Assembly: GCA_018651745.1 (NCBI GenBank)
Contig: JABIDL010000040.1
Location: 25,848 to 89,847 of the forward strand
Length of the DNA: 64,000 nt
Reading direction: 5' to 3'
Source: Candidatus Neomarinimicrobiota bacterium
GTDB lineage: Bacteria > Fidelibacterota > Marinisomatia > Marinisomatales > TCS55
Within the stretch, counting starts at the first letter, position 1; every line of letters starts with the position of its first letter. The translations under genes were made by a program, and so were the position numbers. Positions 1-64,000 of this stretch are shown in pieces. The notes under the pieces were generated by a model. It had not been told where the DNA came from, ran no database searches, and saw nothing but the letters and a program-made list of their open reading frames with translations.

Positions 1-1553
1 ATAGTCAGAATTTCCCAGACCATTTCGTCTGCTTTCAGCTTTTTCCCGAGAGAATCCTGAAGCGCACCTATAGAATCCAATACGCCGGCAATATCAACTG
101 ATTCGGTTCGCATTGCTTCCAATTTATCAAGTTTTTGCTCAAGGGTTGTTCTGTTAGCCGATTGAAAAAACGCGGTAGTCCAATCTTCGCCGAGACGTTC
201 CCTTAGAATCCGAAATAAAGCAATATCCGCCTGATCATCCTGTACAATAAGGTGTCCCCACGCCAGCACGTTTTTGACAATAGGAACGTCAAAGAATTTT
301 TCAATGTGAATGTCCACGGGAATGGCGGATTTCTGCATTGCGTCGGCTGCCGAAATTACATTTCCCCAACCACGGCAAATAACTGCGATATCCCCATAAA
401 GTGCCATACCGTTATTAATGAGCGAATGAATCAGCTCGGGTAATCGTTCGAGTGTTTCCTTTTTATTTGCTTGAATCCAAAGCGGTTTCGGTCCGGATTT
501 AGGATCGTCGGGAAGACATTTTAACAATTTGGGTGTTCTGTCAGGATTTTGGCTGATGGTTGCATTGGCAAGATCGAGAATTTCTTGGGTGGACCGGCGA
601 TTTTCCACGAGTGGGATTTCGGCATAATTTGAATGAGACTCGTAGCGATTTCTAAAATCTGCGATATTATAATAATTCGCCCCGCGGAATGAGTAGATGC
701 ATTGATCTTCATCGCCGACAACCGTAATGCTGGGATCTTTTTCAGCGATGAGATTTACAATTTTATTCAGGGCATAATTGTTGTCTTGATATTCGTCAAT
801 AAAAATGTGCCGAAATTCTTCCCGGACTTGTGTAAGAATAGCTTCATCATTTTTTAGAACTTCATAACAACCGAGGATCATATCGCCAAAATCCAGCGCA
901 TTTTGATCTGCTTTTGCTTTTTGGAAAAATGCGTACGCATTCACCAAATCCTGAAGCTGAAATGTAGCATCTTCAAATCGCGTGGCATCAGGATGAATGC
1001 CCGGAAAATTTTCTTCAAACCATGCTGGCGAATTTTCCATATTTTGCAATTTAGATTTCAATTCAGCAGGTGAAAGCAGTTCATCGCTAAGGCGCCCGAA
1101 AAAAGGAATAAAGGATTCACGAATAGCTTTCACAGGATTTTCGGAAAAAACACGAGACGTGATAAAATCCATATCATCAAAATGATTGATGAGAAAATAA
1201 AGTATATCGCTTTCCTGCCAGAGCACATCATCCATTCTGTTTTCCGGACCAAAGCGTCGCATGATGGAATGACAAAAACTGTGAAAGGTGCCAACAAAAA
1301 TAGCATCCGATTCATCACCGAGAATTTCACGAATGGTGTGTTTGGCTTCTGCAGTCGCCTTTTCGGTAAAGGTTAGCAAAAGCACATGATTTGCTTCTAT
1401 TGATTTGGATACAACAAGGTGGCGAATTCGATGCAGAAGTGTGGATGTTTTTCCCGTTCCGGCGCCTGCGAGAATCATCAGCGGTGCAGGCGGATGGGTG
1501 ATGGCCTTGTTCTGTCCGGCGGTTGCAATAAAGGATTCGAATTGGTAAATCAT
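1..1553 (-). CDS. UvrD/PcrA/Rep-type ATP-dependent DNA helicase (partial, 3' end outside window)
   Basis: Superfamily 1A DNA helicase, an ATP-driven 3'-5' unwinding enzyme of repair and replication restart. The gene runs leftward and is cut by the window edge, leaving 517 codons of a family that is usually about 650-750 residues. Visible motifs in order: a Q-motif-like start (QNKAITHPPAP, residues 14-24), Walker A AGAGTGKT at 29-36, Walker B DEYQD at 253-257, and motif III GDEDQ at 280-284 followed by SFRGAN. The reading frame is open across the whole visible stretch. The ATG at 1553 is chosen because Walker A then sits at the family's usual distance from the N-terminus; there is no good Shine-Dalgarno. 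It is the only clear gene on the - strand. UvrD, PcrA and Rep cannot be told apart from this fragment. Confidence 0.93.
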   Translation of the reverse strand, partial: MIYQFESFIATAGQNKAITHPPAPLMILAGAGTGKTSTLLHRIRHLVVSKSIEANHVLLLTFTEKATAEAKHTIREILGDESDAIFVGTFHSFCHSIMRRFGPENRMDDVLWQESDILYFLINHFDDMDFITSRVFSENPVKAIRESFIPFFGRLSDELLSPAELKSKLQNMENSPAWFEENFPGIHPDATRFEDATFQLQDLVNAYAFFQKAKADQNALDFGDMILGCYEVLKNDEAILTQVREEFRHIFIDEYQDNNYALNKIVNLIAEKDPSITVVGDEDQCIYSFRGANYYNIADFRNRYESHSNYAEIPLVENRRSTQEILDLANATISQNPDRTPKLLKCLPDDPKSGPKPLWIQANKKETLERLPELIHSLINNGMALYGDIAVICRGWGNVISAADAMQKSAIPVDIHIEKFFDVPIVKNVLAWGHLIVQDDQADIALFRILRERLGEDWTTAFFQSANRTTLEQKLDKLEAMRTESVDIAGVLDSIGALQDSLGKKLKADEMVWEILT

Positions 1554-1581
1554 AAAAGAAGTTAAGGAATGAATTAACTTT

Positions 1582-1602
1582 GCGGAAGTTTAGAACTTCC
1601 GC
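1582..1602. promoter_or_regulatory. Perfect inverted repeat upstream of the helicase gene
   Basis: GCGGAAGTT-TAG-AACTTCCGC: 9-bp perfect arms and a 3-base spacer, 29-49 bases upstream of the helicase start codon and before the ECF operon. No T-run follows, so it looks more like an operator than a terminator. It does not match a repressor box I can name. Confidence 0.4.
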
Positions 1603-1619
1603 GAATTTGAAGATAGATT

Positions 1620-1646
1620 TAACTTTTCTACAAAGCTCAACGTCTA
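1620..1646 (+). promoter_or_regulatory. Candidate ECF-type promoter P1
   Basis: TAACTT (1620-1625) and CGTCTA (1641-1646) separated by 15 bases. This resembles the -35 AAC / -10 CGTC pattern of many ECF sigma promoters. It is the first copy of an imperfect 40-base direct repeat (1620-1659 and 1720-1758). An ATG 11 bases downstream (1657) opens a 21-codon ORF that ends at 1722, inside the second copy. Confidence 0.4.
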
Positions 1647-1719
1647 AATTCGCAAAATGTTAGAAAAACAAAAATCCGATAACAACTTTAAAGGCTGTAT
1701 TATTTCTGTGAAAACAGTT

Positions 1720-1746
1720 TAACCTTTTGCAAACTCCAAGGTCTAA
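1720..1746 (+). promoter_or_regulatory. Candidate ECF-type promoter P2, next to the sigma gene
   Basis: TAACCT (1720-1725) and GGTCTA (1741-1746) with a 15-base spacer: the second copy of the repeat, lying directly before the sigma factor gene. A transcript would start near 1752, leaving a leader of fewer than ten bases before the ATG at 1761. Autoregulation by the encoded ECF sigma is the natural reading, since ECF factors commonly drive their own operons. Confidence 0.45.
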
Positions 1747-1760
1747 ATCGGCAACCATGA

Positions 1761-2294
1761 ATGAAAACAGACAAAACCGATATCGAACTAATTCAAGAAT
1801 TCCAAGATGGGAACGAGGAATCGTTTAATGCACTTGTTGAAAGACACCTATCAAATACTTACGGATTTTTCGTTAAAATCTGTCAAAACGAAATGGATGC
1901 AGAAGATCTTGCACAGGATGTTTTCCTCAAAATGCACCGCGCACTCAAAAAGTTCCGGTTTGAGTCAGCTTTTACAACCTATCTCTTTCGTGCAAATAGA
2001 AACATGGCCAATTCCTACATCAGGAATAAATGGTGGCGCGGGCTTCTTAATCTTGAGGACACACCGGAAAAGGGCGAATGGGACACATCGCACGAAACGG
2101 ACTGGCGAAAACAAGAACTTTGGAATGCAGTTGCAAAACTTCCTAAACTTCAGCGGAATGTGGTTATGATGCGGATTGCTCAAGAATTGCCATTCAAAGA
2201 AATTTCCGCTATCTTGAATACAACAGAAAGTTCGGCGAAAACCAGCTATCATTATGCGGTAAAAACATTAAAAATTTGGTTAGAAAATGAATGA
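1761..2294 (+). CDS. ECF-subfamily RNA polymerase sigma factor
   Basis: Alternative sigma factor of the extracytoplasmic-function group, 177 aa, which directs RNA polymerase to a small regulon in response to an envelope signal. Region 2 covers about residues 20-85: the NALVERHLSNTYGFFVKI helix, the DAEDLAQDVFLKMHRAL segment and an FTTYLFRANRNMANSYIRNK stretch. Region 4 covers about 115-172 (LPKLQRNVVMMRIAQELPFK, then a helix-turn-helix ending SSAKTSYHYAVKTLK). There is no region 1 or 3, as expected for ECF factors. The ATG at 1757 is out of frame, so 1761 is used; no Shine-Dalgarno is visible. The end overlaps the next gene by 8 bases, implying co-expression with that membrane protein, its likely anti-sigma factor. 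Confidence 0.93.
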   Translation: MKTDKTDIELIQEFQDGNEESFNALVERHLSNTYGFFVKICQNEMDAEDLAQDVFLKMHRALKKFRFESAFTTYLFRANRNMANSYIRNKWWRGLLNLEDTPEKGEWDTSHETDWRKQELWNAVAKLPKLQRNVVMMRIAQELPFKEISAILNTTESSAKTSYHYAVKTLKIWLENE

Positions 2295-2661
2295 TTTTGA
2301 AACAAAACTGAAACAGGCCATGCAGACAGAAAACTCTGTTCCCGATGCAGATGCGTTTATCAGTGATTTGCATTCAGAACGGAAAAATCGACAGTCTGCC
2401 CGAAGGCAGTTTTATAACGGAATTGTCGCCGGGATGCTCATCCTATCATTTGGTTTGTTCACAGTTTCTCAACTTGGAACCAATCCGGCAGAATTAATTG
2501 TGTATGACTCCTTTGAAATCATGAGCGAAGAGGATCGGATCGAAGAAGAATTTCTTAGAGAAATGGCAGTGTATTATTTAGAAGAATCAGATGATATTTG
2601 GGATACTTATGCCTTATTAAATGATTCAGAATTATTTAACGAAAAATGGGAGAATCAATAA
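2287..2661 (+). CDS. Small single-pass membrane protein, probable anti-sigma factor
   Basis: A 124-residue protein with a charged N-terminal segment of about 43 residues that should be cytoplasmic, one hydrophobic span at about 44-62 (GIVAGMLILSFGLFTVSQLG), and a very acidic C-terminal part predicted periplasmic. It overlaps the ECF sigma gene by 8 bases and has the topology of an anti-sigma factor. It lacks a recognisable zinc-finger (HxxxCxxC) motif, so the call rests on position and topology, not family similarity. Its small size and unstructured-looking N-terminus recall CnrY-type anti-sigma factors, which also pair with a Spy/CpxP-like periplasmic sensor such as the product of the next gene. 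Confidence 0.65.
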   Translation: MNDFETKLKQAMQTENSVPDADAFISDLHSERKNRQSARRQFYNGIVAGMLILSFGLFTVSQLGTNPAELIVYDSFEIMSEEDRIEEEFLREMAVYYLEESDDIWDTYALLNDSELFNEKWENQ

Positions 2662-3158
2662 TGAAGATAATGAAACTATTGGTATTGTCCTTATGTGTAG
2701 TGTCATTAGGAATTGCACAAGATGATCACCAATCAAAAAAACAAGAAAAAATGGAAATGATGGCCGTATGGAAGTTAACAGACCATTTGGATTTAACTAG
2801 CAAACAGGCAGAAACATTTTTTCCTCGGTTCAACGAACAAGATGCGACGAAAAAGAACATTCGCGAACAACAGGTAGCGATTTATAAACAGCTGAAAGAA
2901 AAAGATAAAATATCACAGTCAGATGTTGATGCCGCTATGAAACAATTGGTTGGGCTTGAAAAACAGATGTTAGAAGCAAGACAATCTTTTGTTAAAGGAA
3001 TGAAAGATATTCTTTCCCCCGAGCAGCAACTCAAGCTTCTCACATTTCGGGGCGAGTTTATGAAAGAAATGAAAGGTCACTTGAAAGATCAAAAAGGTCG
3101 CGGAAAGAAACGTGGAATGAAACGCGGAATGAATCAAGGACGTGACAGAAGATATTAA
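2661..3158 (+). CDS. Spy/CpxP-like periplasmic protein (LTXXQ family type)
   Basis: A 165-residue exported helical protein. Residues 1-20 form a signal peptide (MKIMKLLVLSLCVVSLGIAQ). The rest is charged and helical: LDLTSKQAETFFPRF near the start and ILSPEQQLKLLTFRGEF near the end are the paired LTxxQ-like segments seen in Spy, CpxP, ZraP and CnrX proteins, which act as periplasmic chaperones or metal/stress sensors. The C-terminus is rich in Lys, Arg, Gly and Met (RGKKRGMKRGMNQGRDRRY). Start 2661 is preferred over the in-frame ATG at 2646 because it forms a TAATG coupling with the previous stop, has GGGAG upstream and puts the signal peptide at the terminus. Position after sigma and anti-sigma suggests a sensor or a regulon product. 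Confidence 0.75.
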   Translation: MKIMKLLVLSLCVVSLGIAQDDHQSKKQEKMEMMAVWKLTDHLDLTSKQAETFFPRFNEQDATKKNIREQQVAIYKQLKEKDKISQSDVDAAMKQLVGLEKQMLEARQSFVKGMKDILSPEQQLKLLTFRGEFMKEMKGHLKDQKGRGKKRGMKRGMNQGRDRRY

Positions 3159-3177
3159 TCACAATAAGGAGTCAAAA

Positions 3178-4215
3178 ATGAAACGGTTTACAATTACACT
3201 TTTAAGTTTGGGCATGTTCATCGTAGGGTGTGACCAATTTGGAAACAATGAAACTGGTTCTTCCACTGAGGAGGAATTGCTTGCCTTAATCAATGCTGAC
3301 GAAGCGTTTACGTTTGATGGTCTTGATGACGAAGGCGATGAAGAAGGTGATTATACGGAAGGAATTGAAGTAGATGCTGGCTTTCGCATGATGGGCGATA
3401 CCCTTTTACCGGGTGATAATGTTAAGCTTCGTTTTGGGAGAAAGATTGATAGGGAAGCAAGTACACGGGATGTGACTTTTGAAGTTAATGGCGACACTGC
3501 TGTTGGAACCGTCGCGTTGTCACTTGTTGGAACCTTTTATGTCAAATCCATTGAATGGGGTGAAGACAGCACGACATCTTCCGGATATTCCATTACAAAT
3601 ATTGACACCTTCAGCAAGGATTTTACAAGTGAGTTCAATCGTAAAGTTCGCTTTATCCAAGTTGCTGATGCCAATAATCCCGATGGTTACCACTGGAAAA
3701 TTGATGCACTCACGATGGGAATGGGAAGCAGCGGAACCAAACTAAGTATCACCAATATCGCATTTTACAACAATGCAGATTCCACCGGTGAAGCTGTTTT
3801 ATCTTATGCAGCTGATACTGCTGGCGATATTTATTTTAGTAGGGATTCTCTTCCATCGTTTACCTACAATTGGGGGTCTCAAACGACCTACCGAGTAGAG
3901 GTCACCGTATCGAATGCGGATCCAATTCTAATCTTAAACGATCAGGATAGCGGAGAAAAGGTTTCAATGCATTATGGTGTTTCACGCCGGTTTAAAGCTC
4001 GACGAGGAATGAGCGACGCTGGAACATTCGGCGATGTAACAGCAAGTGACAATGTGTTTACACGCTTATGGAGACCTCATCGGATACGATTTGGTTCACA
4101 TTCCATGATTGCGAGAATGTTTTTTAGCGCTGTTGACAACAATACATTGTTTGTGAGCGATGGTGGCTATAATACATCAATTTGGACGTTTCCTTATCAA
4201 GTAACATCCAACTGA
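3178..4215 (+). CDS. Exported lipoprotein of unknown function
   Basis: A 345-residue lipoprotein. The signal peptide ends in a lipobox (LGMFIVGC) with lipidated Cys at residue 18, followed by a very acidic linker (DDEGDEEGD) and a mostly beta, Thr/Ser/Asp-rich body. I recognise no family. The start at 3178 has a clear AAGGAG ribosome site and places the signal peptide at the N-terminus; a longer in-frame start at 3142 would bury it. It is the last gene of the ECF operon, just before a terminator, so it probably belongs to the same envelope response. The acidic segment after the Cys could bind cations, which would fit metal sensing, but that is speculation. Confidence 0.75.
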   Translation: MKRFTITLLSLGMFIVGCDQFGNNETGSSTEEELLALINADEAFTFDGLDDEGDEEGDYTEGIEVDAGFRMMGDTLLPGDNVKLRFGRKIDREASTRDVTFEVNGDTAVGTVALSLVGTFYVKSIEWGEDSTTSSGYSITNIDTFSKDFTSEFNRKVRFIQVADANNPDGYHWKIDALTMGMGSSGTKLSITNIAFYNNADSTGEAVLSYAADTAGDIYFSRDSLPSFTYNWGSQTTYRVEVTVSNADPILILNDQDSGEKVSMHYGVSRRFKARRGMSDAGTFGDVTASDNVFTRLWRPHRIRFGSHSMIARMFFSAVDNNTLFVSDGGYNTSIWTFPYQVTSN

Positions 4216-4236
4216 TTTCTAACTTAAGGTTTGTTA

Positions 4237-4273
4237 AAATGCCGGGTGGATTAATTCATCCGGCATTTTTTTT
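4237..4273 (+). terminator. Rho-independent terminator after the ECF operon
   Basis: ATGCCGGGTG / CATCCGGCAT pair into a 10-bp stem with one G-U wobble and an 8-base loop (GATTAATT), followed by eight T. It lies 22 bases after the lipoprotein stop codon and closes the operon. Confidence 0.9.
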
Positions 4274-4296
4274 ATTTCCTCGTTTTATTATATAGG

Positions 4297-4325
4297 TTGA
4301 ACTCTCTAATTTCTAGCCTTGTATA
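4297..4325 (+). promoter_or_regulatory. Candidate sigma-70-type promoter of the aminotransferase gene
   Basis: TTGAAC (4297-4302), 17-base spacer, TGTATA (4320-4325). A start of transcription at about 4332 would fall almost on the ATG at 4334, implying a leaderless message; no Shine-Dalgarno is seen before that ATG. Confidence 0.35.
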
Positions 4326-4333
4326 TAGTAAAA

Positions 4334-5404
4334 ATGCCGATAAAACCTGCCAAATTATTTATCCCCGGTCCTGTAGATGTTGCGCCGGAAATCCTTGAAG
4401 CAATGACCCAGCCGATGATGGGTCATCGTGCACCTGAATTTTCTGTTTTATATAAAGATGTAACAGACGGAATCCGTCGGCTCATGAAAACTGATAATTC
4501 AGTTTATCTTAGTACCAGTTCCGCCACCGGATTGTGGGAAGCAACCGTGAGAAATGTTGCACCAAAGCGGACACTCTGCTGTGTAAACGGCGCCTTTTCT
4601 TCCCGTTGGCATAAAACTGTGATAGATAATGGATTTGAAGCAGACGTCCTTGAAGTGGAATGGGGAAAAGCTATTACAGCAGATTTGGTTTCCGAAGCAA
4701 TCAAAAAAAACACATACGATCTCATTACCTTCGTTCATAATGAAACATCCACCGGAGTGGCAAGCCCATTAAAAGAAGTGGGCGAGGTGCTAAAAAAATA
4801 TCCCGAAACAGTATTTGCAGTAGATGCAGTCAGCTCCATGATGGGTATGGAAATTAGTATTGAAGATTGGGGAATAGACATTTGTCTTGCTTCTGTTCAA
4901 AAATGCTGGGCGCTTCCTCCAGGGTTTTCGATTTGCATAGTATCCAAAAAAGTTTTGAATAAATCGGCTGAAACAAAAAATAAGGGTTATTATTTTGATT
5001 TTATGGAATGGGAAAAATCTAATTTGAAAAACCAAACCGTTGTTACACCATCCATAGCTCATATGTATGGATTGCAGGCACAAATCAAACGTATTGAAAC
5101 CGAGGGGCTTGAAACTAGAATTGATCGATATGCTTCTCTTGCAGAAATGACACGAAATTGGGTTGAAGAAAAAGGTCAATCAATGTTCAGCGAAAAGGGA
5201 TATTATTCTGATACAGTTTCGTGCATGATAAATAATCAAGGTTGGGATTTAACAAAATTGTCTGACGATTTATTCGATCGGGGTTTCCGTTTTTCAAATG
5301 GATATGGAAAACTCAAAGGTACAGCATTCCGTATTCCACATATGGGTGAAACAAATTCAGAAACTTTGTCAAATTATCTGTATGAAATCGATTTATTGAC
5401 CTAA
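4334..5404 (+). CDS. Class V pyridoxal-phosphate aminotransferase (alanine-glyoxylate / serine-glyoxylate type)
   Basis: A 356-residue PLP enzyme of fold type I, class V. It opens with the family signature FIPGPVDVAPEILEAM and MGHRAPEFSVLY. The substrate and cofactor region includes STSSATGLWEATVRN. The PLP aspartate lies in VFAVDAVSSMMGM, and the Schiff-base lysine is K190 in SVQKCWALPPG. The family transfers the amino group of alanine or serine to glyoxylate, or works in serine synthesis on phosphohydroxypyruvate; which applies here cannot be decided from sequence alone. The ATG at 4334 is used; the in-frame TTG at 4319 would add five residues. It stands alone between a terminator and the transhydrogenase operon, 43 bases away. 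Confidence 0.85.
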   Translation: MPIKPAKLFIPGPVDVAPEILEAMTQPMMGHRAPEFSVLYKDVTDGIRRLMKTDNSVYLSTSSATGLWEATVRNVAPKRTLCCVNGAFSSRWHKTVIDNGFEADVLEVEWGKAITADLVSEAIKKNTYDLITFVHNETSTGVASPLKEVGEVLKKYPETVFAVDAVSSMMGMEISIEDWGIDICLASVQKCWALPPGFSICIVSKKVLNKSAETKNKGYYFDFMEWEKSNLKNQTVVTPSIAHMYGLQAQIKRIETEGLETRIDRYASLAEMTRNWVEEKGQSMFSEKGYYSDTVSCMINNQGWDLTKLSDDLFDRGFRFSNGYGKLKGTAFRIPHMGETNSETLSNYLYEIDLLT

Positions 5405-5447
5405 ATTATCACTCTCAATAAACACATTTAGACACCCATATCTTAAT

Positions 5448-6611
5448 ATGATTACCATATCTGTCCTCAAAGAAACAGCTGAACACGAAAATAGGGTCGC
5501 CCTAGTTCCAGAAAGTGTTGCGCGTCTTATTAAAAATGATTTTCGAATTCTTGTGCAAGATGGCGCAGGATTAACAGCGGGGTTTCGCACCAGCGAATAT
5601 GAGAAGGCAGGTGCAGAAATTGTAACCGATTACGATACATTGCTTAGCGAAGGACAGGTGTTTTTAAAGGTGCAATGTGTTTGTCTTCAAGATGGAATGA
5701 TGAAAATTGTGGACCCTTTTCATGAGAATTCTGTTATAATAGGTTTTTTCAATCCATTTAAAAATATCCAAAATGTAGATGAGCTTGCCAAAAAAATGGT
5801 AACGACTTTTTCAATGGAACTTGTACCTAGAATTTCCCGTGCACAAAAAATGGATGCTCTTAGTGCGATGAGTTCAGCTGCCGGTTACAAAGCGGTGGTA
5901 CTCGCGGCAAGTTCACTCAATAAGTTTTTTCCAATGATGATGACAGCCGCAGGAACTATTTCACCAGCCAAAGTATTGGTCATCGGCGCCGGTGTAGCCG
6001 GGTTGCAAGCGATTGCTACTGCAAAAAGACTTGGCGCAAAAGTAAAAGCATTTGATACGCGCCCTATTGTTCAGGAACAGGTGGAAAGTCTTGGCGCGGA
6101 ATTTGTGTCTTTAGATGCATCAGAAGAAGCTGAAACAGCAGGTGGATATGCAGAAGAATTATCCGATGATTATTATCGCCATGAACAAATCGTGATTGGC
6201 GAGCAGATTTCTGATACGGATGTTGTTATTACGACTGCACAAATTTTTGGGAAACGTGCACCGTTACTTATTACAGAAGAAATGGTGAAATCTATGCGGT
6301 ATGGTTCTGCCATTGTGGATTTGGCAGCAGAGCAAGGCGGGAATTGCGAATTGACCATCGCCGGAAAATCAGTAGAACGATATGGTGTCACAATCCATGG
6401 AAGTACAGATTTGCCCGGCACCCTTTCGTATCATAGTAGCGAAATGTTTAGCAGAAATGTAACCGCCCTTTTGATGGAAATGGTTAAGGATGGAGAAGTG
6501 AATATAGATTTGGAAGATGAGGTTATAGCAGGAACTATTTTGACACAAAATGGAAAAATTCTCAACGAACATGTAATTAATTTATTGCAACGTGCAGAGG
6601 AAAATAAATGA
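5448..6611 (+). CDS. pntAA: NAD(P) transhydrogenase subunit alpha part 1 (NAD(H)-binding domain I)
   Basis: Soluble NAD(H)-binding subunit of the proton-translocating transhydrogenase, which uses the proton gradient to drive hydride transfer from NADH to NADP+. At 387 residues it matches split alpha-1 subunits (about 380). It starts ISVLKETAEHENRVALVPES, the alanine dehydrogenase/PNT N-terminal signature. The Rossmann glycine motif is VLVIGAGVAGLQAIATAKRL (about 176-195), and the mobile-loop segment is EQISDTDVVITTAQIFGKRA followed by SAIVDLAAEQGGNCE. The three following features (hydrophobic pntAB, then pntB) rule out alanine dehydrogenase. It overlaps pntAB by four bases (ATGA). Confidence 0.93.
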   Translation: MITISVLKETAEHENRVALVPESVARLIKNDFRILVQDGAGLTAGFRTSEYEKAGAEIVTDYDTLLSEGQVFLKVQCVCLQDGMMKIVDPFHENSVIIGFFNPFKNIQNVDELAKKMVTTFSMELVPRISRAQKMDALSAMSSAAGYKAVVLAASSLNKFFPMMMTAAGTISPAKVLVIGAGVAGLQAIATAKRLGAKVKAFDTRPIVQEQVESLGAEFVSLDASEEAETAGGYAEELSDDYYRHEQIVIGEQISDTDVVITTAQIFGKRAPLLITEEMVKSMRYGSAIVDLAAEQGGNCELTIAGKSVERYGVTIHGSTDLPGTLSYHSSEMFSRNVTALLMEMVKDGEVNIDLEDEVIAGTILTQNGKILNEHVINLLQRAEENK

Positions 6612-6886
6612 GCGGCCAACTTTTAGTAGAAATTTATGTATTAGTTCTGGCAGTATTTGTCGGCTTTGAGGTTATTGCTAAAGTGCCACCAACTCTGCAC
6701 ACTCCTTTAATGTCCGGCTCAAATGCCATATCTGGAATTACCATTGTCGGTGCTCTGATTGCCGCCGGTTCTGGAGGATCTCAAATCACGACTGTTCTGG
6801 GTACTATCGCAATTATATGTGCTACAATTAATGTTGTAGGCGGATTTATGGTAACCCAAAGAATGTTGAAAATGTTTAAACGATAA
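6608..6886 (+). CDS. pntAB: NAD(P) transhydrogenase subunit alpha part 2 (membrane domain)
   Basis: A 92-residue membrane subunit supplying the first helices of transhydrogenase domain II, which carries the proton channel with PntB. Hydrophobic spans lie at about 5-22 and 34-80, including the conserved HTPLMSGSNAISGITIVGAL segment typical of this subunit. The start overlaps the pntAA stop (ATGA) and the stop is one base before the pntB start, so the three are translationally coupled. The size is normal for the three-gene form of the enzyme. Confidence 0.93.
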   Translation: MSGQLLVEIYVLVLAVFVGFEVIAKVPPTLHTPLMSGSNAISGITIVGALIAAGSGGSQITTVLGTIAIICATINVVGGFMVTQRMLKMFKR

Positions 6887-6887
6887 G

Positions 6888-8261
6888 ATGCTTGAATCCG
6901 TCATTATACCCTTAATTTATCTGGCATCCGCTGTGTCCTTTATACTTGGACTTAAGCAACTTTCACATCCACGCACAGCACCCAAAGGAAACTCAACTGC
7001 AGCCGTTGGGATGTTGCTTGCAATTATCGGAACGTTGTTCAAAACAGAAGTAATAGATTTTCAATTCATCATTATTGGGCTTGTGGTTGGATCCGCCATT
7101 GGTGTTTTTGCGGCAAAACGTGTGGAAATGACATCAATGCCTCAGCTCGTTGCATTGTTTAACGGCTTTGGCGGATTATCTTCATTGCTTGTGGCAACTT
7201 CGGAAGTGTATTCAGGGAATCAACTTGGGACGTTTACCTTATCAACTGTTTCCCTTAGTATTTTAATTGGATCCATAACATTTTCCGGGAGTTTGGTTGC
7301 TTTTGCTAAACTCCAGGGAATAATGCGAGGTATGCCGCTCGTCTTTAAGGGTGCTCGAATTTTTAACGGATTATTAATTCTTTTGGTGATTTTACTGACT
7401 GTTTATACTGTTATGAATCCAAGTGAGTTGTTTACGTATATCTTATGGATTATTGCTTTATCACTGATATCGGGATATTATTTTGTGGTACCAATTGGTG
7501 GAGCGGATATGCCTGTAGTAATCTCACTACTCAATTCATTCTCCGGGATTGCTGCAGCTTCCACTGGGTTTGTAATTGCGAATGATGCACTAATAATCAG
7601 CGGAGCCTTGGTTGGGGCAAGTGGAATTATATTGACAAACATAATGTGTAAAGGTATGAACCGAACACTTTGGAATGTGCTTTTTATAGGAATTGAAAGT
7701 TCATCCGCTTCTGAAGTGGCAACTGGTCCACAAAAATCTGCAAAATCTTATGAACCGGAAGATACTGTTGTGATCTTTGAAAATGCAAAGCAAGTGGTGA
7801 TTGTGCCGGGATACGGGATGGCGGTCGCGCAAGCCCAGCATGTTGTGCACGAATTCCAGAAAACTCTAGAAGCGAAAGGTGTTACCGTAAAATACGCAGT
7901 TCACCCTGTAGCCGGACGAATGCCGGGGCATATGAATGTATTGTTAGCAGAAGCGAACGTGTCCTATGACAATCTCTACGACCTTGATGCAATTAACCCA
8001 GAATTTGAAGAAACAGATATTGCTCTTGTCATCGGCGCAAACGATGTTGTAAACCCTGCCGCACGGCACGATACTGCCAGCCCGATTTTTGGTATGCCTA
8101 TTTTGGATGTGGATAAGGCGCAAACAGTTTTCGTTTTAAAACGTAGTATGAACCCGGGATACGCCGGAATCGAGAATGAACTATTTTTTAACGACAATAC
8201 CATTATGATTTTTGGTGATGCCAAAGAGACAGTTGGTCGCTTGACTGCAGAACTCCGTTAA
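6888..8261 (+). CDS. pntB: NAD(P) transhydrogenase subunit beta
   Basis: A 457-residue subunit combining the remaining membrane helices (about residues 1-260) with the NADP(H)-binding domain III (about 285-457). Domain III shows VVIVPGYGMAVAQAQHVV, the conserved GYGMA motif, then VKYAVHPVAGRMPGHMNVLL, LVIGANDVVNPAA and the C-terminal VFVLKRSMNPGYAGIENELF; these are diagnostic for PntB. With pntAA and pntAB it forms the complete inner-membrane enzyme that makes NADPH at the expense of the proton gradient. The operon ends at a terminator about 25 bases downstream. Confidence 0.95.
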   Translation: MLESVIIPLIYLASAVSFILGLKQLSHPRTAPKGNSTAAVGMLLAIIGTLFKTEVIDFQFIIIGLVVGSAIGVFAAKRVEMTSMPQLVALFNGFGGLSSLLVATSEVYSGNQLGTFTLSTVSLSILIGSITFSGSLVAFAKLQGIMRGMPLVFKGARIFNGLLILLVILLTVYTVMNPSELFTYILWIIALSLISGYYFVVPIGGADMPVVISLLNSFSGIAAASTGFVIANDALIISGALVGASGIILTNIMCKGMNRTLWNVLFIGIESSSASEVATGPQKSAKSYEPEDTVVIFENAKQVVIVPGYGMAVAQAQHVVHEFQKTLEAKGVTVKYAVHPVAGRMPGHMNVLLAEANVSYDNLYDLDAINPEFEETDIALVIGANDVVNPAARHDTASPIFGMPILDVDKAQTVFVLKRSMNPGYAGIENELFFNDNTIMIFGDAKETVGRLTAELR

Positions 8262-8285
8262 CGAAAAAAGAATTCCAAAATTTTT

Positions 8286-8314
8286 AAAAGCCTCCGCAAT
8301 ACGGGGGCTTTTTT
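8286..8314 (+). terminator. Rho-independent terminator after pntB
   Basis: AAAGCCTCCG and CGGGGGCTTT pair over 10 bp (one G-U) around a 5-base loop (CAATA), with six T at the end of and after the right arm. Confidence 0.9.
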
Positions 8315-8376
8315 ATTTTAAATATGATGGAGTCTTTTGGTCGAATTTTTACTGTGAATTAGGTAGTTTTAGGTTC

Positions 8377-10239
8377 ATGAACTTCCGCTACTACATCTCA
8401 TTTGCCATACTTGTGGTCCTTGCGCTTTCAGCCTGTGCCCCAATTCCTGTTGTTAAAGAGAAATATGCTTCATCGGGGCAAAAGAAAAAAATTCTCATGA
8501 TTAAAAAAGGAAGCGACTCTTCTGCAGTAGTGAAAGAAATTGAATATTATGAAAATGGACAGGTTTCACTCGAAGTGGAAAGGAAGGGAATCAAACGAGA
8601 CGGGAAGTACCTTGAGTTTTATCCGGATGGTATAGATCGCATTGTAGGGAAATATGCAGACCACATGATGCATGGGAAATGGCAATATTATTCGAAGAAT
8701 GGCAGGTTGGATTCTGTAAGGACATATAAAAATGGTTTGCTTCATGGACAATGGCAAAATTATAACAACGGACTTCTGATAACGCAGAAATCCTATAAAA
8801 AACATAAACGAGATGGGAAATACCTTGAGTTTTATCCGGATGGGAATGATTATTTCATCGGAAAATATTCAGACAATTTGAGGGTTGGGAAGTGGAAATT
8901 CTTTTCTAAAAAAGGTGACATAGATTCAATAAGAACGTATCAGAATGATATGCTTGATGGGAAATGGAAAAATTACGAAAATGGTATTTTGATTGAGCAG
9001 AAATCCTATAAAAAATATCGGTTAGATGGTAAATATTTTGATTACTATCAAGACGGATCGAAAAAAACCAAAGGTCAATACATAAATAATGTACCCGATG
9101 GTAAATGGATGTGGTGGCATAATGATGGAAGTAAACTCAGGCTCGTATCCTATGAACAAGGAATTAAATCGGGAAAAGCTTCGATATGGAGAATCGACGG
9201 ATTGCTGTCATTTTCTGGTGAATATTATATGGATAATCGGCAGGGAGAATGGAAATGGTACGGTGAAAAAAAGAAAGTTGATTCGCTGGTAACATATCAA
9301 GATGACATTCCACATGGTCCCATCAAAAAATGGTATAAAAATGGTATTCTTGCAATGGAAGGTCAATTTACAAATGGTCTTGCAGATGGAACGTGGAAAT
9401 GGTATTCAAAATCAAGATTGGATGATGGGATTGCGAATATATTCTCTAAAAAAGGATTACTAGATTCGTTAAAAACATTCTCAAATGGCACTCTAAACGG
9501 TCCATATAAAGTGTATCATTCCAACGGGAATCTAGCATTGAGTCAGAATTACGTTCAGGCAACATTAGAAGGATTGATGCAGTCTTATTACTTATCTGGC
9601 GAAAAGGAATCTATTTGGACCTATGATCGCGGAGCACGAACCGGTCCGTATATTATGTGGAGACCCAGCGGAGAAATGGAAGAAGAAGGGTCATTTTTTC
9701 AGGATCAGCCTGAAGGAAATATCCGCCGATGGTATTCTACGGGAATGCCGTCATCCGATGCGGGTTTTTTAGGCGGAACATTGCACGGTGTTTTTAGAGT
9801 GTATAGTCCATCCGGCGCATTAATCCGTGAACAGTTCACGCTGAAAGGTATTCCACATTCCCGTTTTGAATATCATGGTAATTCCCGATTAAAATCTATC
9901 CACATATTTGATGGTGAAGAAATCGTTATGGAATTCAAATGGAATTCGATGGGTGTAGAAAAAATCCTGGCTAACAATCTTGAAGGGACTTATACCGAAG
10001 AAGAACTCTACCCTAATGGAAATGTCCAAAAACAAGTCAGGTATAAAAGAAAGAAAAAACACGGCATTTCCTGGACGTTTGGGCAGGGAAGGGAATTGAT
10101 ATCTTTGGAAATATTTGATCTGGGTAAAAAAGTCATTTCACGGAAATGGGGTACGGAAAAAGAATTATCAAAAGATACACTTTACAAAAAGGGAAAACAG
10201 GTATTAGTGATTATTCCGCCGGATAAAGAAGAGGATTAA
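8377..10239 (+). CDS. MORN/YwqK-type repeat lipoprotein
   Basis: A 620-residue lipoprotein. The signal peptide ends LALSAC, with lipidated Cys at residue 20. Nearly all the rest is a tandem array of roughly a dozen beta-hairpin units of the MORN_2 (YwqK) type, with the recurring core YYxNGxxxxxxxYxxGxxDGxW, for example residues GKYLEFYPDG and GKWQYYSKNG. Units 2-5 are near copies at higher order: the motif DSxRTYxNxxxxGxWxNY returns every two units. Such repeats form elongated surface-exposed beta sheets; the function is unknown and antitoxin labels attached to the family are not evidence of a toxin system here. It starts at an ATG with a weak AGG upstream, between the pntB terminator and mscS. 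Confidence 0.85.
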   Translation: MNFRYYISFAILVVLALSACAPIPVVKEKYASSGQKKKILMIKKGSDSSAVVKEIEYYENGQVSLEVERKGIKRDGKYLEFYPDGIDRIVGKYADHMMHGKWQYYSKNGRLDSVRTYKNGLLHGQWQNYNNGLLITQKSYKKHKRDGKYLEFYPDGNDYFIGKYSDNLRVGKWKFFSKKGDIDSIRTYQNDMLDGKWKNYENGILIEQKSYKKYRLDGKYFDYYQDGSKKTKGQYINNVPDGKWMWWHNDGSKLRLVSYEQGIKSGKASIWRIDGLLSFSGEYYMDNRQGEWKWYGEKKKVDSLVTYQDDIPHGPIKKWYKNGILAMEGQFTNGLADGTWKWYSKSRLDDGIANIFSKKGLLDSLKTFSNGTLNGPYKVYHSNGNLALSQNYVQATLEGLMQSYYLSGEKESIWTYDRGARTGPYIMWRPSGEMEEEGSFFQDQPEGNIRRWYSTGMPSSDAGFLGGTLHGVFRVYSPSGALIREQFTLKGIPHSRFEYHGNSRLKSIHIFDGEEIVMEFKWNSMGVEKILANNLEGTYTEEELYPNGNVQKQVRYKRKKKHGISWTFGQGRELISLEIFDLGKKVISRKWGTEKELSKDTLYKKGKQVLVIIPPDKEED

Positions 10240-10272
10240 TAAATTAATTTTTTAACGTAATTTTACATTCTT

Positions 10273-11334
10273 ATGAAAGACACACTACTAGGACTTTATG
10301 AATTTTGGGGCCCGCCAGCGGTCACAATAGTTATCGGTATTATGGCCGGATGGATTTTCAAACGATTTATTCACAGCCGTATTGAAAAAATTACAACCAA
10401 GACTTCATGGAAAGGAGACGACCTAGTTTTCGAATCAATCCAATCCTACATTTTATTCTGGTTCTTTTTGGGTGCGGTTTACATGGCAGTAAACGGGCTC
10501 GATGTCAGCGGTGATTATGCTTCTTATTCCAAATATGTTGGTTATATAGCAAAGATCGCTTTAGCACTATTGATTTTATCCATCACCATGTCCATTGCTA
10601 AAGTTGTTGTTGGCTTGCTTGATTTATGGTCGAAAAGTAAAGGGTCATCATTTCCTTCAACAGCCATTTTTACAAACTTGGCAAGGATAACAATCATAAT
10701 GATTGGTGTCTTAATAATTTTACAATCTTTTGGTCTTTCTATTACGCCTATTCTCACTGCTTTTGGAGTGGGTGGTCTTGCAGTTTCGCTAGCATTGAAA
10801 GATACATTGTCTGATTTTTTTGCTGGACTTCACATTCTTTTGTCTCAGAAAGTCCGCATTGATGATTTTGTTGAGCTTGATTCAGGTCAAATGGGATATG
10901 TAACCAATATCACATGGCGGAATACTTCTCTAAAAGAGCGAACCAATAATTTAATTACAATTCCGAACTCGAAATTATCCAATGCGATTACGAAAAATTA
11001 TGATGTTATAGATACCAGTTATTCTGTTAAAGTCACCGGTGGGGTAGCGTATGACAGTGATTTAGACCACGTAGAACAGGTGATTATAGAGGTTGCTAAT
11101 TCAGTTATCAAGGATTTGGATACTGCTAAAAAAGATCATACGCCGGCGGTTCGCTTCCAAGAGTTTGGTGATTCCAGTATTAACTTTACCGTTTATATGC
11201 GCGCAGTAAAATACGGCGATCATCATCCCGTCAAACATGAATTTATTAAACGGCTTCATAAAAAGTTTGATGCAGAAGGAATTGAAATTCCTTTCCCCAT
11301 CCGAACGTTAGTCCACAAAAACTCCCCTGAATGA
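10273..11334 (+). CDS. Small-conductance mechanosensitive channel, MscS family
   Basis: A 353-residue inner-membrane channel that opens under membrane tension to release solutes after osmotic downshift. Hydrophobic helices lie at about 15-32, 58-76, 92-115 and 133-160. The pore helix (TM3) is ILTAFGVGGLAVSLALKDTL at about 158-177, the Gly/Ala-packed segment typical of MscS, followed by the beta domain start LSDFFAGLHILLSQKVRIDD and VELDSGQMGYVTNITWRNT. The C-terminal cytoplasmic alpha/beta domain is present. It has more N-terminal helices than E. coli MscS. There is no visible Shine-Dalgarno. It overlaps the DUF423 gene by four bases. Confidence 0.93.
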   Translation: MKDTLLGLYEFWGPPAVTIVIGIMAGWIFKRFIHSRIEKITTKTSWKGDDLVFESIQSYILFWFFLGAVYMAVNGLDVSGDYASYSKYVGYIAKIALALLILSITMSIAKVVVGLLDLWSKSKGSSFPSTAIFTNLARITIIMIGVLIILQSFGLSITPILTAFGVGGLAVSLALKDTLSDFFAGLHILLSQKVRIDDFVELDSGQMGYVTNITWRNTSLKERTNNLITIPNSKLSNAITKNYDVIDTSYSVKVTGGVAYDSDLDHVEQVIIEVANSVIKDLDTAKKDHTPAVRFQEFGDSSINFTVYMRAVKYGDHHPVKHEFIKRLHKKFDAEGIEIPFPIRTLVHKNSPE

Positions 11335-11699
11335 AAACATGGATCATGGCAGGCGCAGTGCTTGCCGGACTTGCGGTAGTTTTTGGTGCTTTTGGTGCGC
11401 ATGGCCTTAAATCTAGAGTATCGCCGGAAGATATCATTATTTTCGATACGGGCGTTAAATATCATATGTATCATGCATTAGGTTTGATTTTAATCGGAAT
11501 CTTGGGTTTTCATTTTCCTGAAAAATCAATGTCCGCTCCTGCTACATTAATGAGTGTAGGAATACTAATCTTTTCCGGAAGTTTGTACATTCTAGTTCTA
11601 ACCGGATTCCGGTGGCTTGGCGCTATAACTCCCGTTGGAGGGTTGGCATTAATCTCAAGTTGGTTGTTGCTGGCGTATAACTTGTACCGTCTAGGATAA
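11331..11699 (+). CDS. DUF423 family small membrane protein (YgdD-like)
   Basis: A 122-residue integral membrane protein with four hydrophobic segments. The N-terminal signature GAVLAGLAVVFGAFGAHGLK, the central TGVKYHMYHALGLILIGILG and the late GFRWLGAITPVGGLALISSW are the conserved blocks of DUF423. The biochemical role of the family is not established. It is coupled to mscS through an ATGA overlap, so the two are likely one transcriptional unit. Confidence 0.9.
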   Translation: MKTWIMAGAVLAGLAVVFGAFGAHGLKSRVSPEDIIIFDTGVKYHMYHALGLILIGILGFHFPEKSMSAPATLMSVGILIFSGSLYILVLTGFRWLGAITPVGGLALISSWLLLAYNLYRLG

Positions 11700-11772
11700 T
11701 TTATAATCTGGGCGACGTTACAGAATCAATACTTATAATCCACAAATTATTGACGGAGCTATCGGCACCGAA

Positions 11773-12582
11773 TTGATCAATCGTGGAGTTAATCTGCCAT
11801 TACCTCTCTGGTCTGCAGAAGCAAATTTTACAGATCCAGAAATTGTATTAAGCATACACCAAGATTATATTTCAGCAGGTGCTGATATTATTACAACCAA
11901 TACATTCCGCACGACTACATACAGTTATCGAAAAGCTGGGTATACTCCAAAACGTGCACAAGAAAGAGCTAAAACCAGTTTAATGAATGCAGTGGATTTG
12001 GCAAGAAAAGCGGTGGGAGAAGATATACAAGTTGTTGGTTCAATTACTGCTGTCGATGACTGTTATTCGCCTGAATTATACCCCGGGAAGGGTCCAGTTG
12101 AAGATACGTATGGTGAATTGATAGAATGGTTTAGTGAAACTGAAATTGATTTGCTTTTATTTGAAACAATGGGCCATTATGAAGAAATAAAAATTGCTCT
12201 TGAAGCGAGCCGAAATATAGAATCAGAATGCTGGTTTAGCTTAATATTAAAGGATGGCGAATATATTCTTGATGAACACTCCTTGGAAGAAACAATCAAT
12301 CTGATTAAAGAGTTTTCAGTTTCATGTTTAATGCTTAATTGCAATACAATTGAAACAACTCAAAGTGCCCTTGAACTTTTTTTATCCCTTTGGACAGATA
12401 AATGGGGTGTTTACTCTAATTTGGGTGTTACTGAATTTGATAATGATTATTTTGATACAATAAATGATTATAACTTTAAAGAGAGTATTTCATTGTATTT
12501 AGAGCATAGTCCTTCAGTAATCGGTGCTTGCTGTGGGTCAAATCCAAAACACATTAAAATGATAAAAAATTTGATTAACTAA
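11773..12582 (+). CDS. Homocysteine S-methyltransferase family protein (start codon uncertain)
   Basis: Zinc-dependent methyltransferase domain of the MmuM/BHMT/MetH-N type, which methylates homocysteine from S-methylmethionine or another donor. The zinc ligands are present: Cys190 (LNCN) and Cys253-Cys254 (GACCG). Other conserved blocks are ADIITTNTFRTTTYSY and LLLFETMGHYEEIKIAL. The TTG at 11773 is the first canonical start, but recognisable family sequence (IIDGAIGTEL, from 11746) continues upstream of it in the same frame. There is no ATG, GTG or TTG in that frame between the stop at 11704 and 11773. Either a non-canonical start (ATT/ATC) is used or a base is wrong. The gene is AT-rich. 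It lies 73 bases after the DUF423 gene. Confidence 0.8.
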   Translation: MINRGVNLPLPLWSAEANFTDPEIVLSIHQDYISAGADIITTNTFRTTTYSYRKAGYTPKRAQERAKTSLMNAVDLARKAVGEDIQVVGSITAVDDCYSPELYPGKGPVEDTYGELIEWFSETEIDLLLFETMGHYEEIKIALEASRNIESECWFSLILKDGEYILDEHSLEETINLIKEFSVSCLMLNCNTIETTQSALELFLSLWTDKWGVYSNLGVTEFDNDYFDTINDYNFKESISLYLEHSPSVIGACCGSNPKHIKMIKNLIN

Positions 12583-12611
12583 TCAATTACACTTTTATAA
12601 TAGGATAATTA

Positions 12612-13049
12612 ATGCATTTAAAGATTAAACCATTTAACACAGCCGTTCGCAATGTTTATGAAAACCATGGCCATTTCCACGATGGGGATGCAGGAATAGA
12701 TTTATTTGTCGTAAATGAACAATCGATAATGGCTGGCGAATCAACCCTGATTCATTTGCAGATTTCATGTGAAAATTCAGAAAATAAGCCTTATTTACTG
12801 ATGCCCCGTTCCAGCATTGCTAAAACGCCTTTACGGTTGAGTAATTCCATCGGATTAATTGATGGCGGTTACCGCGGGGAAATCATGGCAGCTGTGGATA
12901 ATATTAAGACTGAAGATTATACAGTTGAACCAGGGCAGCGATTATTTCAGTTAGTTGCCATGGACGGCTCGCCGATCCATTTTAAATTGGTAGATGAATT
13001 ATCAGATACATCCCGCGGTAGTGGAGGATTTGGCAGTACAGGGAAGTGA
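12612..13049 (+). CDS. dut: dUTP diphosphatase (trimeric dUTPase)
   Basis: A 145-residue enzyme hydrolysing dUTP to dUMP and pyrophosphate, keeping uracil out of DNA and feeding thymidylate synthesis. All five conserved motifs are in order: DAGIDL (about 26-31), PRSSIAKTPLRL (66-77), GLIDGGYRGEI (81-91), PGQRLFQLVA (111-120) and the glycine-rich RGSGGFGSTGK at the C-terminus. Length is normal. An AGGAT lies nine bases before the ATG. The IS3 scar begins only seven bases after the stop. Confidence 0.95.
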   Translation: MHLKIKPFNTAVRNVYENHGHFHDGDAGIDLFVVNEQSIMAGESTLIHLQISCENSENKPYLLMPRSSIAKTPLRLSNSIGLIDGGYRGEIMAAVDNIKTEDYTVEPGQRLFQLVAMDGSPIHFKLVDELSDTSRGSGGFGSTGK

Positions 13050-13056
13050 ATTATAA

Positions 13057-13188
13057 TATTGTATTAGATTTATTCAATATGAGAAACCAACTCAAAATTC
13101 TTTCATTGAACACTTTAATCGAACATATAACAAGGAAGTGCTAAATCTTTTGATTAATCATAAAAATAAATCTAATTTGATTTGGTAG
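13057..13188 (+). pseudogene. IS3-family transposase remnant (C-terminal rve fragment)
   Basis: Translating 13057-13188 gives IRFIQYEKPTQNSFIEHFNR, then TYNKEVLNL. This is the signature around the third catalytic residue (Glu) of the DDE integrase domain in IS3-family OrfB, whose usual form is IQFIQPGKPxQNxxIExFN. The frame has no start codon, is preceded by a stop at 13054 and, after LNL, runs into unrelated sequence until a TAG. Everything else of the transposase is missing, and no terminal inverted repeats are visible, so this is a relic. It marks an old insertion between dut and the surface-protein genes. Confidence 0.8.
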
Positions 13189-13225
13189 TAAAATGGATGT
13201 AATTACACAAGTACACAGGATTTAT

Positions 13226-13306
13226 ATGAATACAGAAACAAATTGGACCCGCAATTTCAACAGATTTGTTCAGCAAAATAGAATATTCCGAACAAGAAAA
13301 GAATGA
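13226..13306 (+). CDS. Possible 26-residue small protein
   Basis: ATG at 13226 with AGGA seven bases upstream opens a 26-codon frame (MNTETNWTRNFNRFVQQNRI then FRTRKE) ending in TGA at 13304, overlapping the next start as ATGA. The peptide is basic (five Arg, one Lys) and Asn/Gln-rich. It could be a real leader-coupled microprotein, or leftover coding sequence from the adjacent insertion event. I recognise no family. Confidence 0.3.
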   Translation: MNTETNWTRNFNRFVQQNRIFRTRKE

Positions 13307-14049
13307 TTAGTAATTTCTTCAAATTTACATGTGGTTTGTATGTATTTGTTTTGTCATCATTTTTGGCAGGACAGACCTCTGTTATTTCAGTTATTCCATT
13401 AGACTATGATTTATCTGAAACTATTGAAAGAGAAATATTGAAAAAAGATATTTCTGATTTAATCAGAGGTGAAATAATCAAATCAGAAAGAGCAAATTTA
13501 GTTGATAGAGAAAAAGAAATTACTGCAATTTCTGATGATGCATATCGATATGGAGTAAGATCAGATTCTATCGCTAAAGAAATTGGTTTGATAAATGGTG
13601 CGACACATTTAATGACGTGGTCTATCCGTACATCGAAAAATAAATATCATTTCGACTTTAAACATTATAATATATCCAGTAACAGTGGTTCGATTTCGAG
13701 AGCAAAATGGTTAAAGGGAGCGTTGCGATTTCGTTTTTCGGTAAAAAAGAATAATGAAGAGTTAAAACTTAAAATAAGAAAATCTACTTGGTTAGTTCTT
13801 GGAACAACTCCCCCAAAAGGAAGATTCCCTGAAGATTCATTTTTAACAAATTTGTGGTACAAAATTAAAATATTTACGGACAGTTTCCTTTTTTGGCTCG
13901 AAATGTCTTACGGAATTGGTTATGTCATTTTTCTGTTAGTGATGCTTTCTTCATTTGGTGGTTATGGTGTTTATACGATAGTTAGTGGTGGAGGTGGTGA
14001 ACAATCAATTGGAATGGGATTACCACCGGAATATCCGGAAGCACCATAA
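13303..14049 (+). CDS. Exported CsgG/LpoB-like protein with C-terminal membrane segment
   Basis: A 248-residue protein with an N-terminal signal peptide (cleavage near AGQ, residues 22-24). Residues about 27-110 resemble the CsgG/TolB-N-like alpha/beta fold found in curli secretion and lipoprotein activator proteins: VISVIPLDY, then RGEIIKSERANLVDREKEI, then AKEIGLINGATHLMTWSI, matching the family's pattern of a first strand, an LVDRE strand and a GA-[DT]-hhhxG strand. A hydrophobic span at about 203-226 and a Gly/Pro-rich tail follow. The coding sequence is very AT-rich (14 G/C in 60 at 13441-13500). Its stop overlaps the start of the giant surface protein (TAATG), so the pair is probably co-translated. 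Confidence 0.55.
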   Translation: MISNFFKFTCGLYVFVLSSFLAGQTSVISVIPLDYDLSETIEREILKKDISDLIRGEIIKSERANLVDREKEITAISDDAYRYGVRSDSIAKEIGLINGATHLMTWSIRTSKNKYHFDFKHYNISSNSGSISRAKWLKGALRFRFSVKKNNEELKLKIRKSTWLVLGTTPPKGRFPEDSFLTNLWYKIKIFTDSFLFWLEMSYGIGYVIFLLVMLSSFGGYGVYTIVSGGGGEQSIGMGLPPEYPEAP

Positions 14050-17000
14050 TGCAATATTACTCAATTCCTAAAAATCTATATTTATTCATACAATTAGGTT
14101 TGGCTTTTTCCTTGCTTACAGGACAAACCCAAGTTGGTGAAGACATTGACGGCGAAACGGCGAACGATCGATCAGGTTGGTCAGTATCTATGGACTCAGA
14201 CGGTAGTCATGTCGCTATCGGATCAAGATATAATGATGCCGGGATTCCAGGTTCCAATCTAGGTCATGTTCGTGTATATGAATATAGCAGTGGTAGTTGG
14301 AGTCAAGTGGGAGCTGATATTGATGGAGAGGCCAATACTGATTATTCCGGCCATTCTGTTTCTTTAGATTCAGATGGCAGTCATGTGATCATTGGTGCAC
14401 CTGAAAATGATGGTGCGGGTGGTTATAATAGCGGTCATGCTCGTGTGTATGAATACAGTAGCGGTAGCTGGAGTCAATTGGGAAGCGATATCGACGGAGA
14501 TGCGGTCGGTGATAATATGGGTATTTCGGTTTCTATCGATTCTGACGGAAGCCATATTGCTGTCGGCGCAATCTACAAAGATGGTAATGGTTCGGATGCC
14601 GGCCATGTGAGAATTTTTGAATACGATGGTAGCGCTTGGAGTCAAGTAGGTAGCGATATTCATGGTGAAACAGCGGGAGATCAATCAGGCGTTTCTGTTT
14701 CTATAGATTCAGATGGAAGCCATGTAGCAATTGGTTCAACCCAAAATGATGATGGTGGAGGTAATTCAGGTCATGTGCGTGTTTTTGAATATAGTGGAAG
14801 TAGTTGGAGTCAAATAGGAAGTGACATTGATGGAGAAGCTGCTGGAGATTATTCAGGCGGTTCTATTTCCATCGATTCGGATGGTAGTCATGTAGCTATT
14901 GGTGCTGAAAACAAAAATTCTAATACGGGTCAAGTTCGTGTTTTTGAATATACGGGAGGTAGTTGGAGTCAATTAGGTAGCGATATTGATGGCGTTGCCG
15001 CTGGAGATTATTTTGGTACATCGGTTTCAATCGATTCAGATGGTATTAATTTAATTGTAGGCGGGAAGGGAAATGACGATGGCTCTGGTAATGCAGGACA
15101 TGTGAGATTATATAGCTACAGTGGCAGTAGTTGGGTCCAAATAGGCGATGATATTTATGGTGAATCTGCTAGTGACTATTCAGGTTCTTCTGTATCTATC
15201 GATTCTGATGGCAGTCATGTGGCTCTTAGTGCTCCATATAATAGTGGTTCTGCAAGCTCAGCAGGACATGTGAGAGTTTTTACATTTGAAATCCCCGGTA
15301 TCACCGTTTCAATTTCTGATTCCATCACGTCAGAAGTAGGAGATACGGCTAGCTTTTCAGTCGTTCTGGATAGTGAACCAACCGCGGATGTAACTATTCC
15401 GATTTCCAGTTCTGATTTAACCGAAGGCACAGTCTCACCAGATACCTTAACATTTACGGCCGCCAACTGGAATGCAGCTCAAATGGTAACCATTACCGGA
15501 GTGAATGATGATGTGGATGATGGCGATATTGCATATACAATTGTATTGTCCGCAGCTACCAGTTCTGATGGAAATTATAATGGTGTAGATGCGGATGATG
15601 TTTCAATGACAAACACAGATGATGATAGCGCCGGGATTACAGTCGCAGTAACCGATTCCACCACAACAGAAACAGGCGAGACAGGAACATTTACAGTTGT
15701 ATTAAACAGTGAGCCAACCGGAGATGTAGTTCTTCCAATTTCCAGTTCTGATTTAACCGAAGGCACAGTCTCACCAGATACGTTAACATTTACGGCCGCC
15801 AACTGGAATGCAGTTCAAACGGTAACAATCACCGGTGTAAATGATGATGTGGATGATGGCGATATTGCATATACAATTTTATTGTCAGCAGCTACCAGTT
15901 CTGATGGAAATTATAATGGTGTAGATGCGGATGATGTTTCAATGACAAACACAGATGATGATACTGCGAGTTTTACTGTATCATATTCAAACTCACTTAT
16001 AACGTCAGAAGCAGGAGGTACTACTAGTTTAACGCTTGTTCTGGATAGTGAGCCAACCGGAGATGTAGTTATTCCAATTTCCAGTTCTGATCTAACCGAA
16101 GGCACAGTCTCACCAGATACCTTAACATTTACGGCCGCCAACTGGAATGCAGCTCAAACGGTAACCATCACCGGAGTGAATGATTTTGTGGATGATGGTG
16201 ATATTATATATACAATAACATTTGGATCAGCAACAAGTAGTGATATTAATTATAATGGAAGTAATCCTTCAGATGAAAGTATTACAAATACGGATGATGA
16301 TAGCGCCGGGATTACAGTCGTGGTTTCTGATTCCATTACGTCAGAAGTAGGAGAAACTGCTAGTTTTACGGTTGTTCTGGGTAGTGAACCAACGGCAGAT
16401 GTGACCATTGGAGTTTCGAGCAGTGATGAGACTGAAGGAACAGTGGATGTTTCTACACTTACCTTTACATCAGGAAATTGGAGTTCAGCTCAAACAGTTA
16501 CAATGACGGGTGCGGATGATAATGAAGCAGATGGTGATGTATCTTATTCCATCATTTTAGCTGCCGCAAGTAGTACAGATGGAAATTATCAAGGACTGGA
16601 CCCTGACGATATAAGTGTTACCAATCTGGATTACGAACCGATAATATCTGTTTTATCGACAACGATAGATTTTGATAGTGTTGTTGTTTTGAGTGATAGT
16701 ACCCAAACAATAACCGTTGGCAACGCAGGGAATGAGAATTTGGTTATTGATTCGGTAGCGATGACATCCGGTATATTTTCTATTGAATCATTCTTATACC
16801 CATTGACAATAGCCCCGGCAGAAGATAGTATATTTTCAATAATATTTTATCCACAGGACACTATTAGTTATAGTGAGGAACTTGTGATTTATAGTAATGA
16901 TCCTGATAGTTCTTCATTTCAAATAAGCTTATCAGGTACAGGATACAACAGCCCTCCTATTATAGTTGAAATAGATGAACCTGATTCAGTTTCGTTAGGT

Positions 17001-18566
17001 GATTCTGTGACAGTCAATATAACAGTTACAGATGATGATAGTATAACAACAGTCGTATTGAATTATTTTGTAGGTGGAGATACCAGCATGTATGCGGTCC
17101 TGGCGACTGATTCGGATGGAGATGGAACATTTTCAGCTGAAATTGACAGTAGCGCTATCGGATTGACAGGAGTTGCCTATTATGTTGCAGTATCCGATGA
17201 ATTTGGGAATACGAGTATCAGCGATACCGTATCAATTATAACGCAGTTTAATGAGAATGTTTTGAATACAGAAATAAATGGTAGCGCTTACACTGAAGGA
17301 ATACCAACCTCAAAATGGCGATTGATTTCTGTTCCAACAAATTTAGACAATTCTTCCGTAGCTAATACAATTCAAGATGAGCTGAGTCAATCTTCTTCTG
17401 ATGACACTTGGCGATTATATGAGGATTCTGGTAATGCAACTTGGATAGAAGCAGAATCATTTGTTTTAGGACAAGGATATTGGATACAGCAGCGTGTGGA
17501 AAGCGATATTGATTTTTCGACCGGTTCAGGACAGTCTGTTGACCTGCTTGGTTTTTCCATCAATATACCGTCAGGATGGAGTCTGATCGGGAATCCGTAT
17601 CCATTTGAATTGGAGATCACTTTTGATGAAGCACAGGTTTATGGACCATTGACATATGGAAGCACAAGCACAGAAAGCTGGGATGCAGAAAGCAATATTT
17701 TATCTCCTTGGCAGGGATATGCTATCTATAATCGCACAGCTGATGAGGTTGCATTGGATATCAAACCTCTGGAAAGAGGAGGCGGGGCCTTACTAAAGGA
17801 AGCTGATGTTAATGCCGGTTGGCAAATAGTCATTAGTATTGACAATGGTGAATACGGTGACATATACAATGCCATTGGAAGAAAAACCGGAGCGTCGGAA
17901 CAATTGGATATTTGGGATAATCCCGAACCACCAGCTTTGGATCAATATGTTTCTCTGAATATGACCCGTAAAGAATGGGGTGTAAAATCAATGTTGACTA
18001 CAGATATCCGTTCTATGGATATAATCAATGGAATTTGGGACATGAATTTGGATATTGGAAATGTGCAAGGTCCATTCACTGTTTCAACAGATCAAATTGG
18101 TTCGTTGCCCGAAGGGCACGTCGCAGTACTTCTTGATCATATTGAGCATCAGATTTATGATATTTCCAAAAACCAGGAAATAGTTATAACAAAGGCAATG
18201 GAAGAATTTAGTTATCCTATATCAATGATAGTTGGTGTCCCGGCATTTGTTGAAGCTGCAGCGAAAAATATATTATCTACCATCCCAGAAAAGTTTGCAC
18301 TCCATCAAAACTTTCCCAACCCCTTTAACCCCTCGACACATATTTCTTTCTCATTACCAAAACCATCTAACGTTGAGGTTAAGATATACAATATTCTTGG
18401 TCAGTCCGTAGTTACACTAATCAATGATTGGCGTAATTTGGGCCACCACAGTGTTCAATGGAACGGTAGGGATAAATGGGGAGAAAGTGTTGGGACTGGT
18501 ATCTATTTCTACAGCTTGGAGACAGCGGATTTTCGGCAGGTGAAGAAATTGATGTTATTGAAATAA
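14049..18566 (+). CDS. Giant secreted surface protein: FG-GAP repeats, Calx-beta repeats, type IX secretion tail
   Basis: 1505 residues. A signal peptide (about 1-25, ending LLTGQ) is followed by seven or so FG-GAP-like beta-propeller units (about 28-415) with the core SIDSDGSHVAIGA and GHVRVFEYSGSSW. Four Calx-beta-like domains follow (about 417-860), each with TASFSVVLDSEP, GTVSPDTLTFTAANW and VTITGVNDD. An ASPM/Hydin-like Ig domain (about 865-975) and further beta domains precede the C-terminal sorting domain (about 1415-1505), with NFPNPFNPSTHISF, VEVKIYNILGQ and a final GIYFYSLETADF...KKLMLLK. That tail is the type IX (Por) secretion signal. No catalytic site is evident; an adhesin or matrix role is inferred. 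It is coupled to the upstream CsgG-like gene. Confidence 0.88.
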   Translation: MQYYSIPKNLYLFIQLGLAFSLLTGQTQVGEDIDGETANDRSGWSVSMDSDGSHVAIGSRYNDAGIPGSNLGHVRVYEYSSGSWSQVGADIDGEANTDYSGHSVSLDSDGSHVIIGAPENDGAGGYNSGHARVYEYSSGSWSQLGSDIDGDAVGDNMGISVSIDSDGSHIAVGAIYKDGNGSDAGHVRIFEYDGSAWSQVGSDIHGETAGDQSGVSVSIDSDGSHVAIGSTQNDDGGGNSGHVRVFEYSGSSWSQIGSDIDGEAAGDYSGGSISIDSDGSHVAIGAENKNSNTGQVRVFEYTGGSWSQLGSDIDGVAAGDYFGTSVSIDSDGINLIVGGKGNDDGSGNAGHVRLYSYSGSSWVQIGDDIYGESASDYSGSSVSIDSDGSHVALSAPYNSGSASSAGHVRVFTFEIPGITVSISDSITSEVGDTASFSVVLDSEPTADVTIPISSSDLTEGTVSPDTLTFTAANWNAAQMVTITGVNDDVDDGDIAYTIVLSAATSSDGNYNGVDADDVSMTNTDDDSAGITVAVTDSTTTETGETGTFTVVLNSEPTGDVVLPISSSDLTEGTVSPDTLTFTAANWNAVQTVTITGVNDDVDDGDIAYTILLSAATSSDGNYNGVDADDVSMTNTDDDTASFTVSYSNSLITSEAGGTTSLTLVLDSEPTGDVVIPISSSDLTEGTVSPDTLTFTAANWNAAQTVTITGVNDFVDDGDIIYTITFGSATSSDINYNGSNPSDESITNTDDDSAGITVVVSDSITSEVGETASFTVVLGSEPTADVTIGVSSSDETEGTVDVSTLTFTSGNWSSAQTVTMTGADDNEADGDVSYSIILAAASSTDGNYQGLDPDDISVTNLDYEPIISVLSTTIDFDSVVVLSDSTQTITVGNAGNENLVIDSVAMTSGIFSIESFLYPLTIAPAEDSIFSIIFYPQDTISYSEELVIYSNDPDSSSFQISLSGTGYNSPPIIVEIDEPDSVSLGDSVTVNITVTDDDSITTVVLNYFVGGDTSMYAVLATDSDGDGTFSAEIDSSAIGLTGVAYYVAVSDEFGNTSISDTVSIITQFNENVLNTEINGSAYTEGIPTSKWRLISVPTNLDNSSVANTIQDELSQSSSDDTWRLYEDSGNATWIEAESFVLGQGYWIQQRVESDIDFSTGSGQSVDLLGFSINIPSGWSLIGNPYPFELEITFDEAQVYGPLTYGSTSTESWDAESNILSPWQGYAIYNRTADEVALDIKPLERGGGALLKEADVNAGWQIVISIDNGEYGDIYNAIGRKTGASEQLDIWDNPEPPALDQYVSLNMTRKEWGVKSMLTTDIRSMDIINGIWDMNLDIGNVQGPFTVSTDQIGSLPEGHVAVLLDHIEHQIYDISKNQEIVITKAMEEFSYPISMIVGVPAFVEAAAKNILSTIPEKFALHQNFPNPFNPSTHISFSLPKPSNVEVKIYNILGQSVVTLINDWRNLGHHSVQWNGRDKWGESVGTGIYFYSLETADFRQVKKLMLLK
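15298..16632 (+). repeat. Four tandem Calx-beta coding repeats
   Basis: Units begin near 15300, 15636, 15967 and 16311, with a period of about 330-345 bases. Units 1, 2 and 3 share long nearly identical DNA, for example the stretch around GAAGGCACAGTCTCACCAGA at about 15423, 15759 and 16098. Units 1 and 2 also share the block around GATGTGGATGATGGCGATAT. Unit 4 is diverged. Synonymous sites are largely unchanged between units 1 and 2, so the duplication is recent or homogenised. Confidence 0.9.
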
Positions 18567-18768
18567 TCATCTACAAATTGTATTAATAGCACACCTTGAA
18601 ATGGTGGTATGATAAATATTACGTTTTACACATGATCAATTTTCCCGCCTTGTCAAGGTTACACATAGACTATACAGACTTTCGACTTTCCACCACAATA
18701 GCGAGGAATTACACAAAAAACATACGAAAATGGTGGAATGGTACAAAGATCAAAAGTAGGAGAAAACC

Positions 18769-18942
18769 ATGAAAACCCAGATTGCTAAAATCATAGCAGT
18801 TGCATTACCACTCATTAGTCTTGTCACTGCTCAACCGAGTTTTCCGTCTAATCCGAACCAAGCGCCCATTGGTGGGCTTGGGTTTTTGGCGGCTGCAGGA
18901 GGTGCGTGGGCGGTGAAGAAGTTGAGAGAAAAGAATAAATAG
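18769..18942 (+). CDS. 57-residue secreted protein with PID-CTERM-like sorting signal
   Basis: A small gene with a strong AGGAG six bases upstream of its ATG. The product has an N-terminal signal peptide (residues 1-21, ending VTA), a Pro/Asn-rich spacer of about ten residues, then APIGGLGFLAAAGGAWAVKK, a P-I-x-G-L motif followed by a hydrophobic helix and basic residues. This tripartite C-terminus resembles the PID-CTERM (PEP-CTERM-like) sorting signals known from Bacteroidetes, here on an almost bare carrier. It follows the giant type IX cargo gene and precedes groES. No sorting enzyme is in the window. The family assignment is inference from the motif. Confidence 0.65.
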   Translation: MKTQIAKIIAVALPLISLVTAQPSFPSNPNQAPIGGLGFLAAAGGAWAVKKLREKNK

Positions 18943-19014
18943 TTTTATAAACATACGCTAAACGGGTTTTGCTTACCGATGAATAATTTTGAGAAAATGG
19001 AAATGAGGAACCTG

Positions 19015-19041
19015 TTAGCACTCTAATAAAAAGAGTGCCAA
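19015..19041 (+). promoter_or_regulatory. CIRCE operator (HrcA binding site)
   Basis: TTAGCACTC-N9-GAGTGCCAA, one base off the consensus TTAGCACTC-N9-GAGTGCTAA, 103 bases before groES. A TATAAT at 19054-19059 lies 12 bases downstream, so the right arm of CIRCE sits in the -35 region and a bound HrcA repressor would block the promoter. This predicts heat-shock derepression of groES-groEL. Confidence 0.93.
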
Positions 19042-19144
19042 TTTGTATTGTTTTATAATGATTTATATAAATACCTTCCGTGCTACTCAATAGGGTAGAA
19101 AAACAAATTTAATGAACCAATAACATAAATGGAGATAGGTTAAT

Positions 19145-19435
19145 ATGAGTATCAAAATAACACCACTGGCAGACCGTGTCGTAGTGGAAGCGGCCGCCGC
19201 TGAAGAAACATCAACCGGCGGAATCATTCTTCCCGATACGGCGCAGGAAAAACCCCAGCAGGGGACGGTTGTTGCAGTTGGACCAGGTAAGGTCAGCGAC
19301 GCCGGAAGTTTAATAGAAATGACTGTGAAAAAGGGTGACAAAGTTCTGTACGGAAAATACTCCGGATCAGATGTCACATTTGACGGTAACGATTATATGA
19401 TCATGCGCGAGAGTGATATTCTCGCAGTATTGTAA
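19145..19435 (+). CDS. groES: Co-chaperonin GroES
   Basis: The 96-residue lid of the GroEL chaperonin. The sequence opens ITPLADRVVVEAAAAEETST, then GGIILPDTAQEKPQQGTVVA (the mobile loop region, about 17-35), and ends VLYGKYSGSDVTFDGNDYMI with the final SDILAVL: a complete family match of normal length. A GGAG lies about ten bases before the ATG. It heads the groES-groEL operon under CIRCE control; groEL starts 12 bases after the stop. Confidence 0.97.
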   Translation: MSIKITPLADRVVVEAAAAEETSTGGIILPDTAQEKPQQGTVVAVGPGKVSDAGSLIEMTVKKGDKVLYGKYSGSDVTFDGNDYMIMRESDILAVL

Positions 19436-21091
<1,656 letters not shown>

Positions 21092-21110
21092 TTCGTTCGA
21101 ATCGATTGAA

Positions 21111-21138
21111 AAAAAGCCCTGCGATGCAGGGCTTTTTT
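21111..21138 (+). terminator. Rho-independent terminator after groEL
   Basis: AAAAAGCCCTGC and GCAGGGCTTTTT form a perfect 12-bp stem with a 3-base loop (GAT), and the T-run continues to 21138. It begins 19 bases after the groEL stop. Confidence 0.95.
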
Positions 21139-21188
21139 GTTTGTACACCTTGACTACCGAAGAAATGCAGAAGTAAATTGCTGACCTA

Positions 21189-21551
21189 ATGGATATAATT
21201 CGCATGAAGAATATGGTTTTTTACGGATACCACGGCGTGAGTGAAACCGAGAAAAAATTGGGTGGGAAATTTGAAGTGGACCTAGATTTATATAGGTCTC
21301 TCGAAGTTGCAGGAAAAACCGATCAACTTGGAGATACCGTTGATTATGAATCCGTGTACAAATCAGTGGAATCTTGCGTGCGAGGTCAAAAACATTATTT
21401 GATTGAATCTCTTGCAGAAGAAATTTCAACCGTTATTCTTAAACAATTTCCAATATACCATGTTAAGGTTCGAGTTAGAAAACCTAATGCACCCGTTAGC
21501 GGAGTTTTGGATTCGGTGGAAATCGAAATCGAAAGACCGTCGAGCTCATAA
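21189..21551 (+). CDS. folB: Dihydroneopterin aldolase
   Basis: A 120-residue folate-pathway enzyme that cleaves 7,8-dihydroneopterin to 6-hydroxymethyl-dihydropterin and glycolaldehyde. It shows the family N-terminus IIRMKNMVFYGYHGVSETEK (the YGYHGV block with the pterin-site region), GDTVDYESVYK at about 51-61 and the C-terminal HVKVRVRKPNAPVSGVLDSV with the catalytic lysine context KPxAP. Length is normal. Its stop overlaps the folK start (TAATG), so consecutive pathway enzymes are co-translated. Confidence 0.93.
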   Translation: MDIIRMKNMVFYGYHGVSETEKKLGGKFEVDLDLYRSLEVAGKTDQLGDTVDYESVYKSVESCVRGQKHYLIESLAEEISTVILKQFPIYHVKVRVRKPNAPVSGVLDSVEIEIERPSSS

Positions 21552-22057
21552 TGACGGAAACGGTTTATTTCGGACTTGGATCCAATCTTGGCGATCGAGA
21601 AAAAAATGTATATTCTGCGATGGATTTATTAAAATTGGTTCCCGGGTTATCCTTAGTTAAAACAGCATCTTTTTATGAGTCACCCCCATTATATAACACA
21701 AACCAGCCATCTTTTCTCAATTCGGTTGTGGAAGGCCTGTATAATGGCAAGCCTCAAAACTTGCTTCAAGAAATTCAATCCATCGAGATGAAATTGGGAC
21801 GATCCGAAATCCGTCAGAAAAATCATCCACGAACGATTGATATCGACATTCTGATTTTTGGGAACCATGTTTTGAATACAACTAAACTTCAAATTCCTCA
21901 TTCAAAATTATCAGAACGAAAATTTGTTTTAATTCCAATGGCTGAAATTGCACCTGATTTTCTTATTCCGAAATTGAACCAAAATCCTGTAGAATTAATT
22001 GCAATTTGTCCGGATAAATCTATCATTGAAAAGCACACTATTCTAAAATCAGCATGA
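21551..22057 (+). CDS. folK: 2-amino-4-hydroxy-6-hydroxymethyldihydropteridine diphosphokinase
   Basis: A 168-residue enzyme adding pyrophosphate from ATP to 6-hydroxymethyl-dihydropterin, the step after FolB in folate synthesis. Family blocks are YFGLGSNLGDREKNVYSAMD at the start, SFYESPPLYNTNQPSFLNSV in the middle and the ATP/Mg site KNHPRTIDIDILIFG at about 95-109, with the two DxD aspartates. Start overlaps folB, and the end overlaps the nucleoside kinase by four bases. Confidence 0.95.
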   Translation: MTETVYFGLGSNLGDREKNVYSAMDLLKLVPGLSLVKTASFYESPPLYNTNQPSFLNSVVEGLYNGKPQNLLQEIQSIEMKLGRSEIRQKNHPRTIDIDILIFGNHVLNTTKLQIPHSKLSERKFVLIPMAEIAPDFLIPKLNQNPVELIAICPDKSIIEKHTILKSA

Positions 22058-22695
22058 GAAATCTATATTATCTCGCAATAGAAGGACCGATCGGGGTAGG
22101 TAAAACAAGTCTTGCCAATTTGATGTCAGAAAAACTTGGCGCACGCCTGGTCCTTGAGCAATTTGAAGAAAACCCTTTTCTAAAGGATTTTTATAAAGAT
22201 CCTGATCGTTTTGCCTTTCAAGTACAACTATTTTTCCTTCTTCAACGATATCAACAGCAGCAAAACATTCGCCAAGTGGACATGTTTCATAATTTACTGA
22301 TTTCTGATTACATGTTTATAAAGGATAGGTTATTTGCATCCTTGAATTTGGGTGAACGTGATTTTGGTTTGTATGAAAATGTTGCTACTCATCTTGAAAG
22401 AAATATCATAAATCCGGACTTGGTGATTTATCTTCAAGCTGATACAGATACTTTAATGAAAAACGTTGCTAAACGAGGACGTGATTTTGAAAAGAATTTA
22501 TCTGCCGATTATCTTGATGCGGTCAACCAAGTGTATAGTGAATATTTCTTCAATTATCAAGAAACTCCTCTTGTTATTATCAATACAAACGACATTGATT
22601 TTGTTGAAAACGAGGAAGACCTCAAAGAAGTCATTCAATATATCCGTGAACCGGTCACCGGAACTAAATTTTTTAATCCTGCCGCAACAATATAA
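22054..22695 (+). CDS. Deoxynucleoside kinase (dNK/dAK-dGK family)
   Basis: A 213-residue salvage kinase phosphorylating deoxynucleosides to 5'-monophosphates. P-loop EGPIGVGKTS lies at about 9-18. FEENPFLKDFYKDPDRFAFQ is the substrate-side segment with the conserved Glu/Pro/Phe. SDYMFIKDRLFA at about 90-101 occupies the place of the D/E-R-S active-site motif, and a lid with RGRDFEKN follows. Family members act on dA, dG, dC or T; the specificity cannot be told here. It overlaps folK at its start and the small membrane protein gene at its stop. Confidence 0.88.
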   Translation: MRNLYYLAIEGPIGVGKTSLANLMSEKLGARLVLEQFEENPFLKDFYKDPDRFAFQVQLFFLLQRYQQQQNIRQVDMFHNLLISDYMFIKDRLFASLNLGERDFGLYENVATHLERNIINPDLVIYLQADTDTLMKNVAKRGRDFEKNLSADYLDAVNQVYSEYFFNYQETPLVIINTNDIDFVENEEDLKEVIQYIREPVTGTKFFNPAATI

Positions 22696-22877
22696 TGCTG
22701 GGCAAGCTACTGGCTTATGCGATAGTTATTTATTTAACCATTCGAATTGGGCGATTTGTACAGGCGCTCTTTGGCAAAAAAAATAAAAATGCCGTATCTG
22801 ACAAAAAAGACGGATATTTCAAAGAAACAGAAATTCGTGATGCTGAATTCACAGATGTGAAGGATGAAGATGAATAA
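22695..22877 (+). CDS. Small single-pass membrane protein, unknown function
   Basis: A 60-residue protein with one hydrophobic helix at about 3-24 and a charged tail (KKNKNAVSDKKDGYFKETEI, then DAEFTDVKDEDE). The tail recalls the [DE]AEY/F[TE][DE] ends of short DUF4834-like proteins of Bacteroidetes, but I cannot assign a family firmly. Start overlaps the kinase stop and the end overlaps the DoxX start by 14 bases, which argues that it is a real, translated gene. Confidence 0.65.
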   Translation: MLGKLLAYAIVIYLTIRIGRFVQALFGKKNKNAVSDKKDGYFKETEIRDAEFTDVKDEDE

Positions 22878-23310
22878 GTTCCGGGAAACGTGTTCATTTG
22901 GTTGTGAAAATTCGTCGAATTTCGGATTGCTCGCGCTTCGAACTCTTCCTGCATATTTTCTGGTTTCGAACCATGGATGGAGTAAAATAACCAATCCTGA
23001 GAAATGGAATTGGCTTGGAACGACGTTTGCAAAATATTTTTTTGGTATTCTTGATTTTGCAACTCCGGCCTTTGGTTTTATAGCTGCATTTTCAGAATCT
23101 ATTTGTGCTATTCTTGTGTTGCTTGGGTTATTCACACGTCCGGCTGCTTTGCTTGTTGCGGCAACCATGTTGATTGCAGCTTTTCACCACATTACGACAA
23201 CAGGAAACCCGGAAAGCGCATTGGTCTATTTTTCTGTTTTCATAGCGATCGCATTCACTGGTCCCGGCAAATTCAGTTTAGACTCGATCCTATTTGCATC
23301 TAAAAAATGA
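22864..23310 (+). CDS. DoxX family membrane protein
   Basis: A 148-residue protein with a short charged N-terminus and four hydrophobic segments. LLALRTLPAYFLVSNHGWSK and the FAKYFFGILDFATPAFGFIA / AFSESICAILVLLGLFTRPA blocks are the DoxX pattern (a G-x-x-K near helix 1, then E in helix 3 followed by GLFTRPAA). Members are poorly characterised membrane proteins linked to oxidative stress and respiratory modules. It is coupled to the gene before it and overlaps the oxidoreductase after it by four bases. Confidence 0.85.
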   Translation: MKMNKFRETCSFGCENSSNFGLLALRTLPAYFLVSNHGWSKITNPEKWNWLGTTFAKYFFGILDFATPAFGFIAAFSESICAILVLLGLFTRPAALLVAATMLIAAFHHITTTGNPESALVYFSVFIAIAFTGPGKFSLDSILFASKK

Positions 23311-24329
23311 ACGCTATTCGCATTCATAAACATGGTGGCCCCGATGTGTTACAGTGGGACGCTATTCCTGTGCCTGAGCCAAAGAATGGTGATGTCCTTG
23401 TCCAAATAAAAGCAGCAGCGATGAATCATTTGGATATTTGGGTTCGAACCGGAATTCCGGGCGTACCACTTCCAATAATAATGGGAAGTGATGGATCCGG
23501 AATAGTGCATGGTATTGGCGAATCTGTTTCCCAATTCGCACCAGGTGATGAAGTTGTGATTCAGCCACTCGTCTGGTGTGGGAAATGCAGTTTATGTAAA
23601 ACAGGACGAGAAAATTATTGTACTTCTATGGGAATCCTTGGTGAAACAGAAAATGGAACGATGGCAGAATTGATTTCAGTTCCGGAAAAAAATGTTCAAA
23701 AAAAACCTGCCAATTTGAATTTCAAAGAAGCAGCGGCATTTTCTCTAGTAGGTCAAACTGCATACGCAATGTTGGTGCGCCGAGCAAAAATAAATTCCGG
23801 CGAAACGGTTTTGGTTTGGGGTGCCAGTTCAGGTGTTGGAATGACCGCAATTCAAATTGCGAAACATTTTGGTTGTACCGTGATTACAACTGCAGGAACT
23901 GATGCAAAAGTTGCTTTTGCAAAAAAACTTGGCGCAGATCATGTCATTCATTATAAGAATGAGGATGTTGCCTCAGTTGTTAAAGAATTAACAAACGGTA
24001 CCGGTGCTGATGTGATTGTTGAACATGTTGGAGAGGCAACTTGGAAAACGAGCCTAAAGAGTCTAGCAAAAGGCGGAAGATTGGTCACCTGCGGTTCCAC
24101 GACCGGAACGGATGTTTCAATAAATCTGAGACATCTATTTTTCAAACAGCAGTCTATACTTGGTTCTACGATGGGCAATGTTTCCAGTATGGATGAGGTT
24201 CTCAAATTTGCAGAATCAGGTGTTATAAAACCGGTTATTGATTCAGTTTTTGAAATGGGAAATAGCGCGGATGCACATCGCAAGCTTGAGAATGGCGAAG
24301 CATTCGGAAAAATTGTTCTAATTCCGTAA
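23307..24329 (+). CDS. Zinc-type alcohol dehydrogenase / quinone oxidoreductase (MDR superfamily)
   Basis: A 340-residue medium-chain NAD(P)-dependent oxidoreductase. The N-terminal GroES-like domain contains NHLDIWVRTGIPGVPLPIIM and the structural-zinc cysteine cluster CGKCSLCKTGRENYC at about 90-104. The Rossmann domain has VLVWGASSGVGMTAIQIAKH at about 171-190, then GADHVIHYKNED and GADVIVEHVGEAT. The end ENGEAFGKIVLIP is typical. The substrate is unknown. A four-base overlap with the DoxX gene suggests a shared operon and perhaps a shared redox role, which is inference. Confidence 0.9.
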   Translation: MNAIRIHKHGGPDVLQWDAIPVPEPKNGDVLVQIKAAAMNHLDIWVRTGIPGVPLPIIMGSDGSGIVHGIGESVSQFAPGDEVVIQPLVWCGKCSLCKTGRENYCTSMGILGETENGTMAELISVPEKNVQKKPANLNFKEAAAFSLVGQTAYAMLVRRAKINSGETVLVWGASSGVGMTAIQIAKHFGCTVITTAGTDAKVAFAKKLGADHVIHYKNEDVASVVKELTNGTGADVIVEHVGEATWKTSLKSLAKGGRLVTCGSTTGTDVSINLRHLFFKQQSILGSTMGNVSSMDEVLKFAESGVIKPVIDSVFEMGNSADAHRKLENGEAFGKIVLIP

Positions 24330-24340
24330 ACTTCCTTCCG

Positions 24341-24931
24341 ATGAGATTTCGCAATACAATAATGTTATGTTTGCTGTGCGGATTCGCTCTTGCCGGTACA
24401 TACCCAAACCAGCGAGGGTTTGGCTTAGCTATGGGCGTGTATGGTAGCGGAATTAATTTTAATTATACATGGAATCCGTCTCTTGACTGGGCATTTGGAC
24501 TTGAATCACGAATTTATGATATCAAGGATGAAGACGAAATTCCAATCGTTACCTATAATTATTACGGGCAACCTGTGCAGCCATCAGATATTACACACCT
24601 CGTGATTCTTCCGGTATTATTGACGGCACGGTATTATCCCTTTGAAGGTCAGATAGCGAACAATATCCGTCCATTTATCTCTACAAAAGCAGGACCAGTT
24701 TTCGTCATGGAAGCCACAGATGAAGAATCATTTTTCAAAAGGTGGTCTCACCCGGATATTGCAACACTTCCGGGCGGTTACTTTGGAGGTGGGATGGATA
24801 TTGGCTATATAAATAGGATAGTTTTTACTGCCAGTGCGGGGTTTGATATATTTCCGATGAAAAATAACGCCGGCAAAAGAGCCAATTACAGTGGTCTTGT
24901 CCTCGGTTTTACTTTAAACTGGCGGAAGTAA
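24341..24931 (+). CDS. Predicted outer membrane beta-barrel protein
   Basis: A 196-residue protein with a signal peptide (about 1-19, ending ALAG). Alternating hydrophobic strands are rich in Gly and aromatics (GFGLAMGVYGSGINFNYTWN, then AGPVFVM, then YFGGGMDIGYINRIVFTAS), ending in LVLGFTLNWRK, compatible with a small eight- or ten-stranded barrel. No specific family recognised. Its stop overlaps the rsmE start (TAATG). Confidence 0.65.
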   Translation: MRFRNTIMLCLLCGFALAGTYPNQRGFGLAMGVYGSGINFNYTWNPSLDWAFGLESRIYDIKDEDEIPIVTYNYYGQPVQPSDITHLVILPVLLTARYYPFEGQIANNIRPFISTKAGPVFVMEATDEESFFKRWSHPDIATLPGGYFGGGMDIGYINRIVFTASAGFDIFPMKNNAGKRANYSGLVLGFTLNWRK

Positions 24932-25644
24932 TGCCTGATAAACGGTTTTTTTATGTGAATCCTTCCAAGGTAGATGGTGACAAATTCACATTGGACGAGA
25001 CCGAATCTCATCATCTATCGCATGTACTAAGAATCAATTCCGGCGAAATGATTTGGTTACTGGATGGTTCGGGAATGGCGTATGAAGGACGTGTTGAACA
25101 GGTTGGAGAATCTGTGACCGGAATCATTCAGGAAACACACAAAAAATATGGAGAACCTAACGTTGATGTTCACATTGCAGTAGGAATTATTAAGCGAGAC
25201 CGATTTGAACTATTGCTGGAAAAAGGAACCGAAGTTGGTGTGAAATCTATTTCGCCGCTCATTCTGGATCGTTGTATAAAAAAGTCTATCAATTTGGAAC
25301 GATGTGAAAATATTGTTCAATCTGCCGCCAAACAATGTGGACGAAGTGTATTCCCAAAAATACTGCAACCCGTACCACTGAATGAGTGGTTAGCTGCTTA
25401 TCCAGGATCCGACAGGGCCGTATTGCATTGGGATGGAAAACGATCAATACGTGAATTTTCCGCTGGTATAAAGAATGGAACTGCTCATTTTATTGTGGGA
25501 CCCGAAGGGGATTTCAATGAAGTTGAAATTTCCAAAATAAAGAAAACTGATATTGATTTTATTTCGTTAGGTGAACGCAGACTCAGATCTGAAACCGCAG
25601 CCATAACTGCTGCATCATTTTTGATTAATTTCAATAAACCATGA
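24931..25644 (+). CDS. rsmE: 16S rRNA (uracil(1498)-N(3))-methyltransferase
   Basis: A 237-residue SPOUT-fold enzyme methylating U1498 of 16S rRNA with S-adenosylmethionine. Family blocks: the N-terminal PUA-like part with ESHHLSHVLRINSGEMIWLL (about 27-46), IKRDRFELLLEKGTEVGVKS in the middle, and the C-terminal knot with FIVGPEGDFNEVEI (about 187-200) and LGERRLRSETAAITAASFL (about 213-231). Length is normal. The HIT protein gene follows after 13 bases. Confidence 0.95.
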   Translation: MPDKRFFYVNPSKVDGDKFTLDETESHHLSHVLRINSGEMIWLLDGSGMAYEGRVEQVGESVTGIIQETHKKYGEPNVDVHIAVGIIKRDRFELLLEKGTEVGVKSISPLILDRCIKKSINLERCENIVQSAAKQCGRSVFPKILQPVPLNEWLAAYPGSDRAVLHWDGKRSIREFSAGIKNGTAHFIVGPEGDFNEVEISKIKKTDIDFISLGERRLRSETAAITAASFLINFNKP

Positions 25645-25657
25645 TTAGGAGAGTAAA

Positions 25658-26002
25658 ATGGATGATTGTCTTTTTTGTAAAATAGCTGCAGGTTTTATTC
25701 CTTCCGAATTGATCCTCGATCGAGAGAATGTGGTAGCCTTTCGAGATATTAATCCCCAAGCACCAACGCATATTCTAATTATTCCGCGAAAACATATTGC
25801 CACACTTAATGATTTAGAAGAAAATGATGCAGAACTGATGGGTGAAATGGTTCTCGCGGCAAAAGATCTAGCCGAACAGGAGGGAATTGCAGAATCAGGT
25901 TACCGTACAGGGTTTAATTGCAATGCCGATGCGGGGCAAACTGTTTGGCATGTGCATTTACATTTAATGGGTGGGCGGAAGTTTAACTGGCCGCCTGGGT
26001 AA
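25658..26002 (+). CDS. HIT family protein (HINT-type nucleotide hydrolase)
   Basis: A 114-residue histidine-triad protein hydrolysing purine nucleotide phosphoramidates and related AMP conjugates. It has the N-terminal CLFCKIAAGFIPSELIL with two Cys (4 and 7), FRDINPQAPTHILIIPRKHI, and the catalytic histidine triad TVWHVHLHLMGGRKF at about 96-110. The ribosome site AGGAGAG is seven bases upstream. It ends the run that began at folB; a palindromic repeat follows. Confidence 0.95.
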   Translation: MDDCLFCKIAAGFIPSELILDRENVVAFRDINPQAPTHILIIPRKHIATLNDLEENDAELMGEMVLAAKDLAEQEGIAESGYRTGFNCNADAGQTVWHVHLHLMGGRKFNWPPG

Positions 26003-26007
26003 AGTGT

Positions 26008-26113
26008 GTCATCCTGAGGAGGAACGACGAAAGATCTCAAACATAAGTTTACCTACAATCGTTTGTCTGAGATTCTTCATTCCTCCGCAGAATGCGGGTT
26101 CATTCAGGATGCC
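26008..26113. repeat. Imperfect palindromic dispersed repeat
   Basis: The left arm (26008-26039, starting GTCATCCTGAGGAGGAACGA) matches the reverse complement of the right arm (26066-26113, ending CATTCAGGATGCC) with a few gaps. The right arm holds its own perfect hairpin CCGCA-GAA-TGCGG at 26085-26097. The ends (GTCATYCTGA and its complement) look like a type of intergenic repeat scattered through many bacterial genomes. It lies between the HIT gene and smc. Confidence 0.75.
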
Positions 26114-26193
26114 GCCATGAGCAAAAGAGTCGTGTTTTATCCTCTAAAATTCACTAACTTTCTCAGATAGAATTTGACCCAAACCAATATTAA

Positions 26194-29100
26194 GTGTATA
26201 TCTCGGACCTCACATTACATGGGTTTAAATCTTTTGCAAAAAAGGATAAACTCAAATTCGGCGAAGGCATTACTGCCATCGTTGGCCCTAATGGTTGTGG
26301 CAAAACCAATATTGTAGATGCAATTCGCTGGGTACTTGGCGAGCAAAAAACCAGTGTTCTTCGAGGAACATCAATGCAGGACATTATATTTAACGGCACC
26401 GAAAAGCAAAAACCTCTAGGCGTATGTGAAGTTTCCCTGACAGTCCATAATAATAAAGGAAGACTTCCGATTGAGTACAATGATGTAGAAATCAGCCGAC
26501 GTGTTTTTCGTAACGGCGACAGCGAATATTATATTAACCGAAATAAATGCAGACGAAAAGATATTTATGATTTATTTGTCGATACCGGTATGGGATCGGA
26601 TGCGTATTCAGTTATTGAACTCAAAATGATTGAGCAGATATTATCTGATACAGCGGAAGACAGGAAGCGGATGTTTGAGGAAGCAGCAGGTGTCAATAAA
26701 TATAAAGGCCAACGAAAAGAAGCGCTTCGAAAATTTGAACAAACGCATGTCGATTTGGATCGAGTAGAAGATATTGTTTTAGAGGTCGAAACCAAAGTCC
26801 GAAACCTAGATCTTCAGCTAAAGCGGTATAAACGGCATGAAAAATTGACCGAACAGATTAAGGATTCTGACATTGAGCTGGCGTATTTAACCATCAAATC
26901 TGCTGAGAAAGAAGCCAATCCAATTCGCAAAAAAATCAGAGAATTCAAACATATAAAGGATTCAAAGGCTACTGAAAAATCCATTTATGATACTGAATTA
27001 ACATCGCATGAATCTGGTTATCGAGACCAACAAAAGGAAGTCGAAATGTTGAGAGTAACCCTAAATGAACTGAATGCTTTCAGAGAGGAAATAGCAAATA
27101 CAATTATAGTAGCCAAGGAACAACATCACGCATCCGTTTCGACAATCCAAAGGTTGGCTACTGAAAAAGATTCTGCATTTACACGGATCGAAAAACTAAC
27201 CCTTCAAATTTCAGATTATGACAAAGAAATCGAATCTATTGAACCTACTGTAAATAAAAAATTATCTCTCTATAAAAAAGAAAAAGATGCATTTGATGTG
27301 GTCGAAAAAGGATATCAAAATTCTCGCAACGATTTAAATGAAATTTTGTCCAAGCGTTGGGAATCTGAACGAACGATTAAAGACAAAGAACATCTATTAA
27401 ACCGTACACGGGATTTAATCTTAGAAAAAGGAAAACAAGCTGATGTTTTAGGTGCGAAACAAACGGAATTGATAGCAACCAAAAATGCCGATGAACAATT
27501 GCACCGATCCTTAGAGAAAGAAAAAGGAAAAACGGAAACCGCAATTCAAGATTTTAAAACCCAATTGAAGGAACTCGAAGGTCAATCTCTTTCTCTTCAT
27601 GAAAAACATCACGCGCTAACCTTGGAATATCAAAGCACTCTAACCCAAAAGGAAGGTCTGCAGAACCAACAAGCATTTTACAATGAACTTGTCAGCAAGG
27701 GCGAAGGGTATCCGGAAGGGACAAAATATGCGTTGGATCATGAAGGCGAATTCAAGGGAATATTAGGACCATTAGCTGACCTTATTACGGCTGATTCAGA
27801 AAAAGAATCTGCCATTGAAACCGCGCTTGGCGATCTTGCGTCATGTTTGGTCGCAAAAGACCGATCCTCTGCATTTGCCATCCTTGAACGGTTGGAAACA
27901 GACGATTTAGGCGAAACTTCCATTATTCCGCTCAAAGAAATTTCATCTATGAAATCATCACTTTTAGCGATTCCAAAATCAAAAGAGGTGCTGGGAAGAG
28001 CAAGCGATTTTGTTTCTTGTAAAAAAGAATTTCAACCGCTTGTTGAAAGGCTTTTGGGAAATCTATTGGTTGTGTCCGATTTGCATAAAGTGGTTAATGA
28101 TGCCGACATGTCTGGTTGGAATTGCGTAGATCTTTCAGGATCATTATCCGGGAGACATTTTATCCTTAAAAATAGATCTCGGTCAACTGAAGCAAACCTT
28201 TTGGGACGAAAAAAACAAATTGAATCAATCCTCAAACAAATTGATTCTCTTTCGATCAAGGGAAAGCAACAACAGGAAGACGTTACGGAACTTGAAGAAT
28301 TGAAGGCAAAAAATGATGTGAAATTTGAAGCACTTTCTGGCGAAATCCGGGAGTTGATTGATGAACAGGCAAAGATTGACGCAGACATAATGCGTAGCAG
28401 TTTTCGTCAAGCCCAATCGGTCGATTTATTATCTGAAATATCTTCACGAACTGAGGAAATCAAAACTGCTGTCAATGATATGGAAAAAGCAGTTGAAAAT
28501 ATGTACCCTGAAATCCAGACACTTAAATCGAAACTCACGAATTATGAAAAACGAGTTAGCACAGCAGAGGGGAAAGTATCTGAATCGCAAACGAAACGCG
28601 ATGGGTTTCACCAACGGGTCCAAGATATGAGAATTGAGCTATTGAATCTCGAAAATTCACGAGATAATCTGACGTTTCAGAAAAAAACAACTTCAGATCT
28701 TATCAATGAATTGACGGATCGTGGTAAAATAATTGAAACCGAAATATCAGAATTAAAAACTAAAATTGAATCATTAACTGCAAAATCAGAATCGAGTGAA
28801 GCGGAACTTCAAACCGCAATGGGTAAGATTCAAAAACAACGATCCGTTCTTGATCTTAAGCGGGCAGCAGCAGAAGAATCGTACAAGCATATTGAAGATA
28901 TCCGAGCAAAGATAAAATCTGAGCAGCAATCACGTGAAATGATTTTAGAAGAACTGAAACAAGCCGAGGTGGATATCGCCGAATTTGAGCAAAAAATTCT
29001 ATCCCAAAAAGATCGTATTATGGAAAAATATAATATGAAAATACCGGATAAGGTTGAAACACCTAATTCATTGGAGGATGTTCGGGATAGGATTGCGCGG

Positions 29101-29718
29101 TTTCAAAGTTCTATCATAAATATAGGCCCTATTAATATGGCGGTAAAAGATGAACACGATGAAGAATCCAAACGTCTTGAAATGCTGACTCATCAGAAAT
29201 TGGATTTGATGAAGGCGGAGGAGAATCTTCGGGAAACCATTCAAAAAATTGATGAAATCGCTCGGAAAATGTTTAAAGAAACGTTTGATGAGATAAAGAC
29301 TAATTTCGAAAAACTGTTTACCATGTTTTTTGAAGGTGGAAAAGGTGAATTGTCTCTAACAGGCGATCCAGATCCCTTGGAAGCCAACATTTCTATCCAC
29401 GCTCAGCCACCGGGTAAACGGAACCAAAATCTTCGCATGCTTTCTGCCGGTGAAAAGGCGCTTACCGCAATTGCGCTGTTGTTTTCGATTTATCAGGTAA
29501 AACCAAGTCCGTATTGTATTTTGGATGAAGTGGATGCACCTTTGGATGATGTAAATATCAAAAAATTCACACGTGTTTTGCAACAATTTTCCGACGAAAC
29601 TCAGTTTATAGTAGTCACGCATAATAAACTAACTATGGAAGCTGCGACCCAGCTTTACGGAGTCACCATGGAAAACAGAGGAGTCTCTAAACTGGTTTCA
29701 GTGCAGTTCGAAGCGTAA
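26194..29718 (+). CDS. smc: Chromosome segregation protein SMC
   Basis: The 1174-residue condensin ATPase that organises and segregates the chromosome. It starts with YISDLTLHGFKSFAKKDKLK and Walker A GPNGCGKT at 31-38. Long coiled coils span about 165-500 and 670-1000, separated by a hinge at about 510-640 (GEFKGILGPLADLI near its start). The C-terminal head has the ABC signature region RMLSAGEKALTAIALLFSIY, with LSAGE at 1083-1087, and Walker B YCILDEVDAPLDD. The signature has Ala where LSGGE is commonest. The start is GTG at 26194, forced because the family begins directly with this segment. No Shine-Dalgarno visible. scpA and scpB are not in the window. Confidence 0.97.
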   Translation: MYISDLTLHGFKSFAKKDKLKFGEGITAIVGPNGCGKTNIVDAIRWVLGEQKTSVLRGTSMQDIIFNGTEKQKPLGVCEVSLTVHNNKGRLPIEYNDVEISRRVFRNGDSEYYINRNKCRRKDIYDLFVDTGMGSDAYSVIELKMIEQILSDTAEDRKRMFEEAAGVNKYKGQRKEALRKFEQTHVDLDRVEDIVLEVETKVRNLDLQLKRYKRHEKLTEQIKDSDIELAYLTIKSAEKEANPIRKKIREFKHIKDSKATEKSIYDTELTSHESGYRDQQKEVEMLRVTLNELNAFREEIANTIIVAKEQHHASVSTIQRLATEKDSAFTRIEKLTLQISDYDKEIESIEPTVNKKLSLYKKEKDAFDVVEKGYQNSRNDLNEILSKRWESERTIKDKEHLLNRTRDLILEKGKQADVLGAKQTELIATKNADEQLHRSLEKEKGKTETAIQDFKTQLKELEGQSLSLHEKHHALTLEYQSTLTQKEGLQNQQAFYNELVSKGEGYPEGTKYALDHEGEFKGILGPLADLITADSEKESAIETALGDLASCLVAKDRSSAFAILERLETDDLGETSIIPLKEISSMKSSLLAIPKSKEVLGRASDFVSCKKEFQPLVERLLGNLLVVSDLHKVVNDADMSGWNCVDLSGSLSGRHFILKNRSRSTEANLLGRKKQIESILKQIDSLSIKGKQQQEDVTELEELKAKNDVKFEALSGEIRELIDEQAKIDADIMRSSFRQAQSVDLLSEISSRTEEIKTAVNDMEKAVENMYPEIQTLKSKLTNYEKRVSTAEGKVSESQTKRDGFHQRVQDMRIELLNLENSRDNLTFQKKTTSDLINELTDRGKIIETEISELKTKIESLTAKSESSEAELQTAMGKIQKQRSVLDLKRAAAEESYKHIEDIRAKIKSEQQSREMILEELKQAEVDIAEFEQKILSQKDRIMEKYNMKIPDKVETPNSLEDVRDRIARFQSSIINIGPINMAVKDEHDEESKRLEMLTHQKLDLMKAEENLRETIQKIDEIARKMFKETFDEIKTNFEKLFTMFFEGGKGELSLTGDPDPLEANISIHAQPPGKRNQNLRMLSAGEKALTAIALLFSIYQVKPSPYCILDEVDAPLDDVNIKKFTRVLQQFSDETQFIVVTHNKLTMEAATQLYGVTMENRGVSKLVSVQFEA

Positions 29719-29747
29719 CTCAAATTTTCCCATATATATTTGTATTT

Positions 29748-29761
29748 CCCTCTTGAGAGGG
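29748..29761. repeat. Short palindrome CCCTCTTGAGAGGG
   Basis: Self-complementary 14-mer about 30 bases after the smc stop. It has the stem of a terminator but is followed by GTTGCTCGCC, not a T-run. It begins the 509-base gene-free stretch 29719-30227, which is filled with hairpins. Confidence 0.6.
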
Positions 29762-29825
29762 TTGCTCGCCAGCTGGTGGACGGAGTGTTATTGGGGGCAA
29801 ACAGGGTGCACAAGGCAAAAATGTC

Positions 29826-29846
29826 ATTCCGAACTTGATTCGGAAT
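29826..29846. repeat. Hairpin ATTCCGAA-CTTGA-TTCGGAAT
   Basis: Perfect 8-bp arms with a 5-base loop, within the hairpin cluster between smc and the metalloprotease gene. The sequence resembles common dispersed intergenic repeats (GTCATTCCGAACTTGATTCG). Confidence 0.7.
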
Positions 29847-29879
29847 CTAGAATACAAATGATAGCAGTGGTTTATTCCT

Positions 29880-29904
29880 GTTCTTTTGTCTGATACAAAA
29901 GAAC
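29880..29904. repeat. Hairpin GTTCTTTTGT-CTGAT-ACAAAAGAAC
   Basis: Perfect 10-bp arms with a 5-base loop, thirteen bases before the long inverted repeat at 29917-30056, and probably part of the same element. Confidence 0.8.
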
Positions 29905-29916
29905 CAAAAAATCACA

Positions 29917-30056
29917 GCTGGATAAATATTCCCTAAAACTGCGTTCGGTTTTTTAGAAGAAACAAACTCATTCCCGTGTGGCGCGGGAATTCAGACAGTG
30001 TTTCTTCTGCAATTAAAAAACCGTTCTTGTTTTTATACGGAAATATTTATCAGGCT
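29917..30056. repeat. Long imperfect inverted repeat (about 60-70 base arms)
   Basis: The left arm (29917-29976) pairs with the right arm (29984-30056). Shared blocks are TGGATAAATATT against its complement in 30045-30056, GTTCGGTTTTTTA against AAAAAACCG, GAAGAAAC against GTTTCTTC, and at the tip ATTCCCG (29970-29976) with CGGGAAT (29984-29990). A transcript could fold into one long rod. No ORF lies inside, so it is a non-autonomous or structural element, not an insertion sequence. Confidence 0.75.
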
Positions 30057-30075
30057 GAATCTTTTTATGAATTAA

Positions 30076-30092
30076 CTCACCCCAGGGGTGAG
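30076..30092. repeat. Palindrome CTCACCCC-A-GGGGTGAG
   Basis: Perfect 8-bp arms around a single base, at the downstream end of the hairpin cluster. The remaining bases to the metalloprotease start (30093-30227) show nothing further that I can name, apart from the ribosome site at 30218-30224. Confidence 0.7.
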
Positions 30093-30227
30093 TAATATTT
30101 CTGTCTATGTGATTCGCCTCACACAATCTGTTACCGAAGACATTTTATCATTTACTTTGTCGGGAAATTTTGTATATTTCTATTCATATTCATTCTGAAT
30201 AATTCAGAACCAATTGTGGGAGGAAGC

Positions 30228-33200
30228 ATGAAAAAAGGATTACTGAGTCTCTTCATCATTGCTACATTGTTCGCACAGGTAAAAGAAAAGCGAACTGAAA
30301 TCACCACGGAAAAACTGTTCAGCAACAGTTCTACACCTATCAAAGTTATTCCGCGAATTCGACCCGGTTACAGTCCGCCACCGATGTTGGATACACGTGA
30401 ATCTGTGGACGAATGGTGTGGCACCATGCCGGCATGGATTGAAAATAATGGTACACAAAGATCTTGTTCATTTTTCGGATCCACTGATGATCCAGGTGTA
30501 AGAGATTCCTATATTCCCGGAACAAGTTCCGACACTCTTATTATCAGGCTATACATCCACGCCTTTGCGGATAACAGCGGGAATAATCCAACGGCAACAC
30601 TTGCAGACGCAGAAGCGCAATTGGTCACTCTCAATGAAGCGTTTTCCGACTATACACTCAAATTTGACGCCACATTCCAGATTCACAATGATGCAACTTA
30701 TCAGACTATTACCAGTTCAGATTGGTCCACCGGAGCCCTCAAAGAACTCTACGGTGCCGATCCGCTGCAGTATCACAATCTCTATGTGTGCGATACGGAT
30801 GCCAGCTGGAGCATCCTTGGTGTTTCGACGTTTCCGTGGGGCAGCGATGCGCTCACCACTTACGGCGGTACAATCTTAGATAAAGATTGGTTTGGCGGGC
30901 CGCGCACGTTTAGCGGTTCTGCTAATATTCCTCAGCATACCATCACGCACGAGCTTGGCCACGGAATGGGACTTTGGCACACACATCACGGCGTAAGTGA
31001 AGTGACCGATTGCGGTGACTGTTACGAAGGCGCAGATGGTTATACCTATGCTACCGGAGACAGCGCTGATGTAGTGGGAGACATGTGTTCAGATACAAAA
31101 TCCACTCCCACTAATTATTCCTGCGGAGATCCAGGCACGACCGACTGCCAAAGCAACACCTTTACGGGAACGGATTTTCACAATTTTATGGGCTATGCCG
31201 ATGACGATTGCTACGATCTTTCTAATGATGGATTTTCATCACAGCAGTCCGGAAGAATGCACGGATGGATTTCAGATAAATATATGGGGCTCATTGCTGA
31301 TTCTTCTGATAAAACCTTGCTCAGTACCAGCTTTGAAGACGGCATGCCGAATGATTGGACAACAATCGATAATAACAGCAATGGAGCGACTTGGGGAGTA
31401 GGATCAAGTTCCACATTAGACATCTCATACTATGGAGATAAAGGTGCCTATATTTATTACTCAAGCGCGAATGATGATTATCTTGTAACACCTCAAATAA
31501 GTATCCCAAGCGATTTTTCGGCTGCGACTTTTTCTTTTTGGGCTCGATCCCATAGTGCCAGTTATTTGGAAGATTTTAATGTGCTGCTTTCCACATCCGA
31601 CAGCCTTGCTTCCAGCTTCACCGTCACGCTTGAATCCATTACAAATTTATCATCTTCATGGACGAAGTATTCTTATGATTTGAGCAGTTATATTGGCCAA
31701 TCCATTTTTCTTGCCGTTCAAAATGTATCCTTGAATGATTATTATATGTTTGCCGATGATTTTCTGGTTTCCGGAAATCGAAATACCAATGATGCACCGG
31801 TTGCATCGGATCTTAGTTTTTCTACCGATGAGGACACGGATTACACCGGAACATTTCCCGGAAGTGATGTGGATGTAGGCGATGCGCTCACCTTTTCCAT
31901 CGTCACAAATCCGGCGAATGGAATGGTGACTTTGGACAATGCTTCATTGGGTTCATTTACGTACAGCCCAAATGCAGACTTTGTTGGTTCTGACAGCCTC
32001 AAGTTCAGAGTGAGTGACGGTACAGCCGCTGATACAGGGAAAGTCAGCATAACGGTTACGAATGTGAACGATGCGCCAACATTTACATCCACGGCCGTAA
32101 CAAGCGTGGATGAAGATTCGGAATATTCATACACCATCTCAACATCGGATGCAGAAGGCGACAGTGTATTTGTAACAGCGCCCACCATTCCGGATTGGCT
32201 GACGCTTTCGGTGAATTCCAGTGCATGGGTCAGCACCTATGCCGGCTCAGCTGATGTGGGCAGTTACATTGATTCAACTCTTTTAGAATCAAGGTTTTCT
32301 TACCCGCGGGGTATTTGTATTGCAGATGACGGCACAATTTATGTTGGTGATGATGGGAATTCTGTCCTTCGAAAAATATCAACTGATGGAATTGTCACCA
32401 CCCTTGCGGGAAGTGGATCAGTAGCTCATCAAGACGGTCAAGGTACGGCCGCATCTTTTAATAATCTTTACGGCATGGATCTGGATAGCGCCGGAAATAT
32501 TTATGTTGCTGATTACTCAGGAAGGAGAATTCGTAAAGTGACTCCGGATGGTTTGGTAACAACCTATGCGGGAAATGGCGGCTGGGGTAATGTGGACGGC
32601 CCGGCGGAAAATGCAGAATTTTACCAGCCATATGACGTTGCTGTGGATAACCAGGGCAATGTTTATGTTACATGCACACATGCCTACACGATACGGAAAA
32701 TCACTCCCGATGGCACGGTGAGCACTATAGCCGGGATACCATCTCAACGAGGGTTGGTGGACGGGGATTCATCAACCGCGCTATTGCACAGTCCTAGTTC
32801 GATTGAAGTAGATGACAGCGGCAACGTTTATTTTGCCGATTATGCAACGCTTCGGAAAATTACCCCCGATGGTAATATTGTCACGATTGCCGGAACAGGA
32901 ACTCAAGGCCATGCAGATGGCCAGGGAACCAGTGCTCAAATTTATAGATTAGATGGATTGACATTTGATAATAACGCTAACATTTTATATGCTACAAATT
33001 ATTGGTACGAATGCATCCGAGCCATCGATCAGGATGGTAATGTAACCACAATCGCCGGAAATAATAGTACCGGCAGCGCAGATGGAGATGGAAGTGTTGC
33101 TCAATTCAATTCCCCTCAGGATCTGTATCTATGGGGATCATCTATGTACGTTTGTGATACTGGTAATGATATCATAAGAAGAATAGACTTGCCGGCTTCC

Positions 33201-36128
33201 ACCTTATCGGGCACGCCGGATAACGATGACGTCGGCGATCACAGCGTATCGCTCTTGGCAACCGATGAAAACGGTGCTACAGCCACGCAGGATTTTACGA
33301 TTACGGTCAATAATGTGAATGATGCACCCGTTCTTACACTTGCCTTATCAGATATAACGGCGGATGAGGACGCGGCCGATACGACGATAGGTGACCTCAA
33401 CAATTATTTTTCCGATGTGGATGATCCAATGCTTACGTTCAGCCATGTCAACGGCAATCCGAATTTGCTCAGCATCACTGCTGTGAATGATACCATTACA
33501 TTCAGTTTAACACCGGACAGTAGCGGTTCTGCGGAAGTGATCTTCACCGCAGCAGATTCCGCAGGACTTTCCGTGAGTGACACGATGGTGGTCAATGTGG
33601 TTCCGGTCAATGATGCGCCTATTGCGGGTGATCTGACGGTTACCTTGGATGAAGATGAAACGCAGTCGTTTACACTTTCAGGATCCGATGTGGAACTCGA
33701 TTCTCTGACATTTGCCGTTTTGGACAGTGCGTTGCACGGTTCGGTAACAGGAACAGCACCGTCGCTCACCTACACACCGGATATGGATTTTCATGGCTCG
33801 GATAGTTTATCGTACACGGTCAGCGACGGAATGGATTCGGATACAGCCAACGTCTGGTTTGAGATCAGCGCAATTGATGATCCTGCGTCCATGATATCTC
33901 TCTTAAGTCCGGCCAATGCTTTTGCTATAGCGATCAATGATACGAATGCCCTCACGGATTCGGTGACATTTGTTTGGTCGGCTTCGGAAGATCCGGATGA
34001 TACCGTCGCGTACAAACTTATGGTGCAAAACATTGTGTACGACGGAACCGCCATGCTAGATACAGTTTTTCACGACACGGTTATCACGGATACGTCGGTC
34101 GTTGTTTTATACGAAGATATTCTCGATGATATTGCTACATATTTTGGTGACAACAGCATAATTGTATGGGATGTGAACTTGACGGCAGGAATGGTAGATA
34201 CACTTTCCAATAACGGTCCATTCGCCCTTAGCATTGACGCATCGGGTGCAGTGGAATACCGTCCCGGTGATTTTTCACTTTTGACACCCGCAGACAGTTC
34301 ACTACTTATATTCACAGAATCAAATGTATTGACGGATTCACTGTTGTTCAGCTGGGAAACCAGCGCCGATCCGGATGATTCTGTGATGTATGAATTCCAC
34401 GTGCATCATACGATTTACGGTGAAGGTGATTCGCTCGGATCATTGGAACACGATTCACTGATGTTGGGGACGATGCTTTACGTTTTTTACGAAGACATTC
34501 TTGGCGACATCACCGATTTTATGGGTGATTCCAGTGAAGTGAGTTGGGATGTTGCTGCCGTCGGAGGCATGGATACGGTTGTGTCTCAGAACGGCCATTT
34601 CCGTTTTAATGTGGATGCGCATGAGGCGGTCAATTATGGTCCTCTTGTTGTACACGTTTCTACTACAGGATCAGATTCAACTGGTGATGGATCTGAAGAA
34701 AATCCGTTTGCGTCAATTCAAATGGGGATCGATAATGCGATTGATGGTGATACTGTATTAGTAGCGGCGGGGATGTACAATAGATTTGTAGTTGTTGGAG
34801 GCAATCATAGATATATAATGTCAACTCATGGAAGAGATTCTACAATTATTTATAATGAAGATGGGGTTCAAGGCAGTGGTGTACAGGATGCAGATTCAAT
34901 CTTTATTGATGGTTTCACATTTGATGGTGGACCTATGGGCTTAGGTATTTGGGATGCAACTAATGTTAATGTTTCAAATATTAGAATTACAAATATAGTG
35001 ACGCCTTATTGGAATGTTGGTAGTGCAATATTTGGCAATGGCTGGTCTTCTTACCTTATCATTGATAATCTTATAATCGAAAATTGCATAAACAACAGTA
35101 GTAATGATTTGGTAGAAGGTGTTGGTGAATTGACAAACATGACACTCGTCAACTCTACTTCAAATAGCTACTACTTAGTTTATTGGGTAGGTACTATAAG
35201 TAATTCAATAATTTGGGGAAACACATTTGGATCACCGATTGCTGGAGGCAATACAACATATTCTTACTCTAGTATTCAGAACAGTGGAGGAAGCGATAAC
35301 TGGGATATAGAGGCTATAGATGGAGGTAATAATATTGATTCAAACCCTCTTTTCTGCAACCCAGATAGTGGTGACTTTACCTTAGCCGAAAACTCACCAT
35401 GTGTTGGCACTGGTGAAAATGGTGCAAATATGGGTGCATCCGGCGAGGGATGTGCTGCCATTTATTTACCTCCGGAGGATTTTTCGCTCTTAAGTCCGAA
35501 TGATTCCCTGATGATTTCCCTTACAAATGCAAACCTGACTTCAGATTCCGTAGTCTTTGTGTGGGAATCAACGAGCGATCCGGATGGTGATACTGTAATG
35601 TACCGAGCCAAGTTTGGTCATATCGTTTTTTCAGGAGGAACAATGATTGACACCGTGAAACATGACAGCACATTGACTGACACTAGTGTTGTTGTGTATT
35701 ACGAGGATATTTATGATGACCTTTTTGATTTGAGTGGCGATAACAGTGTCATCAAATGGAATGTGGCGGCCATTGCCGGATCGGATACAGTGCTTGCTGA
35801 AAATGGTCCGAGGTATGTTCTAGCGGACGGCACTTCCTTGAGCGTGGATGAAGAATTCATCCCGACCGAATTTGCGCTGCATCAGAATTACCCGAATCCA
35901 TTCAATCCTGTAACGACGATCCAGTACGATATTCCCGAAGCGGGAGAGATACGACTTGACGTGTATAATATTCTCGGTGAAAAAGTGGCAACCCTTGTTC
36001 AGGGACGCCAAGAAATCGGGCGCTATACCGTACGGTGGGATGCTGCCGGCATGGCCTCTGGAATGTATTTCTATCGGATTAGTTCACCGAAGTTCACGGC
36101 GACGAAAAAACTGGTGTTGATGAAATAG
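30228..36128 (+). CDS. Giant secreted M43 (pappalysin-type) metalloprotease with type IX secretion tail
   Basis: 1966 residues. The start at 30228 follows GGGAGGA and gives a signal peptide (MKKGLLSLFIIATLFAQ); an in-frame GTG at 30216 lies within that ribosome site. The protease domain (about 60-350) has the zinc site HELGHGMGLWH (His241, His245, His251; Glu242 catalytic) and a Met-turn NFMGYADDDC with Met321. Next come a cleaved-adhesin-like jelly roll (about 365-515), cadherin-like domains (520-1220) interrupted by an NHL propeller (about 662-991), three copies of a DxFxLLSPxxS...SxDPDxxVxY module (from 33894, 34269 and 35478), with a right-handed beta-helix between the second and third (34640-35460). 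The C-terminal sorting domain contains NYPNPFNPVTTIQY and VYNILGEKVATL. It probably degrades extracellular protein. Confidence 0.92.
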   Translation: MKKGLLSLFIIATLFAQVKEKRTEITTEKLFSNSSTPIKVIPRIRPGYSPPPMLDTRESVDEWCGTMPAWIENNGTQRSCSFFGSTDDPGVRDSYIPGTSSDTLIIRLYIHAFADNSGNNPTATLADAEAQLVTLNEAFSDYTLKFDATFQIHNDATYQTITSSDWSTGALKELYGADPLQYHNLYVCDTDASWSILGVSTFPWGSDALTTYGGTILDKDWFGGPRTFSGSANIPQHTITHELGHGMGLWHTHHGVSEVTDCGDCYEGADGYTYATGDSADVVGDMCSDTKSTPTNYSCGDPGTTDCQSNTFTGTDFHNFMGYADDDCYDLSNDGFSSQQSGRMHGWISDKYMGLIADSSDKTLLSTSFEDGMPNDWTTIDNNSNGATWGVGSSSTLDISYYGDKGAYIYYSSANDDYLVTPQISIPSDFSAATFSFWARSHSASYLEDFNVLLSTSDSLASSFTVTLESITNLSSSWTKYSYDLSSYIGQSIFLAVQNVSLNDYYMFADDFLVSGNRNTNDAPVASDLSFSTDEDTDYTGTFPGSDVDVGDALTFSIVTNPANGMVTLDNASLGSFTYSPNADFVGSDSLKFRVSDGTAADTGKVSITVTNVNDAPTFTSTAVTSVDEDSEYSYTISTSDAEGDSVFVTAPTIPDWLTLSVNSSAWVSTYAGSADVGSYIDSTLLESRFSYPRGICIADDGTIYVGDDGNSVLRKISTDGIVTTLAGSGSVAHQDGQGTAASFNNLYGMDLDSAGNIYVADYSGRRIRKVTPDGLVTTYAGNGGWGNVDGPAENAEFYQPYDVAVDNQGNVYVTCTHAYTIRKITPDGTVSTIAGIPSQRGLVDGDSSTALLHSPSSIEVDDSGNVYFADYATLRKITPDGNIVTIAGTGTQGHADGQGTSAQIYRLDGLTFDNNANILYATNYWYECIRAIDQDGNVTTIAGNNSTGSADGDGSVAQFNSPQDLYLWGSSMYVCDTGNDIIRRIDLPASTLSGTPDNDDVGDHSVSLLATDENGATATQDFTITVNNVNDAPVLTLALSDITADEDAADTTIGDLNNYFSDVDDPMLTFSHVNGNPNLLSITAVNDTITFSLTPDSSGSAEVIFTAADSAGLSVSDTMVVNVVPVNDAPIAGDLTVTLDEDETQSFTLSGSDVELDSLTFAVLDSALHGSVTGTAPSLTYTPDMDFHGSDSLSYTVSDGMDSDTANVWFEISAIDDPASMISLLSPANAFAIAINDTNALTDSVTFVWSASEDPDDTVAYKLMVQNIVYDGTAMLDTVFHDTVITDTSVVVLYEDILDDIATYFGDNSIIVWDVNLTAGMVDTLSNNGPFALSIDASGAVEYRPGDFSLLTPADSSLLIFTESNVLTDSLLFSWETSADPDDSVMYEFHVHHTIYGEGDSLGSLEHDSLMLGTMLYVFYEDILGDITDFMGDSSEVSWDVAAVGGMDTVVSQNGHFRFNVDAHEAVNYGPLVVHVSTTGSDSTGDGSEENPFASIQMGIDNAIDGDTVLVAAGMYNRFVVVGGNHRYIMSTHGRDSTIIYNEDGVQGSGVQDADSIFIDGFTFDGGPMGLGIWDATNVNVSNIRITNIVTPYWNVGSAIFGNGWSSYLIIDNLIIENCINNSSNDLVEGVGELTNMTLVNSTSNSYYLVYWVGTISNSIIWGNTFGSPIAGGNTTYSYSSIQNSGGSDNWDIEAIDGGNNIDSNPLFCNPDSGDFTLAENSPCVGTGENGANMGASGEGCAAIYLPPEDFSLLSPNDSLMISLTNANLTSDSVVFVWESTSDPDGDTVMYRAKFGHIVFSGGTMIDTVKHDSTLTDTSVVVYYEDIYDDLFDLSGDNSVIKWNVAAIAGSDTVLAENGPRYVLADGTSLSVDEEFIPTEFALHQNYPNPFNPVTTIQYDIPEAGEIRLDVYNILGEKVATLVQGRQEIGRYTVRWDAAGMASGMYFYRISSPKFTATKKLVLMK

Positions 36129-36257
36129 TAAGTTAGTCACCCTTTTGCCCCATTCAAGTCATTTCAAGTGACGTCAAAAAAATAATCATTCTCTTAACTT
36201 GTTGTATAGGACGAGAAAAGCAAGTATTTTCCTAGGCTTTTTTCGAAACGAAAAATC

Positions 36258-37589
36258 ATGTTTGAACAATTATCAGAAAAATTAGACGCTGTTCTCAGGA
36301 ACATTCGTGGCCTCGGGAAGATTTCGGATAAGAACATTCGAGACACATCTCGTCAGATTCGTCGTGTTCTTTTGGAAGCTGATGTCCATTTTGAAGTCGC
36401 GCGAGATTTTATCAAACGCGTAGAAACTAAGGCGCTTGGCGTTACGGTTACCCAATCTGTCAAGCCGGGATATCAGTTCGTCAAAATACTTCGAGATGAA
36501 ATGTCCTCACTTTTGGGATCCAAATCATCCGGAATAACTTTTGCTAAAAAACCACCGACTGTTATTCTAATGGCCGGATTGCAAGGATCCGGGAAAACTA
36601 CTACCTGCTCCAAACTTGCCAAAAAAATAAATGACGAAGGAAAATCCGTCATGCTGGTAGCGGCGGATATTTATCGTCCTGCAGCGATTGATCAATTAAA
36701 AATTTTAGGGAAACAGATTAATATTCCTGTCTATTCCGAAGGCCATAAGGATCCTGTAAAAATTTGCGAAAGCGCAATTAAAGAAGCCGTAGCGGAAAAA
36801 ATTCAAGTTGTTATTCTTGATACAGCAGGTAGGCTTCATGTTGATGGCGAAATGATGCAGGAAATTGAAATGATTTCTGCTAAAGTCAATCCGGATGAAA
36901 CTTTATTTGTAGCGGACGGAATGACCGGACAGGATGCGGTAATTTCTGCCAAAGCATTTTCCGAAGCATTGCAACTTACTGGTACCATTCTTACAAAGAT
37001 GGACGGTGATGCAAGAGGCGGTGCGGCAGTCAGCATTTCTGAGGTTACCGGTGTTCCGGTCAAGTTTATGGGTGTGAGCGAGAAAATGGATGGACTTGAA
37101 GCATTTGATCCCAAACGGGTTGCCGATAGAATTCTGGGGATGGGCGATGTGGTTTCGTTGGTGGAAAAAGCCGAAAAGGTGATGGATGCGAAACAGGCGG
37201 AAAAACTGGAAGAAAAATTAAAAAAACAGTCATTCACGCTTGATGACTATAAAGAACAGCTGAACCAAATGAAAAATATGGGTCCCTTAAGCCAACTCGT
37301 CGGAATGATGCCCGGTATGAATAAAAAAATGCTAAAAGGCTTAAATTTAGATGACAGGCAACTCATTTGGACGGAAGCAATCATCAATTCCATGACGCAA
37401 AACGAGCGAAATAATCCGTCTATTATTGATGGAAGTTGCCGATCTAGAATTGCGCAAGGCTCAGGACGAACTGTCCAAGAAGTAAACCAGCTGATAAAAC
37501 AATATTTTGCACTGCAAAAAATGATGAAAAAAATGGGTAAAATGAAATTACCTGCAGGACTGAACTACCCAATTATGGGTGCACATTAA
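36258..37589 (+). CDS. ffh: Signal recognition particle protein Ffh
   Basis: The 443-residue SRP54 GTPase that binds signal peptides and 4.5S RNA and targets membrane proteins to FtsY. The N-domain has LSEKLDAVLRNIRGLGKISD, then G1 GLQGSGKTTTCSKLA (about 105-119), DIYRPAAIDQLKILGKQ, G3 DTAGRLHVDGEM and G4 TKMDGDARGGAAVS. The M domain (about 320-440) is methionine-rich (MPGMNKKMLKGL, MMKKMGKMKLPAGL). The length is normal. There is no Shine-Dalgarno at its ATG. It leads the ffh-rpsP-khpA-rimM-trmD-rplS cluster; the SRP RNA is not seen nearby. Confidence 0.97.
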   Translation: MFEQLSEKLDAVLRNIRGLGKISDKNIRDTSRQIRRVLLEADVHFEVARDFIKRVETKALGVTVTQSVKPGYQFVKILRDEMSSLLGSKSSGITFAKKPPTVILMAGLQGSGKTTTCSKLAKKINDEGKSVMLVAADIYRPAAIDQLKILGKQINIPVYSEGHKDPVKICESAIKEAVAEKIQVVILDTAGRLHVDGEMMQEIEMISAKVNPDETLFVADGMTGQDAVISAKAFSEALQLTGTILTKMDGDARGGAAVSISEVTGVPVKFMGVSEKMDGLEAFDPKRVADRILGMGDVVSLVEKAEKVMDAKQAEKLEEKLKKQSFTLDDYKEQLNQMKNMGPLSQLVGMMPGMNKKMLKGLNLDDRQLIWTEAIINSMTQNERNNPSIIDGSCRSRIAQGSGRTVQEVNQLIKQYFALQKMMKKMGKMKLPAGLNYPIMGAH

Positions 37590-37600
37590 GGAGACGAAAC

Positions 37601-38638
37601 GTGTCAACGAAGATAAGACTGAAACGCATTGGAAGACGAAACCGGCCTTTTTATAGAATGGTCGTAATGGACTCACGCAAACGAAGAGATGGTGCTGCCA
37701 TCGAAGAGTTGGGCTGGTACGACCCAATTAAAACAAAAGATCAGTATGTTTTAAAACAGGAGAGAATTTTACATTGGCTAAAAGAAGGCGCCGAAACAAC
37801 AGACGCTGCCCACGGACTTCTCCGCGATTCGGGGTTGGCCCACCGCTGGCATCTGATGAAACAGGGAATGGATGAAAAATCGATTGAAACAGAAATGAAA
37901 AAATGGGAACTCAATCGAGAAGAGGTGAAATCTAACCGCGCCGAAAGAGCAGCCAAAAAAGCAGAAGAAAAGAAAACCGATGCAGTTGAGGAAATACCAT
38001 CCGAAGACGTAAAGGTACCTACTGAAGATGCACCCAAAGATGATGCTTCGGCAACAGAAGATGCGACAACTGAGGAAGTTGCTGAGGATGAGGAAAAGGA
38101 TGAAGTTGAAAAGCCGGTAGAAGAAACAACTGAAGAAGAGCCAACTGAAGGGTCTGACGCACCTGCTGAAGAAAGCGAAGAACCCGAAGATCCAGAAGAG
38201 GAACCAAAGGAAGAAGCTGTGACAGAAGAAACTTCTAACGAAGAACCTGCTGCAGAACCTGCCGAAGATGAAAAAGCAGACGAGCCGGCAGAGGAAGCTA
38301 AAGAAGAGGAAAAGGATGAAGATCAGGTTGAGGAAGTAAAAGAGGAAGAAACGGCCGAAGCTGAACCTCTAAAGGAAGTTGCTGAGGATGAGGAAAAGGA
38401 TGAAGTTGAAAAGCCGGTAGAAGAAACAACTGAAGAAGAGCCAACGGATAAATCTGATGCACCTGCTGAAGAACGCGAAGAACCCGAACCAGAACCTGAG
38501 CCTGAACCCGAACCAGAACCTGAAGTAGAACCTGAAAAAGAAACAGAAGAAACAGTGGATGAATCTGAAGGAATTGAGCCAGCTGAAGAGCAAGTTAAAG
38601 CAGAAAGTATTGAGGAAGGAAAGAAGGAGGACAAATGA
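37601..38638 (+). CDS. rpsP: Ribosomal protein S16 with very long acidic C-terminal extension
   Basis: Residues 1-80 are a normal S16 (STKIRLKRIGRRNRPFYRMV, then DGAAIEELGWYDPIK), a small-subunit assembly protein. A basic helical linker (to about 125) continues with NRAERAAKKAEEKK. From about 126 to 345 the chain is almost pure Glu/Asp/Ala/Pro/Thr/Lys low complexity, including a (PE)n stretch (EPEPEPEPEPEPE), and contains a 72-base exact duplication. S16 is usually 80-100 residues, up to about 180 in Bacteroidetes with a Lys/Ala/Glu tail, so 345 is extreme. The tail is in frame up to khpA, which starts at the stop codon. GGAGACG lies before the start. The extension should be disordered and highly negative; a role is unknown. 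Confidence 0.93.
   Translation: MSTKIRLKRIGRRNRPFYRMVVMDSRKRRDGAAIEELGWYDPIKTKDQYVLKQERILHWLKEGAETTDAAHGLLRDSGLAHRWHLMKQGMDEKSIETEMKKWELNREEVKSNRAERAAKKAEEKKTDAVEEIPSEDVKVPTEDAPKDDASATEDATTEEVAEDEEKDEVEKPVEETTEEEPTEGSDAPAEESEEPEDPEEEPKEEAVTEETSNEEPAAEPAEDEKADEPAEEAKEEEKDEDQVEEVKEEETAEAEPLKEVAEDEEKDEVEKPVEETTEEEPTDKSDAPAEEREEPEPEPEPEPEPEPEVEPEKETEETVDESEGIEPAEEQVKAESIEEGKKEDK
38074..38145 (+). repeat. 72-bp direct repeat, copy 1 (inside rpsP)
   Basis: Identical to 38374-38445, exactly 300 bases downstream. It encodes EVAEDEEKDEVEKPVEETTE followed by EEP. Weaker similarity continues for about 35 bases beyond (SDAPAEE, REEPE). The offset is a multiple of three, so the frame is kept. Confidence 0.95.
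38374..38445 (+). repeat. 72-bp direct repeat, copy 2 (inside rpsP)
   Basis: Exact second copy of 38074-38145. Identity at synonymous positions means a recent duplication or gene conversion. Recombination between the copies would delete 100 residues without a frameshift. Confidence 0.95.
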
Positions 38639-38886
38639 TGGAAGAATTCATTGAAGTTGCTGTAAAGTCACTGGTGGATAAACCGGATGAAGTTCAAATT
38701 CATAAAGTGGAAACAGAACAAAGCATCATTTTCGAACTCACGGTTGGTGAGGGAGATTATGGCAAAGTCATAGGGAAAAAAGGACGAAATATTTCCGCTA
38801 TCAGGACAATCCTATTTGCGATTAATGCCAAAGAAGGCGGCAAACGCGCCAGACTAGAAGTTATTGATTTGGTGGATAATGAATAA
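38635..38886 (+). CDS. khpA: KH-domain RNA-binding protein KhpA
   Basis: An 83-residue single KH domain RNA-binding protein (YlqC/KhpA), linked to RNA metabolism and cell division control in other bacteria. It has the N-terminal FIEVAVKSLVDKPDEVQIHK and the KH core GDYGKVIGKKGRNISAIRTI, with the GKKGR loop. Two adjacent ATG codons (38635, 38638) are possible starts; both overlap the rpsP stop. It lies between rpsP and rimM, the usual position of this family. Confidence 0.95.
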   Translation: MMEEFIEVAVKSLVDKPDEVQIHKVETEQSIIFELTVGEGDYGKVIGKKGRNISAIRTILFAINAKEGGKRARLEVIDLVDNE

Positions 38887-39382
38887 ACTTTTTCCCATTG
38901 GGAAAGTAACCAAAGTCTCCGGGCTAAAAGGTGAAGTGCATGTCATTCCACTCTGCAGATATTTTGAAGATTATGCTGAAAATCCAACTCTATTTTTAGG
39001 GTATTCTAATGATTCGGCTTTGGAAATGAAGCTGAAAAAATCTGCCAGAATAGGAAAAAAGACACGAATCTTATTTGAAGGTGTACAAAACAGACTTGAA
39101 GCGGAGGCGCTTGTGGGGCAAAAGGTTTTCACACATGCATCCGAAAGTGACCCAATTTCTTTTGTTTCGCAGGATTTGATCGGATACGAAGTCTTCACAG
39201 ATTCGGGTAAATTCGTAGGCAATTTAAAAGATATTCTTTGGTTGCCTGCAAACGATGTGTACACGATCGAAAAAGATGAGAAAGAGTTTTTAATTCCGGT
39301 TATTTCCGAAATCGTAAATTCGATTGATCATAACAATGAAGAAATTGTGATTCGCCCTATAGACGGATTGATGGATCATTAA
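38879..39382 (+). CDS. rimM: 16S rRNA processing/maturation factor RimM
   Basis: A 167-residue factor for maturation of the 30S head that binds S19. It starts MNKLFPIGKVTKVSGLKGEV, the family beginning, then has a beta-barrel N-domain and a PRC-barrel C-domain (LIGYEVFTDSGKFVGNLKDI, about 97-116; NDVYTIEKDEKEFLIPVISE). The ATG at 38879 is chosen over an in-frame TTG at 38864, since the family starts right at the KLFPIGKV strand. Start overlaps khpA by eight bases and stop overlaps the trmD start (TAATG). Confidence 0.95.
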   Translation: MNKLFPIGKVTKVSGLKGEVHVIPLCRYFEDYAENPTLFLGYSNDSALEMKLKKSARIGKKTRILFEGVQNRLEAEALVGQKVFTHASESDPISFVSQDLIGYEVFTDSGKFVGNLKDILWLPANDVYTIEKDEKEFLIPVISEIVNSIDHNNEEIVIRPIDGLMDH

Positions 39383-40104
39383 TGCAGATAGCAATTATTA
39401 CAACGGTCCCCGACTTGGTTAAAACAACCATCCGCTATAGTATTCTTCGCCAAGGGGAAGAACGCGATGCCGTCCAATTCCATGTTGTTGATCTAAGAGA
39501 GTTTGGCGAAGGAAATTACCGACAGGTTGACGACACCCCTTTTGGTGGCGGTAGTGGAATGGTGTTGATGGCGGGACCCATGTTTAAAGCAATTGAACAT
39601 GCATTTGAATTGGTAGGCGGACAAGACGGAACAGCCGTGGTGTATCCGAATCCGCAAGGTGAAATATGGTCCGACGGTGTGGCAACAACTTTGTGCGACA
39701 CAGAACGCATTATTTTTATTTGCGGACATTACAAGGGAATTGATCAACGTGTGATTCAAAAATATGTCACACATGAATTTTCTATTGGCGATTTTGTTGT
39801 GTCAGCAGGCGAACTTCCTGCACTATTGATGATGGATAGCATTATTCGCTTAGTCCCGGGTGTATTGAATTCCCGAGAATCTGCCTTGTCCGATAGTTTT
39901 ACATCCGGCTTACTTGATACTCCCTGGTTCACAAAACCTAGGGAAATAGATGGAATGGAAGTTCCTGATACCCTTTTAAGCGGGCACCACGATCATATTG
40001 ATAGCTGGCGTCAAAATCAGCGTGAAAAACGGACGCAGATGAGACGACCGGATTTATGGGAAAAATATAAAGATAAAATGAAATCTATGGAGAGTGAACA
40101 ATGA
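39382..40104 (+). CDS. trmD: tRNA (guanine(37)-N(1))-methyltransferase
   Basis: A 240-residue SPOUT enzyme making m1G37 in tRNA, which prevents frameshifting. Family blocks: [20 protein letters not shown] (about 51-70), the deep trefoil knot with [40 protein letters not shown] and [20 protein letters not shown] near the end. The length is normal. Start overlaps rimM and the stop overlaps rplS by four bases (ATGA). Confidence 0.97.
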
Positions 40105-40433
40105 CAAATACACAATCAAACCAATTAAAAACTGACATTCCAAAATTTAATTCAGGCGATACCCTTTCTGTGGACGTAAGAGTCGTTGAAGGCGGTAAAG
40201 AACGAACGCAGAAATTTGAAGGAGTGGTTATCGGTAGAAAAGGTGCAGGTATTTCTGCAACATTTACATTAAGGAAAATTTCAGGGGGAGTTGGTGTGGA
40301 ACGTATTTTCCCGCTTCATTCACCTTTGCTAAAGACCGTAAAAGTAACACGGCGTGGAAAGGTGCGGAGAGCCAAACTAAATTACTTGCGAAAGCTAACT
40401 GGGAAAGCAACCAGAATTACGGAAAAGCGGTAA
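40101..40433 (+). CDS. rplS: Ribosomal protein L19
   Basis: A 110-residue large-subunit protein at the 30S-50S interface. It shows the L19 pattern [32 protein letters not shown], then [20 protein letters not shown] and [20 protein letters not shown] at the C-terminus. It is the last gene of the ffh-rplS cluster and is followed by a terminator. Confidence 0.97.
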
Positions 40434-40450
40434 TCTTAATCCCACATCTT

Positions 40451-40482
40451 AAAAGCCCTTCCCGTCCTCGGTTAGGGCTTTT
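40451..40482 (+). terminator. Rho-independent terminator after rplS
   Basis: AAAAGCCCT (40451-40459) and AGGGCTTTT (40474-40482) form a 9-bp stem around a 14-base loop, with the T-run within the right arm. It ends only a few bases before the next ATG. Confidence 0.8.
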
Positions 40483-40488
40483 GTGTAT

Positions 40489-41664
40489 ATGAATCGACAA
40501 GCCAAAATAATTCTAGCATTAACAGGTGCTTCTCATATGGTTGCACATTCGCTCATGTTGGTTTATCCAACTTTAATGGTAATTATTAAAGATGAGCTGG
40601 GTTTGGGTTTTGATGCTCTCGGTTTTATAGCACTTGGGAGCTCATTTATGTTTGGTTTAGGGGCAATTCCTGCAGGATATTTTGAAAACAAACTCGGCGG
40701 AAGGAAACTGTTGCTCATTTTTCAGTTTTCTTGTCTTTTAGCTGGAATATTGGTGGCACTTTCCTCCACAACAACCCAATTTACCTTAGCACTCATATTT
40801 GTTGGTTTTGTTGCATCCATTTATCATCCGGCAGGATTAACCATTTTATCCAGACGGGTTCGTCCAATGGGAAGAGCCATGGCAATTCATGGAATTATGG
40901 GTTCTATTGGTTTAGCCCTAGGTCCAATTTTGGCAACCGTTTTTGCCGAGTGGGGTATATGGCGATATGTATATCTTTTTCTAGCAAGTGTCGGTGGTGT
41001 TTTAGGGCTGGCGACATTGGTTCTGATTCCCAAAAAGGATTCACCTGAGGAACTAGAAACGGATAAAGCTCTTTCCCCTGATTCAACAAATAAAAAGGCA
41101 CTTATTTATTTTTACATTACAGCCGTACTAATGGGGTTGGCATACAACGGATTTACCACATTTATGCCTTCACACTTTGCCATGAATACGAATGAATTTT
41201 TAGGAAATCTTTCGAGCACATTTAAGGCAGGTTTTTTTCCTGCGTTGGTTTTTCTTTCTGGAATATGCGGACAATGGATCGGTGGAATTCTTGCGGATAA
41301 ATATCCCAGACCTGTGGTATTGATTTGGGTTGTACTTCTAAATATCCCATTTCTTATATTAATGGGAATCAGTACAGATCATTATTTAGTTGTGTGGAGT
41401 ATTTTTCTCGGAATTACTCATTTTAATTTTCAACCCATTGCCAATACGTTGATTTCAGAATTAACCCATTCCAAAATGCGCGGGCTTGGATTTGGTATTA
41501 ATTTTTTCTTGACGTTTGGTGTGGGCGCCATTGCAGCCGGATTGAGTGGAATTATCGCACAGAAATTTGGTGTAATCTGGGTTTTTCCGACCATGGGAAT
41601 CATTCTTATTCCTGCTGTACTTACTGCGCTGATGGTAATTGAAAGTACCCGAGTTTCATCTTGA
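40489..41664 (+). CDS. Major facilitator superfamily transporter
   Basis: A 391-residue, twelve-helix secondary transporter. Between helices 2 and 3 is YFENKLGGRKLLLIF, the motif A position. Helix 4 has GFVASIYHPAGLTILSRRVR, and a following GRAMAIHGIMGSIGLALGPI block recalls the fosmidomycin-resistance/Fsr group (YHPAG plus a GRAM-type loop), but the substrate cannot be deduced. The ATG at 40489 is used; an in-frame GTG at 40483 lies in the terminator. It stands between the ribosomal cluster and selA, with a 31-base gap before selA. Confidence 0.85.
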   Translation: MNRQAKIILALTGASHMVAHSLMLVYPTLMVIIKDELGLGFDALGFIALGSSFMFGLGAIPAGYFENKLGGRKLLLIFQFSCLLAGILVALSSTTTQFTLALIFVGFVASIYHPAGLTILSRRVRPMGRAMAIHGIMGSIGLALGPILATVFAEWGIWRYVYLFLASVGGVLGLATLVLIPKKDSPEELETDKALSPDSTNKKALIYFYITAVLMGLAYNGFTTFMPSHFAMNTNEFLGNLSSTFKAGFFPALVFLSGICGQWIGGILADKYPRPVVLIWVVLLNIPFLILMGISTDHYLVVWSIFLGITHFNFQPIANTLISELTHSKMRGLGFGINFFLTFGVGAIAAGLSGIIAQKFGVIWVFPTMGIILIPAVLTALMVIESTRVSS

Positions 41665-41695
41665 TAATTCTTCAAGAATTAAGCAAGTTTTACCC

Positions 41696-43054
41696 ATGTC
41701 AAAATCTCAGTTAAAATCCTTACCATCTGTATCTGAAGTGTTACTTGAAGTAGGGGCGGATATGTCTCTGCATAATGACTATATAAAATATATAATTAAT
41801 CAAGAATTGAAATGGATGCGATCTAAAGCAAAAGGCGGAAATTTTCCTGATAAACGTAAACAAATTTTAAAAAAAATTATCCAAAAAATTAAGGAAGCAC
41901 AAACTGGATCTCATTCATCGGTCATCAATGGTACCGGAATCGTTCTCCATACTGGATTTGGTCGAGCACCAATGTCTAAAAAAATCATTAAATCGGTAAC
42001 CGCAAAACTGGAACAATATTCCAACATCGAATTGGATTTGTCCTCAGGAAAAAGAGGTCAGCGACAGGATCATTGTAGAAGGAATTTATCTGCTTTATGC
42101 CGGTCGGATGATTCTATGGCTGTCAATAACAATGCAGCCGCAGTTTTTCTTTGTTTAAACACCTTTGCTGAAGGAAAAGAAGTCATTATTTCACGCGGAC
42201 AGGAAGTCGAAATTGGCGGTTCGTTCAGGATACCGGATGTTATTCGCAAAAGTGGATGCAAAATGGTGGAAGTTGGTACCACAAATCGAACGCGTATCGA
42301 AGATTATCAGAAGGCGATTTCGAAGAATACTGCTTTGCTTCTTTGGGTGCATACCAGCAATTATATTGTAAAGGGGTTTACCCAGTCGGTTGACCTAACA
42401 GATTTGGTTGCTCTCGGGCGGAAAGCTAAAATTCCGGTTCTTGCAGATTTGGGCAGCGGAGCTCTTGTGGACATGGATGCCATCGGACTTCCTCAAGAAT
42501 TGCCCGTTTCAGCGGTCATAAAATCGGGTGTGGATGTGGTCACATTCTCTGGTGACAAATTGCTTGGCGGTCCTCAATCTGGCCTTATTGCAGGCAAGAA
42601 AAAACACATATCAACCATCTTAAATAACCCAATTTACCGTACCGTTCGATGTGATAAATGGACGATCGCTCTCTTAGATGAGACGTTAAGACATTATGGG
42701 AATACGAAATCGAATTTAGCCCTCAACCTTTTAAAAACATCTCGAATGACTTTAAAATCTCATGCTGAAAAAATTCTGAAAGGTGTTTTAAAAAAGAAAC
42801 AATCGGCACTTGGAATTTCAATTGTAGAAACAGAAGTAGAAGCTGGAAGCGGCTCACTTCCCGATGCTCCATTGCCAAGTGTTGCGTTAAGGTTTTCCTC
42901 AAATAAATATACGGCTTCCAAACTTTCAGCCGCCTTCAGAAAGCTGAATTATCCCATTGTTGGTTACTGTTCCGGACGAGCATTTTTCATTGATTTAAAA
43001 GCCATTCTTCCCGGGCAACACCTTATCCTGACCGACGCAATTAACCAGATATAA
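41696..43054 (+). CDS. selA: L-seryl-tRNA(Sec) selenium transferase
   Basis: A 452-residue PLP enzyme converting Ser-tRNA(Sec) to Sec-tRNA(Sec) with selenophosphate. The family N-terminal region is LKSLPSVSEVLLE. INGTGIVLHTGFGRAPMSKK is the conserved NxTGVVLHTNLGRAP block, MAVNNNAAAVFLCLNTFAEG and RGQEVEIGGSFRIPDVIRKS follow, and the PLP lysine is in TFSGDKLLGGPQSGLIAG. The length is normal. The ATG at 41696 is preferred to a TTG at 41639 that would overlap the MFS gene. It sits three bases before selB, as in many selenocysteine-using bacteria. Confidence 0.95.
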   Translation: MSKSQLKSLPSVSEVLLEVGADMSLHNDYIKYIINQELKWMRSKAKGGNFPDKRKQILKKIIQKIKEAQTGSHSSVINGTGIVLHTGFGRAPMSKKIIKSVTAKLEQYSNIELDLSSGKRGQRQDHCRRNLSALCRSDDSMAVNNNAAAVFLCLNTFAEGKEVIISRGQEVEIGGSFRIPDVIRKSGCKMVEVGTTNRTRIEDYQKAISKNTALLLWVHTSNYIVKGFTQSVDLTDLVALGRKAKIPVLADLGSGALVDMDAIGLPQELPVSAVIKSGVDVVTFSGDKLLGGPQSGLIAGKKKHISTILNNPIYRTVRCDKWTIALLDETLRHYGNTKSNLALNLLKTSRMTLKSHAEKILKGVLKKKQSALGISIVETEVEAGSGSLPDAPLPSVALRFSSNKYTASKLSAAFRKLNYPIVGYCSGRAFFIDLKAILPGQHLILTDAINQI

Positions 43055-43060
43055 ACCGTG

Positions 43061-44920
43061 ATGCAGGTTGTCATCGGAACAGCAGGACATATTGATCACG
43101 GAAAAACATCTCTCGTTGAAGCGCTTACCGGAACCAACACTGATAATCTCGATGAGGAAAAATCAAGAGGAATGACGATCAATCTGGGGTTTGCTTACCT
43201 CAACGAAAACATCACGATTATTGACGTCCCAGGGCATGAAAAATTTGTGCGTAATATGGTGGCGGGTGTTTCCACCATAGACGTGGCGCTTCTCGTCATA
43301 GCTGCCGATGATGGAATCATGCCTCAAACGAGGGAGCATTTACAGATATTGTTGCATCTTGGAATTCCTAAATGTGTGGTTGCTTTAACTAAAGTGGATA
43401 GAGTGCAGGATGCCGAATGGATTGAACTTGTGACCTTGGATATTCAACAATTGCTGGAAGAGTCACCTTTCTCTGATGCGCCTATTATTCCAACTTCAAC
43501 TATTACAGGAGAGGGTATTGATACTGTGCGAAATACATTGCTTAAAGAAGCCAAATCATTAAAGGCTACCCTTGATACAGGAATTTTCCGAATGCCTATT
43601 GATCGCGTATTTCATAAAAAAGGATTTGGAGTGGTGGTTACAGGAACTGTTTTATCCGGTGCACTTCATAAGGGAAATGATTTAGAAGTTCTACCGAGAA
43701 AAATCAAAGGGAAAGCCCGCGGAATGCAAACACATTTAGCTGAAACGGATACCATTCAAATTGGAGATAGAGCTGCGATCAATATCGCCGGAGTAGACGC
43801 CGAACATTTATGGCGAGGTTGCGAACTTCTTTCACCCGGCTGGATTAAGCCCACTCAACGCTTGGCATTGCAGGTAAACCTTCTTCCTGATACACGTTGG
43901 AAAATCAAGGATAAGCAGCGAATTCGTTTACATATCGGGACAGCCGAGGTTTTAGGAAGAGCGAAATTATTTGGATTAAAACCTCTTAAACACGGCGATT
44001 CTGCGCATTTGATGCTTGACCTCGAAAAACCTATCTCTGCCGCCATGGATGATAAATTGATTCTTCGATCATATTCTCCAATGGAAACCATTGCCGGCGG
44101 AACAGTATTAGACACCGATCTCCCGCAAGGGAAAATGCTTAAATCATGGATTGCAGATCTTCCAGAAACTCTGATTGAAAGATTTAAGCACCGCGTGGAT
44201 TTTTATAGAAATGATTCACAAACTGTGACCGTTTATTCCCGGATTTTTCATTTACCGGAATCAGAAATCAAAAGTATGGTTGAATCGTTAGGATTCATCA
44301 TTGAAAAAGAATTGGTATTAAATCCGGATGCAAAGGCAGGGAATCGAGAAAAAGTGTTACACTATTTAGAAGGATTTCACCAATCAAAACCATATAAAAA
44401 GGCTGTAAATATGGAAATGATTCAAAACAAAATTGATTTATCAAAAGGTAGTTTGAAAATGGTTTTAGTTGATCTTGTAAAAGAAGGTCGAATTAAGGAA
44501 AGTTTATCCGGCTTTGCATTGATGAATCATGAGGTGAAATTATCTGAAGAAGACCGTAAAAAAGCGGAAAAAATTTCTGCATTTCTGAAAAATGAAGGAT
44601 ATCAGCTTTCAAAAGTAATAGATGTAGCTGACCGGACAAATTTGGACCCAAAAATGGTTTTGGAACTTCTACATATTTTAAAAGACGAAGGATTGACTGA
44701 TATGGTAGGGGATCAGTTTTGGATTCATTCAACTTCGGCTCTATCACTTTCTCAAAGTTTACAATCCTTTTTTAAAAATCATGATTCTCTTGATGTGAAC
44801 ACATTTAAAGAATTAACCGGAACGACACGAAAATCTGCTATTCCGCTCTTGGAATTTTGTGACGCTAAAGATTGGACCCACCGTGACGGAAATGTGCGTA
44901 TGAAAGGGCGGTTTTCCTGA
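43061..44920 (+). CDS. selB: Selenocysteine-specific translation elongation factor SelB
   Basis: A 619-residue GTPase that brings Sec-tRNA(Sec) to UGA codons next to a SECIS hairpin. G1 is GTAGHIDHGKTSLVEALTG (about 5-23), followed by G2 with SRGMTINLGFAYL, G3 DVPGHEKFVRNMVAG and G4 ALTKVDR. EF-Tu-like domains II and III follow (FRMPIDRVFHKKGFGVVVTG). The C-terminal half (about 370-619) holds winged-helix repeats that bind SECIS. A GTG at 43058 directly before the ATG is an alternative start. Its stop overlaps the mutS start (TGATG). selD and tRNA-Sec are not in the window. Confidence 0.95.
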   Translation: MQVVIGTAGHIDHGKTSLVEALTGTNTDNLDEEKSRGMTINLGFAYLNENITIIDVPGHEKFVRNMVAGVSTIDVALLVIAADDGIMPQTREHLQILLHLGIPKCVVALTKVDRVQDAEWIELVTLDIQQLLEESPFSDAPIIPTSTITGEGIDTVRNTLLKEAKSLKATLDTGIFRMPIDRVFHKKGFGVVVTGTVLSGALHKGNDLEVLPRKIKGKARGMQTHLAETDTIQIGDRAAINIAGVDAEHLWRGCELLSPGWIKPTQRLALQVNLLPDTRWKIKDKQRIRLHIGTAEVLGRAKLFGLKPLKHGDSAHLMLDLEKPISAAMDDKLILRSYSPMETIAGGTVLDTDLPQGKMLKSWIADLPETLIERFKHRVDFYRNDSQTVTVYSRIFHLPESEIKSMVESLGFIIEKELVLNPDAKAGNREKVLHYLEGFHQSKPYKKAVNMEMIQNKIDLSKGSLKMVLVDLVKEGRIKESLSGFALMNHEVKLSEEDRKKAEKISAFLKNEGYQLSKVIDVADRTNLDPKMVLELLHILKDEGLTDMVGDQFWIHSTSALSLSQSLQSFFKNHDSLDVNTFKELTGTTRKSAIPLLEFCDAKDWTHRDGNVRMKGRFS

Positions 44921-47514
44921 TGGCGAAATCTAAACCTCAATCCACTCCGCTCATGCGGCAATTTGATGAAATTAAACGTCAACATACGGATTCTATTCTT
45001 TTATTCCGAATGGGTGATTTTTACGAGACTTTTGCAGAAGATGCGAAGACAGTAGCAAAAATTCTTGGAATTGTACTGACGAAAAGATCAAATGGCGTTG
45101 CTGGCGAAGTTCCGCTGGCAGGATTTCCCTATCATGCTTTGGATCAGTATCTACCGAAGCTGGTAAAGGCCGGGCATCGAGTTGCTATTTGCGAACAGGT
45201 TGAAGATCCGAAATTAGCGAAGGGTATCGTCAAACGTGAAGTAACAGAGGTGGTTACACCGGGGACTATTACATCAGATCAAACTCTCAACGAAAAGTCT
45301 AACAGATTTTTAGGAGCTCTTGCATTTGAAAAAAAATCAGTCGGATTTGCTTTTTTAGACGCTTCCACCGGCGAGTTTTTTTTGGGTGAATCACCCAGAA
45401 AAAACCTTTTGGACATTTTAAGAAAATTCAGCCCTCATGAAATAGTAGTGGCTGAAAGTGTAACCATATCAGATCAAGATTGGTATATCGAATGCATGCC
45501 ATTTATTTCGAGAGTGGAAGATTGGGCAGTGGATAAAGCTGAAGCAATGAGGATTCTAACGGATCATTTTAAGGTAAAATCGCTTAAGGGTTTTGGATGC
45601 AGTTCTATGGATGTTGGCATCACAGCCGGCGGCATGATTTTTCATCATGTTGAGAAAAATTTAAACGGAAATCTTTCGCATGTTTCCGCAGTAAGGCCGA
45701 TTCGAAAAGACGGCTTGATGAATCTTGATGCATTCACAGTTAGGAATCTTGAAATTTTTGCATCACTCGCCACGCAAGGTACGCATGGAACATTGATAGA
45801 TGTGCTGGACGAAACGAATACAGCGGGAGGTGGAAGACTTTTGCGATCGTGGTTGTATCGTCCACTCACTGATTTATTGACAATTCAGGACAGACATAAT
45901 GCGGTGGAAGGGTTTGTCCAAGATAAAAATCGATTATCCGATTTGCGATCTGAATTAAAGGAATTGACCGATCTTGAACGTGCCCTCGGAAAATTGAGTA
46001 AACACATACTCACACCGAGAGAGTTGTTCGGATTCCGATTGAGTCTCGACCGGATTCCGGGGATCAGTCTTATTCTAAAAGATTCTAGCCATTCACAATG
46101 TCAAAAGTTGTCTGAAACTTTTAAGGATGTTTCAAAAATTACGGAGGAAATCAATACAATATTAGCGGATGATCCACCTGCAAAACTTTCACAAATTGGC
46201 GTGATTAGGAATGGCGTAAATGCTGAGTTGGATGATTTGCGAGCATTATCAACGAGCGGAAAACAATGGATCGCTGATCTTCAATCTCAAGAGAGGGAAA
46301 AGACTGGAATCAATTCGCTTAAGATCGGATTTAACAGAGTGTTCGGATATTTTATAGAAGTAACCAAAGCCAATCAAGATTTGGTCCCCGAGGATTATAT
46401 TCGAAAGCAAACCCTCGTGAATTCAGAAAGGTACATCACACCGGATCTCAAGGAATACGAAGAAAAAATTCTTTCTGCAGATGAACGGATTTGCGAAATT
46501 GAATCAAAGATTTATTTCACATTGTGCGATCACATTTTATCTGAAGCCAAGTCAATTCAAGTAAATGCACATGTGTTGAATCGGTTGGATGTTTTATCCA
46601 CATTCGCTCAGGTTGCCATCGACCATCATTATTGCAAACCCGAAATGGTGGAAGAAAATGTGATAAATTTGAATGAATCACGCCATCCGGTGGTGGAACA
46701 ACTACTTCCTGTAACGGATAGATTCGTACCGAATGATTTGAAAATGGATTCCAAAACCAGTCAGATTCATTTGATCACAGGCCCAAATATGGCCGGAAAA
46801 TCCACGTATTTACGACAAATCGGTCAGATTGTACTTATGGCGCAGATTGGGAGCTTTGTTCCGGCAAAATCAGCAAAACTCGGTATTAGGGACCAATTAT
46901 TTACTCGGGTTGGTGCCAGTGATAATCTTGCCGGTGGCGAGAGCACTTTTTTGGTGGAAATGAATGAAACGGCGAATATTTTGAATAATGCCACCAAACA
47001 AAGTCTGGTTCTGTTAGATGAAATTGGTCGCGGAACTGCCACTTTTGACGGACTTTCACTGGCGTGGGCCATTACCGAATATTTACATAATACGGATGAA
47101 TGTGCATCGCTCACGCTCTTCGCGACGCATTACCACGAACTAACAGATTTGGAACATGCATTAGATCGGCTTCAAAATTATCATGCTGCAGTAAAGGAAT
47201 TTGGTGACAAGATTATTTTCTTAAGAAAAATTTTACCCGGGCCTGGTGATGAGAGTTACGGAATTCATGTCGCAAAAATGGCCGGGTTGCCTATGAGTGT
47301 CATTTCGAGAGCGACAGAAATATTGTCGCACCATATCCGTCAGCAAACTAAAGATGGAACTGCACCAAACAAACCGGCGTCTAATCAGCAATCATTATTT
47401 GAGAAAAAAGAATCGGAATTGCAGAAAGACATTGAAAAAATGAGCATTAACACTATGACGCCACTTGAAGCGCTTGAGACACTCGATAAACTCAAGAAAA
47501 AACACGGTCTTTAA
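44920..47514 (+). CDS. mutS: DNA mismatch repair protein MutS
   Basis: An 864-residue mismatch-recognition ATPase. The mismatch-reading Phe-x-Glu is in LLFRMGDFYETFAEDAKTVA (MGDFYE, about 31-36). The core and clamp domains follow, then the ATPase domain with Walker A TGPNMAGKSTYLRQIGQIVL, SAKLGIRDQLFTRVGASDNL, the ESTFLVEMNETANILNNAT segment, Walker B LVLLDEIGRGTATFDGLSLA and FATHYHEL. The C-terminus has a short tail ending TMTPLEALETLDKLKKKHGL. Length is normal for MutS1. Start overlaps selB and stop overlaps the outer membrane protein gene. Confidence 0.98.
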   Translation: MAKSKPQSTPLMRQFDEIKRQHTDSILLFRMGDFYETFAEDAKTVAKILGIVLTKRSNGVAGEVPLAGFPYHALDQYLPKLVKAGHRVAICEQVEDPKLAKGIVKREVTEVVTPGTITSDQTLNEKSNRFLGALAFEKKSVGFAFLDASTGEFFLGESPRKNLLDILRKFSPHEIVVAESVTISDQDWYIECMPFISRVEDWAVDKAEAMRILTDHFKVKSLKGFGCSSMDVGITAGGMIFHHVEKNLNGNLSHVSAVRPIRKDGLMNLDAFTVRNLEIFASLATQGTHGTLIDVLDETNTAGGGRLLRSWLYRPLTDLLTIQDRHNAVEGFVQDKNRLSDLRSELKELTDLERALGKLSKHILTPRELFGFRLSLDRIPGISLILKDSSHSQCQKLSETFKDVSKITEEINTILADDPPAKLSQIGVIRNGVNAELDDLRALSTSGKQWIADLQSQEREKTGINSLKIGFNRVFGYFIEVTKANQDLVPEDYIRKQTLVNSERYITPDLKEYEEKILSADERICEIESKIYFTLCDHILSEAKSIQVNAHVLNRLDVLSTFAQVAIDHHYCKPEMVEENVINLNESRHPVVEQLLPVTDRFVPNDLKMDSKTSQIHLITGPNMAGKSTYLRQIGQIVLMAQIGSFVPAKSAKLGIRDQLFTRVGASDNLAGGESTFLVEMNETANILNNATKQSLVLLDEIGRGTATFDGLSLAWAITEYLHNTDECASLTLFATHYHELTDLEHALDRLQNYHAAVKEFGDKIIFLRKILPGPGDESYGIHVAKMAGLPMSVISRATEILSHHIRQQTKDGTAPNKPASNQQSLFEKKESELQKDIEKMSINTMTPLEALETLDKLKKKHGL

Positions 47515-48572
47515 TGCGAAGAGTTATTCTACTGACTCTTTTTGCTTTACAGGTAGGTCTTTCGGAAACCTATTGGGTTCGCTATGGTTGGGAAATTTTC
47601 ACCAGTGCCGGTGATGGTCGTTCTCTCGCTTTAGGCAATACGCTCACTGCCATTGGTGGTGGCGCAATTGCACCACTCTTTAATCCGGCGCACGATCCGG
47701 TCCAACTTTCCCGTGGTTTAACTTATGCACACCAAAGCCGATTTGCCGGTCTAATTAATAGTGATCTTGGGGCATTTTCATTGTCGAATTCACTTAAGTG
47801 GCCAATTGGAATTATTTTGTTACATGAAGGTATATCAAACATTCCCAATACACGTGACATTTTGCTGGATTTCGGTGAGGATGGACAGCCGGGAACAGGA
47901 GACGCCGGAGAAGGCGATGGTATTTTAAACGATGGCGAACGACTGGACGAAACAAAAATCAGTTTTTTTAAACATCGGCAAGTGGCAATGATGACCACCC
48001 GGAATTGGACGTTTGGAAAAATGAAAATTGGACTTGGACTCAAAGGGCTTCATCATTCTTTGGGCGAAAATCTTGGGACCGGTATTGGTCTAGACCTTGG
48101 ATTTCTTTACAATTCATGGAACGGCGGAATGATTGGTGTCAGGTTTTCGGACGTGACGTCATCCTGGATTGTTTGGGATAGTGGATCTATTGAAGCTTCA
48201 GCACCGCAGGCTGTGATTGGGATGAGTCAAACTTTTGCTTTTACTAAATTGCCTATTTCTGTAGGGATTTTTACGGACGCTTTGGTGGATCCATCTGGAA
48301 AAACACCGAATGATGATTTTCAATTAATGGATAAAGTAGGCGTTGATTTCCGCTGGGGGATTGAAACTGTAATTAAAGAAAAAGTAGCAGTTAGATTTGG
48401 AAGGAATCGCGCAAAAGCTTACACGACAGGATTGGGACTTAATTGGGACCAATTTGGAATTGATTATGCGTTCCAAACGGCACCCGCAGGAAGTACCCTC
48501 GGAACCAGCCATTATATTTCATTTTCTGTCCATCCCGAATGGATTTTTAATCGGGTTAAATCAATTCTTTAA
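47514..48572 (+). CDS. PorV/PorQ-like outer membrane beta-barrel protein
   Basis: A 352-residue protein with a signal peptide (1-18, ending GLSE). The next stretch GDGRSLALGNTLTAIGGGAI and APLFNPA is the N-terminal signature of the PorV/PorQ/UPF0164 group (SA-RALAMGGA-...NPA). Repeated amphipathic strands run to the end (GLGLNWDQFGIDYAFQ, then HYISFSVHPEW). An acidic loop (FGEDGQPGTGDAGEGDGILN) lies at about 122-141. PorV-type proteins work with type IX secretion, which fits the cargo tails elsewhere in the window, but the assignment is inference. It is coupled to mutS (TAATG). Confidence 0.7.
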   Translation: MRRVILLTLFALQVGLSETYWVRYGWEIFTSAGDGRSLALGNTLTAIGGGAIAPLFNPAHDPVQLSRGLTYAHQSRFAGLINSDLGAFSLSNSLKWPIGIILLHEGISNIPNTRDILLDFGEDGQPGTGDAGEGDGILNDGERLDETKISFFKHRQVAMMTTRNWTFGKMKIGLGLKGLHHSLGENLGTGIGLDLGFLYNSWNGGMIGVRFSDVTSSWIVWDSGSIEASAPQAVIGMSQTFAFTKLPISVGIFTDALVDPSGKTPNDDFQLMDKVGVDFRWGIETVIKEKVAVRFGRNRAKAYTTGLGLNWDQFGIDYAFQTAPAGSTLGTSHYISFSVHPEWIFNRVKSIL

Positions 48573-48642
48573 TTCAATTCATTCCAGTTGTTCTCAAAGG
48601 GTATTATCAGGTACATTCATAGACTTTTTTCGAAAGCAAATT

Positions 48643-49503
48643 ATGATTAAAAGTATGACAGGATTCGGGCGGGGAGAAGTTTCTGCAGGTAATAGCCACA
48701 TTACAGCACAGGTACGTGCTGTGAATGGTCGTTTTTTGGATATCAAGATTCGCGGACTTGAATTAGATCCCATCGTTGAACAAAATATTCGAAAAAAACT
48801 CACAGACTTGATTCAGCGTGGTACAGTAGCATTGACAATAAAATCACTAAATCAAAATGGATCAGGGGAGTTGGTGTTTAACCACTCCAAGATGAAATCA
48901 ATCGCAGATGCAGTTTCTCATGTTGAAAAAGAATTTAATGTCAGTATTTCTCTGGGAGAAGTCATCAAGGCAGATGATCTATTTTCTTCACCTGAAAAAG
49001 GTGTTGAAAGTATGGATGGTGTTGTAGATGCTGTACAAAAAGCTTGCAACCAAATGGAAAAAATGAGATTAGCCGAAGGAAAAAAACTATTAAAGGATTT
49101 ATCAGGAAGAAGTAGTCATATTAAAAAATCCCTAAAAACCTTGAAAAAATTGGCAGAATCCGAAACAAAGAACCGATCCAAAAAATATGCAGAAAAGGTG
49201 CGTGAACTTTCCGATGGAATTGATCTTGATCAAAACCGAATCATTCAGGAAATTGCCATCCTTGCAGAAAAAACAGATGTAACCGAAGAAGTGGTTCGCA
49301 TTGATAGTCATATAGAACAATTTAATACATTGCTGAAATCAAAAAATCCGGTTGGCAAACGCCTCAACTTTATTCTGCAGGAAGTCGGCAGAGAAGTGAA
49401 TACAGTTGGTTCAAAAATTACATCCGACAGGGGAGTGAACCGGGTTGTAGAAATGAAAAACGAACTCGAACGGATGCGTGAACAGGTTCAAAATGTCCTA
49501 TGA
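48643..49503 (+). CDS. yicC: YicC family endoribonuclease
   Basis: A 286-residue protein of the YicC/YloC family, reported as an endoribonuclease that degrades some small RNAs. The family N-terminus MIKSMTGFGRG fixes the start at 48643, although the frame is open upstream to 48397. The C-terminal DUF1732 part has TDVTEEVVRIDSHIEQFNTL, KRLNFILQEVGREVNTVGSK and the closing EMKNELERMREQVQNV. It precedes gmk and rpoZ, the usual order; the four-base overlap with gmk indicates co-translation. Confidence 0.93.
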   Translation: MIKSMTGFGRGEVSAGNSHITAQVRAVNGRFLDIKIRGLELDPIVEQNIRKKLTDLIQRGTVALTIKSLNQNGSGELVFNHSKMKSIADAVSHVEKEFNVSISLGEVIKADDLFSSPEKGVESMDGVVDAVQKACNQMEKMRLAEGKKLLKDLSGRSSHIKKSLKTLKKLAESETKNRSKKYAEKVRELSDGIDLDQNRIIQEIAILAEKTDVTEEVVRIDSHIEQFNTLLKSKNPVGKRLNFILQEVGREVNTVGSKITSDRGVNRVVEMKNELERMREQVQNVL

Positions 49504-50078
49504 AAAATTTCATCGTAATTTCAGCCCCGTCAGGGACGGGAAAAACAACGATATGCCGAAAATTGCAGGATCAATTTTCGGAGTTGGATTTTTCTATTTC
49601 CTGCACAACTCGCCAACAGAGAAAAAACGAAATCAACGGACGTGATTATTTTTTCATTTCCCAAGATGAATTTGAACAGAAAATTTCGGAAAACGCATTT
49701 GCCGAATATGAAAAAGTTCATGGTAATTTTTACTACGGAACATTAAAAGATACACTTGAAACAACACGCTCGGAAAACCGAATGATATTGTTAGAAGTGG
49801 ATGTAAAAGGCGCCATGGCAATCAAATCACTTTATCCCGAGGATACCATCACAATTTTTGTGATGCCTCCCAGTGAAGATCATTTAAGGGGTCGTCTCAA
49901 AAAAAGAGGGACAGATTCTGCGGAACATATTGAAAAAAGATTAGAAAGAATACGAGAAGAATATCCATACAGAGAACGGTTTGACCGTCAGGTTATTAAT
50001 GATAACCTTAACCGAGCCGTTGAAGAATTGATAACAATCATTAGCCCCAAAACTAAAGGAGTACTTTATGGCAGTTAA
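49500..50078 (+). CDS. gmk: Guanylate kinase
   Basis: A 192-residue enzyme phosphorylating GMP to GDP with ATP. P-loop ISAPSGTGKTTICRKL is at about 7-22. The GMP-binding region has SISCTTRQQRKNEINGRDYF, then GNFYYGT, and the lid VFMPPSEDHLRGRLKKRGTD with the arginine-rich stretch LERIREEYPYRERFDRQVIND at the end. Start overlaps yicC and end overlaps rpoZ by 11 bases. Confidence 0.96.
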   Translation: MKNFIVISAPSGTGKTTICRKLQDQFSELDFSISCTTRQQRKNEINGRDYFFISQDEFEQKISENAFAEYEKVHGNFYYGTLKDTLETTRSENRMILLEVDVKGAMAIKSLYPEDTITIFVMPPSEDHLRGRLKKRGTDSAEHIEKRLERIREEYPYRERFDRQVINDNLNRAVEELITIISPKTKGVLYGS

Positions 50079-50349
50079 ACCAGTATCAATGAAGAAAATG
50101 GAAGCACAAAATGTTGATAGTTACCACGCAGTCGTAATTATAGCAAAGCGCGCCCGACAAATCATGCAAGATCGCATCATCAAGGATAGTTTTCTGGAAG
50201 AGGAACCCATTGAGTTTGGGGTTTTCGACGAAATTCCAATGATCGATCCTGAAGATTACGAGGAAAAAGATAAAGCGACGACTGAAGCATTTGATGAATA
50301 TCTTGATGGCAAGCTTGAATGGAAACAGGCCGAAACTCTAGACCTGTAA
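50068..50349 (+). CDS. rpoZ: RNA polymerase omega subunit
   Basis: A 93-residue small RNA polymerase subunit helping assembly of beta-prime and in many bacteria ppGpp binding. The conserved block is DSYHAVVIIAKRARQIMQDR (about 17-36), the omega signature (N-Y-AV-ixAKRAR), followed by an acidic tail. It follows gmk with overlap, the classical gmk-rpoZ pair, and lies near rel/spoT. The ribosome site AAAGGAG is within the end of gmk. Confidence 0.92.
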   Translation: MAVKPVSMKKMEAQNVDSYHAVVIIAKRARQIMQDRIIKDSFLEEEPIEFGVFDEIPMIDPEDYEEKDKATTEAFDEYLDGKLEWKQAETLDL

Positions 50350-50358
50350 TTTGATCTT

Positions 50359-51024
50359 TTGAAACCCAAACTATCCGAACCGGCTCGTCAATATCTTAGA
50401 CAGGTTCGTGATTTGTATGGGGATGAAATTTATTTAGATCTCAAGAAGAATGATCCAATTCCACCTAGCAATCCCGGTGATCTGGATGCATTTAATCTTG
50501 AAATAAGCGAATGCCAAAAATGCTCACTAGGGAAATCACGGACTAAATTTGTTTTTGGTGTTGGTGATCCCAATGCAAATCTATTGCTCGTTGGCGAAGC
50601 GCCGGGGCGGGATGAAGATATTAAGGGCGAGCCGTTTGTAGGCAAATCAGGAAGAATGTTAGATAAAATATTGCGAGCCATTGATCGCAGTCGAGAAAAA
50701 GATGTATTCATTTGCAATGTACTCAAATGCCGACCTCCGGAAAATAGAGATCCACTCGCGACAGAAGTTGAACAATGCGAACCGCATCTATTGAATCAAA
50801 TACGGTTGATTAAGCCTAAACTTATTGTTAGCTTGGGGCGTGTTGCCGGGCAAACCCTTTTGCGTGTGGATAAACCGTTGAAAAGTATGCGGGAGACCAT
50901 TCATGATTATCATGGGATTCCCCTAATCGTAACTTACCATCCGGCAGCCTTGTTGCGAAATGAGAACTTGAAACGGCCAACGTGGGATGATTTTAAAACG
51001 ATAAGAGATTTTTTAGAGGCATAG
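50359..51024 (+). CDS. Type 4 uracil-DNA glycosylase (Fe-S cluster family)
   Basis: A 221-residue repair enzyme removing uracil from DNA. It has the paired cysteines ISECQKCSLGKSRTKFVFGV (about 49-68) of the 4Fe-4S site and the active-site motif LLVGEAPGRDEDIKGEPFVG (about 75-94). NVLKCRPPENRDPLATEVEQ with later cysteines and the C-terminal motif TYHPAALLRNENLKRPTWDD complete the family pattern. The start is TTG at 50359, just 9 bases after rpoZ; the first 45 residues are less conserved. It complements the dUTPase upstream in keeping uracil out of DNA. Confidence 0.93.
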   Translation: MKPKLSEPARQYLRQVRDLYGDEIYLDLKKNDPIPPSNPGDLDAFNLEISECQKCSLGKSRTKFVFGVGDPNANLLLVGEAPGRDEDIKGEPFVGKSGRMLDKILRAIDRSREKDVFICNVLKCRPPENRDPLATEVEQCEPHLLNQIRLIKPKLIVSLGRVAGQTLLRVDKPLKSMRETIHDYHGIPLIVTYHPAALLRNENLKRPTWDDFKTIRDFLEA

Positions 51025-51028
51025 AATA

Positions 51029-52393
51029 ATGGCAGAAAACCCAGATCAAATTTTAAATGTCCAACCGCAATCCAATGAGGCAGAACAAGCTGTACTTGGT
51101 GCAATGCTTGCGAGCAAAGAAGCAGTTAGTAAAGTACTGCAATGGGTAACGGATATTCATTTTTACAAAGATGCGCATGCAAAAATATTTCGAGGAATGA
51201 TTCAACTCTTTAACGAAGGTGAACCGGTTGATACGGTTTCTGTAGTTAATCAGCTTAAAAAAGCGAAGGATTTGGAAAATGTCGGAGGTGCTTATTATAT
51301 CACCGGGTTGGTTGAATCGGTTCCAACAACAGCCAATGTTGAGCATTATGCCAAAATTGTTTTAGAAAAAGCAATGCTTCGGGAATTGATAAAGATATCT
51401 CATGATCTTACCAAAAATGCCTACGATGACCGTCAGGATGTGGATGATATTATGGATTCGGCTGAACAGGCAATCTTTTCCATTTCCCAAGGTCGAATTA
51501 AGGGTGGGTTTGAACAATTAGATCCAATTTTACAAGAAACGTTTGAAAATTTAGACAAAATTCATTCATCCGGTGGAACTGTCACTGGTGTGCCGACCGG
51601 ATTATTAGATTTAGATGAGATGACATCAGGATTCCAAAATAGTGAACTCATTGTGGTGGCAGGCAGACCTGGAATGGGGAAAACAGCCTTGGCACTTACC
51701 ATGGCACGAAACGCTGCGATTGATCATCAAAAGCCCGTTGGGATATTTAGTTTAGAAATGGCAAGCCATCAGTTGGCAATGAGAATGCTTTGCGCGGAGG
51801 CAAGGGTTGATTCACATTTGGTTCGTACCGGGAAACTACCAAAATCCCATTGGAAAAATTTAAGTATGTCGGTTGGCGTTCTCGCCGAAGCACCGATTTT
51901 TTTAGATGACACTCCATCTATTGGTATTTTAGAATTGCGCGCAAAAGCACGTCGCTTGATGGCTGAACATAACATAGGGATGATTATGGTCGACTATCTG
52001 CAATTAATGTCAGGTCCAAAAGGTGTTGAAAATAGACAGCAGGAAATTTCGGTTATTTCGCGGTCCTTAAAAGCATTAGCCAAAGAATTGAAAATTCCAG
52101 TCGTCGCTTTATCTCAGTTATCTCGAGCTACTGAACAACGAAGCGACCGACGTCCCCAGCTTTCGGATTTGCGAGAAAGCGGTGCCATCGAACAAGATGC
52201 TGACGTCGTAATGTTTGTGTATCGCCCGTATGTGTACAGCCGGGATGAAGACGACCGCGGAAAAGTTGAATTGATTTTGTCCAAGCAGAGAAATGGTCCA
52301 ACAGGTAATATAAATTTGACATTTATAGATCGGTATGCTCGCTTCGAAAATTTGACATCCTTTTCTGATATGGAAACTGAGGTACCATTCTAA
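51029..52393 (+). CDS. dnaB: Replicative DNA helicase DnaB
   Basis: A 454-residue hexameric fork helicase. The N-terminal domain starts PQSNEAEQAVLGAMLASKEA. The RecA-like domain has Walker A VVAGRPGMGKTALALTMARN (about 210-229), IFSLEMASHQLAMRMLCAEA, then IMVDYLQLMSGPK for Walker B and VVALSQLSRATEQRSDRRPQ and DLRESGAIEQDADVVMFVYR. No intein is seen. The length is normal. Its stop overlaps the start of rel/spoT. Confidence 0.97.
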   Translation: MAENPDQILNVQPQSNEAEQAVLGAMLASKEAVSKVLQWVTDIHFYKDAHAKIFRGMIQLFNEGEPVDTVSVVNQLKKAKDLENVGGAYYITGLVESVPTTANVEHYAKIVLEKAMLRELIKISHDLTKNAYDDRQDVDDIMDSAEQAIFSISQGRIKGGFEQLDPILQETFENLDKIHSSGGTVTGVPTGLLDLDEMTSGFQNSELIVVAGRPGMGKTALALTMARNAAIDHQKPVGIFSLEMASHQLAMRMLCAEARVDSHLVRTGKLPKSHWKNLSMSVGVLAEAPIFLDDTPSIGILELRAKARRLMAEHNIGMIMVDYLQLMSGPKGVENRQQEISVISRSLKALAKELKIPVVALSQLSRATEQRSDRRPQLSDLRESGAIEQDADVVMFVYRPYVYSRDEDDRGKVELILSKQRNGPTGNINLTFIDRYARFENLTSFSDMETEVPF

Positions 52394-54588
52394 TGCAGAA
52401 TCCGCTTGCGCGGTTCGTCCCCCAACTTGCAGGCGAATATCCGAAATCATTCGTAAAATTATACGATCAGGTTTCGATACCGGCCGGCATGGATCCAGAC
52501 GAAGTTAAACAATTACTTTGGAAAGCCTTTGACTTTGGCGATCGTTACCACGACGGACAAAAACGAAAATCCGGTGCTCCTTATTTTGAACACTGTATTG
52601 CTGTTGCAGAAATATTAGCATCCTGGAATATGGATCCGGTTATGATTATGGGTGGATTGCTTCATGATACAATCGAGGATACTGATGCGTCTCACGCGGA
52701 TCTTATCAGTAATTTTGGCGAAGATGTTGCAGTATTAGTGGATGGTGTTACAAAACTAAGCGGAATCGAATTTTCTACAAGAGCAGAACAACAGGTAGGA
52801 AACTTTATGAAGATGCTTCTTTCGGTTGCTAAAGATTTACGAGTTATTATTATCAAATTTGCCGATCGCCTACACAATATGAAAACCATTGATTACATGT
52901 CTAAAATGAAGCAGAGACGAATTGCAGTAGAAACAAGAGATGTATATTCTCCTCTTGCGCATAGATTGGGAATGGCTAAGGTTAAATGGGAATTGGATGA
53001 CCTCATTTTTAAAACACTCGATCCAAAATCGTATAAAGAAATTGATTCTAAATTGAAATCCACCACCAAACAGCGTGAGCGGTATATTAAAAAAGTAACA
53101 ACAACCCTCAAGGAAGAATTATCAAAATATGATATTGATGCTCGCGTTTATGGGCGACCAAAATCACATATTTCTATCCATAAAAAAATGTCCAAACAGG
53201 ACAAATCGTTTGAGGAAATTTATGATAAGGAAGCAATTCGAATTTTAGTAGATAAGATGGAATCATGTTATCTTGCGCTTGGAGTTATTCACAACAACTA
53301 TAACCCGATACAAGAACGATTTAAGGACTTTATTGCCACACCCAAAACCAATGCGTATCAATCCATCCATACGACTATTGTTGGACCCGATAAAAAACTT
53401 GTTGAAATCCAAATTAGAACGCATGATATGGAAGAAACTGCCGAAATCGGTGTTGCTGCACATTGGCGGTATAAGGAAAAAAAGGATAAAGATTCCAAGG
53501 GTATGGATTCGCATGTAGGTTGGCTTAGGGAATTGTTGGATATTTTGCAAAGCGAAGAAAGTGATCCGAGAGAATTTATGCACCTTTTAAAAATTGATCT
53601 TTTTAGCGATGAGATATTTGTGTTTACTCCGAAGGGTGAATTGATACAATTACCTGTGTTAGCGACGCCAATTGATTTTGCGTTTAAAGTTCATACAGAA
53701 ATTGGAATGAAATGTCTTGGTGCTAAAGTAAACCAGAAAGTGGTTCCACTAAATACAAAACTGAAAAACGGTGATTTGGTAGAGATTATCACGGGAAAAA
53801 GTCAAAAACCAAATTATGGCTGGCTCAAGATTGCAGTTACTTCAAAAGCCCGAAATAAAATAAATCATTATCTAAAGATGGCCAGTAAAGTTGAGAGTTT
53901 GGAACTTGGTCAAGAAATATTGAAAAAAACACTCAGGCGATTGAAAAAATTATCCATCCAAAAGGAAGTTGAATCTTCTTTTATAAAATTCGGATTCCAA
54001 ACAACTGAACAGTTATTGGAGTCTATTGGAAATGGAAATTTAACCGTACGGCAAATACTGGAGAAAATCATTCCGGAATCAGAGACTGAATTTGACATCC
54101 AAGAACCCGAAGCTACATCCCGGTTTTCTTTTATGGGTTCATCGCCAAAAGGTGTCAAACTGCAGGGTATAAAAGATGTTATGGTGTCTTATGGAAAATG
54201 CTGTAACCCGATTCCTGGTGATGAAACGCTTGGGTTTATTACGCGAGGTCGTGGGCTCACGGTACATCGCTCAATGTGTGCGAGTTTACCGTTAATGAGT
54301 GAGGAAAAAGATAGAGTTGTTCCGGTAGATTGGGATGTAGCTAAAACCGATCTTTTTAATGTGCGGTTGAAAATAACAGGACAGGATCGAAAAGGAATTT
54401 TGAAAGATCTCACAGAATCGATTTCATCTCATAATATTAATATCAAAAGTGTGGATATGCACGGAGAAGATTCTGTCGCCACCGCTCTTTTCATTGTTCA
54501 AGTGAATAATATCCGTCAACTTGACCGCATCATTCGAAAAATTAAAAAAGTAAGAGGCGTAGATCATATAGAGAGATCTGAGCGATAA
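52393..54588 (+). CDS. Bifunctional (p)ppGpp synthetase/hydrolase (Rel/SpoT)
   Basis: A 731-residue RSH protein controlling the stringent alarmone ppGpp. The HD hydrolase domain is intact: HCIAVAEILASW, LLHDTIEDTDASHADL (the HDxxED motif) and IIIKFADRLHNMKTIDYM. The synthetase domain contains YGRPKSHISIHKKM and ERFKDFIATPKTNAYQSIHT; the R-x-K-D form is the one seen in bifunctional enzymes. TGS (about 390-450) and a C-terminal ACT domain with LFNVRLKITGQDRKGILKDL follow. It overlaps dnaB by one base. The only RSH gene in view. Confidence 0.96.
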   Translation: MQNPLARFVPQLAGEYPKSFVKLYDQVSIPAGMDPDEVKQLLWKAFDFGDRYHDGQKRKSGAPYFEHCIAVAEILASWNMDPVMIMGGLLHDTIEDTDASHADLISNFGEDVAVLVDGVTKLSGIEFSTRAEQQVGNFMKMLLSVAKDLRVIIIKFADRLHNMKTIDYMSKMKQRRIAVETRDVYSPLAHRLGMAKVKWELDDLIFKTLDPKSYKEIDSKLKSTTKQRERYIKKVTTTLKEELSKYDIDARVYGRPKSHISIHKKMSKQDKSFEEIYDKEAIRILVDKMESCYLALGVIHNNYNPIQERFKDFIATPKTNAYQSIHTTIVGPDKKLVEIQIRTHDMEETAEIGVAAHWRYKEKKDKDSKGMDSHVGWLRELLDILQSEESDPREFMHLLKIDLFSDEIFVFTPKGELIQLPVLATPIDFAFKVHTEIGMKCLGAKVNQKVVPLNTKLKNGDLVEIITGKSQKPNYGWLKIAVTSKARNKINHYLKMASKVESLELGQEILKKTLRRLKKLSIQKEVESSFIKFGFQTTEQLLESIGNGNLTVRQILEKIIPESETEFDIQEPEATSRFSFMGSSPKGVKLQGIKDVMVSYGKCCNPIPGDETLGFITRGRGLTVHRSMCASLPLMSEEKDRVVPVDWDVAKTDLFNVRLKITGQDRKGILKDLTESISSHNINIKSVDMHGEDSVATALFIVQVNNIRQLDRIIRKIKKVRGVDHIERSER

Positions 54589-54645
54589 TCGCCGATATTT
54601 GCATTATTATAAAAGAACTAAAGGACATTTTATAAAACGGATATC

Positions 54646-55062
54646 ATGCTTAGAATTTTAGGAATTGATTATGGATCAAAGCGGGTTGGGTTGGCTTTAT
54701 CAGATCCCACCCATCTTATTGCAAGCCCCTTTAAAACGCTCACTGTTTCATCAGACGAATCGCTGATTTTGGCATTGCAAAAAATCATTCAAGATTACGA
54801 GATTGAATCTGTGGTAATCGGGATGCCATATAGGTTGAAAGGTGGCGATTCACCGCAAACCAAAGTGGTTCGCAAATTTACTCAAAAACTGATGGACAAT
54901 GGAATTCGTGTGGAAGAAGAAGATGAACGATTAAGCTCGGTCAGCGCAAAACGAGCTTTAATTGATCAAAATTTCAAAACGGGAAAAAATAAAGGACTTA
55001 TAGATCAGACGGCGGCGGCCATTATGCTTCAGCAATACTTGGACAAAAAAAGACGTGCTTAA
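54646..55062 (+). CDS. ruvX: Putative pre-16S rRNA nuclease / Holliday junction resolvase-like YqgF
   Basis: A 138-residue RNase H-fold protein involved in trimming the 5' end of 16S rRNA. Family motifs: ILGIDYGSKRVGLALSD (about 4-20, catalytic Asp in IDYG), VVIGMPYRLKGGDSPQTKVV, DERLSSVSAKRALI and the late DQTAAAIMLQQYLD with the final Asp. No strong Shine-Dalgarno. It begins 57 bases after rel/spoT and overlaps lnt by eight bases. Confidence 0.94.
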   Translation: MLRILGIDYGSKRVGLALSDPTHLIASPFKTLTVSSDESLILALQKIIQDYEIESVVIGMPYRLKGGDSPQTKVVRKFTQKLMDNGIRVEEEDERLSSVSAKRALIDQNFKTGKNKGLIDQTAAAIMLQQYLDKKRRA

Positions 55063-56554
55063 ATTATTGAGCAAACCATCTTATCAACTTGCAATCATCT
55101 CCGGTTGCTTCCTTGGAATGTCTTATCCTCCGCTTCCGCTGGGATTTTTTGCATTATTTGGATTCATTCCACTCATTCATATCTGTGTGAAAGAGTCTCC
55201 GAAAATTGCCGCAAAATGGGGGTATGTTGCGTCCGTTATAGCAAATGTGATTTCACTATATTGGATTGGGCTTAATACAGGCGCACCATTTTGGGTAAGC
55301 ATGTTATCGATGATTGGCGCCGTATTTTATCTTGGTATTTTTTGGGCAGCATTTGCGGCTTTGGTTTCCATGATTCATCATAGAACAGGAAAGGGGCTAA
55401 TGGCAGCGCCGTTCCTGTGGGTTGCTATGGAATTCCTTCGGACATTTGGTCCGTTAGGATATCCGTGGATCAATCTTGCAATTACTCAATCGCGGTACCT
55501 TCCTGTGATTCAAATACTGGAAATAACCGGAACCTATGGCGTCGCATTTTGGATTGTTTTGGTGAATGCAGCATTGTACGGATATGTGGTTTCGAATCAT
55601 AAAAAAGTTTCACCATTTCTTCCAATAATTATATTCATTTTACCCTGGCTGTTTGGAGGAATGAGACTTTTGTTGTGGGAACAATATGAAGGAAAAAATA
55701 TTAGCATTGCCATGGTTCAACCCAATGTAAATCCTGTTGATAAATGGGACCATTCCAAACGAAGTGGATTGTTTGCTCTCATGGATTCTCTACACGTTGA
55801 AGCAATGGAATTAAAACCCGATTTAATTTTGTGGCCGGAATCTGCTTTGCCAACTTATTTGAGGACAAATTCGGTCACTCGGAAGCCCATTATGAACCGA
55901 ATTAAAATATCAGGAATTCCTTTGCTTGCCGGTACTCCAGACAAGCAGACCAATGAGTTTGGAGTCACACAATACTTAAATAGTACTATTTTTCTAAAAC
56001 CCAATGGTTCGCAAAGCATGTACACCAAAATGAAACTTGTGCCATTTGGCGAATATGTTCCCCTATCATCGTTATTTTCGTTTTTGGATAATTTGAACAT
56101 TGGGGTTGGGAACTTTGAGCACGGCGGCACTTATACGGTGTTCGAGATGGATTCAATCAAATTCAGCAACATGATCTGTTATGATTCAAGCTTCCCAAGT
56201 GTTGCACGTGAATTTGTGAGCCGTGGCGCCCAAATGCTAACCATTCAAACGAATGATGGTTGGTGGCGCCATACATCCGGTGCGTACCAACATTTTGAGC
56301 TTGCTCGCCTACGAGCAGTTGAAAATCGAGTGCCTGTTGTGCGGTGCGCAAATACAGGAATTTCCGGACATTTCTTACCGACAGGAAAACATGCCGGTAA
56401 AATTGGATTCAATCAAAAAGGCGTTGGGCTGGCTAATGTGACCTTGCAAAATCACTCATCTTTTTACACAAAATTTGGGGACGCATTTGCATGGCTGATG
56501 ACCTTAATTTCCATAGGATTTATAGGAATGGGATGGACACGAAAATCATCATAA
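55055..56554 (+). CDS. lnt: Apolipoprotein N-acyltransferase
   Basis: A 499-residue inner-membrane enzyme that adds the third acyl chain to the N-terminal Cys of lipoproteins. Six or so helices fill the first 210 residues, and the periplasmic carbon-nitrogen hydrolase domain follows. The catalytic triad is visible: Glu262 (LWPESALPTY), Lys327 (KMKLVPFGEYVP) and Cys375 (NMICYDSSFP). The start is GTG at 55055, overlapping ruvX. It would mature the several lipoproteins in this window. Its end overlaps the next gene by 22 bases. Confidence 0.96.
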   Translation: MLKLLSKPSYQLAIISGCFLGMSYPPLPLGFFALFGFIPLIHICVKESPKIAAKWGYVASVIANVISLYWIGLNTGAPFWVSMLSMIGAVFYLGIFWAAFAALVSMIHHRTGKGLMAAPFLWVAMEFLRTFGPLGYPWINLAITQSRYLPVIQILEITGTYGVAFWIVLVNAALYGYVVSNHKKVSPFLPIIIFILPWLFGGMRLLLWEQYEGKNISIAMVQPNVNPVDKWDHSKRSGLFALMDSLHVEAMELKPDLILWPESALPTYLRTNSVTRKPIMNRIKISGIPLLAGTPDKQTNEFGVTQYLNSTIFLKPNGSQSMYTKMKLVPFGEYVPLSSLFSFLDNLNIGVGNFEHGGTYTVFEMDSIKFSNMICYDSSFPSVAREFVSRGAQMLTIQTNDGWWRHTSGAYQHFELARLRAVENRVPVVRCANTGISGHFLPTGKHAGKIGFNQKGVGLANVTLQNHSSFYTKFGDAFAWLMTLISIGFIGMGWTRKSS

Positions 56555-57165
56555 TACTTTTGTTCACCGGTTCGTTTGCATTTTCACAAAGCGAACGTCA
56601 GGTAGAGGATTCCAAATTATCTCCGGCCGTAAAATCATTTCTTATCCCCGGTTGGGGGGAAAAATCATTGCATCAATCCAAGAGATCCAGATTCTTTATT
56701 ATGTCAGAAACCTCTCTTTGGTTAAGCGTTATGGGCACCTTTATCGCATCAGAAGTAGAAGAACAAAAATACATAGCGTATGCGGCAGATCATGCAGGCG
56801 TGGATATTTCTGGGAAAGATCATAGTTTTTGGGTGGATATTGGCAATTATCCTAATCGGAATTCTTTTAATAATGAACACCTGCGTTTTAGAGATAATGA
56901 CGCATTATATGCATTAGACACGGAATGGAATTGGGAGTGGGATGAGGCCAATCATCGAACAACGTTTGAAAGGATGCGAATTAGAGGAGATATATTGACA
57001 AAGGCAACATCTTTTCTCGTCGCAGGGGTAGTCCTTAATCACGTTATTTCTGCAATTGATGCCGCCTATTTGCAAAACATAGCGCAAGGTGTTACACTTG
57101 ATGTAGTGCCGAAAATTGATATAGAATCAAAATCTTCATCACTTTCTTTTTCGATTAAGTTTTAG
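56533..57165 (+). CDS. DUF5683-like exported protein
   Basis: A 210-residue protein with a signal peptide (MDTKIIIILLFTGSFAFSQ). After it, SPAVKSFLIPGWGEKSLHQS is the short hydrophobic block with P-G-W-G seen in DUF5683-like proteins of Bacteroidetes and relatives. Two membrane-type segments (about 63-85 and 165-185) complete it. Function unknown. The start at 56533 gives the signal peptide at the N-terminus; an upstream in-frame ATG at 56491 would not. It overlaps lnt. Confidence 0.65.
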   Translation: MDTKIIIILLFTGSFAFSQSERQVEDSKLSPAVKSFLIPGWGEKSLHQSKRSRFFIMSETSLWLSVMGTFIASEVEEQKYIAYAADHAGVDISGKDHSFWVDIGNYPNRNSFNNEHLRFRDNDALYALDTEWNWEWDEANHRTTFERMRIRGDILTKATSFLVAGVVLNHVISAIDAAYLQNIAQGVTLDVVPKIDIESKSSSLSFSIKF

Positions 57166-57191
57166 TTTCCTAACAAATAATTGAAGATAAT

Positions 57192-57917
57192 ATGATCAAG
57201 CATCCATTAACGGAAGCAACATTTTTTGTGGGTTTTGCCATTTCGAGTTTATTAGTCCAATCGTGGATTGGCTGGACAATTCATGGAATTATTATTTTAG
57301 GAATCATATTATTTCAAACTATTTCGATTGCAAATATATTGCACCGCATTCGTCATATGATTTGGTTTTTTCCAATCTTATTGGGAATGTTTCTGCTCAG
57401 TTCGATTATCTTCTCTAATATCTCATTTATTTCGGCAGTGAAATCGGGAATATTTTCTATGATGAGATTTGTTTTAAGTACTGTTATCATGGGCGCATTT
57501 TTGGAAAAAGAATGCAGAAAAAATATTTTTCAAGCGATTCGAAGCATTTGGCTTATAGCTGGGAAGTCTTGGCACAAAGTTGAAGACTTTTTTCTATTTC
57601 TTAGCTTAACCCTTCGATTTTTTCCATCCCTTCAGAGGCAATGGTCTCAACTACAATCTTCAAAAGTTTCACTGGGAATTCAAGATACAGAAAGCAGGTT
57701 TTCCCAAGTCAAATCACTGATGTCCGATTTGCCGGGGTTTTTGATTCAACAATTAAAAATGGCGGATACTACATCTCTTGCTATGTCATTACGCGGATAC
57801 GGGAATCAAGTGCCTCGAGGTGTTGCCCAATTTATTCCGTTTCGCAAAACCGATGGTTTGCAAATTGCATTTCTAATTACATTTATTATTGTTATACATC
57901 GTTTTGCCTCGATATAA
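57192..57917 (+). CDS. EcfT/CbiQ-type transmembrane protein of an ECF transporter
   Basis: A 241-residue membrane protein with about five helices in the N-terminal half and the characteristic coupling region after it: FLSLTLRFFPSLQRQWSQLQ followed by LKMADTTSLAMSLRGYG, the Ala-Arg-Gly motif through which EcfT contacts its ATPases. It should couple ATPases to vitamin- or metal-binding S components. No EcfA ATPase or S component lies in the window, so its partners must be elsewhere. It overlaps truA by 14 bases, an ecfT-truA order also known from Firmicutes. Confidence 0.85.
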   Translation: MIKHPLTEATFFVGFAISSLLVQSWIGWTIHGIIILGIILFQTISIANILHRIRHMIWFFPILLGMFLLSSIIFSNISFISAVKSGIFSMMRFVLSTVIMGAFLEKECRKNIFQAIRSIWLIAGKSWHKVEDFFLFLSLTLRFFPSLQRQWSQLQSSKVSLGIQDTESRFSQVKSLMSDLPGFLIQQLKMADTTSLAMSLRGYGNQVPRGVAQFIPFRKTDGLQIAFLITFIIVIHRFASI

Positions 57918-58644
57918 AATAGAAATACAGTATCTTGGTTCTGCATTTTCGGGTTGGCAGAAGCAATGCGAAGCACACACCGTGCAAGCAGAAATTGAAT
58001 CAGCGTTGACCATTTTGAATAAAGGGAATCGCATTCCGGTTACTGGCGCGGGGCGGACAGATTCCGGTGTGCATGCTTTAGGGCAGGTTGCTCACTTTGA
58101 TTTTGATACAATCATGACGTCTTGCGACTTAAAGGATGCGATAAACGGCAATATGTGCGATACAGTCCAGGTAAGAACCTGTGGTGTGGCACGTCCGGAA
58201 TTTCATGCGAGATACTCCGCTACAAATCGACATTATGTGTATTCTTGTAGAACTGACGATCAAATATTAGATAGTGCCATTGTTTGGAAAACCGGTCCGC
58301 TTAATTTGTCCACGTTAAATACTGTTGCATCAGAAATTGTAGGAGAACATGATTTTACGTCATTTGCAAAACAAAATCCTGAGACAGAAAACTATCTTTG
58401 CACCGTGAGTCATTCCTTGTGGTTGGAAAAGAATGGAATTGTAAATTACGAGGTTACTGCCAATCGGTTTTTACACCATATGGTTCGGTATCTTGTTGGA
58501 ACCATGGTGGAAATATCGAGAAATAATTATCCAATGAATGATTTTATAAAGTTGCTAAAGCATCCAAAAGAAAATGTCCACATTTTCAAAGCACCTCCTC
58601 AGGGATTGCGATTAGAGAAAGTGATTTATAATGAATTGGATTAA
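57904..58644 (+). CDS. truA: tRNA pseudouridine(38-40) synthase TruA
   Basis: A 246-residue enzyme isomerising uridines 38-40 in the tRNA anticodon arm. The start PRYKIEIQYLGSAFSGWQKQ matches the family's PRYKLxIEYDGxxFxGWQ; the catalytic Asp is D53 in GAGRTDSGVHALGQ. FHARYSATNRHYVYSC, HDFTSFAK and NRFLHHMVRYLVGTMVEISR complete the pattern. TTG at 57904 is chosen because it precedes that PRYK by one codon; TTG at 57889 is possible. It overlaps ecfT, and its stop overlaps the HtrA gene by 14 bases. Confidence 0.95.
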   Translation: MPRYKIEIQYLGSAFSGWQKQCEAHTVQAEIESALTILNKGNRIPVTGAGRTDSGVHALGQVAHFDFDTIMTSCDLKDAINGNMCDTVQVRTCGVARPEFHARYSATNRHYVYSCRTDDQILDSAIVWKTGPLNLSTLNTVASEIVGEHDFTSFAKQNPETENYLCTVSHSLWLEKNGIVNYEVTANRFLHHMVRYLVGTMVEISRNNYPMNDFIKLLKHPKENVHIFKAPPQGLRLEKVIYNELD

Positions 58645-59725
58645 AACTACTTTTATTATTCTGGTCGCCATTTCTGCCTTGCCTGCGGATGGTGATATTC
58701 ACAGTTCTCGGCAAACTGCTATTGTCAGGGCAATTGAAAAAGTCAGCCCGTCTGTTGCGAGCGTTAACGTGACACAGTTACGAAATGTAAGAGGGCGCGT
58801 GTTTAATGATCCTTTTTTCGATTATTTTTTCCCGGAAAAAATATATCGGAGCCAGCAACGAGTGAAAGGATCTGGCACGGGAGTTTTAATTAGCCCTGAT
58901 GGATACATTGTAACCAATTTTCATGTGATAGAAAATGCGACTGAGATTATTATTAAACTTACCGGCGGAAAAGAATATGAGGCAGAAATAATTGGGACAG
59001 ACCGCGTTACGGACCTTACCCTTTTGAAAATTGAAGGAAATTCGTTTCCCTATGCGGAATTGGGAAATTCTGACGATTTAATGATTGGCGAATGGGTGGT
59101 TGCACTTGGAAATCCGTTTGGACTGTTTGATGTGAACCAGCAACCAACTGCTACAGCGGGTATTATCAGTGCGATAGATATGGATTTTGGGCAAGTGGAA
59201 TCCGGTAGAATTTATCAAGACATGATTCAAACTGATGCAGCTATTAATCCGGGAAATAGTGGAGGACCTCTTGTTAATGTGAATGGTGATGTAATTGGTA
59301 TAAATTCATTTATATATACAGGTTCATCGATTTCGGAAGGGTCAGTTGGGATTGGTTTTGCCATTCCAATTGAGCGCGCCCAACGAATTGTAAATGAGTT
59401 GAAAAACACGGGTCGCGTTGATCGAAGTTTTGCCACTGGTCTAACGGTGCAGGCATTAACACAAAAACTTAGCGGATATCTTGAACTACCCTTTAGTACG
59501 GGTGTGATGATTGTAGAAGTAGAATCCGGAAGTACATCGGATATTGCTGGATTGGAAGCGGGAGATGTTATTGTACGCGTTAACAATATGCGTGTATCAA
59601 AATCATCTGATATTCGCAAGGTAATCGAGGAAAACGATCTTCGTTCTGGGGATAAACTGAATCTGAAAGTGTACAGGAATGGTCGGTATGGAACTAAATC
59701 TTTGCGCTTAGGAAAGGTGCAGTAA
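58631..59725 (+). CDS. Periplasmic HtrA/DegP-type serine protease
   Basis: A 364-residue exported protease for envelope protein quality control. A signal peptide (about 1-20) is followed by the trypsin-like domain with the complete triad: His98 (NFHVIENA), Asp128 (VTDLTLLKI) and Ser210 (NPGNSGGPLV). One PDZ domain (about 265-360, with VESGSTSDIAGLEAGDVIVR) ends the chain, so it is DegS-like in layout but has no membrane anchor beyond the signal. It may be cleaved or retained. Start overlaps truA; psd follows after three bases. Confidence 0.94.
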   Translation: MNWIKTTFIILVAISALPADGDIHSSRQTAIVRAIEKVSPSVASVNVTQLRNVRGRVFNDPFFDYFFPEKIYRSQQRVKGSGTGVLISPDGYIVTNFHVIENATEIIIKLTGGKEYEAEIIGTDRVTDLTLLKIEGNSFPYAELGNSDDLMIGEWVVALGNPFGLFDVNQQPTATAGIISAIDMDFGQVESGRIYQDMIQTDAAINPGNSGGPLVNVNGDVIGINSFIYTGSSISEGSVGIGFAIPIERAQRIVNELKNTGRVDRSFATGLTVQALTQKLSGYLELPFSTGVMIVEVESGSTSDIAGLEAGDVIVRVNNMRVSKSSDIRKVIEENDLRSGDKLNLKVYRNGRYGTKSLRLGKVQ

Positions 59726-59728
59726 CAC

Positions 59729-60382
59729 ATGTTCGCTCCAGAAGGTAAACGCGTCCTTGTTCCTCTTTTCATTTTGACAATTATAACCGGAATGATTGGC
59801 TATGCCTTGAATATTTCGACACTTAAAATTTGTTTCTCAATCATCGGATTTTTATTTCTGTTTTCTCTTTACTTTTTTCGTGACCCTCACCGTTCATTTC
59901 CAAAAGATGAAAAAAACATATATTCTCCCGCCGACGGAAAAGTAGTTCAAATTATTGATGTCAATGACCCAGATGTTGGCGAAGATGTGGTTCAAGTGTC
60001 CATTTTCTTAAGCGTATTTAATGTTCATGTTAATAGGGTTCCTGTCGATGGCACGATCAAATCTATGGAATTTTTCAAAGGAAAATTTTTAGCGGCATTC
60101 AATCATAAAGCATCCAAAGATAATCAGCGAACTGAAATAGTCATGGAAACAAAAAATGGAAATTTAAGAATTCGTCAGATTACCGGCGCAGTCGCCAGGA
60201 GAATATTCTGTTATGCTGATCCAGGTTCTACTATGCACCAAGGTGACCGCCTCGGTTATATCATGTTTGGTTCCCGTACAGATATTATATTCCCCAAAAC
60301 AGTTTCGCTCAATGTTGAGGTTGGTACCGTTGTAAAAGGTGGCATGAGTGTGATTGGAAGATATGAATCAAATGCAGGTTGA
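59729..60382 (+). CDS. psd: Phosphatidylserine decarboxylase proenzyme (short type)
   Basis: A 217-residue enzyme making phosphatidylethanolamine from phosphatidylserine. Hydrophobic helices occupy about residues 15-50. SPADGKVVQIIDVNDPDVGE is the family Asp-Gly block, LSVFNVHVNRVPVDG the HVNRxP motif, and GYIMFGSRTDIIFP the autocatalytic cleavage site, where the Gly-Ser bond is cut to make the pyruvoyl group. It resembles the short bacterial/archaeal PSD class. It overlaps pssA by 20 bases, pairing two consecutive phospholipid steps. Confidence 0.95.
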   Translation: MFAPEGKRVLVPLFILTIITGMIGYALNISTLKICFSIIGFLFLFSLYFFRDPHRSFPKDEKNIYSPADGKVVQIIDVNDPDVGEDVVQVSIFLSVFNVHVNRVPVDGTIKSMEFFKGKFLAAFNHKASKDNQRTEIVMETKNGNLRIRQITGAVARRIFCYADPGSTMHQGDRLGYIMFGSRTDIIFPKTVSLNVEVGTVVKGGMSVIGRYESNAG

Positions 60383-61142
60383 AAAGAAAAAACGGGTCGG
60401 AAAACACGTTATTCCCAATGTGGCAACGGTGTTTAATATGTTTTTAGGATTTCTCGCATTGGGATATCTAGTGCGCGATGAACCGGTGCTCGCATCTTGG
60501 CTCATTCTGGTATCAATATTTTTTGATTCTATTGACGGGAAACTCGCCAGGCTTTTGGGTATTAGTAGCCGTTTTGGCACCGAGTTTGATTCTTTGGCAG
60601 ATACCGTTTCATTTTGCGTGGTTCCCTCGGTGATGGTGTACCTTGTTTACGGGAATGGATTGCCACCTGTATTGCGGGGAATGATTTGCTTTATTCCGCT
60701 TTTATTTGGAACCATCAGATTGGCGCGCTTTAATGTATTGCAGACTGAAAAACCCGTGCCGTATTTCACAGGTTTAACAACACCCTTGAATGCGTTACTC
60801 ATCGTGAGCTTTATGCTCTTCAATCATCAAATTTGGGGCGATGCAGGGGATCCTAGAATTGCGCTTGTAATGATATCTTTGCTCGGTTTCTTGATGGTCA
60901 GTCCCGTTCGGTTTTCAAAATTCCCGTTATTATCTTTCCGGCAGGGGAAGAAAAACACTCTTCGTCTTGTGGCGCTCATTGCAGTCATAATTTCTATGGT
61001 TCTATGGCGTGGTATTATTCTTTTTCCGGTTTTTTCTCTTTATATCATTTGGAGTATTTTTAAATGGATGTTAGACAATAACCGCTTTGAAGAAGATGGT
61101 CCGATGGTAGAATCTGAACAAGGAGTCATGAGTCATGACTAA
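60363..61142 (+). CDS. pssA: CDP-diacylglycerol-serine O-phosphatidyltransferase
   Basis: A 259-residue membrane enzyme making phosphatidylserine, the substrate of Psd, from CDP-diacylglycerol and serine. The CDP-alcohol phosphatidyltransferase motif D-x2-DG-x2-AR-x8-G-x3-D-x3-D is complete starting at D58 (DSIDGKLARLLGISSRFGTE, then FDSLAD). Several helices follow. The ATG at 60363 is preferred to TTG at 60354; both lie in the end of psd. It overlaps the DUF4321 gene by eight bases. Confidence 0.95.
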   Translation: MNQMQVEKKKRVGKHVIPNVATVFNMFLGFLALGYLVRDEPVLASWLILVSIFFDSIDGKLARLLGISSRFGTEFDSLADTVSFCVVPSVMVYLVYGNGLPPVLRGMICFIPLLFGTIRLARFNVLQTEKPVPYFTGLTTPLNALLIVSFMLFNHQIWGDAGDPRIALVMISLLGFLMVSPVRFSKFPLLSFRQGKKNTLRLVALIAVIISMVLWRGIILFPVFSLYIIWSIFKWMLDNNRFEEDGPMVESEQGVMSHD

Positions 61143-61422
61143 ACGATCTATAGGATTTGTTAGTCTTGTTTTGTTTGTCGGAATAATCCTTGGTACGGTG
61201 GGAGGCGAATTGCTTGCATGGGGACTTCCTGCAGGAGTTGTAAAAGATTTCTTTCTTACAAGTGTAGAGTTTAATCTGGCTGGTTTGGTGGGAAACGACA
61301 CCGGTGTCATCACGCTTGATCTCAAAGTTTTTTCCGTGTCGTTTGGTTTAGTTTTAAAATTGAACATCACTTCTATTCTCGGTCTGGCTATTTCATATTA
61401 TTTCCTTAGATTTTTCAGGTAA
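61135..61422 (+). CDS. DUF4321-like small membrane protein
   Basis: A 95-residue protein with an N-terminal helix (about 6-32, with GIILGTVGGELLAW), a middle segment that reads VEFNLAGLVGNDTGVITLDL, and a C-terminal helix (about 70-95). The pattern, LGxxxGxxL followed by a conserved FTIDLKVISLTFG-like segment (here ITLDLKVFSVSFGL), matches DUF4321. Function unknown. It is coupled to pssA by an eight-base overlap. Confidence 0.8.
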   Translation: MTKRSIGFVSLVLFVGIILGTVGGELLAWGLPAGVVKDFFLTSVEFNLAGLVGNDTGVITLDLKVFSVSFGLVLKLNITSILGLAISYYFLRFFR

Positions 61423-61483
61423 ACATGAATCACAGTTTTACCGTAAATTCATTATGAACATTTGACGTCTGGAGGACGAAGCT

Positions 61484-61726
61484 ATGGATAACATCATCAT
61501 TGAATACGCGCTGTTTAATCTCGGCGCTCCCGAAATCATTCTCATTTTACTGGTCATTTTGCTTTTATTCGGCGCAAAGCGACTTCCCGAACTTGCACGC
61601 GGACTTGGTCAGGGAATCAAGGAATTCAAAGGCGCAGTGGATGACACCAAAAAAACCATCGAGACCGCCGCTGATCCTGAAAGCGCACCGTCGGAAGAAG
61701 CCGAACGGTCTTCTGACAGCGACTAA
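61484..61726 (+). CDS. tatA: Sec-independent (Tat) translocase TatA/E-type subunit
   Basis: An 80-residue Tat translocase component for export of folded proteins. A single N-terminal helix (about 14-32) begins LGAPEIILILLVILLLFGAK and ends in the FGAKRLPELARGLGQGIKEF motif (F-G-x-x-[KR]-LP), followed by an amphipathic helix and an acidic tail. A strong ribosome site CTGGAGG is nine bases upstream. tatC is not in the window. It is followed by a terminator and gatA. Confidence 0.93.
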   Translation: MDNIIIEYALFNLGAPEIILILLVILLLFGAKRLPELARGLGQGIKEFKGAVDDTKKTIETAADPESAPSEEAERSSDSD

Positions 61727-61745
61727 CATTTGTCATCAAAATCCC

Positions 61746-61779
61746 GCCCCGGTTTTAGAAAATAGAATCGGGGTTTTTT
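61746..61779 (+). terminator. Rho-independent terminator after tatA
   Basis: CCCCG (61747-61751) and CGGGG (61769-61773) flank a 17-base loop, with six T after. The stem is short but GC-only, and the position, 20 bases after tatA, supports it. Confidence 0.6.
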
Positions 61780-61795
61780 ACACCTGATAAATTTT

Positions 61796-63151
61796 ATGAC
61801 ATTTACGGACATCATCCAAAACCAGCTAAACCTCATTGAGGAAAAATCGGATCTGAATTGCATCATCCGAACCCGGGATGCATCGGCGATTGCTTCTGCG
61901 GGAAAATCATCTGGACGCTTGTCCGGAAAAACGCTGTTGATTAAAGATAATATTTCCATAAAGGGCGAACCGATTACCTGCGCATCCAATGTGCTGGAAG
62001 GATATACAGCGCCGTACAACGCAACCGTGATTGATCGAATTGAGTCTGAAGGCGGCGTTATTTTAGGGCAAACAAATTGTGATGAATTTGCGATGGGATC
62101 TTCCACAGAATATTCCACGTACGGTCCGGCAAAAAATCCGTTCGATTCCACGAGAGTAACAGGCGGATCCAGCGGCGGGTCCGCAGCGGCTGTTGCCGCT
62201 GATTTGGCGGACATGGCACTTGGATCTGACACCGGCGGATCGGTGCGCCAACCAGCTGCCTTCTGCGGCGTGTACGGACTCAAGCCAACATACGGAAGGG
62301 TGTCTCGATACGGACTGGTTGCCTTTGCATCGTCTTTTGACCAAATTGGTCCATTCGCAAAAACTACCGAAGATACTGCATCCCTTTTTGTAAGCATCGC
62401 CGGCCACGACCCGAAGGACGCGACATCTTCAAAAGAGCCGGTTCCAAATCTGCAGAATTGCCTCGATGCGCCACCGCCGAAATCCCTCGGAATTCCGCGG
62501 GCATTTCTAAAAACCGGACTCGATCCTGAATTGTCCAAAAAAATGAAAGAACTTGAATCTTTCTGCGAAACGGAAGGCATTTCAATCGTGGATGTTGATT
62601 TGCCTCACGCGCAGTACGCAGTTTCGACGTATTATATTTTGACGATGGCGGAAGCATCTTCGAATCTCGCGCGATTTGATGGAGTGCGCTACGGTTCCCG
62701 TAAATCGGATGAAGATGTGAAGAAATTGTACACTCAAACACGATCTGAAGGATTTGGACCGGAAGTGAAGCGGCGCATCATGCTTGGAACTTATATTTTA
62801 TCCTCAGGGTATTACGATGCATATTATGCCAAAGCGCAGAAAGTCCGCCAGCTTATAAAGAACGATTTCGTGGATGCGTTTGATTCTGTGGATCTGATAT
62901 TATTGCCAACAGCACCAACAGGGGCTTTTAAAATTGGCAAAAATGTGGATGATCCTCTGGCGATGTATTTGTCAGATTTATTCACCATTCCGATGAGTCT
63001 CGCCGGCGTGCCTGCATTGAATATCCCCGCCGGAAAATTTTCTTCGGGACTTCCCGCAGGGCTGCAGCTTGTGGGGAATTATTTCAAAGAAGAAACAATT
63101 TTATCCTTCAGTCGTAGAGTCGAGCAGGCAAGTGTCTTTACCCTTGACTGA
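61796..63151 (+). CDS. gatA: Glutamyl-tRNA(Gln)/aspartyl-tRNA(Asn) amidotransferase subunit A
   Basis: The 451-residue glutaminase subunit of GatCAB, which converts mischarged Glu-tRNA(Gln) or Asp-tRNA(Asn). The amidase triad is Lys50 (LLIKDN), cis-Ser125 (GGSSGGSAAAVA) and nucleophile Ser149 (SDTGGSVRQPAAF). GVYGLKPTYGRVSRYGLVAF follows, and the C-terminal part has IPMSLAGVPALNIPAG. Spacing between Lys and Ser is the usual 99. No Shine-Dalgarno before the ATG at 61796. gatB and gatC are not in the window. Confidence 0.97.
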   Translation: MTFTDIIQNQLNLIEEKSDLNCIIRTRDASAIASAGKSSGRLSGKTLLIKDNISIKGEPITCASNVLEGYTAPYNATVIDRIESEGGVILGQTNCDEFAMGSSTEYSTYGPAKNPFDSTRVTGGSSGGSAAAVAADLADMALGSDTGGSVRQPAAFCGVYGLKPTYGRVSRYGLVAFASSFDQIGPFAKTTEDTASLFVSIAGHDPKDATSSKEPVPNLQNCLDAPPPKSLGIPRAFLKTGLDPELSKKMKELESFCETEGISIVDVDLPHAQYAVSTYYILTMAEASSNLARFDGVRYGSRKSDEDVKKLYTQTRSEGFGPEVKRRIMLGTYILSSGYYDAYYAKAQKVRQLIKNDFVDAFDSVDLILLPTAPTGAFKIGKNVDDPLAMYLSDLFTIPMSLAGVPALNIPAGKFSSGLPAGLQLVGNYFKEETILSFSRRVEQASVFTLD

Positions 63152-63230
63152 GTTTTTCAAACGCCTCTTTATCTATTTATCCTTGAGACCTTTTGGTGAA
63201 AAATATCACAAATCTAGTTTTGGAATAAAT

Positions 63231-64000
63231 ATGATCCTCAGAACCACCATCTTAATTTTCTTTTTTCTGATAATTCTTCTCACCCAATCCGCCTGCCCCG
63301 ATAACCCCAAAGAAACCGAATGCGGGGAAAACCAGGTAGAAGTAAACGGCACTTGCGAATGCGCGGATGGCTACCACTGGAATGATGACCAAACCCAATG
63401 CAAGTTGGACACCACCAGCCACAACTTTGTGTGGGAGATTGATACACTTGGAGACTACGGCAGTTACCTAAATGACGTAGCCATTATTGATGAGAACAAC
63501 GTCTGGGTGGTGGGACAAATTATTGTAGATGATCCTGATTCATCTTTCAATGGAACCGGTAGAGAAAAATTTAATGCAGCACACTGGGACGGGAGTGAGT
63601 GGGAATTGATTAGAATTGCTCCAACGCCTTATTTGTATGGTGTCTATTATTCAGTCTATGCTTTTAATACAAATGATGTCTGGTTTGGTGGATCAATTGT
63701 CGTTCATTTTAATGGAAATAAATTCACACCTTATGGTTCACTAGAAGGGTTCCCGGGTGGCTTTTATGTAAACAAAGTCTGGGGCACCTCCTCTTCTGAT
63801 CTTTATTTTGTTGGTGGAAATGGTAACATTGTCCACTACGACGGCAGTGATTTTAGGCTGATGGAGAGTGGGACGGAAACAGGGATAATAAACATATGGG
63901 GATTAGATGGCCAACATATATGGGCAGTTACATACCAAAACAATGCTAATGGCATAATCAATGAGGTCTTATTTTATAATGGAAATGAATGGACTACAAA
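63231..64000 (+). CDS. Lipoprotein with EGF-like segment and beta-propeller repeats (3' end outside window)
   Basis: Partial gene, 256 codons visible, open to the right edge. The signal peptide ends LLTQSAC, with lipidated Cys at residue 22. A Cys-rich stretch (CGENQVEVNGTCECADGYHW) resembles an EGF-like module, and then come repeats of the type VAIIDENNVWVVGQI, AFNTNDVWFGGS and VWGTSSSDLYFVGG, each with a Gly-rich strand and an Asn/Asp-Val-Trp core, as in propeller proteins of the photosystem-assembly or kelch kind. No function can be assigned. No good ribosome site; the ATG at 63231 gives a complete signal peptide. Confidence 0.8.
   Translation, partial: MILRTTILIFFFLIILLTQSACPDNPKETECGENQVEVNGTCECADGYHWNDDQTQCKLDTTSHNFVWEIDTLGDYGSYLNDVAIIDENNVWVVGQIIVDDPDSSFNGTGREKFNAAHWDGSEWELIRIAPTPYLYGVYYSVYAFNTNDVWFGGSIVVHFNGNKFTPYGSLEGFPGGFYVNKVWGTSSSDLYFVGGNGNIVHYDGSDFRLMESGTETGIINIWGLDGQHIWAVTYQNNANGIINEVLFYNGNEWTT

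Follow-up and report, generated by a model that had tools for sequence, protein, structure and literature searches.

The locus described here raises the question of what is sensed, and how expression is controlled, by a set of four genes encoding a sigma factor, a membrane protein, an exported Spy-like protein and a lipoprotein. The set lies in a 64,000-nt window (the whole stretch of DNA that was analysed) from a Neomarinimicrobiota genome of 1.86 Mb. In the original prediction, it was regarded as a possible envelope or metal-stress sensing system reminiscent of CnrYXH of Cupriavidus. We consider it probable that the module is an autoregulated envelope-stress (extracytoplasmic) sigma switch of Neomarinimicrobiota. 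The four ORFs, their overlaps and the terminator that had been predicted were all located at the positions below, which also include two promoter motifs absent from the original prediction.

1613..1648, + strand: upstream copy of the promoter motif, orphan (ATTTAACTTTT..CGTCTAAAT, 15.5 bits)
1713..1748, + strand: predicted autoregulatory promoter motif of the sigma operon (GTTTAACCTTT-GTCTAAAT, AAC to GTC spacer 17, 28.3 bits)
1757..1759, + strand: out-of-frame ATG, 4 nt before the sigma start, at the predicted mRNA 5' end, opening a 23-codon overlapping ORF
1761..2294, + strand: ECF sigma factor gene (177 aa, regions 2 and 4, RpoE/AlgU-like)
2287..2661, + strand: gene for a single-pass membrane protein, the putative anti-sigma factor (124 aa)
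2661..3158, + strand: exported Spy-like protein gene (165 aa)
3178..4215, + strand: lipoprotein gene (345 aa)
4236..4269, + strand: intrinsic terminator at the end of the operon (15 pairs, loop of 4, T run)

The genes are tightly packed. The sigma and membrane protein ORFs share 8 nt (membrane protein start at 2287), the stop codon of the membrane protein gene (2659-2661) shares 1 nt with the Spy start at 2661, and 19 nt separate the Spy stop from the lipoprotein start, which is preceded by an AAGGAG-type ribosome site. Neighbourhood conservation had been proposed as a check on the prediction, with orthologues that separate in other genomes as the contrary outcome, and the gene set held together. 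A profile search placed the membrane protein in 34 of 40 genomes of the family and, across the phylum Neomarinimicrobiota, in 106 of 245; the lipoprotein turned up in 101 of the 245. Of the 60 genomes in which both were found, 59 had the two genes on the same strand and no more than 1.5 kb apart, usually separated by some 550 nt occupied by the Spy gene; the single exception had them on two different contigs. In the first 39 loci, as far as the contigs reach, the membrane protein gene is flanked by the sigma and Spy-like genes; in 20 distant loci, drawn from other families and classes and from deeper branches, sigma adjoined the membrane protein in all 20 and Spy in 19. In 20 further lipoprotein loci, mostly from genomes whose membrane protein has diverged beyond the reach of the profile, sigma and/or Spy stood alongside in 18. 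The lipoprotein profile found no match in genomes of genera g2, g3 and g5 among those listed, and tblastn found no lipoprotein in the examined loci of g6 and g7. By this gene order, the four-gene set is a conserved operon unit and not a chance arrangement; it stays together in most of one bacterial order and recognizably throughout the phylum Neomarinimicrobiota, and the lipoprotein, judged by these searches, belongs to it in many lineages, not all.

Several loci showed variations on this layout. Genome G015 carries a second anti-sigma gene in tandem, between the first copy and Spy (L009:1495-2250), and a deep-branching member of the phylum has two consecutive Spy genes, the second behind its own copy of the promoter motif described below (L198:1710 and 3213). 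In the three g5 genomes examined, a different lipoprotein gene, also behind its own motif copy, is located upstream of the sigma gene (L054:490-1437, L055:1609-2556 and L062); its product has helical repeats that resemble Spy by eye and gave no meaningful Pfam match.

By its profile matches, the sigma factor is an ordinary ECF factor, RpoE/AlgU-like and far from CnrH. It is short and contains sigma-70 regions 2 and 4 only, and Pfam matched both (PF04542, region 2, 5.7e-15; PF08281, region 4, 2.5e-11) with TIGR02937 above its cut-off, which bears out the ECF identity originally assigned. When its profile was compared with solved structures, AlgU/SigH (best, 3.8e-25), SigW and RpoE were the closest, at about 1e-20 to 4e-25 for the group, while CnrH appeared at rank 21 (1.1e-6).

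From its position and topology, we infer that the membrane protein is the inhibitor of this sigma factor. A short N-terminal D..F...LH..R region, basic beside the membrane, is followed by a membrane span at about residues 44-62 and an acidic periplasmic tail that ends in Y..DLA.YLL..DDIW. In the homologue alignment, W105 of the tail is invariant and D103 nearly so, and the net charge of the tail is -11 to -23 in 20 of 20 homologues. The structure model (mean pLDDT 73, pTM 0.29) has a helix at residues 2-12 and then a long helix at 21-63 that enters the membrane span, a predicted layout like that of CnrY, in which the first helix contacts sigma region 4 and the second contacts region 2 (PMC7406223). 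Pfam gave no match for the window protein and noise only for 20 homologues, in agreement with the earlier statement that it carries no known family motif. Neither a recognizable anti-sigma domain nor the HxxxCxxC or another Cys motif of the class I (zinc-binding, RseA-like) anti-sigma factors was found in it. Because a class I anti-sigma factor is encoded near only 6% of Bacteroidetes ECFs (PMC7406223), small inhibitors outside the known classes may be frequent in groups of this kind.

The Spy-like protein has the conserved motif MEMM.VWKLTE.L.LT..QAE.FFP and a basic C-terminal tail; the net charge of its last 45 residues is +4 to +15 in 21 of 21 homologues. The window protein scored 15.9 and 16.7 bits against LTXXQ (PF07813) and Metal_resist (PF13801), below the curated cut-offs. 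Metal_resist was the most frequent Pfam match, hit by 17 of the 21 homologues (best 8e-9), and, with the short, CnrY-shaped anti-sigma model, it would fit a metal-sensing system of the CnrYXH type, in which the Spy-like protein binds metal and passes the signal to the anti-sigma factor. We regard such a system as very improbable, because the features expected of it are missing. No conserved His triad or CnrX histidine site was found in the 21 homologues, and at the sole column where a His is well conserved (18 of 21) the window protein has Gln; the sigma factor is not CnrH-like, the gene order is unlike that of CnrYXH, and neither the window's operon nor the predicted targets examined include an efflux gene. 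The originally proposed likeness to CnrYXH would hold for the anti-sigma layout predicted by the model and not for metal sensing, and of the envelope or metal stress first suggested, envelope stress is probably right, since the predicted regulon described below consists of envelope genes.

The lipoprotein has, throughout the family, an invariant lipobox Cys18, an acidic linker and an all-beta body. An acidic cluster had been placed just after the lipidated Cys; the strongest one lies about 30-45 residues after that Cys. There was no real Pfam match, no sequence relative in the PDB and no Foldseek hit at E <= 0.001, as expected from the earlier remark that it matches no recognized family; on the basis of these searches, it is a new family without annotation. 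The best VIA-align hit was the Wzt C-terminal domain (Z 7.4), and RhoGDI scored about 7; the alignments cover mainly residues 186-345, and values of this size fall within common beta-sandwich arrangements and name no family. Matches to TerD and TerB were at noise level.

A promoter motif, TTTTAAC(C/T)TTT followed by GTCTAA with 17-18 nt from AAC to GTC, lies just before the sigma gene. The matrix was built from 34 sites, and all 36 sigma leaders scored in the family and order carried the motif (21.8-33.4 bits), most of which had also trained the matrix. A fairer test is provided by the distant loci, where a site above 12 bits was present in 17 of 20, nearly all before the sigma gene, with two of these loci probably from training-set genomes. 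On both strands of the 64-kb window, only the two operon sites exceeded 10 bits, and one site reached 18 bits in the reversed-sequence control; among the 42 window ORFs of at least 150 aa, the sigma gene alone exceeded 12 bits. No motif above threshold preceded several deep-branching sigma operons. Because nearly all sigma genes of this operon in the order are preceded by the motif, autoregulation is strongly predicted, that is, the sigma factor would transcribe its own operon. Elsewhere in the window, a weak match (8312-8347, 9.0 bits) stands ahead of a gene for a 620-aa repeat lipoprotein (8377-10239).

The orphan motif copy lies 100 nt upstream of the operon promoter and remains in the window without a gene between the two (1648-1712). 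In two sister species, uvrD and sigma are separated by an additional small Spy-like gene, which has the same motif copy in front of it (L031:4500-4930 and L032:3150-3580). By comparison with these relatives, the window's genome has evidently lost the extra Spy-like gene recently and kept its promoter.

The sigma leaders have a second conserved feature. An out-of-frame ATG occurs in 45 of 50 distinct sigma leaders against 12% expected by chance, a count that does not stand for 45 independent events because the leaders share common ancestry. Its usual offset from the sigma start is exactly 4 nt (ATGNATG, the middle base being free), with 5 or 7 nt in some, and the pattern covers several families (the window, L001-L039 and L184-L203); the length of the overlapping ORF that it opens is not constant. 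Since the end of the -10 element is usually only 11-14 nt from the sigma ATG, a leader on the sigma message is expected to be absent or very short, and transcription is predicted to start at the out-of-frame ATG. The leaders of the stand-alone Spy targets are longer and ordinary-looking. It is possible, if on the unlikely side, that the 5' end of the sigma mRNA falls on, or only a few nucleotides from, a retained decoy AUG that draws ribosomes from the true start and limits sigma synthesis, which would put a brake on a regulator that amplifies itself. On one alternative reading, the out-of-frame AUG aids ribosome binding on leaderless messages.

The search for a wider regulon was exploratory, with targets found by the motif and then tested in orthologues that share ancestry and include genomes where the motif was first seen; within that frame, three groups of genes stood out. 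The motif lies 54-67 nt upstream of the stand-alone Spy genes of genus g5 in 9 of 9 cases. For a gene encoding an outer-membrane protein with carboxypeptidase-regulatory and TonB-plug domains, 23 of 30 genomes had a site that scored above the 99th percentile of shuffles (21.1 bits in the window's own genome), and for a peptidase-MA/beta-propeller protein gene 25 of 30 did, against 0 of 30 for each in the reverse-strand control. The peptidase-MA target is less sure because its sites in g5 deviate in the -10 part, reading ..CGTCGAAAT, and no convincing site was found before this gene in the window's own genus; another ECF sigma factor could be responsible, and for distant targets in general the motif attribution may mix in other ECF sigma factors. 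When the window's own genome was searched with looser patterns, the hits were limited to those of the operon, the one ahead of the outer-membrane protein gene, a weak one at a YHYH gene and one more with no plausible gene. YHYH-domain genes lie behind the motif in a few genomes, including the window's own (L145, G000:C22:4050-4075; L065; L211), and were rejected as a core target, the motif being present before only a few members.

The predicted regulon comprises envelope genes, not efflux genes. The frequency of the motif before the TonB-plug protein gene (23 of 30 genomes) could also mean that this protein is the true client of a nutrient or TonB-type cell-surface signalling system. This we consider highly unlikely: the anti-sigma factor has no FecR-like domain (no match in the window protein or its 20 homologues), no such receptor is encoded in the operon, and the other predicted targets include chaperones.

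An envelope-stress switch built from these parts might work as follows. In the CnrY manner, the anti-sigma factor would bind sigma via two short cytoplasmic helices. CpxP acts on CpxA by docking, keeping it inhibited until unfolded proteins draw CpxP away; similarly, in an unstressed cell the basic Spy-like protein would sit on the acidic periplasmic tail of the anti-sigma factor and stabilize the inhibited state, and unfolded envelope proteins would pull it off the tail. The anti-sigma factor would then release sigma, or be cleaved to free it, and the freed sigma would transcribe its own operon and the envelope regulon. Newly made Spy would rescue clients and reset the switch, with the lipoprotein produced simultaneously as an envelope-anchored effector. 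The sensor role of Spy in this scheme rests on charge and operon logic, and we propose it tentatively, as close to an even call.

Spy may be only an output. The same switch could employ the Spy-like protein purely as an output chaperone, with sensing by the acidic tail itself or by RseA-like regulated proteolysis, which we take as a serious possibility somewhat short of even. The extra Spy genes would then be plain regulon members under the same motif, the conserved tail residues (W105 and D103) would have a purpose of their own, and spy of Phocaeicola has been described as an induced gene and not as a sensor (PMC13114119). Against an output role alone, the operon Spy stays beside the anti-sigma gene in nearly all genomes, bears its own conserved motif, unlike stand-alone Spy, and has a charge opposite to that of the tail.

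Neomarinimicrobiota occur widely in the ocean, almost all of them uncultured, and none of the papers searched dealt with sigma and anti-sigma factors in Marinimicrobia; literature searches on LTXXQ proteins and on leaderless messages likewise yielded no relevant paper. Now that the operon and its promoter motif are defined and a regulon has been predicted, the switch can be searched for directly in existing metatranscriptomes, the conserved decoy start codon can be tested by reporter, and a conserved lipoprotein family without annotation has been identified. The decoy AUG brake, if true, and the unclassified lipoprotein family would make up a new wiring of envelope-stress control. The kind of system is itself already known from CirY/CirZ-Spy; new are its spread across the phylum, the lipoprotein of no known family, the regulon predicted for it and the out-of-frame AUG in the sigma leaders. 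Our results suggest that the coupling of Spy to an ECF switch, recently reported from gut Bacteroidales, reaches a second phylum.

CirY/CirZ-Spy is the nearest tested system, and CnrYXH is a weaker comparison. In Phocaeicola vulgatus, deleting the anti-sigma factor CirZ raises expression of cirY, spy and two downstream genes (PMC13114119, 2026). As here, an ECF sigma factor, an anti-sigma factor, a Spy-like chaperone and downstream envelope genes form one operon and a second Spy operon or gene exists, a likeness in gene content and arrangement (PMC13114119); the order sigma, anti-sigma, Spy on one strand occurs in the window, the first loci and the distant loci alike. CirY raises its own operon once the anti-sigma factor is removed (PMC13114119), whereas own-operon control is here predicted from the motif. 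The Phocaeicola system belongs to another phylum, and its downstream genes encode a carbohydrate-binding hydrolase and a LysM/glucosaminidase protein instead of this lipoprotein (PMC13114119). CnrYXH of Cupriavidus metallidurans shares with the module an ECF sigma factor, a periplasmic partner of the Spy/CnrX superfamily (a probable member here) and the short two-helix membrane anti-sigma layout (predicted here), and differs in gene order, in its His metal site (absent here), in sigma type and in its efflux genes (none here). The RpoE-RseA system of E. coli likewise has an ECF sigma factor, to which the present one is related, and the E. coli Cpx system (CpxP, Spy) has a Spy/CpxP-type chaperone as an output and possible negative regulator. 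The RpoE system uses RseA/RseB, not Spy, and Cpx is a two-component system; in the module described here, unlike either, the Spy logic would be wired to an ECF sigma factor.
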